This document shows positions 1-64,000 of a stretch of 64,000 bases of DNA, piece by piece (the first letter of the stretch is position 1; each line of letters starts with the position of its first letter). The notes under the pieces are model-generated. The model did no database searches and was not told the origin of the DNA. It worked only from the letters and a program-made list of their open reading frames with translations. The position numbers and the translations under genes are program-made. Origin of the DNA: Malus domestica (lineage: Eukaryota; Streptophyta; Magnoliopsida; Rosales; Rosaceae); assembly GCF_042453785.1 (NCBI RefSeq), contig NC_091669.1, positions 33,869,001-33,933,000 on the forward strand, read 5' to 3'.

Positions 1-3000
1 GAACCCGAACCCAGACAATCCGAGCCCACAACTGTCTCTATTGAATATGATTGCTTATCAAGGGCAATCTGATGATCCAGGTAACTCTGGCACAACTTTG
101 ATTGCATCTATTGATCTTGATACAGGTTGGATTATTGACTCTGGAGCCACTGATCATATGACTTATGATCGTACTTTATTTAACTCTACAACACCACCAC
201 CTCGGGATAGTATTGTCACTGCTAATGAAGGTGTTACCCTAGTTACACGGGCGGGTTCGATTGCACTCATTCCTACTATCTCCTTGCACAATTGCTTAGT
301 TGTTCCCACACTCTCTAACCATTTGTTATTTGTGGGACAGGTCACCGAGCAATTAGATTGTGTTGTAAATGTTTCCGTCTTTCTGTTTACTTCAAGATAT
401 CAGAACTCAGGCGATCATTGGGCGTGGTACTAAGAGGAGGGGGTTGTACTATGTTGATGATGTTACACAAGACCGTGTTCATCAAGTTCAAGGTTGTGAT
501 AGTGGAAATTGAAGACTATTTAGTTATGGCATTGTCGTCTTGGTCATGCTTCCTTCAGTTACTTGCGAAAATTACTTCCGTCATTATTTGGTAATAGTTC
601 AGATTCTTTGTTAAAGTGTAATGTTTGCACATTAGCCAAAAGTCATCGAGCTTATTATCCCCTAAGTTTGCATAAAAGAACAATTTCGTTTGAGTTAATT
701 CATTCTGATGTGTTGGGGCCATCTTCGGTTACTACTTAACATGGTGTGCGTTGGTTTGTAATATTTGTTAATGATTGCACTAGGATGAATTGGTTATACC
801 TCATGAAGAATAAAAGTGATGTAGGTGACATCTTTAAAGCATTTTATCACATGGTCTATACTCAGTATTCACTCCTTGTTAAAGTGCTTCGGGGTGGTGA
901 GTATCTTAATCAGGATCTTTCTCATTTTTTTACGGAAAAAGGGCATTCTTCATGAAACTACGTGTCCTCAAACCCCACAACAAAATGGAGTTGCCGAACT
1001 AAAAAATCAGCATATCCTTAAGATTACCCGTGCCCTTCTTATCGGTAGTTATGCACCCAAGACATATTGGGCCGATGCAGTGACCTATGCCGTCTATCTC
1101 ATGAACAGTATGCCATCACTTGTTCTTTCTTTTACAACTTCTTTGGCGGTACTCACTAACCATGTCTAACTTCCTTCCACCCTTCACCTCGAACCACAAA
1201 TTTGTGGGTGTGTGGCTTACGTACATCTTCACAAAAATCAATAAAGCAAGCTTGATCCATGCGCGGTACGATGTGTTTTCATTGGTTTTAGTCCTCAACA
1301 AAAAGGGTATAAATGTTATCATCCTCCTAGTAAACATGTCTATGTTATAATGGACATGACTTTTTCCAAAGACGAACATTTTTTCCCTAGACATAACCTT
1401 CAAGGGGAGATGACTGATGTTGAAGATTATGCATGGGTGGATGTTAGCACTCCTGCTGTCCTTGACAACCCATAAAGCCCAAATGGGCGTGATAATCATG
1501 TTGTCCTTAACAGTACCGATAGCTCCCAAAGCCCAAATGGACATGATGATTATCTTAGGGTTGCATATTGTAGCGGCCCACATGATGGTGATAATGACGG
1601 CAGCCTAAATAGGCATCGTAGCACCATGTCATGCACCGAGTCGTGCACCGAGACAGCAAGTGAGCCTATGTGGCAGAAGGAACCTAGCCCACGTGATTTA
1701 GTTCAAAGTCTACAATAGCTCCCGAAACCTCCCTTAGTTCAAGCCCATGATCCTAAGGATATCCTCTCCGAGGTAAGTACTCATTTAGAGTTAGTTAAAC
1801 CATTTTATGTATTGCCTCCTAGACAGAATCGAGGAAAACCACCATACAGGTACTCTCTGGAAGGGAAGGTACGATATTCAATTGCTAATTATGTCTCCAC
1901 TCATCGACTTTCATCGAAATATTGCGCATTTGTTCAACAAATGGAAACTATTAAAATTCCTACTAAAGTAGAAGAAACCTTGAGAGATCCAAAGTGGACA
2001 GAGGCAATACAAATTGAGATGGAGGTGTTACAGAAGAATAAGACATGGAGTGTGGTTACACTTCTTAGGGGCAAGAAATCAGTAGGGTGCAAATGAGTGT
2101 TTACCATTAAGCATAAGGCGGATGGAACAATTGACAGATACAAGGTGAGATTAGTAGCCAAAGGTTATACACAAACCTTTGGTGTCAATTATAAGGAAAC
2201 ATGTGCTCAAGTTGTGAAGATGAATACTAATAGAGTTCTGTTATCTATTGTCCCTAACCATGATTGGCCTCTAAGACAGTTTAATGTTAAAAATGCTTTT
2301 CTACATGGTGATTTAGAGGAAAAGGTGTACATGAATATTCCACCAGGTTGCTGCGAACTCCAGTAGGAAAGTGTGTAAACTTCAGAAGGCATTGGCCTTA
2401 AACAGTAACCTAGAGCATGGTTTGGGCGGTTCACCCAGGCAATGAAGAAGTATGGGTATCGACAGAGAAACGCAAATCGTACATTGCTAATCAAACGCAA
2501 GGATGACAAGGCAACTCTGCTTATCATATATGTAGATGATATGATTGTCATAAGTGATGAAACAATGGAAATCAAACGTCTGCAAGGGCATTTGTCTTCT
2601 GAGTTTGAGATGAAAGATCTTGGAGGACTTAAATACTTCTTGGGAATTGAAGTGGCAAGGTCTCAGGAAGGAATATACTTATCTCAGAGAAAGTATGTAT
2701 TGGACCTTTTGTCTGAAACTGGTATGTTAGGGTGCAAACCAGTGGATATTATGCAGAATCATCATCTAGCAATTTATCAGGATCAAGTCCCAGTGAATAA
2801 AGAAAGGTATCAAAGATTGGTAGGGCGGTTGATTTATTTGTCTCTTACAAGGCCAAATATTTCTTACGCAATAAGTGTGTGAGTCAATTTATGCATGCTC
2901 ATAGTGAGGATCATATGGCAGCAGTAATGCGAATTCTGAGTTACTTAAAATGAGCTCCAAGAAAAGGTTGATGTATAGAAAACATGGGCATATGAAGGTG

Positions 3001-3667
3001 AAAGGGTATACTGATGTAGATTGGGCTGGAATATCACTGATCAGTGGTCTACATCGAGATACTTCACATTTGTAGCTGGTAATCTTGTGACATGGAGAAG
3101 TAAGAAGCAAAATGTGGTGGCAAGGTCTTCGGCCGAGGCTAAGTACAGAGGAATGAGACATGGTATTTATGAGCTTCTATGGCTTCGGATTCTACTCACT
3201 GAGATAGGGTTTACACCAAAAATTATATGTTATTGTACTGTAATAATCAAGCAGCTCAGGAGATAGCTAACAATCCGATGCAGCATGGTAGGACCAAACA
3301 TGTTGAGGTGGATAAACATTTTATCAAAGAAAAGTTGGATGTTAAGTTGGTTGACATTCCGTTCGTGAAGACAGAAGAACAGTTAGCAGATATTCTAACC
3401 CATGCAGTTTCTACAAGAAGGTTTCAAGACTCACTCGACAAGTTGGGCCTAGGTGATATCTATGCACCAACTTAAGGGGGAGTGTTGACATGAGTCAACA
3501 ATAATATAATAGGAATGTAATTGTATTTCCTGGTTTGGGTATAACTCTCTTTTTATGTCTTTAATATTCCTTGCAGTCCAAGGATTGAGTATGTATATAT
3601 AAGTTTTGCCTCATATGAGAGAAGTATATTGAAAATCATATTGAAACCCTAAAATTAATTTTATCTA
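1..3667 (+). mobile_element. Ty1/copia LTR retrotransposon, 3' part, decayed
   Basis: Fossil copia-type pol region read on the plus strand, in the order expected for Ty1/copia: a protease motif (DSGATDHM, near 150), integrase-like text (QTPQQNGVAE, near 975), reverse transcriptase (NAFLHGDLEE near 2290; YVDDM near 2530) and RNase H (ARSSAEAKYRGM near 3125). A purine tract at about 3474-3482 is followed by a probable 3' LTR starting TGTTGACATG at 3483, with a TATA-like stretch near 3593. The 5' end and 5' LTR lie outside the window. The frame is broken many times (about ten or more), so it is an old, inactive copy. The LTR outer end is placed at the start of homology with unit B (about 3667-3671) and is uncertain by a few bases. 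Confidence 0.9.
3483..3667 (+). repeat. Probable 3' LTR of the copia element
   Basis: It starts with TGTTGACATG directly after the polypurine tract and runs to the point where sequence shared with unit B begins. The length of about 185 bp is short for an LTR but within the copia range. The partner LTR is off the left edge, so the end cannot be checked here, and the visible end is not the usual CA. Confidence 0.55.
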
Positions 3668-3670
3668 TTG

Positions 3671-4055
3671 TTCCTTAATTATACTCCAAGTAATATTTAG
3701 TTATTTATGAGACCAATTGGGGTTCGACATTGGATTATTACTTAATACAAGAAACAACTTCAATGAAATGTTTAATCAGAGTTCTTTGCTGATTGCAACT
3801 TTAATTAAGTCTAGTCATCAGGATACATACTCAGGAGCCCCTTTTCAACTTTTACAAAGTAAAAGGGGGTTAGCAGCCGGCATCAACTACTTGAGCAAAA
3901 GAGATTGTCACACAACAAACAAAATGGAGGCTCACTCCCACCCGAACTATAAGGACAATAGTACAATTACAGAAATAATCCAAACATGGCCATAACACAC
4001 ATAATCTTATAAGATAGGTCAATAATTCATTAGAGGTAGCAAAATGGAGACCTTT
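3671..4055. other. GAD-A 3' flank (unit A start)
   Basis: This non-coding stretch lies downstream of GAD-A and is about as similar to 28470-28858 as the exons are. It probably holds the GAD 3' UTR on the minus strand. The open frame seen here on the plus strand lacks an ATG at its apparent start and is not recognised as a gene. Sharing between units begins at about 3671. Confidence 0.6.
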
Positions 4056-7000
4056 CTAACAAACAACATTCATCTTCTGCTTCCTGGCCATAACAAACTT
4101 CCTCCAAACTATCGTGATCTCCCTTGTTTTCTCCAAATCACTCTTCTTACTCTCAAGTGTCGTCCCAGGTTTCTCACCTTCTTCATCAGCAGCCTTCACG
4201 TTGGAGCTAAGCTTAGATGGAAGCGTGTCAAGTTCTCTCAACACTTTTTTGATGTCATTCACAAGCCGCTCGGCCAAAGTGCGAGAGAAGTCTTCCCTAA
4301 TGACAACACGTAGCACGGTGATGTGTTGCGCGTCTGGGGGCATAGTGTATGCCGGAACGATCCATCCGAAGCGGCGAAGCAAGTCGGAGATTTCAAACTC
4401 GTCGTGGCGATGGTTATCCTTCAAAGAGAAGGCCACCAAGGGTACACCTTCATCTTTGGAGACTATGTTGAAACGACCTGTCTTCTCCAATCCTTCTTTT
4501 AGTACTACCATGTTTTCACGACAATTTTCCATGACGTTCCTGTATCCCTAATTTACATATACAAGAATTAACATATTAGTATCACGTTTGAGACTTTCAG
4601 GCATATTTACTTGATCACAATTAGATGTCTAAATGATTTTCTATTTGATTAATATTTTATGCAAGATTGACCTATCAGGAAATTGGAGGTGTCCTATTAG
4701 CCATTTGACATGTACATATAATTAATAGTAAAATTTTCATGATTATTTCATTTAGAAGTTATTAGTGTACTCACCTCAAAACCCAAGCGAATCAGTTGAT
4801 AATATTGAGCAATAACTTGGCTGGAGCCTGCATTGTGAAAAACATTTCGAAAGCTTAACATGTACTTAATTAAGTGAATTAATTGTTAATACTATCACAA
4901 AATTAAAGAAGTCTTTAAACTAGTACCTTTTGAGAAGTTGAGGGTGAAAGTAGGTTGGTCAGCTCCAAGATAGTTGATATGGAAGATGAGTTCTTCCGGC
5001 AAATCTTCTTTGTTCCTCCAGATGACCCATCCAATCCCTGCATACACAAGTCCGTACTTGTGTCCGCTAACATTGATGCTCTTAACAAGGGGCAAACGGA
5101 AATCCCATTCCAGTTCTGGGTATAGAAATGGAGCAATAAACCCACCACTTGCTGCGTCTACATGGATTGTAGTATCCCATCTGTGTACCCAAGCCGAAGA
5201 TGTAAACCAGTAAATAATGTGTCACATCAGTTGGTAATAAAAGTTTAAAATACTACAATTCCTAATCTTGTACAAGTGCACCAAAGTCACAATGTATGTA
5301 CGTACGCCTACACAGCGAACTTGTAAGAAAGAGATAGAGATAGAGATGCATACCCAGTTTCCTTGTTCTTCTCTATCAAGAGATCGTTCAAGAGCTTAAC
5401 ATCTTCGAACTCACCGTTGAGGGTGGAGCCGAGGATAGCAGCAACACAGATTGTGTTCTCATCAACCATTTCCACTGCTTTCTCAGGGTCCATTACATAG
5501 TAGCCATCCCTCAACTTCACCTCCTTCAACTCCACCTCAAAGTACCTTGCAAACTTCTCCCAGCACACCTTAAATTTATACAACAATATATATTTATTTA
5601 GTTCAGTATATATGTAGCAGAGGAAAAATGATTCACAGTAGTTTGATTAATTGCAATGCTAAAAGTACCAAATTTTTTGTGCACTAGTACTTAAATCACA
5701 TTACATTACGCAGCAAGTGATGTTCGAGTACCAACTAGTCATCATAACTAAGGCAACAAGTCGACCACTCATGTCACATACCGTGGTTCATTAATGTAGT
5801 TTAAGAATGTGGTCTTCATAACATAAATTGTATAATGATAGCTATATGAATACCTGGACATTGGCTCCGGTGACAATGTTGGGTTTGTCAACGGGTTTGC
5901 CCTCAGCTCTCCTCTTGTTTTGCCACTTCCTCTTGAATGCCAAGCCAGCCAACATGATGGCCTCAGAAGAGCCCACCGTTCCCACTCCAATTGCTGCCTC
6001 TGAATCTCCCAATGGTGCATTGAACAGATGAGCTATCATGTTTACGCATCGATTCTGTCATGTTTTCATGCGCATAATATCAAAACACACATCAGTTTCA
6101 TGTATGCACTAACTGTACGTGCACCATTTAGCTTTCAGAATTTATCATAAGGTTGTAAATTAATTCTATGAATTAGTAGAAAACAAATTACAAATTCGTT
6201 GTGAGTGGTTGATCGTATCATTCAGATTCTCAGAATGAGTGTCATAGTTGCATTTATCCTTCAATTTTTATTTGTCTCTCTAGATGCATGTCAATTACAT
6301 TTAACCTTTGATTTTTATTTGTCTCTCTCCTCATGTAAGGCAATGCAATCAGTATAATTATGAGTTGTCCTCCATTAGTTGGTATACACAAAGCTTTAAC
6401 TTAGAGAAACAAACGCAATGCTACAAAGATGGCAGTTGAAAAATCTAAAAGTTGGAGGTTAAAAGATAAACAAAAAGAAAAAATTCACTGTTCGAATTCT
6501 AATTCGATTCTGAAACTTTAAATGTATGACTATGCAGTCAACATTTGGAAATTTCTTGTCTAAGACTGATTCTAATTGTAATTCTAATTCAATTTTAAAA
6601 CTGATTCTTGCATACTCGATCGTCAATGAAAGTTTGGTCCTTCCTTCTTGACCAAAGTCGAAACATGCATCCAATCTTTCACATCAACACGTTTTACAAA
6701 ACGGACTGAATAATTTTTATGTAAACCATGCGTGCAATTAATTTTGACGAGTAAATTGTAGTTATGGTCCCTTAACTTTAACTCAATTGGAGCAATAGTC
6801 TCTCAACTAAAAATTTATTACCATTGGTCCCTCAACTCATCAAAACGTACAACTATAGTCCCTCAACTAAAAATCCATTATCATTGGTTCCTCAACTTTA
6901 ATTCAACTGGGGAAATGATCCCTTAACTTTAACCCAATTGTAGCAATGATCCTTCCAACATAACTCATTTTGACAAAAATTTTGACGTAGTTGACAAAAA

Positions 7001-10000
7001 GGACCATAATTTTACTTTGATGAGTTGAGACATCCTAATTATATAAATGGTTATTCCAACATAACTTATTTTGACGAAATTTTGACGAAATTGATGAAAA
7101 TGACTATAACTACACACTTTGATAAGTTGAGAGACCAATGGTAATGGATTTTTAGTTGAGGGACTATTGCTCCAATTTGATTAAAGTTTAGGGACCATTG
7201 CTACAATTTACTCTAATTTTCACAAAAAAAAAAAAGGTAGTAAAGACAAAACAATAATTTATAGATCTATCTACTATAATCAAATTGGCCTCATCTAAGA
7301 GTTTGATATTGTCACTTAGTACTATGGTATTCCTCTTCACTTGTAAGTGAAATGTCTTAGATTCAATTCTCTTCAAAGATGAATTTGAACTACATTATTA
7401 CTAACTCATTGTGAGACTAAATTTATCCCCTCCCTTACAATGTAGTTTGCTCAAAAAAAAAAAAAGAGTTTGACATTTCGACTCATCCTTTGTGTCTCTC
7501 CTTGTGCATTGAAGTGAATCGAAAGAGAAGGACTTTATTTTGGAATCAAGTTTATACTAAATAAATCAAAATCAAAATAAAACAAACATGAAAAAATATA
7601 TATTTAGTCGTCAAAATTCGCAGTCATTCCAAAAGTATTTTTAATATTCTCTTTGAATAAGACTTCTGAAAATATTGGGACAATAATGTAGGTGAACAAA
7701 TTAAAATTGTCGGCAAATTGATTGAAAATTTTGCAGTTCATAGGTGCATTATTAAAACCAAATGGTCATAAGGTCTGACTATAAACACATGAGTCCCTTT
7801 CTCCTAAACCGTATTGTCCAGGAATATAATTTTTGGCAAAAGTCTAATCAGTGGAAGTTGAAAGCATAACAAGGCCGCAGATGGCCTTTGGTGATAGGCG
7901 GCACGGCGGCCCTTTCTTGTCCCCCCAACCAAACTTGTTGACTGATGAACGAAAATAAAGCTAAGAGGCAAGCATGAGAAACCCTACACCACTGCTAAGA
8001 ATTCATTCCAAAGAATTCAATATCATATTTACCCACTTCCTTTGTGGATTTGTAATAGTGGTCCGAGTTTCCTAGTAACTAACTAAACATCAGAGTCAAA
8101 ATATTAATTTTAAAACTAGAAAATTACTGAAAAATATAATGAAAAACTGTTATCTGAATTTTTATGATATTAAATACAGATTTGAATCCCATCCGAATTC
8201 AAATTGTAGAGATCTTAGAGACCCTCACATCTTAACCGTTCATCGTACATCGTGAGGCCATAAATTATTTTGAATTTTTTTATATAAAATTAAACATAAA
8301 TAGTACGTAAAGAAAACTGACCACACAATATATGATAAACGGTTAGGATGTGAAGATCCCTAGGATCTCCTCAAAAAAGATCCGGAGAGGTCCTCATCCA
8401 TTAAATACCACCACTATTGAGAACTCAATCAACTCTTGTTATCGCGTAAGTAGTGAATAAGGTTTTGGGTTTCTACGCATGCATTCCGAGTTCTAAATTC
8501 CTTTATTTTCTAAATCCTTGTAATAATTTTGAACATTTTTCCTTCTTTTAATAATAATAATCTTACTAGTTAATAAAACCCTCTTTGTCAACCAAAAGAG
8601 GGTGAAAAGATAGATTAGTCTTCTATCACACAAAAAAAATGATGGGCAATAATGTAATTTCACAGTTTTAAATTTTACATTTTTTTATTGAAGCCTCACC
8701 TAGAGGTGATGTTAAAATACCTCTAACATTAAAATAAAAAAATAAAAAAACCAAAAACCTCCAACTCCCCAACGTTCTCTCTCTCTCCCTCTCTCCTTCT
8801 CATTTTCTAAAAAAATATGTTCATACACACAAAGTGTGTAGGCAAATGCTAGTTTTTTTTTTTAAAGTAGTAATTGTTTTGGTAGTTATGTTTTTTGTTC
8901 AATAAATTGCTTATCGAGTTCAAATCGTTATCTTTCTTTCTTAATATAGCTTGGAGTGGTAATATCAACCGTAATTTTTTTTTTTAAAAAACGACTATTT
9001 TCATTCTCATTAAAAGAAATCCATTTTTATTTTCGTGTAAGATTTTCACTTCACAAAGCCTTACATGTGGTCCTAAGAGCAATTTTTTTATAACTTTGCA
9101 ACTTAAAATAATTCTTCTAAATATTTTGGCCACTAAACTAAGTTTATAATTTATAACTTTTTTTAGTGAGAGAGAAAATAATTTTCACACTCTTATTAGT
9201 TTCTTACATGCTTTTTTGAATTTTTAGCTGTTAAATTGAATAAATCAAATAAAAGTAACAAACATAATTGAATAAAGGTGTGCAAAAAACCAAAATGAAT
9301 TTATTTATCATGTTTTTTTCTTCAATAACAAAGACTATTTTCGTTGTTGGGGTACTTTGCGCCCGACACTGCATGACATTGATATATGCGGTGCTGTGAA
9401 TCGATTTCACATTAGAAGTCCGAGTCCGTGGTTCTAGAAACTGAAATATCTATAAGCATGGCCAATTGGATTAGAATAATTCACGGGTCTCGGTCATATC
9501 ACTAACACTATTTCTATTTAAATAATTTAACTCACGCCACTATGTAAAACTAGTGATATTCCTCTTTATTTGGAAGTGAGAGGTTTTATATTCAAATCTT
9601 GTAGATAGTGAATTTGATATCAAATTAGGTTGCTCATTGTGTGGTTTAATCAAACTTCATCTTTTACTAATGTAAAAATATTAATATACTAAAAAAATAA
9701 AAAAATAAAAATTTTAATTCACGAAAATACCTTTACTTTTTTAATGTAGTTAATATTGTTTGTTAAAAAAAATTAAAAAAAAAACTCACGAAAATACCTG
9801 CCTCGAGTTTTTCCTTCTTACCCATAAATTACAGATTGCCATGTTATTATCATTTTTCTTATTGGTGTTTTTATTAAACCACTTTAGGCATTACACATGT
9901 AAAAACAGAAAAATTCTTTCACGCTACATAATTTCGATGCTACAAAATATGGGCTATCTAGTTTTCCAAAAAAACAAAAAAAAGGGCTAGACTAGTGGTG

Positions 10001-11873
10001 AGGGTGTGGGTAAAGGGGTGGGGTAGTAAAAATAAAAAAAAATCATGAAAATTATACTAATTCAATGGTTGTGAATACTGATGAAGGTTGAAATTAATGA
10101 AGGATAATATTTGAGTATTACCTATTTTACTCGTTAAGTTAGGTGGCCCAATAAAAACAAGACATGTGTTGAATGCAGCGATTTGGTGACCGTTTCGTTA
10201 ATGCAATACTGCTATGGCTTTGAAGTTTTTCTGTGGGATAATCGGGCAAAGAAGAGAAGAACGAAAGCGAAGAAGAAGAAGATAGACTTTTCAACTGACC
10301 AAGACCTTTTCCTATTTTTTCTGACAAGTAGAGAGGTTGTGGGACATAATATTTACCCAGTACCTCCTATCACTTTCTCCAAACCCGCAATTTTAATTAA
10401 AAAATAGCATCTAATAGCACAGAACATAGAAGTAAAATAGGTAAGAAACATACTAAAATATCCTTATTTTAAAGTTCTTCATCGAAATCAATTTGTTAAT
10501 CCACATGAAGTTACCTTATTTGTTGATCCACATGAAAGAGAATAGATCTAGTTGAAGACTAGAAGCCTAGAAGGCATGGTAACTTGGCGAAGGATAGATC
10601 GGTCGGCTATCATACAAAAGGCATTTGATTGGAGGAGAAATATTTTTTATAATTTAATTTACTTTCATTTGATTTTTTTATTATTTGAGAAAATCGGAGC
10701 AGTAGTTCCTACACTTTAGTCTAATTTGAGGTTTAGTTTTTGAATTAAAAATACGTGAGTACTGGTCTATGAACTTATTATTATGTGTAGCAGTTGTTCT
10801 TTTTTTGCTAATTCCATTAGAACTTCCATCCATTTTTCGTCTCTTTAAACCCTTTATTTACTAATTCCATTAGAACTTCCATCCATTTTTCGTCTCTTTA
10901 AACCCTTTATTTAATGGAAATTTTGACGTAGTTGGCCAAAATGGTCATTGCTCAACATCATAACAAATTTAGAGATCAATACTCACTTATTGACCAAAAA
11001 TCCAATTAAGCTAAAGTGCAGAAACCGTCAAAAAATAATATTGCTATTACTACCAATCATGCTCAGCGTGTGGATTATTAAACATCGAACGCAATTAACA
11101 ACGTCGCAGACATGGCATCTACTTCTAAAACATCTAAGAAAAGATTAAGTCGTTGTTATGATATATAATAACCCTAATTAACGCGCCTACAATTAACATA
11201 TCCTTACCCATTCCCACTACTAGGACGCACTAAATTATGCTGTTCTTATTACTTTAATATAATAAAAAATTGCTAAATGGGAGTGGATTCAGATTGACGA
11301 TGAATGATATTGATGAAAAAAAGATGCGACTTTTTAAAAAGAAATGAGTTAATTTATTACCTGGAGCTCAGTGGTGACAGGGTACTCATCCATGTCGACG
11401 TAGTTCTTGTTGATGGAGGCCATCATAAGTTTATCACACTCAGGCTCCATCCATGTCGTCACAAACGAAGCCAGATTCAGCCTAGGGTTCCCATCCAACA
11501 TCAGCTCATCGTTTATAATCTGGTACGCTGCCTCCTTCGGGATCGAATTTTCCGCCATTTTGAACCTTCATGATCAAAATTCATCCATCTCACGATCAAA
11601 TCAATCGGTACGAATCATGCATATGTGCGTAAAGGGAAATTCGTTTTCATGCAAAATTGTACTATATAGTCCGACTGTAAACCTAAATTATGTAGTAAGA
11701 GTTCTTTCGCCAAATATATGATCTAGATTCACAGTACTACCCATGAAGAAAAACCACAAAATGAAGAAATTCAAGTGATATAATTACCTAGGAAGAGAAG
11801 TTCGGACGTATCGAGAAGCGAAGGTTGAGTGGACGGAGACGTCCGACTCCGACGCAGTCCTTGAGAGAGCCAT
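4056..11873 (-). CDS. GAD: Glutamate decarboxylase, copy A (7 exons)
   Basis: PLP-dependent enzyme that converts L-glutamate to GABA and CO2 in the cytosol. Exons on the minus strand, first to last: 11788-11873, 11361-11565, 5854-6054, 5354-5568, 4927-5180, 4775-4827, 4056-4547. All junctions are GT-AG and the phases join to 1,506 bp (501 residues plus stop), the usual plant GAD length. Seen: start [10 protein letters not shown]; the HVDAASGGF region; PLP lysine 277 in SGHKYG; and a C-terminal basic amphipathic tail with Trp486 ([10 protein letters not shown]), the place of the Ca2+/calmodulin-binding autoinhibitory domain in plant GADs. Intron 2 is unusually long (5.3 kb) and full of repeats. 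The start was chosen because exon 1 reads as the family's N-terminus (RYVRTSLPR then [10 protein letters not shown]). It looks functional; Ca2+/calmodulin control is inferred from the family. Confidence 0.95.
6749..7213. mobile_element. MULE-like MITE in GAD-A intron 2
   Basis: This 465-bp element is bounded by inverted termini GAGTAAATTG and CAATTTACTC, with further inverted text (GGTCCCTTAACTTTA against the opposite end). The flanks are TAATTTTGAC and TAATTTTCAC, a 9-10 bp target duplication with one change, as expected for Mutator-like elements. Unit B at the equivalent place (about 31528) lacks it, so it probably went in after the duplication. It has no coding capacity. Confidence 0.75.
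7313..7466 (+). repeat. SINE-like repeat (shared by both units)
   Basis: About 155 bp ending in an A-tract. It belongs to a family seen at least six times in this window. The family consensus has a pol III B-box-like GGTTCGAATC segment, which is degenerate in this copy. The equivalent copy in unit B is at about 31683-31840, so this insertion predates the duplication. Confidence 0.5.
9530..9690 (+). repeat. SINE-like repeat, second copy in GAD-A intron 2
   Basis: Same family as at 7313, with diverged B-box-like text (TTCAAATCTTG) and the downstream motif GAATTTGATATCAAATTAGG. The unit B counterpart lies at about 33195-33360. It is old and without open frames. Confidence 0.45.
10806..10915. 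repeat. Tandem duplication of about 55 bp in GAD-A intron 2
   Basis: The segment beginning CTAATTCCATTAGAACTTCC occurs twice head to tail. The unit B counterpart (about 34508-34560) has one copy. It arose locally in unit A inside a shared MITE-like block. Confidence 0.8.
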
Positions 11874-11972
11874 GGCGGTGATGATCGATCTAGAGATGTA
11901 AATGTGGTATTGTGTGGGAGATTGGGGTTTTGGGAAGGAAGAAGATGGATAGTAGTAACAGAGAGAGACACA

Positions 11973-11980
11973 TATTTATA
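11973..11980 (-). promoter_or_regulatory. TATA box of GAD-A
   Basis: TATAAATA on the minus strand, 100 bp upstream of the GAD-A start codon. It sits in a GA/CT-rich leader and is the only good TATA match in that stretch. Confidence 0.65.
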
Positions 11981-14138
11981 AGGAAAAACATATTCGATAT
12001 TTTTTTTTTTTTTAAGCGAGACAACTGATGGCAAGCCACGATTATCTATCATTTTCAGGGGTCAGGAAGACTAACGAGGCATTTCAGCTTCCCCTGACCA
12101 GAGTCAAGTAGACTCACCAACTTGGAGCCTCAAACCGTAACCTCCCTGTATTTTTGTACTTTAAGAGCCAAAATCCACGCTCTTACCACCGGGGCACTTC
12201 TTGTGGTTAACAAATTCCATATGTTAATTGGTGTTTCATTAAAAATGATTTGTATTGGAAACTGCCAGGTAAGCCTCTACATTTGGTCGGTGCGTTCGTC
12301 CTACAATATGGTTATTGAATTAGTATAATAATACATAGCCTAGAAGGAAGGGCATTCATAAAGTTCATGTTGAAATGTATTAGATTATCCTTTTCTCTGT
12401 GACCCTCGCCCTTGGTTTTGTACTTTACTTTGGAATCCATTCAAAATCAGTGGCTAGTTTTTCCTTTTCCATTCTTTGTTTCCTAAAACTGAGTAGGGTC
12501 AGTAGTTATAGACTTTCTGAGAGCATGTTAACTGACCTGGACTAGAAATTGAAATAATTTTGATTTGAATTTCTTCCGTTTACTAGAATATGGGTATTTG
12601 AATCATTTCATTTCTTAATTTTTTCTGTGTTTAGTGACACGTGTTTGATTTTCTGTATTTAGCTTCTTTATTTCTAAGTTCCTCGATTCTTTCATTCTCA
12701 CATTAGTATAAAGTAAACATGGCCTAAATTCTTTTTTATTTATTCTTCCAACAACAAAAAAAAACTTATTCTTTGTTTTCTTTTAATTATTGTTATTAAT
12801 ATTAAAAACTAGAAATTGTATTAAAATTTTAAAAATAAAATTTAAAAATATAAAAAATATAAAATGATCATTAAAGCTTTTTAGTGACAACCTTCAAATA
12901 ATTTTTCATCATTGAAGAAGCTATTCATATCTTTAATGATTGGTTCTGGGTAACTATTTCATCACTAAAATTTTATTTATTTGTGAGAAAAATGTGGAAG
13001 AAAAAATGTGATCAACTAATATGGTTATCTGGTTGTGAGGCTTTAGAAAGAAAAAAAAAAGTAAAATATTTTGTGTTTAATTAACTAAATTGCCCTATTA
13101 TTTTTATTTTGGTTATTTTTCTTTAATTTTCTGAATAAATTTGGTCTTTTCACTTTTGTTTTGGTTGACAAAAAGAATTTTGTTAATAGAGTTTAGATTA
13201 TTTATCTAAAATATAAAGCAATTTGTTATTGGCACTATGAATTTTTTATATTTAGAAAAAAATTATAAGAAGTGAAAAATAAAATTTTTAGAATGAGTAC
13301 AACATTTCTCAAAGATAAATAGGAAGTGCTATTCAAAGCTCTCCCACAGAGTACCGCAACAGTAGTAGTGCCAAAAAATGGAAAGTTCTATTTGGAAAAT
13401 TTGAAATAATCAATTTGACTGCGAAACTGAACTAGTCAAAACCCGGAAATCAACTCAAAATTGATGAAAAACGTGTAATGACAAGATTCAAATTAAAAAT
13501 CAATTTGTGCACTTAATGCACAGGCTCGTTCTGGTAGCTTAGTTGGTGACATGATCCTGTTTGATTCGTCCCCCACCTTTACAGCTTCTCTGTTTGTCTT
13601 TTCTTTTGTTTCCTTCTTCAGCCCCTGCTGTCCGCTCTTTTATTATTAAGTTGCATTCTTGCGCGCGGATTCTCATTGTTGAGTTTCAATAATGTTTAGT
13701 GGTTAATTTTCACTAACAACTAAGTTTATTATGTTTTCACAAAACTCTATAAATTTGAGAAATTACGCTTGTCAAGCTGATTTTTATTCTGAAGACATAT
13801 GAGGTCCTTTTTCATATGGGCTTTCATATTAATTTTGCAGGAAATTAAGTCATTAAATTCAATAATCTACATTACATTGAAACACAATAATTATGCAAAG
13901 TGATTAAGTTAAAAATGTTTCTTGCGTGAAACCTTATGTCTACCGTCTCTCTCCTCTATACCCCCTTCCTCTCTCCACCTCTCTCTCTCTTGATCGTTCA
14001 CTCTCATTCTCTCCTCATGAGTTTTTTATTTTTTTATTTTCATGCCTTTTCGCAGAGTACAAGGTGAAGCCCATACGGAGGCTTTGGAGCTAACGGGGCT
14101 CGTCCCCAACCTACTTGAGCAATTTGCCAATCTACCAT
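11981..14138. other. Upstream flank of GAD-A, AT-rich
   Basis: No gene is recognised. The segment at about 11990-12220 is absent from the matching place in unit B. The rest, to about 14045, aligns with 35680-39290 apart from unit B insertions. A stretch near 13527 (TAGCTTAGTTGG) matches a pol III A box but no tRNA fold follows. CT-rich text lies near 13950-14010. Confidence 0.6.
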
Positions 14139-15038
14139 CACTAGTAAAAAAAAACACTTTGCGCGACGCAGGTTCTTCGTCGCACAAAGTCAAAAAACGT
14201 CGCGCAAAACTTTGCTCAACGAACCTTCGTCGCGCGCAAACCGTCACGGCAAGGCAGTGACAGAAGGCTTTGCGCGACGAAGGGGTTACATGCGTCGCGC
14301 AAAGCGCAGTTATAGGTCGCGCAAAGTGACTTTGCGCGACCTAGGACTGAGTCGCGCAAAGTGGCATAGGTGTCTTTGCGTGACGTAGTCATGCGTCGTG
14401 CAAAATGACTTCGTGGTTTTGCACGACGTAGGACATGCATCGCGCAACTTTGCTCGACGTAGGCATGCGTCGGGCAAATCCTTTTTTTTTGTTTTCGTCA
14501 AAAATATTTTTTTTTTAATTTTTAATAAATATTGTAATTAAATTCTAAACAATAATGAATTAACCAAGCAAAAGTATTTAATTATAAAATATATGAAAAT
14601 GTACGTACAAGATGTTCGAACAAAAAAGAAAAAACTACAAGTAGTCTTCTAGGTTTGATATGTCAAGCTACTGGGTATCGACAAGGCAAGGTAGCTCTGA
14701 GGTCGAAGGTGGAGCAAAATTAAGTGCTAGTAGTGAGATTTGGAGGCTAGACATGGCTCGTACACAGTCTCTCACCGTCCCGGTATAGGTCCTCATCTCC
14801 TCGCCCTGGACCTACATAGTCAAATGAATACAACAGTCTAGGAGATGAAGAATCATCAAATTCAGAACATAGTCAACTAAATTTGGTCCAGTCGCAGACG
14901 TGATAGAAACAAGAGGCGCATCAACATCTTTTATGACTTCACTTTGTAATATCATCGCTTGAGGGACCCTGTAAAATAAGAGAGGCTTTCAAGAATTTAA
15001 AAAGCAACGTGATCGAAAATCGCCAACCTTAACAGTAT

Positions 15039-16475
<1,437 letters not shown>

Positions 16476-17640
16476 AATTATCCGCTACACGACCTACATA
16501 GTCATATGAATACAACAGCCTAGGAGATGAAGAATCAAGAGCATTCACTAACATGGAAAAACAATATAGAACTTGCTGAGGTCCTGAAATTCCCAGTAGC
16601 ATTATAACTACCTTTACTATTTGACAACAGTAGGTAACAACCAGTCTAAAATGCCCTTGGTTATGGAAATCTCAACTCGGTTCAAAAGTCATAGGATGTA
16701 GTTAACTATGATTTACGGCTACTAAGTCAAGTTCATTAGTTTTGACTTTAAATAATTCTTAGATTCATACAACTCATAACTCAAATGCAGAAAAATGAAA
16801 CGGTGGTTGGACGGTATCAACCGTATCATTTCATTTAATATAGCAGCAAAGAAAAGAAAAGGCTCGGATGGAAATTGTGGAATTGAAATCATGATGTTGA
16901 CAAATGAAATTGGGCCAAACGACAAATGGAAAAATGATCGCATGAAATTTCAACCAATCATCTATAAACATACATAACACCAGCCATCAATCATCAATCT
17001 ACAAATGCAATTCAAATTTTAGGAAAACCCTAAATGGTGGCAACAGAACAATCATCAATCTACAAATTCTAATTTAAAAACCCTAAAATCCCTACACCAG
17101 AAATTCACATTAATAACAAAACCTTAAATCAAAATTACCTAAATTTTAGAGGGATGACGGCGGGGGTGTTGTCGAAGAGGAGAGAATCGACGGCGGGGTG
17201 ATGGGGTGATGGCCTGGGTTCTCTGGGATGTCGTCGAGAAAGATGATGGGTGGTGCCGTTGTGTTGGTCGACGGCGGTGATGGCTGGTGAGCACTACAAG
17301 GAGAAGGACGATTGAGAGTTGGAGAGACGAGGGAAGGGAGTCGAGGGACTGAGAGTCTGAGAGTGATTCTGGTACTCGGGTGGAATTGGCTGAGGAGGAT
17401 AGTCGGCTGGAGTTAGGAGAAGGATTTGGGTTTGGTTTGGGAAGAGAGACCGAGTGAGAGAGATGAGAGAGCGGAAGGCTTTTGGTTTGGAAAATTTGGG
17501 AAATTTTTAAAAAAAAACGCCTATTTTTTACAATTGCCCCGCCAAAATAATGACAAATGGCGCGACGCAGGTATACATTTCGACGTTGCGCAAGGTTTTT
17601 TTATTTTTTATTTTTTTTAAATATAAATTTTACTGAAAAT
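16476..17640. other. CACTA interior, non-coding
   Basis: The left half is AT-rich. From about 17150 to 17480 it becomes G-rich with GGCGG and GAGAG text that resembles a plant leader or first-exon region read from the other strand. This could be the 5' end of the captured gene, but no protein is recognised. TTTGCGCGACG-type motifs resume near 17560. Confidence 0.4.
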
Positions 17641-17654
17641 TTACTTAATAAATA

Positions 17655-18965
17655 TATATACCTTTGAACTTGATGGAATACGCATTGTACGAAATTAATT
17701 TCAACGATCCAACCGTCAAAATTGTTTGTATATATTCCGAGATCACATACGCCAAAAATTGGAAAAAACAAACATCCAAATATCAAGTAACGGGAAAAAA
17801 CCTTTCGACGGTTATAAACGAAAAATCACGATTTAACGGTTATTTTAACTCCAATTTGATGACTTTTTACAACTACATTCCTTGAGCCTATATCAATACA
17901 ACGAACCAATTCGATTGTCAATTTAAAATATTTACACAAGCGGATACCACAAAATGTTATGTTAAACTTAATGATAGTATAAATAAACTCCAAGTGTTAG
18001 GAAATCTATCGTTTTGATGAAATACGCATTCTACGAAACTAATTTCAACGATCCAACCATCAAACTTGTTTGTATATATTCCGAGATCGCATACGCCAAA
18101 AATTGGAAAAAAACAAACATCCAAAGATCAAGTAACGAGACAAAACCTTTCGACAGTTATAAACGAAAAATCACGATTTAACGGTTATTTTAACTCCGAT
18201 TTTGATGATTTTTTACAGCTACACTCCTTGAGCCTATATGAATACAACGAACCGATTCCATCCTCAATTTAAAATATTTACACAAGCGGATACCACAAAG
18301 TGTTATGTTAAACTTAATGATAGTATAAATAAACTCTAAGTGTTAGGGAATCTATCGTTTTGATGGGATACGCATTGTACGAAACTAATTTCAACGATCC
18401 AACCGTCAAACTTGTTTGCATATATTCCGAGATCGCATACGCCAAAAATTGAGAAAAACAAACATTCAAATATCAAGTAACGGGACAAACCTTTTCGACG
18501 GTTATAAACAAAAACGCACGATTTAACGGTAGTTTTAACTCCGATTTTGATGATTTTTTATAGCTACACTCCTTGACCCTATATGAATACAATGAACTAA
18601 TTCGATCTTCAATTTTAAAATATTTACACTAGTGGATACCACAAAATATTATGTTATACTTGATGAAAGTATAAATAAACTATAAGTGATAGTGAATGTA
18701 ATGTTTTGTATGAAACTAGTTTCAACGATCCAACCGTCAAACGTATATGTACATGCTTCGAGATTGCGTACGCCAAAAATCGCAAAAAACAAACGTTCAG
18801 AGATCAAGTAACGGGACAAAACTTTTAGACGGTTATAAATGAAAAAGCACGATTTAACGGTAGTTTTAACTCCGATTTTGATGATTTTTTAGAGCTACAC
18901 TCCTTAATCCTATATGAATACAATGAAGTAATTTGATCGTCAATTTAAAACATTTATACAAGTGG
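17655..18965. repeat. Tandem array, unit about 345 bp, within CACTA
   Basis: Near-identical blocks start at about 17671, 18016, 18361 and 18706 (spacing 345 bp). Each contains TTTCAACGATCCAACCGTCA, then ACGGTTATAAACG, then GATTTTGATGATTTTT. Further single copies follow at about 19200-19468, and at 20212-20570 after the nested hAT. Several copies keep a partly open plus-strand frame containing FNDPTVK and FNSDFDDF. No known protein is recognised. Confidence 0.85.
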
Positions 18966-19189
18966 ATACCACAAAAGAAAAAGGCATTACAAGAACCCCA
19001 AAAGAAGAGCAAAAGAAAAAAAAAAACCACTTTGCGCGACGTAGGTCCACCTGCGTTGCGCAAAGCTGTTTTGCACGACGCATGTGTACATACGTCGCGC
19101 AAAGTGTTTTTTTTTTTTTTTTCCTTTTGCTTTTCTTTTGCCCTTTTGCTTATGAGTACAAAATAAATAAATTAAAATGTACTTACTAA

Positions 19190-20570
19190 ATATATATACC
19201 ATTGAACTTGATGGGAAACGCATTATACGAAATTAGTTTCAACGAGCCAACCGTTAAACTTGTTCGTATATGCTTCGAGATCACGTACGCCAAAAAGCAC
19301 AATTCAAACTTGTTCGTATATATATACATTCAGAGATCAAGTAACGGGACAAACCTTTTCGACGGTTATAAACGAAAAAGCACGATTTAACGGTAGTTTT
19401 AACTCCGATTTTGATGATTTTTTAGAGCGACACTCCTTGACCCTATATGAATACAATGAACTAATTCGCAAGGGCGGAGCCAAGATTTTTTTCTTGGGTG
19501 GGCTAGTTGAAAATAGTACCATAAAATCATATGTTTATTTTTTTGCTTATATAAAATATATAATAATCAATATAAAAGAACAACAATATAATATAAACTA
19601 TTCTCAAAATTATAACCCTAACCGATAAATTCAAGGACCATATAAATAATTAACCTACTAATTAAATCAAGAACAAGTAAATAAAGAGATTAAGAACGTA
19701 CCAAAGGTGACATTCATTGAAAAATTGCAACGGAAAGTCAGGAATTGCAGAGATAGGGATTTAATTGTGTATTTAAAGAACTTATTAATCTTTTCTTGAG
19801 TAAGAAGCACAGATGCTAAATTACATAGGGTAAATGGTCGTTTTCTTTAAAGAATAGAGTAAAGGGGGACTGGAGATAAAACTAATTTATAATTTTTAGC
19901 ATAAAACTATTATTTATTACCTCTCCTCTACTAAATATACATTAAATAATAATATGTATTGAAATTGAGTAGGCTATAAGCATGAGTTTACAAAAGAATA
20001 GATCTATTCACAAACCCATTTTTACTTCCAACACAGCCTTATTCATATTTTGTCAGTGATCATTTTCAATTCATTCGATCTAAAGAACCGACAATTAAGA
20101 GAAGTGTGTAAGAAGTAAAAATAAGTACACAAATAACACTACCCTTATAGAAAACCTCCCTGGGCTACAGCCCACCTTAGCCTTGTGGGTGGCTACGCCA
20201 TTGCTAATTCGATCTTCAATTTAAAATATTTACACTAGTGGATACCACAAAATCTTATGTTATACTTGATGAAAGTATAAATAAACTCTAAGTGATAGTG
20301 AATGCATTGTTTTGATGGGAAATGCATTGTACGAAACTAGTTTCAACGATCCAACCGTCAAACTTATTTGTACATGCTTCGAGATCGCGTACACTAAAAA
20401 TCGCAAAAAACAAACATTCAGAGATCAAGTAACGGGACAAAACTTTCCGACGATTATAAATGAAAAAACACGATTTAACGGTAGTTTTAACTCCGATTTT
20501 GATGATTTTTTAGAGCTACACTCCTTAACCCTATATGAATACAATGAACTAATTTGATCGTCAATTTGCC
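19190..20570. repeat. Outlying copies of the 345-bp repeat, split by a hAT insertion
   Basis: One block starts at about 19200 and is interrupted at 19469. It resumes at 20212 in the middle of the same repeat text, and a further block starts at about 20312. TTTGCGCGACG-type motifs flank both sides. Confidence 0.75.
19469..20203. mobile_element. hAT-type non-autonomous element nested in CACTA
   Basis: 735 bp, with inverted ends CAAGGGCGGAGCCA and, from the right, CAATGGCGTAGCCA. It is flanked by a perfect 8-bp duplication CTAATTCG (19461-19468 and 20204-20211), the hAT hallmark. It is AT-rich inside, with no transposase. It interrupts a copy of the 345-bp repeat, so it is the youngest layer here. 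Confidence 0.92.
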
Positions 20571-20696
20571 TTCCTTCGTCGTGCAAAGTGCCGTTGCGCA
20601 AAGCTACTTTGCGCGACGTTTTATGTTTAGCGTCGCGCAAACATACTTTGCGCGACGAAATTTCCTACGTTGCGCAAACATGTTTTTGTACTAGTG

Positions 20697-21822
20697 CATT
20701 GATTTCTATGCATATAGGAAACTTGTATTTCTCATTGACAAATCCTTCTTTGTTTATGTTGCTATTTCTCAATTTGGTCCCACTTCTGGTTCATTTTGTT
20801 ACTAAAAACAAAGAAGGAAACTCAGTACCATATGCCTAGCAATCCTTGGTAAAGCTTATTTATGATTTCGTCTTGAACCTAGTAAACGAACAAACAGGTG
20901 GTCTTTCCAGAAATGTAAAACAAAAGTTTTTCTCTCGCATCTCGGTCACTTTTACATTTTTTGTTATTTCGTAATCCCTTAGGTATGATACCTTATAACT
21001 TTACGGTTACAAGTCATTTTCTCAATATTTGGATCTCTCATTTTCTATTTTATTAGTGTTACCATAATGGGATTCCAAAAAAAAAGGGCTTCATTTTTTA
21101 AGCTTTTCATTACCCGTAGAAGTCCCACTGCAGTTGGCACCCTTTTTAGTACTCCTTGAGCTAATTCCTCTTGTTTTCGCAGCTTATAAAAGAGGCAAAC
21201 TATTTCAAAATTTTCTTTCCCCATCTCTCTACATCAAATTGCGAAAGAAATAACAAAAACCAGAACGAAAGCATATTAATATTGGATTTTCTGTATCGGC
21301 CTTTCGAAACAACTTTCTGAAAAAATAATTACCCTTACAAAGGACACAATTACATTTATGAAGTGTGGAAAATAATTCCTAAAAAAAGAAAAAAAAACCT
21401 GTGTATAACTAAAAATAGAAAAAAAAATCAATTGCATTAAACATATTATTAAAAAATAAAAAGACAAAAGCCCTATGCATCTTTTTCTCCCCCTTTCAAT
21501 TTATTTTCTTGACCATAAGCCCTTTCCCCTAGTAACAATCCCCAAATCTTGCAGTGCAGCCACCAAAAGAAGCTTAATTGGGACTCTTTCTCCTTGGCCT
21601 AGTTGGGTAAGAATATTAAGTACTCGTTTGAAATTACTTTTAAAAAAAATATAATTGGGACTCTTTCTCCTTGGCCTTGTTGGGTAAGAATATTAAGTAC
21701 TCGTTTGAAATTACTTTTAAAAAAATATCTAAAAACTTTTTTTGTTACAACATTTTTAGAATCAATTTTTAGTAAAATTGTAAGTGAATTGACAAAGTTG
21801 GAAATGGAAGCAGCCACCACAA
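20697..21822. other. Intergenic, between CACTA and the snoRNA promoter, unit A
   Basis: No gene is seen. 20697-21180 has no counterpart in unit B and carries, with 14056-14138, the DNA that hosts the CACTA. From about 21190 homology with unit B resumes. A 79-bp head-to-tail duplication occupies about 21576-21726 and is single in unit B (about 46080-46150). Confidence 0.6.
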
Positions 21823-21970
21823 TGGGCTTTGTTCGAAAGTGGATTTAATGGGCTTACATCTAATTGGGCCTTGGGTTACTATCAAGCAACTCCACCGCAT
21901 TGTCTATACTTGGACCGGGCCTAAAATTCTCAATGAAATTAGGGTTTGAAAGTGACGAGAGCCTATATAA
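21823..21970 (+). promoter_or_regulatory. Site II / telo-box / TATA promoter, unit A
   Basis: Three TGGGCY site II motifs (21823, 21849, 21865) are followed by a telo-box-like ATTAGGGTTT (21938-21947) and a TATATAA at about 21964. This combination is known from plant snoRNA and ribosomal-protein gene promoters. The same order is kept in unit B (46257-46409) although surrounding DNA has changed. Probable target: the snoRNA candidates at 22147 and 22358. Confidence 0.6.
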
Positions 21971-22146
21971 TCGAATCGCCTCCTCCAACCCTCTCACTCT
22001 ACCTCCGCCCCTGACTCTTCACCTTCCTCGAATCTGTTCTATTTCTGCTAAACCCACATTTTGTTTGCCTTTATGTTATTTGATTTTGCCTGCGTGTTTT
22101 TTGATTTGTTTTGAAATTAGGGTTTATGTTGGTGGAAGGGGGATTT

Positions 22147-22239
22147 GGGATTGAAGTGATGCTACTTTCCCCATATGATCGAAGCTGATTCAAACTTGCG
22201 CTATATTTTAATTTCCAAGCCAGAACTCTGATCTCTCCC
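22147..22239 (+). ncRNA. Candidate C/D-box snoRNA 1, unit A
   Basis: C-box-like AGTGATGC follows a short 5' stem segment GGGA. An internal CTGA (D' box) occurs after GATCGAAG, and a final CTGA (22228-22231) is followed by TCTCTCCC that can pair with the 5' GGGA. It is paralogous to candidate 2 (shared TTTCCCC and ATGATCGAAGCTGA text). It lies downstream of a site II/telo-box promoter. The target RNA is not identified and the C box is imperfect. Confidence 0.4.
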
Positions 22240-22357
22240 AATTCCCCAAAATCCACCCTCTTTTTTTTTTTTTTTTTCAAATTAATTTTTCTCAATTTCT
22301 TGGTTTTTAATTTAGTTATTTTATGAATTTGGTATCGAAAAAAATAGAGAAAAGAAA

Positions 22358-22464
22358 AGATGAAAGTAATGATTATTTCCCCAAATGATGGAAGCTGAAA
22401 TAACTGAGCAACTTACATCTCTGTATACCGCAGAGATACGAATCCAGGTGCATCTGATCCATCT
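22358..22464 (+). ncRNA. Candidate C/D-box snoRNA 2, unit A (degenerate C box)
   Basis: Equivalent to 46746-46852. The terminal stem is AGATGAA with TCCATCT. The C box is AGTAATGA, which loses the invariant TGATGA. The D box CTGA is at 22454-22457. A conserved internal hairpin, ATCTCTG with CAGAGAT, encloses TATACCG. The C-box change suggests this copy may be inactive while unit B keeps a canonical version. Confidence 0.4.
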
Positions 22465-24167
22465 TTCTCCACCATATACATATTATACATCTTTTTTTTC
22501 TTTTAATTTTTAATTTTCTATAATTTTTTATATTTTATGTTATGCTAATTTCGTTGGTACAATAAAATACAATGCATTTTGTGTATGATTTTATTATTTT
22601 TGTCTGTTTTATTGGTTCGATTTATCCTCTTTTTTTATTTTTTTATGGGTTTATTCTCGCGGGAGTTTATACACGCGGCATTTAGACGGAGTTCACAATT
22701 GAACAGTGTGAAGGGATATTTAGGTGCATGTGGACATGCAAACGTAATCAGTAATCCAGTCCCTTGTAAAATAAGACAATTTGTATGACACAATTTGTAT
22801 AATTATTTGAATTTTTTATTTAAAATTAAACATAAATAATATCTGAAGAAAACTGATCGGACGATATACGATAAACGGTTAGGATGTGGGGATTTCTAAA
22901 ATCCCTACAAAATAGATCCGAAGAGAATTCCTTTCCCTAACCTTTTATCAAAGGTGAGTGAGACAAGTAAAAATACTTCATAAAAAGTAGGAGACTTTGT
23001 CACTTCACAATTTAAGGTCAATTTTTATAATAATATTATAAAATATTGTGCAAAAACATGAAATGACATAAGTCCATGTTCTCTTAACATTATTGAAAAA
23101 GACTAGACCCTAATGGCAAATTATTCTTTCAAAAAAAGAAATTGAAAATTATCATAGTACTTAATTGAAAATTTGAAGGATTACAAGTTTTAAATTTAAG
23201 AGTATTAAACCAAACGTGATTTAATCAAGATTTTAAAAGAGAAACTCCAACTGCATTAAACCAAATTCATCATCTATCCTTCAAAGTTCCGAGAAAATTC
23301 ACTTAAAAGTCATGTCGAGTCAAGATATCGACATATCTTTGGTGGATATATATCACCAGGTAAGAGATTCTCTCCACCAAACCCATCGGATCAAGTGATC
23401 TTGGTCTTCTAAATTTCATCCAACGGTCCACTTGTTTTGATCCCTTAAAAGCTGTGATAATTTTTAGCCGTTAGATAAAATTTGGAAGGTCCGGAACACT
23501 TGATCCGATGATCTTGGTAGAAGAGATCCGAAGAGGATCTCTTTCCATATCAATAGGTACGAACCATCTGCCATTATTTTTTGAAATGCATTTGCCAATG
23601 AAGAACATTACTCGGGCTTGGTAGTATCGGTTAACAGACTTCAGACAGTGTATCCTAAGATGAACCAAACAAAGATTACAACAATTCTTTTTGTGAAAAT
23701 GCTTTTAAAACCAATTCTTATTAAAAATCCAAGTAGATCTTAGAAAATCACTTTAAAGTACTTTTTGCAAAAAACAGATATTTGGTGCTTCTTTCAAAAA
23801 GCATTTTAAGTTCTTTTTGTAAAAAGCACATAAGTGATTTTGAAATTCAAAATCAATTTCTCTAAAGACGTTTTTCAAAAACAGTTTGCAACGAACCCTG
23901 AAATGTTATTCTATAAAGAGAGGAGTCAAAATTTGAGGTGTGTCATGAAGAAGGAAAATTGCTGAAGCTAGCAACCGACGAGGAAGAAAGAACAGGCAAA
24001 TCAATAAGAGTCGAGAATCCAAATGGTGCACAAGAAACTAACACACTCAAGAAACAGATGAGTCAACAACTCTAACATAACACCAGAGGGGGAAGTTTCC
24101 GCCACCCTTGTCTTCGCCTTTTCCGCCCTTCCTGCCATATTTCAAAATACACAAGTCCACAGTTGCC
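22465..24167. other. Intergenic between snoRNA candidates and ICDH-A
   Basis: No gene is seen. It contains repeat text near 22830-22930 related to that near 8300 and 32200, a MITE (23359-23546), and sequence shared with unit B before the ICDH 3' end. Confidence 0.6.
23359..23546. mobile_element. Small MITE (188 bp), unit A only
   Basis: The termini GGTAAGAGATTCTCT and, inverted from the right, GGAAAGAGATCCTCT match well. The flanks ATATCACCA and ATATCAATA are a diverged 9-bp target duplication. Unit B at about 47930-47945 has the unoccupied site. It is probably Mutator-like by TSD length and carries no coding capacity. Confidence 0.7.
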
Positions 24168-25362
24168 CAGTGGCGGATCTACAGAAGGACCTGGGAGGTC
24201 CCAAGACCCCTCGACGACCCTAAATTGATGTTAGAAATTTTCCGGAGGACCCCTCAAACACGAGGTCTGTGCTGCTGTGCAGGTTTCAGATTGCAGGTTG
24301 CAGGTTGCAACAGAGAAGAAGACAGCGGGGAAGAAGAAAGAAAATAGGGGTTTTTAACAAAGGAAAACTAATGAAAATGGCTTGAAAATTTTGAGTTTTA
24401 ATGATAAGAACAAAATAAAGGGTAAAGTGAATAGTACCAGAATTGACTTTTTAGTGTAAAAATGTGGTTTTTCGTTAAAGTGAACAGTACCGGGTGCTTT
24501 TCATTAAAGTTCCCTTTTAACAATTGGTCCAAAATGGCAGTGTTTTGGCCAATTGTTTTAAGTTTATAAAAAAAAAAATAGGGAGACAAAAAACACTCTT
24601 TTGTCCATGAGTCTTGGGCCATGAATGATGACTCCATATTGTTTTAATTTTAAAGCCCAGCCCCTTAGCCCCACATCTTTCCCTAGAGTTCTCTCTTTCC
24701 CCGCTGCTTTTCCCCCAATTCCCCATTATTTGGTTCCCTCCTTCCCCCAATTTCAAAACCCTAAATTTCTAATCCCACCCGTGACCCAATCCTATATTAT
24801 AATTACATAAATCAAATATCACATGTTTCAATTCTCCACTCCACCACTATTTGGTTCAAAATTAAAGTAAATTTTTTGAAATTCTAATCTAATCTCAATT
24901 AAATTATATTAGACATTGATGGAGATTTTTAGTCTATTATTGATATGATTGTTGATATGTTTTATGTTTGTGTACTCATAAAACATTTGCATATGTATAT
25001 TTGCTTGTTTTTTGTTTTACCGGTTGCAACCGCTTCAGTAGAAAGGACATTTTCCGCTATGAATATCATCAAGGGTCAACTTTGCAACAAAAGGGAGATC
25101 AATGGTTGAGTGACACCTTAGTTGTTTACATTGAGAAAGATGTTTTTTCATGTATTGGTAATGAAGCTATCATGGAACATTTTTAGACTATGAAACCTCG
25201 TCGTGGACGCTTGAATTAGGATTTTATAACTTGTAATGATGTTTTGCATATGATTTTTGAATGAAATGTATTATATTTAACTTCTCAATATTATTTTTGT
25301 CTATAAATTTTTTACCTTTATTATTGGGACCCTCCGAGTTAAAAATCCTGAATCCGCCACTG
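24168..25362 (+). mobile_element. hAT element with transposase remnant, downstream of ICDH-A
   Basis: 1,195 bp, with ends CAGTGGCGGATC and GAATCCGCCACTG. The 8-bp target duplication is CAGTTGCC (24160-24167) against CAATTGCC (25363-25370), one change. The unoccupied site is seen in unit B at 48323-48330. Near 25019-25185 the plus strand encodes the hAT C-terminal dimerisation region (TASVERTFSAMNIIKGQL and, in another frame, GDQWLSDTLVVYIEKD), so a frameshift separates them. The catalytic core is missing, so it is a deleted derivative. A 154-bp element is nested inside. Confidence 0.9.
24361..24514. mobile_element. 154-bp MITE nested in the hAT element
   Basis: A perfect 9-bp duplication TTTTAACAA flanks it (24352-24360 and 24515-24523). 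The ends AGGAAAACTAATGAAAA and, inverted, GGGAACTTTAATGAAAA form imperfect terminal repeats. The TSD length points to a Mutator-like origin. Related text occurs near 42785 and 40850. Confidence 0.75.
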
Positions 25363-25621
25363 CAATTGCCTATCCCTGAAACACAACCTAGAATTTATTA
25401 ACTTCAAAAGATGAAAGAAAATGTTTGCGCTAAATGAGAAAACTATTTCAATAAAACCAAAAAAACGAAGGAGAGGGTAGAATAATTTCTCAAAAAAACA
25501 TGGGAATCACAAGGAAATGAAGCAAGACATTTAAATTGTGTATTAAAAATTTCCCTATAAACAGGCGGAAAACAGGAAGGAACACTCACCTCCAATGCAA
25601 GTCTGAGAACTGCAGTGGTTC

Positions 25622-28173
25622 CTAGCAAGCAAGCTTAGCTTTCAGTTCCTCGGCCACAGCAACAATGAATTCTTCAGTGTTCAAGTAGTGGTTCCCAGCC
25701 AGCCTGCAGCACACGAAAGCATGTTTTAAATAACATCACTGCTCATACAGAGGCACAGGAAAACACAACTCACATGCGCAGAGAGACAAATTCTGAAGAT
25801 AAAATAAACTATCAAATACTTACTTGGATCCGTGAAGAATTAATGCAAGATCCTTGGTCATTTTCCCCGATTCCACACTTCCAATACAAGCTTCTTCGAG
25901 TTTTTGAGTGAACTCCAAAACTCTTGCATTGTCATCCAACTTCGCCCTATTACCGAGACACATTCAAATTCAGATCTACTGACCATTTCAAGGAACATTA
26001 AGATATCAAAGAGGAGCGCTAACTTGGAAAACAATCTTTCTAATATACCTGTGTGCAAGTCCTCTTGTCCAAGCAAAGATAGAAGCTATGCTGTTTGTAC
26101 TCGTTTCGCCTCCCTTCTGGTGAACCCTGTAATGCCGAGTAACTGTACCGTGGGCAGCTTCAGCTTCTATGGTCTTTCCATCTGGGCACACCTGTACCCA
26201 TGAAATACTCCAGTAAGTGACGGACAAGGATTCACACAAATTAGGGAGTGAGGGATGCAGGGATAGGTGCAAATACACATGAAACAGGTATAACATACCA
26301 GTACTGATGTCATCAATCCAAGAGATCCAAACCCTACAATAGAACCACAAGTTAAAAACTGCAATCGCTCAGTATGCAAATCATTGATGAGATGAAACAA
26401 AAATTAGCAAATGGGCAGTTGTACAAACCTTGAGCTAACATATCACTTTGCACATCTCCATCATAATTCTTGCATGCCCAAACATACCCACCACCACTTT
26501 TAAGTGCATAAGCCACCATATCATCAATGAGACGATGCTCATACCTTCCAATCCAATAGTATACAGTCAATAAAACAACACCATTTGACCTCAGGATCCA
26601 TTACTATCAAACAAAATCGCCAGGCTTTTCCAATCCTGACTCCTTACCATATTCCAGCAGCTTCAAACTTCGATTTCCAGTTAGCTTCATAAACTTGTTG
26701 AAATATGTCCTTGAATCTTATATCATGAACAACAACAAAATATAGATAGGTCAGAAAATGATTAGTACAAATTTTAAATCCTTTTTTTGTTTGTCAAAAC
26801 AAGGAAATTAGGAATCTGCGTACCTTCCATCATACTGAGTAGTATTTTTTGTGCTAAGATAAAGAAGCCACTTTTTCTCATAAGCTGTGGTCATGGAAGC
26901 CTCTGCAACAGCACGGATGGACTGCATACCAAAGACAGATATACAATATAAGGGACAAACCCAGTGACTCACAGCAATCAAGAAATTCTTTCAACAGAAA
27001 CACGAAAGGAGTAACAAAGTAAACCTCATCAGTGTTGTACATGGCCAATGCAACTCCCCCCTCCCCTGTAAAGTTGTAAACCTCTAGCTCTGTCTTCTCA
27101 TCCTTTCCTTCTGGCACTGCAAGCATTTATCATGTAATAAGACCAAAAACTAAAGGAATTTAAGAACTATCATCTATCAAGAGAAACTCTGCACGTATAA
27201 TCCTACTAAACTACAGTGCTGTACACAAATCTAATACTATCAAAGTAAAGATAAAAGTTTACCAAACACCAATTTCAGTTTCCCAGGTCCTTTAATGACT
27301 GCATCAGTTGCTCGACTGATCACCAAAAGCATGTCTTCCAATGCATATCGGCTTTGTCCAGCCTGAAAACAGAAACAATAAGCATAGTTCTAATCCGACG
27401 AAACTATAGAATCACCATATGACATTATAATACCTGGGATAAGGCGAGGGATGTTTTTGCAAGTAATTGGTTCTCTGAAAACAGTACCTGTAGAAAAAGC
27501 AATCATTGTAATTTGAAAAGAATATTGTTCAAAAGATGAAAACGTATAGTTGACAGTTCACTAACCATTCAAAATATTCCTAATAGTCCCATTGGGACTC
27601 CTCCACATACTCTTCAAGTTAAACTCCTTCATACGAGCTTCATCTGTCAATTATAACAATAATATCATGAATTTTGTCAATCTCTCGGTGACGACTGAAA
27701 ATATTAATACAGGATCTAGAGTTAGAAAACAAATGCATGTATAATTGTTCAGTAGTGTATACCTGGAGTAATAGTTGCACACTTGATCTCTACATTGTAC
27801 CTAAAATACCAAGTGTTAGAGATGCGGAATGAAATAGCAAAATAAAATTTACAAGCAAAAAGATATTCTAAGCGCTCATTGTTCTTCCGTTCTAAGAACT
27901 TGAAGTAGAGATACGATAAACGTACTTTCAACAGTAACCTTGTCATCAGTGGCATCCCGATGAGGAAGACCAAGGTCAAAGTATTTGATGTCCAATTCCA
28001 CAAATGGAAAAATAAGCTGCAGATACAACAAAGAGAAAGAATCATATAAGCAACCACCATCTTGATCACAACAGCATGTAGTTACAAAAAGTAGTATTAG
28101 TGAAGCACTTAAGAGTAAGATGTAGAAACCTTGTCCTTAATGGATTTCCAGAAAACGCTTGTCATTTCGTCCC
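25622..28173 (-). pseudogene. ICDH: NADP-isocitrate dehydrogenase pseudogene, copy A
   Basis: Counterpart of exons 2-15 of ICDH-B, still reading as cytosolic NADP-isocitrate dehydrogenase ([33 protein letters not shown], end KLAC). It cannot make the enzyme. Exon 1 with the start codon is absent because homology to unit B ends at about 28300 in intron 1. The exon 2 acceptor CAG has become CAA. A 19-bp deletion removes the end of exon 3. Exon 7 lacks 2 bp in the DQYRATD region, and exon 9 lacks 6 bp (in frame). Most other splice sites persist, so decay is recent. A hAT element sits 260 bp beyond its stop codon. Confidence 0.93.
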
Positions 28174-28858
28174 TTGTACCACGTATCAAAAGACAGTATG
28201 AACAAGTGTACGGTGAAATTTCTTCGAGTCTCGACCCATGTACACAAGCGTATTAGTTTCGTAAAGTTAGAGTTAAATGAAATCAACAAGTGTGCCATGC
28301 GTATTAGATTCTCACTCCTTTTATGAGAGGGTAGATGTCTCACACACGATCATTACGGAAAATCTAATCTCGTTTAATCTTTATTCATTAAAAAAAAAAA
28401 AAAAGATTGTTATGTTGGCTTGAACTGCCCTCCTTGTTTTTTAATGTTGAATATTGATGATTCCGGGTAATTGTTCCTTAATTGTACTCCAAGTAATCTT
28501 TAGTTATTTGTGAGACCAATTGGGGTTCGACATTGGATTATTACTTAATACAAGAAACAACTTCAATGAAATGTTTAATCAGAGTTCTTTGCTGATTGCA
28601 ACTTCAATTAAGTCTTGTCATCAGCATACATACTCAGGAGCCCCTTTTCAACTTTTACAAAGTAAAAGGGGGTCAGCACCCGGCATCAACTACTTGAGCA
28701 AAAGAAATTGTCACACACCAAATAAAATGGACGCTCACTCCCACCCGAACTGTAAGGACAATAGTACAAGTACAGAAATAACCCAAACATGACAATAACA
28801 CACATAATCTTAGAAGATAGGTCAATAATTCATTAGAGGTAGCAAAAGGGAGACCTTT
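28174..28858. other. Junction of the two duplicated units
   Basis: Unit A homology to ICDH-B intron 1 runs to about 28300. About 170 bp with no match elsewhere in the window follows, with an A-run near 28389. Unit B then begins at about 28470, matching 3671 onward. The rest, to 28858, is the GAD-B 3' flank, equivalent to 3671-4055. No gene is seen. Confidence 0.75.
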
Positions 28859-31800
28859 CTAACAAACAACATTCATCTTCTGCTTCCTGGCCATAACAAA
28901 CTTCCTCCAAACTGTCGTGATCTCCCTTGTTTTCTCCAAATCACTCTTCTTACTCTCAAGTGTCGTCCCAGGTTTCTCACCTTTTTCATCAGCAGCCTTC
29001 ACATTGGAGCTAAGTTTAGATGGAAGCGTGTCAAGTTCAGTCAACACTTTTTTGATGTCATTCACAAGCCGCTCCGCCAAAGTGCGAGAGAAGTCTTCCC
29101 TAATGACAACACGTAGCACGGTGATGTGTTGCGCATCTGGGGGCATGGTGTATGCCGGAACGATCCATCCGAAGCGGCGAAGCAAGTCGGAGATTTCAAA
29201 CTCGTCATGGCGATGGTTATCCTTCAAAGAGAAGGCCACCAAGGGTACACCTTCGTCTTTGGAGACTATGTTGAAGCGACCTGTCTTCTCCAATCCTTCG
29301 TTTAGTACTACCATGTTTTCACGACAATTTTCCATGACGTTCCTGTATCCCTGATTTACATATACAAGAATTAACATATTAGTATCACGTTTGAGACTTT
29401 CAGGCATATTTACTTGATCACAATTAGATGTCTAAATGATTTTCTATTGGATTAATATTTTATGCAAGATTGACCTATCAGGAAATTAGAGGTGTCCTAT
29501 AAGCCATTTGACATGTACATATAATTAATGGTAAAATTTTCATGATTATTTCATTTAGAAGTTATTAGTGTACTCACCTCAAAACCCAAGCGAATCAGTT
29601 GATAATATTGAGCAATAATTTGGCTGGAGCCTACATGGTGAAAAACATTTATACTCAGTCGAAAGTTTAACATTTACTTAATTAAGTGAATTAATTGTTA
29701 ATTCTGTCACTAAATTAATGAAGTCTTTTAAAAAAGTACCTTTTGAGAAGTTGAGGGTGAAAGTAGGTTGGTCAGCTCCAAGATAGTTGATATGGAAGAT
29801 GAGTTCGTCCGGCAAATCTTCTTTGTTCCTCCAGATGACCCATCCAATCCCTGCGTACACGAGTCCGTACTTGTGTCCGCTAACGTTGATGCTCTTCACA
29901 AGGGGCAAACGGAAATCCCATTCCAGTTCTGGGTAAAGAAATGGAGCAATAAACCCGCCACTTGCTGCGTCTACATGGATTGAAGTATCCCATCTGCATA
30001 CCCAAGCAGAAGATGTAAACCAGTAAATAATGTGTCACATCAGTTGGTAATAAAAGTTTCAAAATACTACAATTCTTGATCTTGTACAAGTACACCAAGT
30101 CACAATGTACGTACATACGCCTACACCAACGAACTTGTAAGATATAGATAGAGATAGAGATGCATACCCAGTTTCCTTGTTCTTCTCTATCAAGAGATCA
30201 TTCAAGAGCTTGACATCTTCGAACTCACCGTTGAGGGTGGAGCCGAGGATAGCAGCAACGCAGATTGTGTTCTCATCAACCATTTCCACTGCTTTCTCAG
30301 GGTCCATTACATAGTAGCCCTCCCTCAACTTCACCTCCTTCAACTCCACCTCAAAGTACCTTGCAAACTTCTCCCAGCACACCTTAAATTTATACAACAA
30401 GGTATATTTATTTAGTTCAGTATATATGTAGCAGAGGAAAAACGAGTCACAGTAGTTTGTAATGCTGAAAGTACCAAATTTTTTGTGCACTAGTACTTAA
30501 ATCACATTACATTACGCGTCAATTGATGTTCGAGTACCAACCAGTCATGATAACTAAGGCAACAAGTCGACCACTCAAGTCACATACCATGGTTCATCAA
30601 TGTAGTTTAAGAATGTGGTATTCATAACATAAATTGTATAATGATAGCTATATGAATACCTGGACATTGGCTCCGGTGACAATGTTGGGTTTGTCAACGG
30701 GTTTGCCCTCAGCTCTCCTCTTGTTTTGCCACTTCCTCTTGAATGCCAAGCCAGCCAACATGATGGCCTCAGAAGAGCCCACCGTTCCCACTCCAACGGC
30801 TGCCTCTGAATCGCCCAATGGTGCATTGAACAGATGAGCTATTATGTTTACGCACCGATTCTGTCATGTTTTCATGCGCATAATATCAAAACACACATCA
30901 GTTCCATGTATGCACTAACTGTACGTGCACCCTTTAGCTTTCAGAATTTATCATAAGGTTTGTAAAATTAATTCTATAAATTAGTAGAAAATAAATTACA
31001 AATTCATTGTGAGTGGTTAATCGTAACATTCAGATTCTCAGAATGAAAGTTATAGATGCATTTATTCTTCGATTTTTATTTGTCTCTCACCTCAGTCCTC
31101 ACGAAAGGCAATGCAATCAGTATAATTGTGAGTTGGCCTCCATTAGTTGGTATACGCAAAACTTTAACTTAGAGAAACAAACGTAATGCTACAAATATGG
31201 CAGTTAAAAAATCTAAAAACTGGAGGTAGGTTAAAAGATGAACAAAAAGAAAAAATTCACTGTTCGAATTCTAATTCGATTCCGAAACTTTAAATGTACG
31301 CTATGCAGTCAACATTTGGAAATTTCTTGACTGAGACTGGTTCTAATTCTAATTCTAATTCAGTTTTAAAACTGATTCATGCATACTCGATCGTCAATGA
31401 AAGTTTGGTTCTTCCTTCTAGACCAAAGTCAAAACATGCATCCAATCTTTCACATCAACACGTTTTACAAAACGGACTGAAATTTTTTTATGTAAAGTTG
31501 TAAACCATGCATGCAATTAATTTTGACATATGTAATTGATGATTTTATATTTCTTAGAAGGGGAGGGAATAGAAAATAAAAGTAGTCACACCAAAAATAA
31601 AAAAAAATAAAAGTAGTAAACGCAAAAAAATAATTTATACATCTATCTACTATAATCAAATTGGCCTTATCTAAGAGTTTGGCATTGCTACTTAGTACTA
31701 TGGTATTCTTCCTCATTTGTAAGTGAAAAGTCTTAAGTTTAATTCTCTTCAAAGACGAATTTGAACCACATTATTGTTAGCTCATTGTGAGGCTAAGTCA

Positions 31801-34800
31801 ACCCACTCTCTTACAATATCATTTGCTCCAAATAAAAAAGTTTGACATTTCGACTCATCCTTTGTGTCTCTCCTTGTGCATCGAAGTGAATCGAAGGAGA
31901 AAGGCTTTATTTTGGAATCAAGTTTACCCTAAATAAATCAAAATCAAAATAAAACAAACATAGGGAGAAAAAAAATTAATTGTCAAAACTCGCATTTAGT
32001 CATCCCAAAAGTATTTCTAATATACTCTTTGAACAAAACTTCTGAAAATATTGGGACAATAATGTAGGTGAAGAAATTAAAATTGTTCTCACATTGAAAG
32101 TTTTGCAGGCATTTGAATCTCATCCGGATCCAAGTTGTAGGGATCTTAGGGATCCTCACATCCTAGTTGTTTATCATACATCGTGCAATTAAACATAAAT
32201 AGTATCTAACGAAAACTGACGGCACGATATACGATGAACGACTAGGATGTGAGCATCCATATGATCCCGACTAGGATGTGAGCATCCTTATGATCCCGAC
32301 TAGGATGTGAGCATCCCTATGATCCCCACAAAGAGGATCAGGAGAGGATCCTCAACCATTAAATACACCACTATTGAGAACTCAATCAACTCTTGTTATC
32401 ACATAAGTAGTGAATAAGGTTTTGGGTTTCTATCATGCATTCCGAGTTCTGAACCCCCTCATTTTCTAAATCCTTGTAATAGTTTTGAACATTTTCCCTT
32501 CTTTTAATAATAATTTTTTTTTAAAAAAAAAGTAGTAATTGTTTTGGTAGTTATGTTTTTTGTTCAATAAATTGCTTATCGAGTTCAAAGCATTATCTTT
32601 CTTAACATAACATAGCCTGGAGTGGTAATATCAACCGTAATTTTTTTTGTTTAAAAAAAAACAACTCTTTTCATTCTCATTAAAAGAAATCCACTTTTAT
32701 TTTCGTGTAAGATTTTCACTTCACAAAGCCTTGCATGTGGTCCTAAGAGCAATTTTTTATAACTTTGCAACTTAAAATAACTCCTCTAAATATTTTGGCC
32801 ACTGAACTAAGTTTATAATTTATAACTTTTTTAGTCAGAGATAAGATAATTTTCACACTCTTATTAGTTTGTCACACACTTTTTTGAATTCTTAGCCTTT
32901 AAATTGAATAAATCAAATAAAAACAGCAAACATAATTCAACAAACATGTGCAAAAAGCCAAAATGAATGTATTTATGATTTTTTTTTCTTCAATAACAAA
33001 GATTATTTTCGTTGTTGGGTACTTTGCCCGACACTGCGTGACATTAATATATGTGGTGCGGTGAATCGACTTCACATTAGAAGTCCAAGTCCGTCGTTCT
33101 AGAAACTGAAATGTCCATAAGCATGGCGAATTGGATTGGAATAATGCACGGGTCTCGGTCATATCACTAACACTATTCCTATTTAAATAATTTAATTCAC
33201 GTTACTCAGTACTACCGTCTGATGGTATTCATTTTCAATTGAAAGTGAGAGGTGTTAGGTTCGAATTCTGTAGCTAACGAATTTGATATCAAATTAAGTT
33301 ACCCCATTGTGTGACTTAGACAAACTCCCCTACTCCTAGTGTAAAAATATCGATGTCCTCAATTCACGAAAATACATTCACTTTTTTAATGTATTTAATA
33401 TCATTTATTCAACAAAAAAAACAAAAACTCACAAAAATACATGCCTCGAGTTTTTCCTTCTTACCCACAAATTACAAATTGCCATGTTATTATCATTTTC
33501 CTCATTTGTGTTTTTATTAAACCACTTTAGGCATTACATATGTAAAAACAGAAAGATTATTTCACGCTACATTATTTTCAATGCTACGAAATATGGACGG
33601 TTATCATCAAAATTATACTAATTCAACGGTTGTGAATACTGATGAAGGTTGAAATTAATGAAGGACAATATCTGAGTATTACCTATTCTACTCGTTAAGT
33701 TAGGCGGCCCAATAAAAACAAGACATGTGTTGAATGCAGCTTTTAGGTGACCGTTTCTGTAGAGAGATTTTTCAATATGACCGGCACAAGAGATAGTACA
33801 TCAAATATCACTATACAAATAGTGAGATATGTGTATTAAAATGTTAATAACTTAAAAAAAAAAAATTTCCCCCTACTTATATAAAAACACGTAATATACC
33901 ACTCATATTGCCGTTACAATGAAAAATTTCTCATTTACGTGGGATAATCAGGCAAAGAAGAGAAGAACGAAAGTGAAGAAGAAGAAGATAGACTTTTCGA
34001 CTGACCAAGACGGCAAGACCTTTTCATATTTTTTCTTACAAGTAGAGAGGTTGTGGGACCTAATATTTACCCATTACTTCCTATCACTTTCTCTAAATCG
34101 GCAATTTTAATTAAAAAATAGCATCTAATAGCACAGAACATGAAAGTAAAATACATAAAAACATACTAAAAATATCCATTTTAGAGTTCTTCATCGAAAT
34201 CAATTTGTTAATCCACACGAACTTACCTTACTTGTTGATCCACATGAAAGAGAATAGATCTAGTTGAAGACTAGAAGCCTAGAGGGCATGGTAACATAGA
34301 TCGGTCGGCTATCATACAAAAGGCATTTGATTGGAGGAGAAATATTTTTTATAATTTAATTTGCTTTCATTTGATTTTTTCATTATTTAAGAAAATTAGA
34401 GCAATAGTTCCTAAATTTTAGTCTAATTTGAGATTTAGATTTTGAATTAAAAATTTGTGAGTATTGGTTCATGAACTTGTTATAATGTGCAGTCATTCTT
34501 TTTTGCTAACTCCATCAGAACTTTCATCCATTTTTCGTTCCTTTAAACCCTTTATTTAATGAAAGTTCTAATGGAGTTAGCCAAAAGGATCATTGCTCCA
34601 CATCATAACAAATTTAGAGATCAATACTCACGAACTTTTAGTTTATAAACCAAAAATCCAATTGAGCTAAAATTCAGAACCCCTCAAAAAATAATATTGC
34701 TATTACTATCCTTGGCTTATGTGGATTATTAAACATCGAACGCAATTAACAACGCCGCAAACATGGCATCTACTTCTAAAACATCTAAGAAAAGATTAAG

Positions 34801-35547
34801 TCGTTGTTTATGATATATAATAACCCTAATTAACGCGTCTACAATTAACATATTCTTACCTACTCCCACTACTAGGACGTGCTAAATTATGTCCATATTT
34901 TATGCTGTTCTTATTACTTTAATATAATAAATAATTGCTAAATGGGAGTGGATTCAGATTGACGATGAATGATATTGATAAAAAAAGATGCGACTTTTTA
35001 AAAAGAAATACAAATAAATGAGTAAATTTATTACCTGGAGCTCAGTGGTGATAGGGTACTCATCCATGTCGACGTAATTCTTGTTGATGGAGGCCATCAT
35101 GAGTTTATCACACTCAGGCTCCATCCATGTCGTCACAAACGAAGCCAGATTCAGCCTAGGGTTCCCATCCAACATCAGCTCATCGTTTATGATCTGGTAC
35201 GCTGCCTCCTTCGGGATCGAATTTTCCGCCATTTTGAACCTTCGTGATAAAAATCATCCATCTCACGATCAAATCAATCGGTACGAATCATGCATATGTG
35301 CATAGAGGGAAATTCGTTTTCATGCAAAATTGTATTATATAGTCCGACTGTAAACCTAAATTGTATTAAGAATATTTTCGCAAAATATATGGTTTAGATT
35401 CATAGTACTACGAATGAAAAAAACAAACCACAAAATAAAGAAATTCATGTGATGTAATTACCTAGGAAGAGTAGTTCGGACGTATCGAGAAGCGAACGTT
35501 GAGTGGACGGAGACGTCCGACTCCGATGCAGCCCTTGAGAGGGCCAT
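28859..35547 (-). CDS. GAD: Glutamate decarboxylase, copy B (7 exons)
   Basis: Paralogue of GAD-A with identical exon lengths. Exons first to last: 35462-35547, 35035-35239, 30660-30860, 30168-30382, 29740-29993, 29578-29630, 28859-29350, giving 501 residues plus stop. The PLP lysine motif SGHKYG (Lys277) and the calmodulin-binding tail with Trp486 ([10 protein letters not shown]) are kept. Residue changes against copy A are few and mostly mild (exon 1 SRAASES and RTTLPR; TSIHVD for TTIHVD; VLTELD for VLRELD; REGYY for RDGYY). Intron 2 is 4.2 kb. The promoter differs from copy A: a ~240-bp segment is missing upstream and the TATA box reads CATAAATA. Both copies appear to encode active enzymes; differing expression is inference. 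Confidence 0.95.
31683..31840 (+). repeat. SINE-like repeat in GAD-B intron 2, first copy
   Basis: Counterpart of 7313-7466 with the same downstream motif (GAATTTGAACCACATTATTG) and a short A-rich end. The pol III boxes are degraded. Its position in both units dates it before the duplication. Confidence 0.45.
32239..32325. repeat. 29-bp sequence repeated three times
   Basis: GACTAGGATGTGAGCATCC followed by variable text and GATCCC occurs three times head to tail. The corresponding unit A site (about 8340-8370) has one diverged copy. The triplication is specific to unit B. Confidence 0.85.
33195..33360 (+). repeat. SINE-like repeat in GAD-B intron 2, second copy
   Basis: Counterpart of 9530-9690. 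The B-box-like GGTTCGAATTC is better kept here, which supports a tRNA-derived head for the family. Confidence 0.5.
33762..33932. mobile_element. 171-bp MITE, unit B only
   Basis: The termini GAGAGATTTTTCA and, inverted from the right, GAGAAATTTTTCA match. Unit A at about 10190-10240 lacks the insert. A relative in opposite orientation lies at about 52362-52524 upstream of ICDH-B. No clear target duplication is visible. Confidence 0.65.
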
Positions 35548-35654
35548 GGTGGTGATGATATCGATCTAGAGATGTAAATGTGGTATTGTGAGGGAGATTG
35601 GGTTTTGGGAAGGAAGAAGATGGATAGTAGTATACAACTGGGGGAGGACAGAGA

Positions 35655-35662
35655 TATTTATG
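35655..35662 (-). promoter_or_regulatory. Altered TATA-like site of GAD-B
   Basis: The place of the GAD-A TATA box reads CATAAATA on the minus strand, 108 bp upstream of the GAD-B ATG. The first T of the canonical motif is lost. Upstream, a ~240-bp segment present in unit A (about 11990-12220) is missing. Confidence 0.5.
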
Positions 35663-36237
35663 AGGAAAAACAAATTCTTAATTGGTGTTTCATTAAAAAT
35701 AATTTGTGTTGGAAACTGCCGGGTAAGCCCCTACATTTGGTCAGTGCGTTCGTCCTACAATTTGGTGATTGAATTCGTATAATAATATATTTGCCATTTA
35801 ATACTACATTTCGTGGTATTTCTCTTCACTTGTAACTAAGAGGTCTTAAGTTCGATTATTGTTAAAAACAAATTTGAACCACATTATTGTTAGTCCATTA
35901 TGATGTTAAGCACACCTCTCTTTCCATAATGTAGATAATCTCGATTGTTCTTAAAAAAAAAAAAAAAATAATAATAATAATAATAATAATAAATAGCCTA
36001 GAAGGGAGGGCATTTCCTAAAGTTCTTGCAGAAGATATTATTCTGTTCTATGTGACCCACTCCCTTGGTTTGGAAATTTATTTTAGGATCCATTCAAAAT
36101 CAATGGCTAGTTTTTCCCTCTACGCACGTAGGAGAAGAAGATGAAATATGAACAATTTTAAGAGCACGTTAACAGACAGGGATTAGAAATTGAAATAATT
36201 GTGATTTGAATTTCTTACGTTTACTAGAATATGGGTA
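35663..36237. other. Upstream flank of GAD-B
   Basis: Non-coding. It matches unit A from about 12220 onward and is interrupted by a SINE. Confidence 0.5.
35788..35994 (+). repeat. SINE with poly(A)/(TAA)n tail, unit B only
   Basis: Same family as at 7313, with intact tail: an A-run followed by (TAA)n. The B-box-like text is AAGTTCGATT. Unit A at about 12330 lacks it, so it inserted after the duplication. It is the best-preserved copy and lies about 240 bp upstream of the GAD-B start codon. Confidence 0.7.
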
Positions 36238-37133
36238 GGCTTATTATATTAATATCCCACAAATTGTTGAATAAATCTCACACACTTAATACACCTCACA
36301 TACTTCCTCATAATACTCTCACACTCCACATTCTCAACATACACCTTACATTTTCTACATAGACCCCAAATTCTCTATACACCCCACATTTTCATACAAA
36401 CATTGGTTTTTATATCTCATTTCGTTTTCTTTTTCGAACAAAAATTTTGCAGAGTTGCTGCTTTCCATGGAGCAGAAAATGAGATTGAATTGTATTTCCA
36501 AATTTGTGGGTAAATTATAAGGTGTCTGGACCTGTAAATATTTTAAAGGCTCTTTGTCCAGTAGGGAGGATCACCTTCGATAAAGTGCATCCATTTTCAT
36601 CTGTCTAAGCTTGTGTGTTATTTTTCTATTAACAAAGATTTCATAATTCTGATTGGAAATCTTTCTTCTTCTGCTTATGTCATCTTTTTTAGGTGTGTTA
36701 TTGTGCCATTGTGTTCCCAATTTAACTAGTATATATGGTTGGAAAATACCAGATTCTCTGGTTCTATTTCAATATACAATATTCGTCAATACTTGTCATT
36801 TTCTCGGGATGCATTCTCTAAATGATTCTTGCACGCTTTCAGTTTACCTCATGTGAAGCTTTTGAAACACCGATTTCGTGTTCCATTCATCAAAAATAAT
36901 TTTTCTCAAGCAATGTGTTGTAGTTTCGTTAGTTAGGGTTTTGTTCAACAATGGAAAGTGAAAAGGGGTTTTGATAGTTGAAGAAGATAAATAATACATT
37001 AAGTGATTTGGAGTGTATTTAGAACCTAATAAGGTTGAAATTGTCATTCCAGAGTAAGGAATATAAGTTATTTAATATTAAATTTTAATGTATGGTGCAT
37101 TCAACATTATGTGGGGTGCTAATAAAAAAAGTC
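36238..37133. mobile_element. 896-bp TIR element, unit B only
   Basis: A perfect 8-bp duplication TATGGGTA flanks it (36230-36237 and 37134-37141). The ends GGCTTATTATATTAATATCC and, inverted, GACTTTTTTTATTAGCACCC form weak terminal repeats. Unit A at about 12593 has the unoccupied site. No transposase is recognised. The TSD length suggests hAT, but the termini are not typical. Confidence 0.75.
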
Positions 37134-37926
37134 TATGGGTATATGAATTATTTCATTTCTTAATTTTTTTTTTCTGTGTTTAGTGACACCTATTGAATCA
37201 TAACATGTGAGTTTTACCTTGAAATCCAATTTCCTGTACTTAGCTTCTTTATTTCTGAGTTCTTCGATTCTTTCATTATCACATTAGTGTAAAGTAAACA
37301 TGGCCTACATTCTTTTTATTTATTCTTCCCACAACAAAAAAAAAGCTTATTCTTTGTTTTCTTTTAATTATTATTACTATTACTAAAAATTAGTAATTGT
37401 ACACATGTTATGAATGTGCTTATTAAAATTCAAAAAATAAATTACAAAGAGAGAAAATATAAAATGATCGTTACAGCTTTTTTTTTAGTGACGACCTTTA
37501 AATGATGTTTCGTCGTTGAAAAGCTATTCTTATCTTTAATGATTGGTTCTGGGTAACTATTTTGTCACTAAAAATTTATTTATTTGTGAGAAAAACGTGG
37601 AAGCAAAAATGTGATCAAACTAATATGGTTATCAAGCTGTGTGAGGCTTTAGAAAAAAAAACAGTAAAATTATTTTGTGTTTAATTTACTAAATTGCCCC
37701 ATTATTTTTATTTTGGTTATTTTTCTTTAGTTTTGTGGACTGAATAAATTTGGTTTTTTCACTTTTGTTTTAGTTGATAAAGAAGATTTTATTAATATAT
37801 AGGTTAAATTATATCTTTAAAATATAAAATAATTTGTTATTGACGTTGCAAACCTTCCATAAATTTTTTAAAACGACAACAACATTTCTCAAAGATAAAT
37901 AGGAAGCGCTATTCAAAGCTCTCCTT
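37134..37926. other. Intergenic, unit B
   Basis: AT-rich non-coding DNA matching about 12595-13345 of unit A. No gene or insertion is seen. Confidence 0.5.
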
Positions 37927-38204
37927 GGTACCGTTTCGTACGTGGGACGGGACGGAATGGAACAGGACGAGCCGTTCCGTCCCACGTTTGGTGCGCCTAA
38001 AAACTGTGGAACGGGTTGTCACATGAGACGAAATTTGGCTGATTTTTCGTTCCACCTCTTCCCCTTGGAACGACTCGTTCCACATCCATGGAACACAAAT
38101 TTATAACATTTTATGACAAAATTTCTCCTTATATTTTTCAATATTTACATCGTCCATTCCATCCTGTTCCGTCCCGTCCCGTCCCGTCTGCGTACCAAAC
38201 AGTA
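37927..38204 (+). mobile_element. MITE, forward copy of an inverted pair
   Basis: About 278 bp starting GGTACCGTTTCGTACG and ending CGTACCAAACAGTA, with repeated GGGACGGGACGG-type text inside both arms, so it can fold back. Unit A keeps only a short stretch here (GTACCGCAACAGTAG), which may be the remains of a deleted copy. Confidence 0.7.
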
Positions 38205-38346
38205 GTGCCAAAAAATGGAAAGTTCAATTTGAAATTTTGAAATAATCAATTTGACTGCGAAACTGAACTAGTCAAAACCCGGAAATCAACTCAAAATTGA
38301 TGCAAATTGTGCAATAACATGATTCAAATTAAAAATCAATTTGTGA

Positions 38347-38637
38347 GGTCTCGTTTGGTATGCAGACGGGACAGGACGAAATAGAACGGGACAAGACGGG
38401 ACGGAACGAAGAGGGAGCAAAGATGTCCTCGGATGGAAACAAGAAGGAAGAAGAAGGAGACGGAGAAGTTATAATTTTGTGTTCCACAGATGTGGAACGA
38501 ATCGTTCTAGGGGGTAAGGCGGAACGAAAATTCACCCAAAATTTGTCCCTCGTTCCACCCGTTTTAGGCGCACCAAACGTGAGATGGAACGCCTCGTCCC
38601 ACTCCATTCCATCCTGTTCCACGTATCAAACGGTACC
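38347..38637 (-). mobile_element. MITE, reverse copy of the same family
   Basis: About 291 bp starting GGTCTCGTTTGGTATGC and ending TATCAAACGGTACC. Its reverse complement matches 37927-38204 along its length. Unit A (about 13505) lacks it. The two copies lie 142 bp apart in opposite orientation. Confidence 0.75.
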
Positions 38638-39600
38638 TTAATGCACAGGCTCGTTCTGGTAGCTTAGTTGGTGACAGGATCCTGTTTGATTCATCCACCA
38701 CCTTTACAGCTTCTCTGTTTGTTTTTTCTTTTGTTTCCTTCTTCAGCCCCTGCTGTTCGCTCATTTATTAATTATTATTAAGTTGCGTTGTTGTGCGCGG
38801 ATTCTCATTGTTGAGTTTCAGTAATTTTTAATGATTAATTTTACTCATCACCAAGTTTATTATGTTTTCATAAAACTCTTTAAGTTTGAGAAATTACGCT
38901 AACCAGAGCTTAAGATTTCCATTTTGGGGATATGTGAAGTTCTTTTTCTTATGAGTTCTCATATTAGTTGTAGTAGATTAAGTTAGCAAATTAAATAATC
39001 TATGTTATATCGAAACACAGTAATTATGCAAATGATCAAGTTAAAAAAAGTTTCCGCGTGAAATTTTCTGTCTTCTATCCCTACTGCCTCTCTCCTCTGG
39101 ACTCCCTTATCGAAATACATTAATTATGCAAAGTGATTAAGTTAAAAATGTTTCCGCGTGAAACTTTTTGTCTTCTTTACCTACCGCCTCTCTCCTCTAG
39201 ATTCCCTTCCTCTTTACTCTCTCTTGATCGTTCACTCTTATTCTCTCCTCATGAGTTTTTCATTTTTTTTTTCCGCTTCGAGTGTAAAAGAATGGACCTG
39301 TTTCAAAATTTTCTTTCCCATATCTCTATCCAATTGCGAAAGAAAAAACAAAACCCAGAACAAAAGCATGTTCCCCACCTCGACTCCAGCATCTGAAAGG
39401 AAAATTTTCAAAGTTTTGGAGAACCCGTTGTGCCACGGCGCAGAGGAGTGGACCTTTTTGGTCGGGACTGAATCTATCGAAAAAATTATTTAGATGGCTT
39501 AATCTATGGAAAAAAAATATTAATCTAAAGACTCATAAAAAGAGACATGTCCTCAAAATGAGGACCTTAAGAAAGTAGTTTTGCTACACTAACACTCTAA
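38638..39600. other. Intergenic, unit B, with local duplication
   Basis: It matches about 13520-14050 and then 21190-21260 of unit A. A block of about 105 bp containing TTCCGCGTGAAA and CTGCCTCTCTCCTCT-type text occurs twice (about 39009-39112 and 39113-39210) but once in unit A. No gene is seen. Confidence 0.55.
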
Positions 39601-40646
39601 AGGGGCGTTTGTTTGCTCTCACTAAGTTTCATTGGACTAGACTAGATTAAATATTAGTCCAGTCCATGTTTGTTTCCTAGCTGGACTAGTTTTAATGGGA
39701 TTAGCCATGACTCGCTTTCACTAACAACCTCACTAGCCGTTCTTAGCATGTCCCTCCGAAAACCATCGGACTAGCTAAGAACTTCTTCATCCAACTCGAA
39801 TCACCTCCTTGACCTCGATTTCGACGGCATAAGCTTTGAGCGCGGCTTCATCTCCGACGACGAACTCGTCGACTGCTACATCTCCAATGACGAACTCGTC
39901 GACTTCTTCATATTTGACAATGACCTCGTCGACTGGGTCATCTTCATAATCTTATTCTCCTTCGTTGCTTCGCTGTTGTCGTGGTTGTGGCTTTGAAGCT
40001 ATTGATTTTGGCTTTAGCTTCGGCTTGCCTCCTTGTCGACTGGGTCATCTCTGCCATGACTGCTTCGCAATCCCTGTCATCTTCTCTGTATGATTTTTTA
40101 TATTAAAGGAATGATTTGGCTGTGGTACGATTTTTGTTCTGAATTTATGTAAATAGATCTGCAGGTTCTGGGTTTTTTCTTCTTCTGGGATTTACCCAAC
40201 TGATTTTTGTTTTGAATTTCTGTAAATCGATTAGCTGGTTTAATTGGTTACTGGAAGGCTTGGCTTTCTTTTTGGAATTTCTGAAGGCTTGGCGAAATGG
40301 TTAACCAACAAATTCTCTTAATTGAATAAGAAAAGTAAGAGATTGATGCATAATTTGATAGAGAGAAAATGATGGAGAAGAGAAACGAGGAAGGTCAAAG
40401 GAAGGAAGGGGAAAGAAAATGTGCTTGGGTCCATTCATCTCCAGACTTCACTGCCCCTTTATTATTCATTTTTGTTTAATTTTTAAGGTAAATTTGAATT
40501 AAAAATCGCAAAAAAAATTATCATATGTGATTTAGTCCGACATTAACGCTTCACTAAGTTAGTCCAATTTAGTTTAGTCTATACCAGTCCAGTTTAGTCC
40601 TTGAAGTTAGTCTAGTCCGAGACAGTCTGGTACGACAAACGCACCC
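39601..40646. mobile_element. PIF/Harbinger-like non-autonomous element, 1.05 kb
   Basis: The termini AGGGGCGTTTGT and, inverted, GGGTGCGTTTGT are flanked by TAA on both sides (39598-39600 and 40647-40649), the TWA duplication typical of PIF/Harbinger. Subterminal inverted text (GGACTAGACTAGATT against TCTAGTCCGAG, and repeated AGTCCAGT) extends the fold-back. The interior has repeated CGACGAACTCGTCGACT text but no transposase. It has no counterpart in unit A. Confidence 0.75.
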
Positions 40647-41539
40647 TAAGAGGTTTTAATCACTTTCACATCACTCTTGAAAACAAATTTACCTTTATAA
40701 TTTGATATCATAAAATAAGAAAATTGTTATTAGAACTCTAAAATTTAATTGTGCACTTTAAACATTTTATATTTAGAAAGAAAAGTATACTCATAAAGAA
40801 TGCACAATTAAACATATTATTAAAAAAAAAACTAATAAAAAAAACTTCAAAACTTTGAATTTTAACCAAAAGCCACATAATAACTTTATTTAATGATAAG
40901 GACAAGAGATAAAACAAGAAAAAAAAATTTATTCAACCGAAAGCGCGTGCGCATGCGAGCAGTGTGAAAGCAAGCATCTACTATTTCAACAGAAAACCAA
41001 CAGCGCAAAAGCAGCACACAAATTACCTTTTAAATATTTCATCTAGAAGGAAAAGGTTCAGAGAGAGAGTGTGTGAGAGAGAGAAAGAGAAGAGAATGTC
41101 AACCAAATCCATTCAAACTGACATCAACAAATCCCAAAAATTTCCATAGATAGAGAGAAATTTGAGATAAAAAATATATTACTGATATCAATACATGATT
41201 ACCACTTAACCCTATACGTGGGGTAGGCTCTCATCATCACCCCCATGTTCAAATTATGGAATTCTTTATTAACTTTAACCCTAACCATCTAAAACCTAAA
41301 AATAAAGAATATTAGATTATGATCCTCAATGAAGGCACATTAGCTTTTATGATCTTTCATTTATGCTTTTGTTGTTAATTTTGTATTGAAATAATTAAAG
41401 GAAATTCAAATAAATTGTTTGAGAGAAATGTTAAAGAACAATTAGAAATGTGAAAATCATTATTCTAACTCTGTAAGAATATAAGTATTATTGCCAGTGA
41501 TTCATACGATAATGAGAAGAGAGCTTCAAATTTTGAAAC

Positions 41540-42120
41540 TTTTAGTGTTCAGTTTATGAAATAGTTAGTATTTAATTTAAAAACAGTGATAGTGCTAGTG
41601 TTCAATTTTATGAAATAATCAGTGTTTAGTTTACGAAATAGTTAGTTTTTTGTTAAGAAATAGTTAGTGTTTAATTTACGAAATAGTGATAGTACTAGTT
41701 TACGAAATAGTGATAATACTAGTATTCAGTTTAAAAAATTGTCAGTCCTTAGTTTACAAAATAGTGATAGTACTATTATTAGGTTTAATAAATAGTCTAT
41801 TTAGTTTATGAAATAGTGATAGTACTAGTGTTAGGTTTAAGAAATAATTAGCGTTTTGTTTACAAGGTGTTCGGTTTAAGAAATATTCAGTGTTTAGTTT
41901 ACGAAATAATAATAGTACTAGCATTTAGTTTAACAAAATAGTCAGTGTTCAATTTAAGATATAGTGATAGTATTAGTGTTCTGTTTAAGATATAGTCAAC
42001 ATTTAGTTTAAGAAGTAGTCAATGTTCAATTTAAGAAATAGTGTTCGGTTTAAGAAGTAGTTAATGTTCGGTTTAAGAAGTAGTTAATGTTCAGTTTAAG
42101 AAATAATGACAGTATTAGTG
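41540..42120. repeat. Degenerate minisatellite 1
   Basis: Imperfect repeats of about 22-23 bp built on AGTGTTTAGTTTACGAAATAG, with an intercalated GTGATAGTACTAGT variant producing longer periods. About 25 units. Unit B only. Confidence 0.8.
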
Positions 42121-43839
42121 TTCATAAAACTGAATAATGAATTTTTTCTTTATTTTTGATCTTGTAATATTATTACTTAGTTTGTTTTAAAAAATTATGA
42201 AAGAATAGTCAAATAAACAAACAATAAAATAAAAAAAAATGAGAAAAAAATGTTTATGGAGTGAGGTGAAAGGAGAAAAAAGAGTGAGGAGAGGTGAAAA
42301 AAAAAGATGAGAGACAAAGTTGATGTGGATGGGTGACGTAAAAGGAGAGAGAAAAATTGATGGGAATATGTGAAAGAGGGAGACAGAGAAAGAGGTTGAA
42401 CGATTGAGTGAGGGAGGGTGTGTATGTGTGTGATGTTTTGTTGGCTTTTTTTTTTGTTTTTTTGTTATTATATTAAATTTTTATCCTTTTCATTAAAATT
42501 TGAACTTTTTTTATTAAAGTTTAAAGCCCTTTTTATAAAATTAAGTTAGTAGATGATTTTTGGTTAATTAAAAGTTTAGAGAAACCTTTTTAATTAAAAC
42601 TCCATAAAAAAATAAAAAATAAAAAGGACAAAAGCCCTTTGCATCCCCCTTCCAATTTATTTTCTTAACCACCAGCTCTTTCCTCCAGTAAAGTTATCTC
42701 TAACCGAAAGGGCTAACATAGCCTGTCCAGAATTATAGCCCTGCAAAAAAATATTTTTAAATGAACAGTATCAGACTATATTTATATAGGAAAACTAACT
42801 AAAATGACTTGAAAACTTTGAATTTTAACCAAAAATCATCATATACGTTTATTTAATGGTTAGTACAAATCCAACGTTAAACCAGCCCAATAAGACTGGC
42901 CCAAGCAATTAGTTTTCAATTTTACCCTTGACTTCTAGTCTTCGCCTGTTTAATCTTCTCCCCATTTCTCAATCTCTCCGTCTAATCTCTATTATCGTTT
43001 TTATTCTCAATTCAATTCCAATTTCACCATTTTGCAATTGAATCGATCAAATCTCTCTCTTTCTTTCTCTCCCTCCCTCCTTCCTTCCCTTTCTCGATCT
43101 CCACCTAATCTCCGTTTTCATACCCTACGACAATTTGAGCCTTGAGGTGCCTAAGCAAATATACGAAGCAACTATTCCATTGTCGAAGAGAAGTGAGCAG
43201 ATGGACGAAGAAGGACGTCCACCCCTCTGCTCATTAGAAATTGCCATTGAGAGTGAGGATTATGCAAGAATGATCTTTTGACTTTGCCGGAATCTGGGTC
43301 TGCTTGTGGTTTGTAGCGCCGCGCTGATGCTGTTGCGTTTAATTAATTTATTTTTTTTCTAAATACCCAAGCCCCTCTGATCTTTCTAGCAAAAATTGTG
43401 GTCATCTATAGAGGTTTGCTGCTGCGCTTCAGCAATATGCCGCCGATCAGCGGTAGAAAGTTGAAACTTAGATGGAGAAAACGAGAGAGAGCTAGAAAAA
43501 GAAAGAGAACGACCAAGATAGAAAAGGATGATGTATGTAGTGAACACATGGGTTCTAGATAATAATTTTATTATTTTAAAGATGTATATTCAATAAAATA
43601 TTGTAGTCTAAATAAAGTGATTGATTTGATTTACAATAAAAATAATAATTTTAGAAGGAAAAAAACCTTGTTTTTTGTGTCAAATATTTCTTGGGACACA
43701 ATTTTTATTTTGTCCAATAAAATAGTGTAAAAATGTAATAGGTTTCACCAGTGCCAACCTTATTCAAATATGCATTGTTGGAAGGTGTGAAAGCTATAAG
43801 GTAGTGTATACGCTTCTTATATTGGTTTTAGTATTATTG

Positions 43840-44690
43840 ATTGCAACCACTTTTGAAAACTAAACCAAAATAATATATACTATTTTTGTAATAGAACAAA
43901 ATAAACACTATTTTTTTAATTATAACAAAATAACCACATTATTTCTGAAAATTGAACCAATATAACCCACATTATTTTTGAAACTATAGCAAAACAATCA
44001 TACTAATTCTGAAACTGAACTAAAATAACCACACAATTTCTAAAACTAAACCAAAATAACCACACTATTTCCAGAACTCCAGCAAAATAAATCACACTAT
44101 TTCTAAAACTGAACCAAAATAATCCACGCTATTTATGAAACTACAGAAAAATAACTCACACTATTTATGAAGTTGAACCAAAATATCCCACATTATTTCT
44201 AAAACTATAGCAAAATAATCACACTATTTCTGAAACTAAACCAAAATAACCCACACTATTTATGAAACTATAACAAAATAACCAAACTATTTCTGGAACT
44301 ACAACAAAATAACCACACTATTTTTGAAACTGAACCAAAATAACCTACATTATTTCTGGAACTACATCAAAATAACTCACACTATTTCTGAAATTGGACC
44401 CAAATAGCCCACATTATTTCTGGAACTACAACAAAGTAGCCCTCACTATTTCTGAAAATTAAATCAAAATAATCTGCATTATTTCTGGAAGGAAACAAAT
44501 AAACATTGTTTTGGGAATTACAACAAAATAACCCACATTATTTTGAATCTAAACCAAAATAACCAACACTATTTTTGGAACTGGACCAAAATAACCAACA
44601 CTATTTTTGGAACTGGACCAAAATAACACACTATTTTTGAAATTGCAACAAAATTACACCTATTTTGAAACTGAACCAAAATAATGAGTT
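43840..44690. repeat. Minisatellite 2, unit about 31 bp
   Basis: About 27 imperfect copies of a unit containing CCAAAATAACCCACACTATT and TCTGAAACT. Variation is by substitution and small indels. There is no unique spacer between copies, so it is not a CRISPR-like array. Unit B only. Confidence 0.85.
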
Positions 44691-46256
44691 TTAAAACGAG
44701 GAGATTTCTATTCTTATGAGCCAAGATTTTCACTACGTTGTGTTTAGATAAGGATTTTGAAGAGCACTAACGAGTTTTAAATTATTTATTTAGTTTTCAC
44801 AACTACTTAACTTATTTGCCTGTTAATATCATCTCGTTGGCAGATAATTAGCATTATTGTGATAGGTTAGCATGCCTCGACTTCACAAGTCAAGTCATAC
44901 ATCTCATTGACATGTTCCTTTTGAATAATATATTCTGGAGTTTATGAATTAGCCTTATTATTGTTCCCTAGATATTATTATTTTTGGTCAGTAATAACAA
45001 TTGCATTGATAAGGGAAATACAAATGGAGACAAAAGGATGAGGGTACAAACGTCCAAACCCAAATAAAAGATAGAAAATAAAGGTGATTTGATCCAAAAA
45101 AAATAAAAAAGGTGATTTGACCAACATTAAAAAGAAAACAAATGTGACAAGCAGATACATGGATACATCCAACACAAATATTTAATGGGAGTGTGGCCTC
45201 GACAAACTTCATGCAGTTCAAAGCCTAATAAAAATATTTAACTTTTTGATGGAATGAATAGACGAAATGAGACTTTCGTTAGGGGCATAGGCTGAAAAAT
45301 GAAACATTAGTGTTGCATGAGGGCTTCTTTATTATTGATGAGGCTTTAGTTTTTATTCTTATTATATTGTATTTTGTCATTTTTATTAAATTTCAAGTTA
45401 ATAAAGTTATAGGGTGGTTTTTTGTTAAAATAAACTTATCTCAAGCCCTTTTTATTAAAGCTCTCTATTTATATATAATCTCCAACTGGCTATGTTTAGC
45501 CTCTCAATAATATATTATTTTTAAGTTTGTTGAATTAAATTACCATATTAAAACTACAACAACTTAGACATTAATTCAACAATTGAATTTAGCGTGTTCT
45601 TTAAATGGCTTGGGTATTTATATGAAAAAAAATGTGAAGAATTGAAATAAAATGAGTTAAGGTAGTATGGAAGGGTGGGAAAATATGTGAGAAATGGTAT
45701 AAAAATGGCTTAGGTATTCATAGGAAAAAAATTTGAAATTTTAATTTCTTTTTAAAATTTCGTCCTAAAAAAAGAAAAAAATAATTCCAAAAGCTAACGT
45801 CAACTGACGTCATGTATCTGTTAGGTGTTGATAGACTGGGCCAGCAAACGGCTAGTTGGCTGGCTAACAATGCACAACCTAATGGCCAAAGGGCTGAAAC
45901 TTGACCTAGTGGGTTCCTTTTTTCTTTTGGCCCAGCCCTTCATTGGAGTTGGATTGTGGAACATTTCGACCTGAAATATGACCTATGGCCCTATAGCCAT
46001 CTCCAATGGAGATAGCCTCACAATCTCCAATGGAGATGACCTCACAATCCTCAACTCCTTTAGTTTAGCCACTAAAAGAAGCTTAATTGGGACTCTTTCT
46101 CCTTGGCCTAGTTGGGTAAGGATATTAAGTCCTCGTTCGGAATTACATTTAAAATAGTTGAAAGCGCTTTTCGTTTTGGTGATGATGTTTTTAGAATCAA
46201 TCGTTAGTAAAATGCGAGTGAATTGATAACGTTGCAATTGGAAGGAGCCACCACAA

Positions 46257-46409
46257 TGGGCTCCGTTCGAAAGTGGATTTGATGGGCTTACATATAATTG
46301 GGCCTTATGGTAACCATCAAGCAACTCCGCCGCTTTGTCTATACTTGGACGGCGCCTAAAATTCTCAATGAAATTAGGGTTTCCAAGTGCAAGACGAGAG
46401 CCTATATAA
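46257..46409 (+). promoter_or_regulatory. Site II / telo-box / TATA promoter, unit B
   Basis: Three TGGGCY motifs (46257, 46283, 46299), telo-box ATTAGGGTTT (46373-46382) and TATATAA (46403-46409) occur in the same order and similar spacing as in unit A. Preservation of these motifs in both copies supports a real pol II transcription unit downstream. Confidence 0.6.
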
Positions 46410-46552
46410 TTGAATCGCCTCCTCCGACCCTCTCACTCTACCCCCGCCTCAGACTCATCACCTTCCTCGTAACATTTGGTTTGCGTTTATGTTCTTTGAT
46501 TTTGCGTGCGTGTTCTTGGATTATTTTGCGTGTTCAAATTAGGGTTTATTTT

Positions 46553-46646
46553 GGGAGTTGAAGTGATGCTACTTTCCCCATATGATCGAAGCTGATTCAA
46601 ACTTGCGCTATATTTTAATTTCCAAGCCAGAACTCTGATCTCTCCC
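46553..46646 (+). ncRNA. Candidate C/D-box snoRNA 1, unit B
   Basis: 5' stem GGGAG, C-box-like AGTGATGC, internal CTGA after GATCGAAG, final CTGA (46635-46638), then TCTCTCCC closing the stem. A telo-box-like TTAGGGTTT lies just upstream (about 46540). Sequence just 5' of the D box contains CCAAGCCAG, also present in candidate 2 of this unit, so the two may share or have shared a target. The target is not identified. Confidence 0.45.
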
Positions 46647-46745
46647 AATTCCCCCAAAATCCACTTTTTTTTTCAAATCTATTTTTCTCAATTTCTTTTT
46701 TTTGTTTTGTTTTGTTTTTATGAGTTTCTTATTGAAAAAAGAAGA

Positions 46746-46852
46746 AGATGGAAGTGATGATTATTTCCCCAAATGATCGAAGCTGAAATAACTGAGCGAC
46801 TTACATCTCTGTATACCACAGAGACACCAAGCCAGGTGCATCTGATCCATCT
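46746..46852 (+). ncRNA. Candidate C/D-box snoRNA 2, unit B (canonical)
   Basis: A perfect 7-bp terminal stem AGATGGA/TCCATCT encloses C box GTGATGA (46754-46760) and D box CTGA (46842-46845), with internal CTGA boxes near 46782 and 46792. A strong internal hairpin TCTCTGT/ACAGAGA surrounds a 5-nt loop. Length 107 nt. The arrangement is that of a box C/D snoRNA, which guides 2'-O-methylation of rRNA or snRNA in the nucleolus. It is a tandem relative of candidate 1 and probably cotranscribed. I do not recognise the snoRNA family. Confidence 0.55.
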
Positions 46853-48630
46853 TTCTCCACCATATTATAAATATTTTTTATTTTTTATTTTTTATGATTT
46901 TATATACGTTTCTGTTATGATAATTCGCGGGTACGATAAAATACAATGCATTTTTGTGTATGATTTTATTATTTGTCTATTTTTGTTGGTTCAAATAAGC
47001 ATATTTTTCGGCTTCAAATGATGTCCATAACGAAGGACAGAGAGTAGAAGGAATTATCTCCTAGAAATTAATTTCTTTTTTCTAATTTTATGGGTTGATT
47101 CTCGCGGGAGTTTAAATACGCCGCATTTTGACGGATGTGAAGGATATATTTAGCTGCATGTGGACATGCAAATTTAATCCAATCCCTTGTAAAATATTGC
47201 TTATATGACACGGATTTTTTTATAATTCCTTCACAATTAGCATGAGACGCCACGCATTATATATAATTCCTTCACAAGCCAAAGAATGAAAGCCAAAAAA
47301 GACGTTTTTTTTGGTTACCTTCCCAACCTTTTCTCAATGGTGGCTGAGACATGCTCAAAGGACTTTCTAAAAAATGGGACTGTTTGTTATTATACGGTTT
47401 TAAGATCAATTATTGTTAAAATATTATGTCAAAAAACATGAAATGACATAAAGTCATTAAGAGTAACACTTTTGAAAGTCCCTTAACATTGTCTCATGCT
47501 AATAGTTGAAAGGATAAGATTAGGAATGAGGATATCCAAGGTAAAGTAGAAGTAGTCGAAATTGAAAGAAAGATGGGAGAAAATTGGTTACGGTTATTTG
47601 GACATATGCAAAGAAGATCTACTAACGTTCCAGTTAGACGGGACAGAGATCCAGAGCCGAAGGGGTAGAGGAAGACCTAAGAAAATTTTGGAAGAGACTA
47701 AGAAAAGATTTAAGAGTACTTGAATCTAACGAAGATCATAACACAGAACCGACCGCAATAGTGTTCTAAGATTCATATAACCAATCCCACTTAATGAGAA
47801 AAGGCTTTGTTGTTGTTGTATCATAGTTGAGAATTCGAAGGATTCCACGAGAGTTAAATTCAAGAGTATTCAATCAAATGTGATTCAAACGATTTTAAAA
47901 GAGAAAATCGACGTGTCCTTGGTGGATAGAGATCAGCAGGTACGAACCATCGGCCATTATTTTTTGAAATGCATTTGCCAATGAAGGAACATTCAAAAAG
48001 CTAGCTTCCCATTGGCGTATGAAATTAAAATGTTGTTCTATAAAGAGAGGAGTCATAAAATTTGAGGTGAGTCATGAAGAAGGAAAATTGCGAAGGCTAG
48101 CAATCGACGAGGAGGAAAGAAGAAGCAAATCAATAAGAGTCGAGAATCCAAATGGTGCACAAGAAACAGATGAGTCAACAACGCTAACATAACACCAGAG
48201 GGGGAAGTTTCCGCCACCATGTCTTTCGCCTTTTCTACCCTTCCTGCCTTCCCCTTTTTCCGCCCTTCGGAGCCTTCCATTTTTTCCACCCTCCTTGCCT
48301 TATTTCAAAATACAAAAGTCCACAGTTGCCTATCCCTGAAACACAACCTAGAAGTCATTAACTTCAAAAAATAAAAGAAAACGTTTGTGCTAAATGAGAA
48401 AACTATTTCAATAAAACCAAAAAAAAGAGAGAAGAGGGTAGAATAATTTCTCAAGAAAACATGGGAATCACAAGAAAATTAAGCAACAAATTTGAATTGT
48501 GTTTAAAAATTGCCCTACAAACAGGCATTAGGTCACATTACTTTCAATAAGATTGTGATGAAAATTCTAGAAACGGTGGAATACAAGATGGAACTCACCT
48601 CCAAAGCAAGTCTGAAAACTGCAGTGGTTC
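46853..48630. other. Intergenic between snoRNA candidates and ICDH-B
   Basis: No gene is seen. It holds a LINE tail (47500-47822) and otherwise aligns with 22465-25620 minus the unit A insertions. The unoccupied hAT site is at 48323-48330. Confidence 0.6.
47500..47822 (+). mobile_element. 5'-truncated LINE 3' end, unit B only
   Basis: The plus-strand text reads in pieces as the C-terminal end of a plant non-LTR retrotransposon ORF2: WLRLFGHMQRRSTNVPVRR, then arginine-rich text, then a TTG-repeat tail (GTTGTTGTTGTA). The TTG tail and GHMQRR text suggest an RTE-like or L1-like clade. Several stops and frameshifts are present. Unit A lacks the insert near 23100. Confidence 0.75.
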
Positions 48631-51600
48631 CTAGCAAGCAAGCTTAGCTTTCAGTTCCTCGGCCACAGCATCAATGAACTCTTCAGTATTCAAGTAGTGG
48701 TTCCTAGCCAGCCTGCAGCACACGAAAGCATGTTTTAAATAAACTCACTGCTCAAATAGAGGCACAAGAAAACACAACTCACACGTGCAGAGAGACAAAT
48801 TATGAAGATAAAATAAACTATCAAATACTTACTTGGATCCGTGAAGAATTAGGGCAAGATCCTTGGTCATTTTCCCCGATTCCACAGTTCCAATACAAGC
48901 TTCCTCGAGTTTTTGAGTGAACTCCAAAAGTCTTGCATTGTCATCCAACTTCGCCCTATTACCAAGATACATTCAAATTCAGATCTACTGACCTTTTCAA
49001 GGAACATTAAGATATCAAAGAGGAGCGCTAACTTGGAAAACAATCTTTCCAATATACCTATGTGCTAGGCCTCTTGTCCAAGCAAAGATAGAAGCTATGC
49101 TATTTGTACTCGTTTCACCTCCCTTCTGGTGAACCCTGTAATGCCGAGTGACTGTACCGTGGGCAGCTTCAGCTTCTATAGTCTTTCCATCTGGGCACAC
49201 CTGTATCCATGAAATACTCCAGTAAGTGATGAACAAGGATTCACACAAATTAGGGAGTGAGAGATGCAGGGGTAAGTATAAATACACATGAAACAGGTTT
49301 AACATACCAGTACTGATGTCATCAATCCAAGAGATCCAAACCCTACAATAGAACCACAAGTTAAAAACTGCAATCGCTCAGTATGCAAATCATTGATGAG
49401 ACGAAACAAAAATTAGCAAACGGGCAGTTGTACGAACCTTGAGCTAACATATCACTTTGCACATCCCCATCATAATTCTTGCATGCCCAAACATACCCAC
49501 CATCACTTTTAAGTGCATACGCCACCATATCATCAATGAGACGATGCTCATACCTTCCAATCCAATAGTATATAATCAATAAAACAACACCATTTGACCT
49601 CAGGATCCATTCTATGAAACAAAACGCCAGGCTTTTCAGTCCTGACTCCTTACCATATGCCAGCAGCTTCAAACTTTGATTTCCAGTTAGCTTCATAAAC
49701 TTCTTGAAATATGTCCTTGAATCTTATATCATGAACAAACAAAAATACAGATAGGTAAGATAATGATAAGTACAAATGTCAAATCTTTTTTTTGTTCGTC
49801 AAAACAGGGAAATTAGGAATCTGCGTACCTTCCATCATACTTCTTCAGAATAGTATTTTTTGTGCTAAGATAAAGAGGCCACTTTTTCTCAAAAGCTGTG
49901 GTCATGGAAGCCTCTGCAAAAGCACGGATGGACTGCATACCCAAGACAGATATACAATATAAGGGACAAACCCAGTGACTCACAGCAATCAAGAAATTCT
50001 TTCAACAGAAACACGAAAGGAGTAACAAATTAAACCTCATCAGTGTTATACATGGCCAATGCAACTCCCCCCTCCCCTGTAAAGTTGTAAACCTCTAGCT
50101 CTGTCTTCTCATCCTTTCCTTCTGGCACTGCAAGCATTTATCATGTAATAAGACAAAAAACTAAAGGAATTTAAGAACTTTCACTTATCAAGAGAAACTC
50201 TGCACGTATAATCCTACTAAACTACAGTGCTGTACACAAATCTAATACTATCAAAGTATAGATAAAAGTTTACCAAACACCAATTTCAGTTTCCCAGGTC
50301 CTTTAATGACTGCATCAGTTGCTCGATACTGATCACCAAAAGCATGTCTTCCAATGCATATCGGCTTTGTCCAGCCTGAAAACAGAAACAATAAGCATTG
50401 TTCTAATCCGACGAAACTATAGAATCACCATATGACATTATAATACCTGGGATAAGGCGAGGGATATTTTTGCAAATAATTGGTTCTCTGAAAACAGTAC
50501 CTGTAGAAAAAGCAATCACTGTAATTTGAAAAGAAAATTGTTCAAAAGATGAAAACGTATAGTTGACAGTTCACTAACCATTCAAAATATTCCTAATAGT
50601 CCCATTGGGACTCCTCCACATACTCTTCAAGTTAAACTCCTTCATACGAGCTTCATCTGTCAATTATAACGACAATATCATGAATTTTGTCAATCTCTCG
50701 GTGACGACTGAAAATATTAATACAGGATCTGGAGTTAGAAAACAAATGCATGTATAATTGTTCAATAGTGTATACCTGGAGTAATAGTTGCACACTTGAT
50801 CGCTACATTGTACCTTAAATACCAAGTGTTAGAGATGCGGAATGAAATAGCAAAATAAAATTTCCAAGCAAAAAGATACTCTAAGCACTCATTGTTCTTC
50901 CGTTCTAAGAACCTTAAGTAGAGATGCGATAAACGTACTTGAGAGTAGCCTCGGCACTTTCAACAGTAACCTTGTCATCAGTGGCATCACGATGAGGAAG
51001 ACCAAGGTCAAAGTATTTGATGTCCAATTCCACAAATGGCAAAATAAGCTGCAGATACATCAAAGAGAAAGAATCATATAAGCAACCACCATCTTGATCA
51101 CAGCAGCATGTAATTGCAAAAAGTAGTATTAGTGAAGCACTTAAAGAGTAAGATGTAGATACCTTGTCCTTGATGGATTTCCAGAAAACCCTTGTCATTT
51201 CGTCCCCTGTACCACATATCAAAAGACAGTATGAACAAGTGTACGGTGCAATTTCCTCTCTCGACCCATGTACACAAGCGTATTAGTTTCGTAAAGTTAG
51301 AGTTAAATGAAATCAACAAGTGTGCCATGCAGTGTGAGTATGACTGTGCCGTGCATTCCGAGTTCTTCACACTTTCATGAGTTAAAAAGAATATCTTGGT
51401 GAGTTCTGACTGAATACTTCTGTCCAAACATTTTATGCCTCAAACTTTTAACATAATTTCTTTGAAAAAATCATTGATTCATCACAGTTCAATTCTTAGA
51501 GGCTGGTAACATATAAAGGTCGTATGCACAAGGCTCCCGCTTTACGCAGCGTGCACAAGGCTCCCGCTTTACGCAGCGTCTGGGAGAGGTGAATGTCGGC

Positions 51601-52113
51601 TAGCCTTTACCCCATTTATGGAGAGGCTGCTCCCAAAGGCTGGTAACATATAGATGAAACAAAATTTAATTTATAATATAAGATTAAAAAATTCATCAAA
51701 CAATTCTCCCAATTGAGATCAAGATTATTTTTTGTACAGATCATCAGTAACAAGTTAGACAGTCGTGTTTATTCAATTTTATATTTTTTGGGGAAAACAA
51801 ATCATTTCAGGCAGGTGGGTTTTCTTCCTACCAACTTTTTACTTGATCAACTATGGAAAAAAGGGAACACAAAAATAAAAGGCAGCACCTTTCCGGAAGA
51901 CAAAAGCAAACAAACATTTGGTGGACGTCACAAATTCAGCTCAAAGAGTCAAGGGATAAAACCAAAACGAGACACAATTAGCAGATGCATAAGTTGAGAT
52001 AATCGGCGATGGAAACAATCAGATCGGAGGAAAAATATATGTATAGATGGAAGAGGGATCTCACCGTCCATCTCGACGATGGGGTTGGCGACCTTGATCT
52101 TTTGGAAAGCCAT
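48631..52113 (-). CDS. ICDH: Cytosolic NADP-isocitrate dehydrogenase, copy B (15 exons)
   Basis: It oxidises isocitrate to 2-oxoglutarate and makes NADPH; the 2-oxoglutarate feeds ammonium assimilation into glutamate, the GAD substrate. Exons first to last: 52065-52113, 51163-51206, 50939-51048, 50776-50813, 50579-50656, 50447-50500, 50274-50375, 50036-50127, 49829-49932, 49654-49722, 49438-49553, 49308-49342, 49058-49200, 48833-48955, 48631-48712. All are GT-AG and sum to 1,239 bp (412 residues plus stop), the family length. The start [20 protein letters not shown] has no transit peptide, so it is cytosolic. Signature [20 protein letters not shown] and the [10 protein letters not shown] segment are intact. 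It is the only intact ICDH copy in the window. Intron 1 carries a SINE-like insert near 51530. Confidence 0.95.
51525..51650 (+). repeat. SINE-like fragment in ICDH-B intron 1
   Basis: The text GCACAAGGCTCCCGCTTTAC occurs twice in direct repeat, then TCTGGGAGAGGTGAATGTCG and GCTGCTCCCAAAGG follow. It resembles a widespread plant tRNA-derived SINE head. The short text GGCTGGTAACATATA flanks it on both sides (about 51501 and 51637), a likely target duplication of about 15 bp. Confidence 0.6.
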
Positions 52114-52261
52114 TGGTGCTTGTGTTCGTCTGAGAGTGATTGCTTGGAATTGGAAGGGTAGATGTGTAGGTAGGAAGGGAATGGAATCGGCGACTCTTTA
52201 ACAGTGAGAGGCAGGCAAAATATTGAAGGAAGATGCACACGACACACACTCTTGTTCTTTG

Positions 52262-52269
52262 TATTTATA
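52262..52269 (-). promoter_or_regulatory. TATA box of ICDH-B
   Basis: TATAAATA on the minus strand, 149 bp upstream of the ICDH-B start codon. Confidence 0.6.
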
Positions 52270-52361
52270 CCGGGAGTTGTGAACCAATATTTCAACGGAC
52301 AACTTTTGTTTTTCTTCTCATTTATTATTATTTTTCTTTTGGTGATTTGATGATTGGGAAT

Positions 52362-52524
52362 AAATTTTTCAGACGAGAATACAAATGATACATCACGTGC
52401 TTTTATGTAAGTGGTGAAAATTTTTATTTTTTAAGTTATTAACTTTTGAACACATATATCCCACTATTTATATAGTGACACGTGAAGTAACATCCCGTGT
52501 ACTGGTCACATTGAAAATTCTCTC
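52362..52524. mobile_element. Relative of the 33762 MITE
   Basis: It ends with CATTGAAAATTCTCTC and starts near AAATTTTTCAGACGAGA. The internal text CACTATTTATATAGTG is shared in type with the element at 33762-33932. It lies just upstream of the ICDH-B TATA region. Its ends are approximate. Confidence 0.45.
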
Positions 52525-52764
52525 ATTAGGGCTGAATACGGTCTTTAGTCATCAATATTAAAAAGAGAGATTTTAAATACGTTCTTTAGTCATCAATATT
52601 GTTTTCACTAAAATCTTATTATTTTGTAATTTTTAACACCTATTATTAGAGCTGGTTTGAAATAGGTTTTTTTTTTTAAAAAAAAAAAACATCAGCTATG
52701 CTTCTTCCAATAAGCATTTAAGTAGTTTTTTTAAGAATTTACTTGTATTTTTACTAAGGACTGA

Positions 52765-53085
52765 TTTCAGGGTCATTGTTGAAGGTGACTCGAAAGTTGT
52801 TATTGATGTTGTTGCTGTGAGGTGCGAGGTTCCTTGGACAATTAGAAGTATTGTGGAGGACATGCAATGATTAGCTTCCTTTTTGATTTGGTGGAGTGGA
52901 ACTATGAAGTTTCATTGTTGATGCCATTACCTCTATAGGACATAACTGCGACAATATGTGTATATTTATGATGGTTGTATTGTATTGCCTATCAAACTAG
53001 AAATGCGTTGTTGTATGATTCTAGAAGTCTCAGGTGTTTTAGAGGTTTTTCTCTAAATTAATTTCCTTTTGCTCTAAAAAAATTG
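52765..53085 (+). pseudogene. RNase H-like (RVT_3-type) fragment
   Basis: The plus strand reads VIVEGDSKVVIDVV, then CEVPWTIRSIVEDMQ, a typical plant RNase H-like domain found in LINE-associated and free-standing copies. The downstream frame is broken by stops before the end region. No start or promoter is seen; it is probably LINE debris. Confidence 0.65.
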
Positions 53086-53113
53086 TAAAATTTGAAACCA
53101 ACATATAATATTA

Positions 53114-53703
53114 GGGCTTGTCTGATATCCTATTTGAAATTTTTTATAATTTTTCAAAACATTTCTTAAGACTTTTTCTTGAAAACAATTTTCTTTAAGA
53201 TTCAAAAACTTGTTTGGTATGCGATTTAAAATTTTTAAATCTTACAACTTAAACTGAATTAAAAGATCCATAAAAAGGGGGTCGAGAGAGAAAGAGGAGA
53301 GATGAAGAAAGAAAGTAAGAGATAATTGGAGGAAATAGAAATAAGTGAGAAGATTGGAGGAGATAGAGAGGAAGATGAGTGAGAGAAAGAACCGAAAGAA
53401 TGAAAAGAGTGGATTGGAAGAGAGACGAAAAAGGTAAAAAAAAAAGAGAAGGGTGAGAGAGAAAGAAGAAAAGAGAGATAGATTTGTAGTGAGAGGGGAG
53501 GAGGGAGAAAAAAGAAATGAGTGACTTGTTTAAAAAATTTAAAAACTCACTTTTTGTGTTTTTAGATAATAGACTATATTTTTTAGTTAGCCTTTAGTTC
53601 ACTTTTTGAAAATAGTTCTATCAAACAAGTTTTTAAAGCCTAAAACTTGAAAATTGTTTTTGAGTTTAAAAAGTTGGATTCAAGTAGAATACAAAATAGA
53701 CTC
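53114..53703. mobile_element. Tourist-like (PIF/Harbinger) MITE, first of a tandem pair
   Basis: 590 bp starting GGGCTTGTCTGATATCC and bordered by TTA on both sides (53111-53113 and 53704-53706). The interior has a long GA-rich tract. It is similar along its length to the next element. Confidence 0.75.
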
Positions 53704-53706
53704 TTA

Positions 53707-54286
53707 GGGCTTGTTTGGTATCTTATTTGAAATTTTTTTATCATTTCTCAAAACATTTCTTAAAAACAATTTTCTTTAAGACTAAAAAACTTGATTGGTT
53801 TGCGATTTAAAATTTTTAAATCCTACGACTTAAACTAGACAAAAAGATCTAAAAATAGAGGGTCGCAGGAGAGGGAGAAAGAGAAGAGAGGATGAAAGAA
53901 GTTAAGAGATGATTAAAAGAAAGAGAAAGAAGAGAGAGGATCGGAGGAAGATGAGTGAGAGAAAGAACCGAGAGAATGAAGAGACGGATTAGAGAAGAAA
54001 CTAAAAAGGTTAAAAATAAAAAAATAAAACAGAGAAAAGAGAAAAAAGAAAAGAGAGATAGATTTGGAGTGAGAGGGGAGGAGGGAGAGAAAAGAAATGA
54101 ATGAGTTTAAGTTTAAAAACTCTAAAAACTCACTTTTTATGTTTTTATAGAATAAACTATATTTTTGAGTTAGTCTTGAGTTCGGTTTTTTAAAATAGTT
54201 CTACCAAACAAGTTTTTGAGGCCTAAAACTTGAAAATTATTTTTGAGTTTAAAAAGTTGAATTCAAGTAGAGTATTAAACAGACCC
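53707..54286. mobile_element. Tourist-like MITE, second of a tandem pair
   Basis: 580 bp starting GGGCTTGTTTGGTATC, ending TATTAAACAGACCC, bordered by TTA (53704-53706 and 54287-54289). It shares its left TTA with the preceding copy and has the same orientation and GA-rich middle. Confidence 0.78.
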
Positions 54287-54289
54287 TTA

Positions 54290-54480
54290 ATATCTTGTGG
54301 TATTCTTCTTCGTTTGTAATCTCGAGTTCTTAGGTTCGAATCTCGTAGATGACTAATTTGATACCAAATTTCGAATCTTATACATGACTAATTTGATACC
54401 AAATTAAGTTATCTATTATCGCTTAACCGAACTCTTCTCTCACTTTAATGTATAATGTAAAATATATCGATGCTACCAAA
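54290..54480 (+). repeat. SINE-like repeat upstream of recA
   Basis: Same family as at 7313. It contains B-box-like GGTTCGAATCTCG and the GACTAATTTGATACCAAATT motif twice (a short internal duplication). Confidence 0.55.
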
Positions 54481-54710
54481 ATGAAACAGAGAATATTAAT
54501 CTGAGATTTTTTTTTAATTTAAGTATTCATCTGTATTTGGCTAATTTTTTGCCTAACAATTAAGTTTCTCATCGCATTGGTGCGGACAGCGGAGAGCTTG
54601 AGCCTTCCCCTTTCTTCATATTATCTCTCTCACTTCTCGCTTTTCACCTTTCACTTTTCGTTTCGGGTGCTGCTGCATCTCTAAAATTGGGTTGTATCAG
54701 AGGTTTAGTA

Positions 54711-57522
54711 ATGGGTTTAGCATTCACAGGCAGCAGCGGAGGAAGCATGAGGTACTTGCCCACCCTCTCAAACCCACACTCGCACTCGCACTGCTTACCT
54801 TCTCCTCTACTCTTCCACTCTTCTCTCCCGCAGCGCTTCAACCTACACTCCATGGCGGTGAAGCCAATCAAAAGGGTTCGTTGCGAGCTCCAAGCCAAAG
54901 TCAATGGCGCTCTTTCCGCCGACTCCGACCCCCGTTTCATCGACCGGGTATGTTTTCGAAAACCCTTTTAGCCTTTTCGCCTCAATCTACGTGTTTGCTT
55001 CTCAAAAGCAGGAAAGTGTTTTTACCAGTGATTACCCACAAACGCAAACGCAGAAAGATTAACACTTTGAGCTGAAAGTACTTAAATTCTGATTACCAAA
55101 GTGCTTTTAATTTCAGCAAAAAGCACTGGAAGCGGCAATGAATGATATAAATAGTTCATTTGGGAAGGGAAGTGTTACAAGATTAGGAAGTGCCGGTGGA
55201 GCTCTGGTGTATGTGCTTCTCGTCTCCTGGTCATATCATATCACCGTCAATGTAGATTATTTAGAAGTCTGTTTATTTTTGCAGTGAAACTTTTCCCAGT
55301 GGCTGCTTGACATTAGACCTTGCCTTAGGTGGTGGCCTTCCAAAAGGGAGAATTGTGGAGGTGTGTATCCCATTGTATGCTTTCGTGCTTTTACTTTTGT
55401 GTCTATCTCTTTTTCTTTATTTTGCTTGCTAAGTTACACTTGCATCCGTTTGGGATTGGAATTTCGATGGTTTCCCTTCACCCTGTTCCGAATGTGGAGA
55501 GGTTTTGTTAGGCCCAAAGACTAATTTCTGCTTCTCCTTCCTTTCACTTTTCATGACCAAAGACAGATTGTTTCATTGGAAAAGAAATCTCTGTAATAGA
55601 TGATGTATCAAATGAAAGTTTTGTAAAAGATGTAGTATCTAAAAAAATCTTCGTAATTGTAGGAGATTGATCGCATTTTTGGACATTGCTTTTTTACATA
55701 CTTGGAGTAAACTTCTGCACCAGTTTGGTGTGGTGTGGGGGTTTGGCGTTTTCATTGTTGGTTGTGGATTTTTAATTTTGTGTAAGAGCCAAAAATTTGG
55801 TTATTTTATCAACATGTGCAATCATCATGGTTACTTATAGTTTTTAATAAAGATGCAATCACCATATTGCTTAAGCACTATGTGCAAATGATATGCAGTG
55901 GGTGAATTTCACATGCTACTTAAGCTTTATAAACATGTGGAAATTTCTCCTGATTACTTTCATTTTGTTAGAGTGATTGGAGTAGTGTAATTAATGGGAT
56001 TCATGTTGGCCCAAGGAAGTAGTTTAGCACTTTCTTTATTTGTATTAGGTAGTTCTTGCACAAATTGCTTATTTATCTTTGTATTGTTTCTAGATATTTG
56101 GACCAGAAAGTAGTGGAAAAACCACTCTAGCACTCCATGCAATTGCAGAGGTGCAGGTATAGCTTCCTCAACTTTTGTCAGGAATCTTTAGTTTCTAGTA
56201 ACTGAATACTGGCTGCTTCAAAGGATTTAGATCTTTACTGGACCAACATTTAGCTTTTCAATGGTAATATGCAGAAACTTGGAGGAAATGCTATGCTTGT
56301 TGATGCAGAACATGCTTTTGATCCAGCATATTCAAGAGCACTGGGAGTAGATGTAGAAAATTTGATTGTTTGTCAGCCTGATCATGGTGAAATGGCACTT
56401 GAGAGTACTATTCTGAACTTGTTCAGTCTGTCATAAGCAGGATGCCTAAGTATACATTTAGTATATTCTTAACATAATGATTTGATTTCTGTCATTGCAG
56501 TTGCAGATCGTATGTGCAGATCTGGTGCCATTGATCTTATCTGTGTTGATTCTGTCTCGGCTCTCACTCCACGAGCAGAGATTGAAGTAACCTTTTCTTG
56601 ATATTGTAATTATAAGTGTTCGATATGCAATTTCTCATATCTCACTGTCTGATCTTGCTACGTGTAGGGTGAGATAGGGATGCAGCAAATGGGTTTGCAA
56701 GCACGTCTTATGAGCCAAGCTTTGCGCAAAATGTCAGGAAATGCATCTAAAGCTGGATGTACACTAATATTTTTAAATCAAATCAGATATAAGGTAGTTT
56801 CAATCAATTTGTTCACATCTTCTCTTTTCCGAATGGCACATACTTGAGCATTAAAGTTTTCAAATATTTATGATGACGCATACCTGGATCCGTTGCAATA
56901 AATGATATTGAGTACCTAGGTCTAAGCATCTGTGTCTGAATCAATAATTTTTCATGTGTATGATTGTACTTGTTCCTCAGTTTTTCTTATTAGTTATTTT
57001 TCCCCTAAATCACAATTAGTTCACTTCCAGAAACTAATAGCCTGACTCCATGTTGCAAGATCGGTGTATATTATGGGAATCCGGAAGTGACATCTGGAGG
57101 AATTGCATTAAAATTCTTTGCCTCAGTTCGGCTTGAAATACGTTCTACAGGGAAGATAAAGTCTGTAAGCACATTAGCCACTTTTTCTCAATTCAAAATA
57201 GCGATTTGATAGATTAATTATAATATCTATTTATCTGTGTAAATCAGCAAATAGAGTTTCTATATTGTTTCTCATAGAACATACTTCTATACTGAGCAGG
57301 TAAAGGGAGATGAAGAAATTGGGGTTCGGGTTCGTGTAAGAGTAGTAAAGAGTAAGGTAACTTTTAGTACATCAGAATCATTTCTGCATCTGTGAGGCTT
57401 GTGCGCCAAGCATAGAAGGAACGCTTCCGTTGTTATCTTTATGATTACTTGAAGCAGTTATTGCAGTTTCACTAGAAACTTCATAACTGGTTTAAAGTAT
57501 GAAAATGTGATTTTATTTTATT

Positions 57523-57565
<43 letters not shown>

Positions 57566-59911
57566 GTCTAATTTTTCAGTAGAGTTTTCTGTCAGAAGCC
57601 ATTTATCCCTTTTGATTCTTCGGATATTATGGAAAATGCTATCCTGTGTTGGCTAAATGATTTTGATATCGTATTTGCATACATTTTAAGAGGACTTTTG
57701 CTGACTGCCTCCTGATTCCCAAGTTTTGACAGTATTCCATAATTATTGGCACTGCTCTTTATCACATCCATTCATTTAATTTTCAACTACTTTATTACAT
57801 TTCTGATTAATATGGCTTTATAAGTGAAAGGATCCTGATGCTAAGTTGTTGTAGGTTTCGAGACCATACAAACAAGCTGAATTTGAAATTGTTTTTGGAG
57901 AGGGAGTTAGTAAATTGGTGAGTATTGCAACATATTTGATTTTTCCAGCCCAAAAGGTTGAAACCACAATCTCTTTTAACTCATTCTTTCATTCAGGGTT
58001 GCATCTTGGATTGTGCTGAAGCAATGGATGTAGTAGTGAGGAAGGGTTCTTGGTATAGCTATGGGGACCACAGGTTCATACTTGAACTTCTATTTTCAGG
58101 TTTTAATTCTTAAATTTGTAGTTATACGTTGAGCGTTCTTAAAGACTGATGCAGTAGACTTCATTTTGGTTGTTGAGTTTAGTTTGGATATTCGATCAAA
58201 TAGGACTCTCATTCAGAATACTATTCATATTCGGAAAGAAAAGAGTATGCAAACCCATGGATAAGTAGAGTTTGATTATTAAATTGAATGTTTTGTTTAA
58301 GGAAGACATGCATTCCTAGGTTTTACTTTTCCTGTTTCTTCTTTCTTAACAATGTTCTCATGCACTGTTCATGCACATTGTTCACAAAATCAGACCAGCA
58401 TAAGTTTGCATACTTTTCTCAATCCTTTGCAACCCCAAGGGAACACAGATTTCACTTTGGAGAGAAAAGGTTTTGGGTATTGATTAATGGGAGGTGGAGG
58501 AGTAAGTTTGGTGCATTAAGGGGTTTGAGACAAGGAGAACCACTCTCAGCTTTCCAATTCACACTAATCGTGGATGTACTTAGTAGATTGATAAATAAAG
58601 TTAAGGAGATGCATTAGTGGTATTGCTAATTAGAAGGGAAACTGTGGGCATTTCTCATTTAGGAAACATTTTATGCTTTATCAGGTCTCAAATAAATAAG
58701 CCCAGGCACCTTTTAAGTTCACATGAAAGTAAGAGGAGACGGAGGCGCCTTATAATTTCAAAAATAAAAATTAAACCTTCCCAACCCTGAACTGTACTCC
58801 AACTTCAAGGTATTGCTAAAAGATCTGCGGCGAAACCCCATGATATCTAGATTGTACTGGGTCCTACCTTAATGGACTCGTGATGCAATAGGGTAAGTTT
58901 GACACAGAGGCTGTCTGTCACTTCCCATCAGTCTTCTATTTTTGACTTCCTTCTTTTGTTTCTTGTAGGAAAACAAAGTACAGTTTCTTCAATGTCAACA
59001 ACTTTTTAATGATCCTCCTTTTAAACTCTAGCAGCCCTGCGCTGATTCTGTCGTGCCTGATCAGCCTAACCCAATTTCCCTTATTACCCACACTGACAAC
59101 ACCCTCAGCTGCCCCGACCCTCTAATTCTGTATGCCCCAAATGGTTGTGGGAACAAAAGAACACAATATTGTTATCAATCCCCAAATTTTTCCAGGTACC
59201 CTACTGTTTCTAGTAAAAGTTGCAGATCCATGAGTAGGAGATAGTTCTATCAGCCCTTTTTGCTACAATTTCGTGGTTATGGACTGATGTGGAGCGAGCA
59301 AAGGTTATTAAACCTCAAATTCGTTTTCTTCGAGGACAGACCCCCAAACACCCATTCCTTTCTCCAGGGCCACATTTGAAGACATATTAAGCTGGGAGCA
59401 GTGTCTTAATTCCCAAAAGGTGGCCAGGGACATACATGATTTATTCTACTACCAAAAGTAATGAAATCAGCAGGCTACTAAATAACCTCCACTTATTTAC
59501 TTAACAATAATATCCTTTGGAACATTCAACCATTTCCCAGCTTGAACCTTGTTGAGTCCATGAACACGTGAAATGCCACACACCTTGATGTTTTGAAAAG
59601 TCTTCTGAACTCACCACGGCCTCTCTTGTCTAGATTTAAATCCTGAACTAAATGGGTTTTCATATTATCAACATAAAAGCAAAGTATTTTATGATTGTCT
59701 TGTACATAGGGTTTAGCATTATCAACATACGAGCAAAGTATATATATTTTATTTATCTTTGTCCTCGAAGTAACTCTCATTAACCAGCACTAATGTAAAG
59801 ATGTTTACTTAAATGGGATGCCCTTAAAATTTTGAATAACTCCTAGGTGAGATGAAAGGGGAAGGTTTATTTTCTTACAAATAACTCAAGAATTCTCTTG
59901 TTTATAACTGT

Positions 59912-59956
<45 letters not shown>

Positions 59957-60626
59957 AAAAAACTGTTGCAGCTAATGACTGGCTTTTATTTCTTATTTAT
60001 AAAGGTTAGGACAAGGAAGAGATAAAGCATTGCAGTACTTGAGAGAGAACCCTCTTCTTCTTGATGAAATGGAGAAGGTGATCTTTTTTATTTTTGTATA
60101 TTAGTTGGAACTTGATACTACACTCCATTTTTTTTAACTTAGTACATTGTTTCTTATTGTGTATTTCGAGTGGTCAAGATTACCTGCATTGTTTGGATGG
60201 TATATTTTGCTTCATTTTCATTCAGTATGTGCACAATGAAAATGTGGTTATCATATGCTGTCAATACTGTGAATTATGAACATAATATGATAATGCAGTC
60301 CGACATTTTTCATATTGTCATGAAAATTTGTTGAGGAAAGTTGGTGTTATTTATCTGTTTTGAGGGGCACTAGGGGTAAATGTACAAAACCTCAAAGTTT
60401 ATCTGTTTTGATGAAAAAAATTCAATGCCTTCTTGCGTGCTTTCCATAATTTTCTTTGACAGTGGGATAAATGGAATGTGCTATTAAGAAACTGAACAAT
60501 TCTTGAATGCACATGCAGATAGTTCGCTCCATGATGACAGATGGAACTGGACAAGTAGGCTCATTTCAGACAAGTAACTTGTCACTTGCCCAACAGGATG
60601 AAGTTGATTTTGAGGATATCCAATGA
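54711..60626 (+). CDS. RECA: Plastid-type RecA homologue (13 exons)
   Basis: Bacterial-type RecA recombinase of cyanobacterial origin: ATP-dependent strand exchange and repair of organelle DNA. Exons: 54711-54947, 55117-55208, 55285-55360, 56094-56156, 56275-56404, 56501-56586, 56668-56793, 57060-57164, 57300-57356, 57855-57917, 57997-58073, 60005-60077, 60519-60626; total 1,293 bp (430 residues plus stop). Residues 1 to about 60 are Ser/Pro/His-rich and basic, like a chloroplast transit peptide. The core follows with [19 protein letters not shown], Walker A GPESSGKT (138-145), Walker B LICVD (Asp216) and the [16 protein letters not shown] region. The C-terminus ends acidic (DEVDFEDIQ). It most resembles chloroplast RECA1. 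The start at 54711 was chosen to include the transit peptide; the ATG at 54852 is an alternative. Confidence 0.93.
57530..57562. repeat. (AT)n microsatellite in recA intron 9
   Basis: An uninterrupted AT dinucleotide run of about 15 repeats follows a TTTTA-rich stretch. Confidence 0.95.
58460..58680 (+). mobile_element. L1-type LINE reverse transcriptase fragment
   Basis: The plus-strand frame reads [14 protein letters not shown], then [20 protein letters not shown], then LSRLI, the RT segment before the YADD box of plant L1 elements (usual form RGLRQGDPLSPFLF). The Asp after RQG is Glu and Pro is Ala. The frame stops soon after; only a short decayed piece remains. Confidence 0.85.
59913..59952. 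repeat. (CT)n microsatellite in recA intron 11
   Basis: About 20 CT dinucleotides in a row, 53 bp upstream of exon 12, within reach of the acceptor region. Confidence 0.95.
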
Positions 60627-61729
60627 GGAGAAATGGATTTCAGTGTTTTCACTGTCTTCTGTTCTGGATCAAGGCAAAAGAAGTTATGGAAACTACGAAG
60701 AAACAGCACCAGTTTGCTCCACTCTATGCATCAAATGCAAGACCGGGGATATTTGACAAGTTGACATCAGTTTCTGCCTGATCCTGGTTCAGTTCCAGAG
60801 GTGGGGCGGGCGATGGCTTTTGTTTCGAACTAACAGGCTTAGGTTATTTCCATTTGAGTTGTTATGTCGTTGATCTGATATCATTCATCAAGTATCGCTT
60901 TAACGTTCAAAGCATGCCTTTGATTTCTATTTCTTTGATGCCTAACTTGAACTAGGCATTGGTAATGACTCAAACCTTACCATATTGTATGCAAACTGTC
61001 AAGTATACAGTTGATCAACTTCAAACGTGTATATTAGCAGTTGGATTTCAGTCCTCCAAATGCTAATGGAGAACCCAAGTAAATTGTCTACTAAGTAGAA
61101 CCACGTATTACATTTGGATTCGGTCAAGGGTCTATCTCACACATTCACGACTCATTGACTCCCTCAAACACTCAAAAATCCAGCTCCATCCTCTTTTATG
61201 TTATATGTTCATGCCTTGATGTATTGACACGGATTTTCGAATAATTGATGATGAAAATGTTATGTTTTTTCGGGAAATTTACGTACGATTTCTCTTTTTT
61301 GATGAACTTTGGATTCGAGAATTGTTTGGCAAACCGCTACCATGGTGAAGGAAGAATATGACAATGACTTATATGTGATGGAAGGCCATTATAGTGACTT
61401 ACCCATGTCATATAAGTTCTAAAAAAAACAGCCGAACAAAATATTCAATATGAAGTGTTCGGCAGATGGGCTCTGAGCACCTACGGAACAGTTGGACAAG
61501 TGACAGCCGAAATTTATGAAATTTTCAGTAAGGTCCCGCCGGAATCCAACGAACATTTCGGCCACCTAGAGCCGAACAATCTTCGCGATCACCTTTTCTC
61601 TCTCGTCCGAACTCGAAAATCTTCACGCTTCCCAACCCTCCAAACGTTAAATAATGAATCGGGGACGCTAATCAAGTTCTTTTGCAGTGACATTCTTTCA
61701 CCTCAGCCGATCGCCGAGGATCCGTCGTA
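60627..61729. other. recA 3' flank
   Basis: The first ~400 bp are the probable recA 3' UTR. From about 61430 the DNA is GC-richer and open in several frames, with inverted text GCCGAACA and TGTTCGGC. The open frame from 61455 is not recognised and runs out of phase with the MBF1 fragment, so I do not call it a gene. Confidence 0.5.
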
Positions 61730-61888
61730 CAGGACGGGGAGCCTGCCGTCATCCGGAAAAAGGCACCCAATGCCGCGGCCAAGAATGATGAGAAAGCCGT
61801 CAGCGCTGCTCGCCGCGCCGGAGCTGAGACTGACACCTTCAAGAAAGGAACTGCCGGGACAAATGAAGCTGCCCCCAGACAACATTTC
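61730..61888 (+). pseudogene. MBF1: MBF1 (multiprotein bridging factor 1) N-terminal fragment
   Basis: 53 codons read QDGEPAVIRKKAPNAAAKND, then EKAVSAARRAGAETDTFKKG, then TAGTNEAAPRQHF, matching the start of plant MBF1 (QDWEPVVIRKKAPNAAAK, then SAARRAGA, then AGTNKAA). MBF1 is a small transcriptional coactivator of about 140 residues. Here the invariant Trp of QDWEP is Gly, no ATG with the usual MAGIGP start is in frame, and the helix-turn-helix half is missing. After TTC comes TA followed by GTGAGT, which could be an old splice donor. Probably a captured or duplicated gene piece, not functional. Confidence 0.8.
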
Positions 61889-63175
61889 TAGTGAGTTTGT
61901 CTCTAAATTGTACTACGTATATATGAAATTCTTGTCTTTCATATTATAATTGATATTTCTTTCTTGATTGAGCTAAAATATATTTTCTAGAGTTCATTTA
62001 ATTGTCAAAGAAAAAAAAAAAACAATGGTGACGAATAATTGGTCATTGACAATATCGATGATTTTGAGTGGTGGATTGCCTAGGTGGATACGGCCTTCCT
62101 TTAGCCCACTACGTCTCTGGTTCAAACCCTCGCTCCTCCCTTGGCGTAACTTAAAAGTAGTAGTATCAAACAATTTTCAAGACAAACCAATTTGATTAGT
62201 TCTAAACACTGGAAACACCGGCTCACAGTTTTAGATGGCGAATCTCGATCACTGAATGATGTCGTCCCCTCATAAAATTTCTATTTTATCAATTGTTATA
62301 GACAACCATGTTTCTATCTCTGTCATCGCGCATTGGTAACGTGGCACACTGATACTTATATTTGGAGGCTCCCTAAACGGTTTCAGAATTTATATAACCT
62401 TGATTGACGGGTGTTTTTCGGTGACCAAAATTATTTTGCTTATGTAACTAGTAATACATAAGAAAAATTGTGATAGTTTGGGATTAGATTGAGTGAAACT
62501 ATAAAATTTAATGATATTTATCCTTAAAAACAGAAAAGAGAAAAGAGAATTCGTTTCTTCTTAAAGGGTAAGTTTGATCATGGTCTTGGAGAATCTGATC
62601 ATGCAGTCAAGACTCTTAGTGGCCTCACCATTTGGCGAGAAAGTTAGGAAAGTAATGTGCCTCCTATGTTTGTTTGAGAATACCTTTTGCACTTTTAGTA
62701 ATTTGTTTCAGAGAGCACAGAGCCCCCTCGATTCTCGCTGATATCATCTTTTAATTTAGCTGTTACTTGGCCGTAGTTCATTACTCATTAGGTACTTTCA
62801 TGTGAAACCAAATTAATTTGAAACTTTTCCGTAAACACAAATTATTAAAGAAGAAATCCAAGACCACCCACAACCATACAAACCAAATTAAGATAGATAT
62901 CTTTGTCTTAATTTGGTTACTTTGGTATTAATTTCATATCCTTATTTGGATTTGAGCAGCATAAGAAATTCATGTATGTTATCTGTATATTGTATGGATG
63001 GCATTTGTAATTAATTTTCACACACACACACTATATATATATATATACATATATATATATGTATATGTATATATGGGTGTGTGTGTTTGTGTTTGGCTGT
63101 GTATCTCTTCTTTCTCTTTGCTCTCAGAAAGAGAAGCTTTTGATTTGTGTTTTGTGTTTCTTAGTGTGGTAGAGA
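61889..63175. other. Intergenic and upstream region of the HD-ZIP gene
   Basis: No gene is seen to about 62900. Near 62066-62135 the text GCCTAGGTGG and GGTTCAAACCC resembles pol III A and B boxes, possibly a SINE. The last 150 bp are a leader with microsatellites and CT-rich text typical of plant 5' UTRs. Confidence 0.5.
63019..63098. repeat. Compound (AC)n-(AT)n-(TG)n microsatellite
   Basis: A run of CA repeats, then AT repeats broken by single C or G, then TG repeats. The whole can fold on itself. It lies 78 bp upstream of the HD-ZIP start codon, so it is in the promoter or leader. Confidence 0.9.
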
Positions 63176-63285
63176 ATGGAGCTTTCGGGAAATGGTGGAG
63201 CTTCAAGTGATGAAGCATCGAATTCCCGCAGAGGCAACAAAAAATATCATCGCCATACTAATGAGCAGATACAACGACTCGAAGA
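63176..63285 (+). CDS. Class IV HD-ZIP homeobox protein, first exon (partial gene)
   Basis: The exon encodes MELSGNGGASSDEASNSRRG, then NKKYHRHTNEQIQRLEE, and stops at a GTAAG donor after 63285. Basic text (KKYHRHT) leading into QIQRLE is the start of the homeodomain of class IV HD-ZIP (GL2/HDG) transcription factors, which act in the nucleus in epidermal and trichome programmes. The acidic Ser-rich head is typical of the class. The rest (homeodomain helices, leucine zipper, START domain) must lie beyond 64000. The start is the first ATG after a CT-rich leader. Confidence 0.85.
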
Positions 63286-64000
63286 GTAAGAATCAACCTC
63301 CAATTATTTATCTTATTTTCCTCAACTCTATTATGTTCATGTGCTGAATGTGGATGAAGGACCAATACATGCATGATTGTTCCTTACAAAAAAATCTACA
63401 TGGAAATTACTTTTTCTTTTACTAGTGAGTATCCAATTAGATCATTTTCCTTGGTTGTTTTTCTTCTATATCTGTATACAAATGAGAATTTTCATCAGTT
63501 CCTCACCGAGGATTTGATTTCTGTGGGATGCGGTTTAGTATGTGTATCAAGTTTGTTGAATTGGATTGCTGTGCTCATATCATCTGATCTGTTTCTCCAA
63601 CCAAAAAATAAGAAATACTTATGTCGATATCATCTTTTTCGTGAATTAAATTCTCACTTCGAAATCTGTTAATGAAAGACTTCTCTTTTCCAAACGGCCA
63701 TAAATTGGGTATAGATCCCAGATCAATGCTTGTTTGAAAGGTTCTTTTGAAAGTTATGACTTAGACTTGCTTTTTATTTTTTTATTTTTCATACACAGAC
63801 TAATCTTCAAGTAATTCTGTCTTTCTTTTACGGTTAACAGTTCTATCATCAATTGAATTTCAATGCATTTGATCGTAGATATTAAACCTTGGTCTCTATT
63901 TTTCTCCAATTTGAGGTTGTGTTTTTTCTTTCCACTTCTTAATCTGTCGCACTTGATCTTGAATGATAACGGGGTTCTTTTGGATGTAGATTTTTCAAGC
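63286..64000 (+). other. HD-ZIP intron 1 (runs off the window)
   Basis: T-rich plant intron sequence from the donor at 63286. No acceptor giving the homeodomain continuation is recognised before the window ends. No other gene is seen. Confidence 0.65.

Follow-up and report, generated by a model that had tools for sequence, protein, structure and literature searches.

A probable dicistronic gene for two snoZ103 C/D-box snoRNAs in Malus domestica

Introduction

The 64-kb stretch of Malus domestica DNA analyzed here (C9:33869001-33933000, referred to below as the window) raises the question of whether two neighboring sequences, which a sequence-only reading had proposed to be a tandem pair of C/D-box snoRNA candidates of a family it did not recognize, are snoRNA genes, to which family they belong and on which RNA they may act. 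The pair occurs twice, in an upstream unit A and a downstream unit B, and it was the latter that had drawn attention. Judged from its sequence, unit B is very probably (probability about 0.85) a gene transcribed by RNA polymerase II that is dicistronic and encodes two paralogous C/D-box snoRNAs of the snoZ103 family. Positions below are those of the window, and features lie on the plus strand unless stated otherwise.

Results and Discussion

To assign the candidates to a family, an Rfam covariance search, as the sequence-only reading had suggested, was performed. Four matches above cut-off were obtained in the window, every one of them to snoZ103 (RF00149; curated cut-off 44 bits): snoRNA 1 (46557-46643, 53.8 bits) and snoRNA 2 (46748-46850, 76 bits, E 1.1e-13) of unit B, and snoRNA 1 (22150-22236, 55.9 bits) and snoRNA 2 (22360-22462, 54.1 bits) of unit A. 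The proposal of a tandem snoRNA pair was thereby borne out, and since the covariance search assigns it to RF00149, the unrecognized family turns out to be already known. Candidate 1, described earlier as a sequence relative of candidate 2, belongs to the same family and lies 104 nt upstream of it. Both unit B candidates possess the C box, D box and terminal stem that define C/D-box snoRNAs. Like the Rfam family, all four window copies have C and D boxes and cover the full 100-position model, and the TTTCCCC and CAAGCCAG blocks of the consensus are also found in the window RNAs (in snoRNA 2 of unit A, TTTCCCC only). Unlike the Rfam family, the window genes form a tandem pair of diverged paralogues, in which snoRNA 1 is shorter and without an internal hairpin, while in snoRNA 2 the distance from CAAGCCAG to the D box is longer by 2 bases. 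Our literature search, which covered open-licence papers, returned no paper on the snoZ103 family.

Including its terminal stem, which was read from the sequence, snoRNA 1 of unit B extends from 46551 to 46648. The stem TTGGGAG/CTCCCAA (46551-46557 with 46642-46648) reaches outside the Rfam match, and its GGGAG/CUCCC part is present in the predicted fold; an automated stem search chose other registers for snoRNA 1 in the window units, with 8 and 7 pairs and one G-U each. The C box GTGATGC (46563-46569) is followed by the conserved block TTTCCCC (46573-46579), which is found in the Rfam consensus and in all four units of the genome described below, by a D' box CTGA (46592-46595), by the block CAAGCCAG (46623-46630), which is the complement of 25S CUGGCUUG, and by the D box CTGA (46635-46638). 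The folding energy of snoRNA 1 is ordinary (z 0.18; 102 of 200 shuffles equally good). Directly 5' of the internal CTGA, both unit B RNAs contain the conserved stretch TTTCCCCAnATGATCGAAG.

For candidate 2, a perfect 7-bp terminal stem had been claimed. A terminal stem is indeed present, but it consists of GAAGATGGA/TCCATCTTT, that is, 9 pairs including one G-U, so that snoRNA 2 with its stem occupies 46744-46854. The C box GTGATGA (46754-46760), the two internal CTGA boxes (46783-46786 and 46792-46795) and the D box CTGA (46842-46845) were confirmed as described; TTTCCCC (46764-46770) and CAAGCCAG (46828-46835) are shared with the Rfam consensus. The internal hairpin noticed earlier is also real: TCTCTGT/ACAGAGA, 7 bp at 46806-46824, appears both in the predicted fold and in an alignment of 16 copies, where 92.9% of its cells are paired and 2 of its 7 pairs show changes on both sides. 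The RNA as a whole has a folding z of -2.94, with 1 of 200 shuffles folding equally well. Terminal stem and hairpin together reach 93.4% standard pairs over the 16 copies, compared with 28-55% when slid by 1-3 columns. Covariation proper is weak in the two helices, because the 3 pairs that changed on both sides are matched by 65 of 500 shuffles. In our reading, the Rfam consensus is able to pair at the equivalent place (UCUCU/AGAGG), where Rfam annotates no pairs. Therefore, the hairpin is compatible with a snoZ103 identity and is no sign of a different one.

We then considered the region upstream of the RNAs. In unit B, three site II motifs TGGGCY (46257, 46283 and 46299; 46257-46304), the telo-box TAGGGTTT (46375-46382) and the TATA box TATATAA (46403-46409) follow each other in this order, 300 to 154 bases 5' of the Rfam start of snoRNA 1. 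The order is identical in unit A (21823-21970), with TGGGCY at 21823, 21849 and 21865, TAGGGTTT at 21940 and TATATAA at 21964. The telo-box, 24-28 nt 5' of the TATA box, and the TATA box itself are kept in all four units (as TATAAAT in C17b), and so is a second telo-box TAGGGTTT (46540-46547 in unit B) just 5' of snoRNA 1. Of the two further units, C17a has two TGGGCY motifs, a telo-box and a TATA box at like spacing, and C17b a single, more distant TGGGCY in front of the same telo-box/TATA stretch. Clusters of at least two TGGGCY motifs with a telo-box and TATATAA occur twice in the window, namely in the two units, and in none of 60 first-order Markov simulations, by a criterion that was fixed post hoc with the site already seen. 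The promoter proposed by the sequence-only reading was confirmed, and it conforms to the type published for plant snoRNAs. The available part of PMC4660826 describes site II elements and a telo-box upstream of a TATA box as the kind of promoter that polycistronic snoRNA genes of plants have, and unit B contains site II and a telo-box within 1 kb upstream together with a TATA box, as the TeloSII class is defined. It resembles the TeloSII genes of that part of the source in having all three elements before the cluster, and no notable difference from them was seen there; here the cluster comprises just two snoRNAs of one family. From the promoter at 46257-46409, one non-coding precursor would be transcribed, with a predicted start around 46430. 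Both RNAs would be excised from this precursor, their ends probably shielded by the terminal stem and the C/D kink-turn, and would be expected to assemble with the usual C/D proteins, as is established for the class.

The pair and its promoter had been said to be kept in both units of the window. This holds for the promoter and for snoRNA 1 (22150-22236 in unit A; 86/87 identity to unit B), but only in part for snoRNA 2 of unit A (22360-22462). At 95/103, the identity of this RNA to the unit B copy is close to that of the flanks, which amounts to 205/226 on the upstream and 94/106 on the downstream side. The C box reads GTAATGA, CAAGCCAG is changed to GAATCCAG and ATGATCGA to ATGATGGA, while TTTCCCC and the D box are retained. 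One of the nine terminal-stem pairs is lost, leaving 7 consecutive pairs, and in the predicted fold of the RNA trimmed to its Rfam ends the terminal stem is no longer formed. Going by these changes, snoRNA 2 of unit A is decaying.

The surroundings of the pair are a tandem duplication (3667-28300 and 28470-51330) with a step of about 23-25 kb and end pieces that are 93% identical, in which the snoRNA pair lies between gene frames. Frames matching pyridoxal-dependent decarboxylase were found at 30062-30496 (over cut-off) and at 4059-4547 and 28862-29431 (below cut-off), a weak match to isocitrate dehydrogenase at 49018-49377 (below cut-off), and a subtilase (Peptidase_S8) fragment on the minus strand at 15530-16057. 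Tandem arrays occupy 17670-18976 (346-bp unit, 3.8 copies) and 43857-44684 (32-bp unit, 26.5 copies).

The search was extended to the whole genome (651 Mb, 19 contigs), in which 52 of 48,656 first-look candidates were scored, so that the counts are lower bounds. At least 23 snoZ103 matches were found, at least 21 of them over cut-off. Among the matches listed, eight form pairs in four units: the two in the window (9A and 9B for units A and B) and two on C17, at 33.27 and 33.43 Mb (17a and 17b). The identities of snoRNA 1 are 86/87 (9A-9B), 86/86 (17a-17b) and 84/86 (9B-17a and 9B-17b). For snoRNA 2, they are 101/104 (17a-17b), 99/103 (9B-17b) and 97/103 (9B-17a), and for the copy of unit A 95/103 (9A-9B), 91/103 (9A-17b) and 89/103 (9A-17a). 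Outside the RNAs, 9B and 17a have diverged to 71/100 with 65 gap columns in the spacer and to 41/77 with 55 gap columns downstream. All four units have both TTTCCCC and CAAGCCAG in snoRNA 1, and three of them have both blocks in snoRNA 2 as well. Since the RNAs are more alike than spacer and flanks, the four snoRNA 1 and three snoRNA 2 copies look constrained, and the pattern of RNA conservation in unit B fits purifying selection. The module that unit B has in common with C17a (46243-46865; blastn pieces 46243-46474 at 79% and 46735-46865 at 92%) comprises promoter, leader, snoRNA 1, spacer and snoRNA 2, and nothing beyond. Likewise, in the roughly 10 kb around each C17 unit, blastn (E 1e-10) detected no match to the window genes adjoining unit B. 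This conservation also bears on whether the locus could be a relic or lie within an ordinary mRNA. Such a reading might draw support from the decaying snoRNA 2 of unit A and from the 15 dispersed copies described below, all altered and some with broken boxes. Unit B, in contrast, retains both RNAs and the promoter amid a diverging remainder, and we regard a relic or mRNA origin as very unlikely. Unit B is accordingly best read as a member of a known family in the usual plant gene arrangement, and the value of the result lies in naming the family, in telling the likely functional copies apart and in giving exact RNA ends. The role of snoZ103 and its spread with Helitrons are side leads.

To approach this role, complementarity to rRNA and snRNA was analyzed. 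The guide targets that the sequence-only reading had proposed to seek next to the CTGA boxes did not emerge, and no shared canonical methylation guide was found. In a scan that allowed no mismatches, two eukaryotic rDNA contigs yielded no complement of at least 9 bp beside D or D' that the consensus shares with both snoRNAs, and U1, U2, U4, U5 and U6 of the own genome yielded none that is common to snoRNAs 1 and 2. For snoRNAs 1 and 2 the scan also covered degraded own rDNA pieces, the other rDNA being foreign contigs. The two own rDNA copies that were inspected, L033 (C16:33.01 Mb) and L034 (C1:27 kb), are both shortened and mutated. The foreign set (L053-L060) consists of eight contigs from bacterial metagenome bins of the species genome set. 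Each contains a 25S rRNA word of eukaryotic type, and several contain further rRNA words, so that they look like eukaryotic contamination.

The block CAAGCCAG pairs over 8 bp with 25S CUGGCUUG, and this match is common to snoRNA 1, snoRNA 2 and the Rfam consensus. Both in L053-L056 and in the degraded own 25S copy L033, CUGGCUUG is embedded in the peptidyl-transferase context AACUGGCUUGUGG. Its presence in L053-L060 is given by construction, since these contigs were fetched with a pattern containing CUGGCUUG, and the one independent occurrence is L033, which was found through 5.8S. TTTCCCC can form 7 pairs with GGGGAAA in all three sequences, and 8 with GGGGAAAG in snoRNA 1 and the consensus. 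GGGGAAA is found in the context GGGGAAAGAAGACCC, before GAAGACCC, in three of four foreign contigs (L053, L054 and L056), a site that we take to belong to 25S domain V; it also occurs at further places in L054, L056 and the own 18S piece, and in L033 at another place only. Beside D', the window RNAs contain AUCGAAG, which fits a nearby CUUCGAU in L053, L054 and L056 but not in L055 or L033, and which the Rfam consensus lacks. For the block ATGATCGA, no 8-base complement was found among the conserved rRNA words. The rRNA pairing is short and stands out weakly from shuffles of the three 8-base blocks, which had been picked after the match was noticed: the values are 0.05 for the 8-mer, 0.13 for a 7-mer in two blocks and 0.019 for the two combined, with CUGGCUUG being in the conserved-word set owing to the same fetch pattern.

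The complementarity between CAAGCCAG and the 25S peptidyl-transferase sequence is suggestive only. Tentatively, we lean toward the reading that the conserved blocks, chiefly CAAGCCAG, may pair with 25S peptidyl-transferase strands as an atypical guide or an aid in rRNA folding, although this reading received less weight because the GGGGAAA site proved less specific. The distance from CAAGCCAG to the D box is 4 nt in snoRNA 1 and 6 nt in snoRNA 2. As the available part of PMC5464676 gives at most two unpaired bases between guide duplex and D box as tolerated, CAAGCCAG is too distant for the usual guide geometry. According to the accessible part of PMC8536666, the yeast C/D snoRNA snR190 serves as a placeholder on domain V of 25S, where it does not methylate. 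As far as this part of the source goes, snoZ103 is like snR190 in having an antisense element to the peptidyl-transferase domain, and perhaps also in guiding no methylation there, but its complements are shorter and concern other strands, and the likeness is one of complementarity alone. That snoZ103 is a non-guide plant snoRNP holding 25S peptidyl-transferase strands (CUGGCUUG, perhaps GGGGAAAG) during large-subunit assembly, and thus a functional counterpart of snR190 whose Helitron relatives are mobile snoRNA genes freed from the target, is a speculation that we consider unlikely to be correct. If the peptidyl-transferase pairing were true, snoZ103 would gain a role in building the catalytic center of the plant ribosome.

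The presence of C, D and D' boxes would also suit a canonical 2'-O-methylation guide. Its target could be the 25S C facing position D+5 of snoRNA 1 and the consensus, a G in the end pair of the CAAGCCAG duplex, or another site reached by a guide extending to the D box. We take that C to be the equivalent of E. coli C2452. The register GAACT/GAAAU does place a G at D+5, and two complements reach the D box: the consensus CAGAAAUC, the last base of which is the D box's own, fits 25S GAUUUCUG over 8 bases in the same context in L055, L056 and the own copy L033, and CCAGAACU of snoRNA 1 fits AGUUCUGG over 8 bases in L055 and L056 in differing contexts. The match between the consensus and GAUUUCUG would agree with an ordinary guide function in other plants, but the window RNAs have not kept it. 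Further points argue against a canonical guide, which appears rather improbable: CAAGCCAG is separated from the D box by 4 unpaired bases (6 in snoRNA 2, with the register shifted by two), the D-reaching matches are restricted to single sequences instead of all three, and the mismatch-free scan of two rDNA contigs and five own snRNAs gave no shared complement of at least 9 bp.

It is conceivable, albeit doubtful, that snoZ103, as an orphan C/D snoRNA, has mRNA or another RNA as its target or serves as a source of smaller RNAs. The scans revealed no convincing canonical target in rRNA or snRNA, and the available parts of PMC8053127 and PMC5122169 count several C/D snoRNAs of plants among the orphans, yet CAAGCCAG does fit a conserved 25S sequence. 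Base acetylation of 18S rRNA is guided by some C/D snoRNAs (available part of PMC5464676), and an acetylation guide like yeast snR4 and snR45 was considered as well. No bipartite complement to 18S helix 34 or 45 was found among runs of at least 8 bases (a length that shorter guide halves would escape) in the rDNA contig L053, which has both helices, and in L056, where helix 45 was found by word only; we hold this to be the least probable of all the alternatives.

Apart from the paired genes, at least 15 dispersed single matches of type 2 (L013-L027) were found, 13 of them over cut-off. Helitrons end in a hairpin and CTAG before a T, and a Helitron-like 3' end of this kind was found 0.6-1.2 kb after the snoRNA start in at least 9 of the 15 copies (eight by pattern, that of L019 by eye). 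On the snoRNA side, L016-L019 share about 3 kb at 99% identity. L016, L017 and L018 have a further 7.4 kb or so of upstream sequence in common, again at 99% and up to a common left end, which gives elements of about 9.5 kb, while L019 matches upstream in parts only, with no left end seen. In L015 and L016, open frames lying 5' of the RNA showed matches to PIF1-type helicase domains. In 12 of the 15 copies (L014-L020 and L023-L027), an inverted repeat, in some cases represented by its two arms and measuring about 270-490 bp in total, ends within 7 bases of the snoRNA start, which it overlaps by three bases in L026. Among the titles listed in a literature search (12 of 1,055), none was on a Helitron-borne snoRNA.

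TTTCCCC and CAAGCCAG are both altered in all 15 dispersed copies, while stem and C box are mostly kept. Alignment counts were based on 12 distinct copies, with three of the near-identical L016-L019 left out; six of the 12 have an intact C box together with an intact D box. Columns of the stem and the C/D boxes changed in 8 of 27 cases, compared with 39 of 62 elsewhere (Fisher 0.005), the hairpin columns (9 of 14 changed) being in neither group. When the comparison was confined to G/C columns, 6 of 11 and 21 of 25 had changed (0.10). Because the copies are related and the G/C-only contrast is weaker, this bias is no proof that the dispersed copies function. The Helitron copies show a route by which C/D snoRNA sequences spread in a plant genome and confuse annotation. 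In some dispersed copies, a short frame ending in VYKLVTVDSSEEKRWK terminates in the C box.
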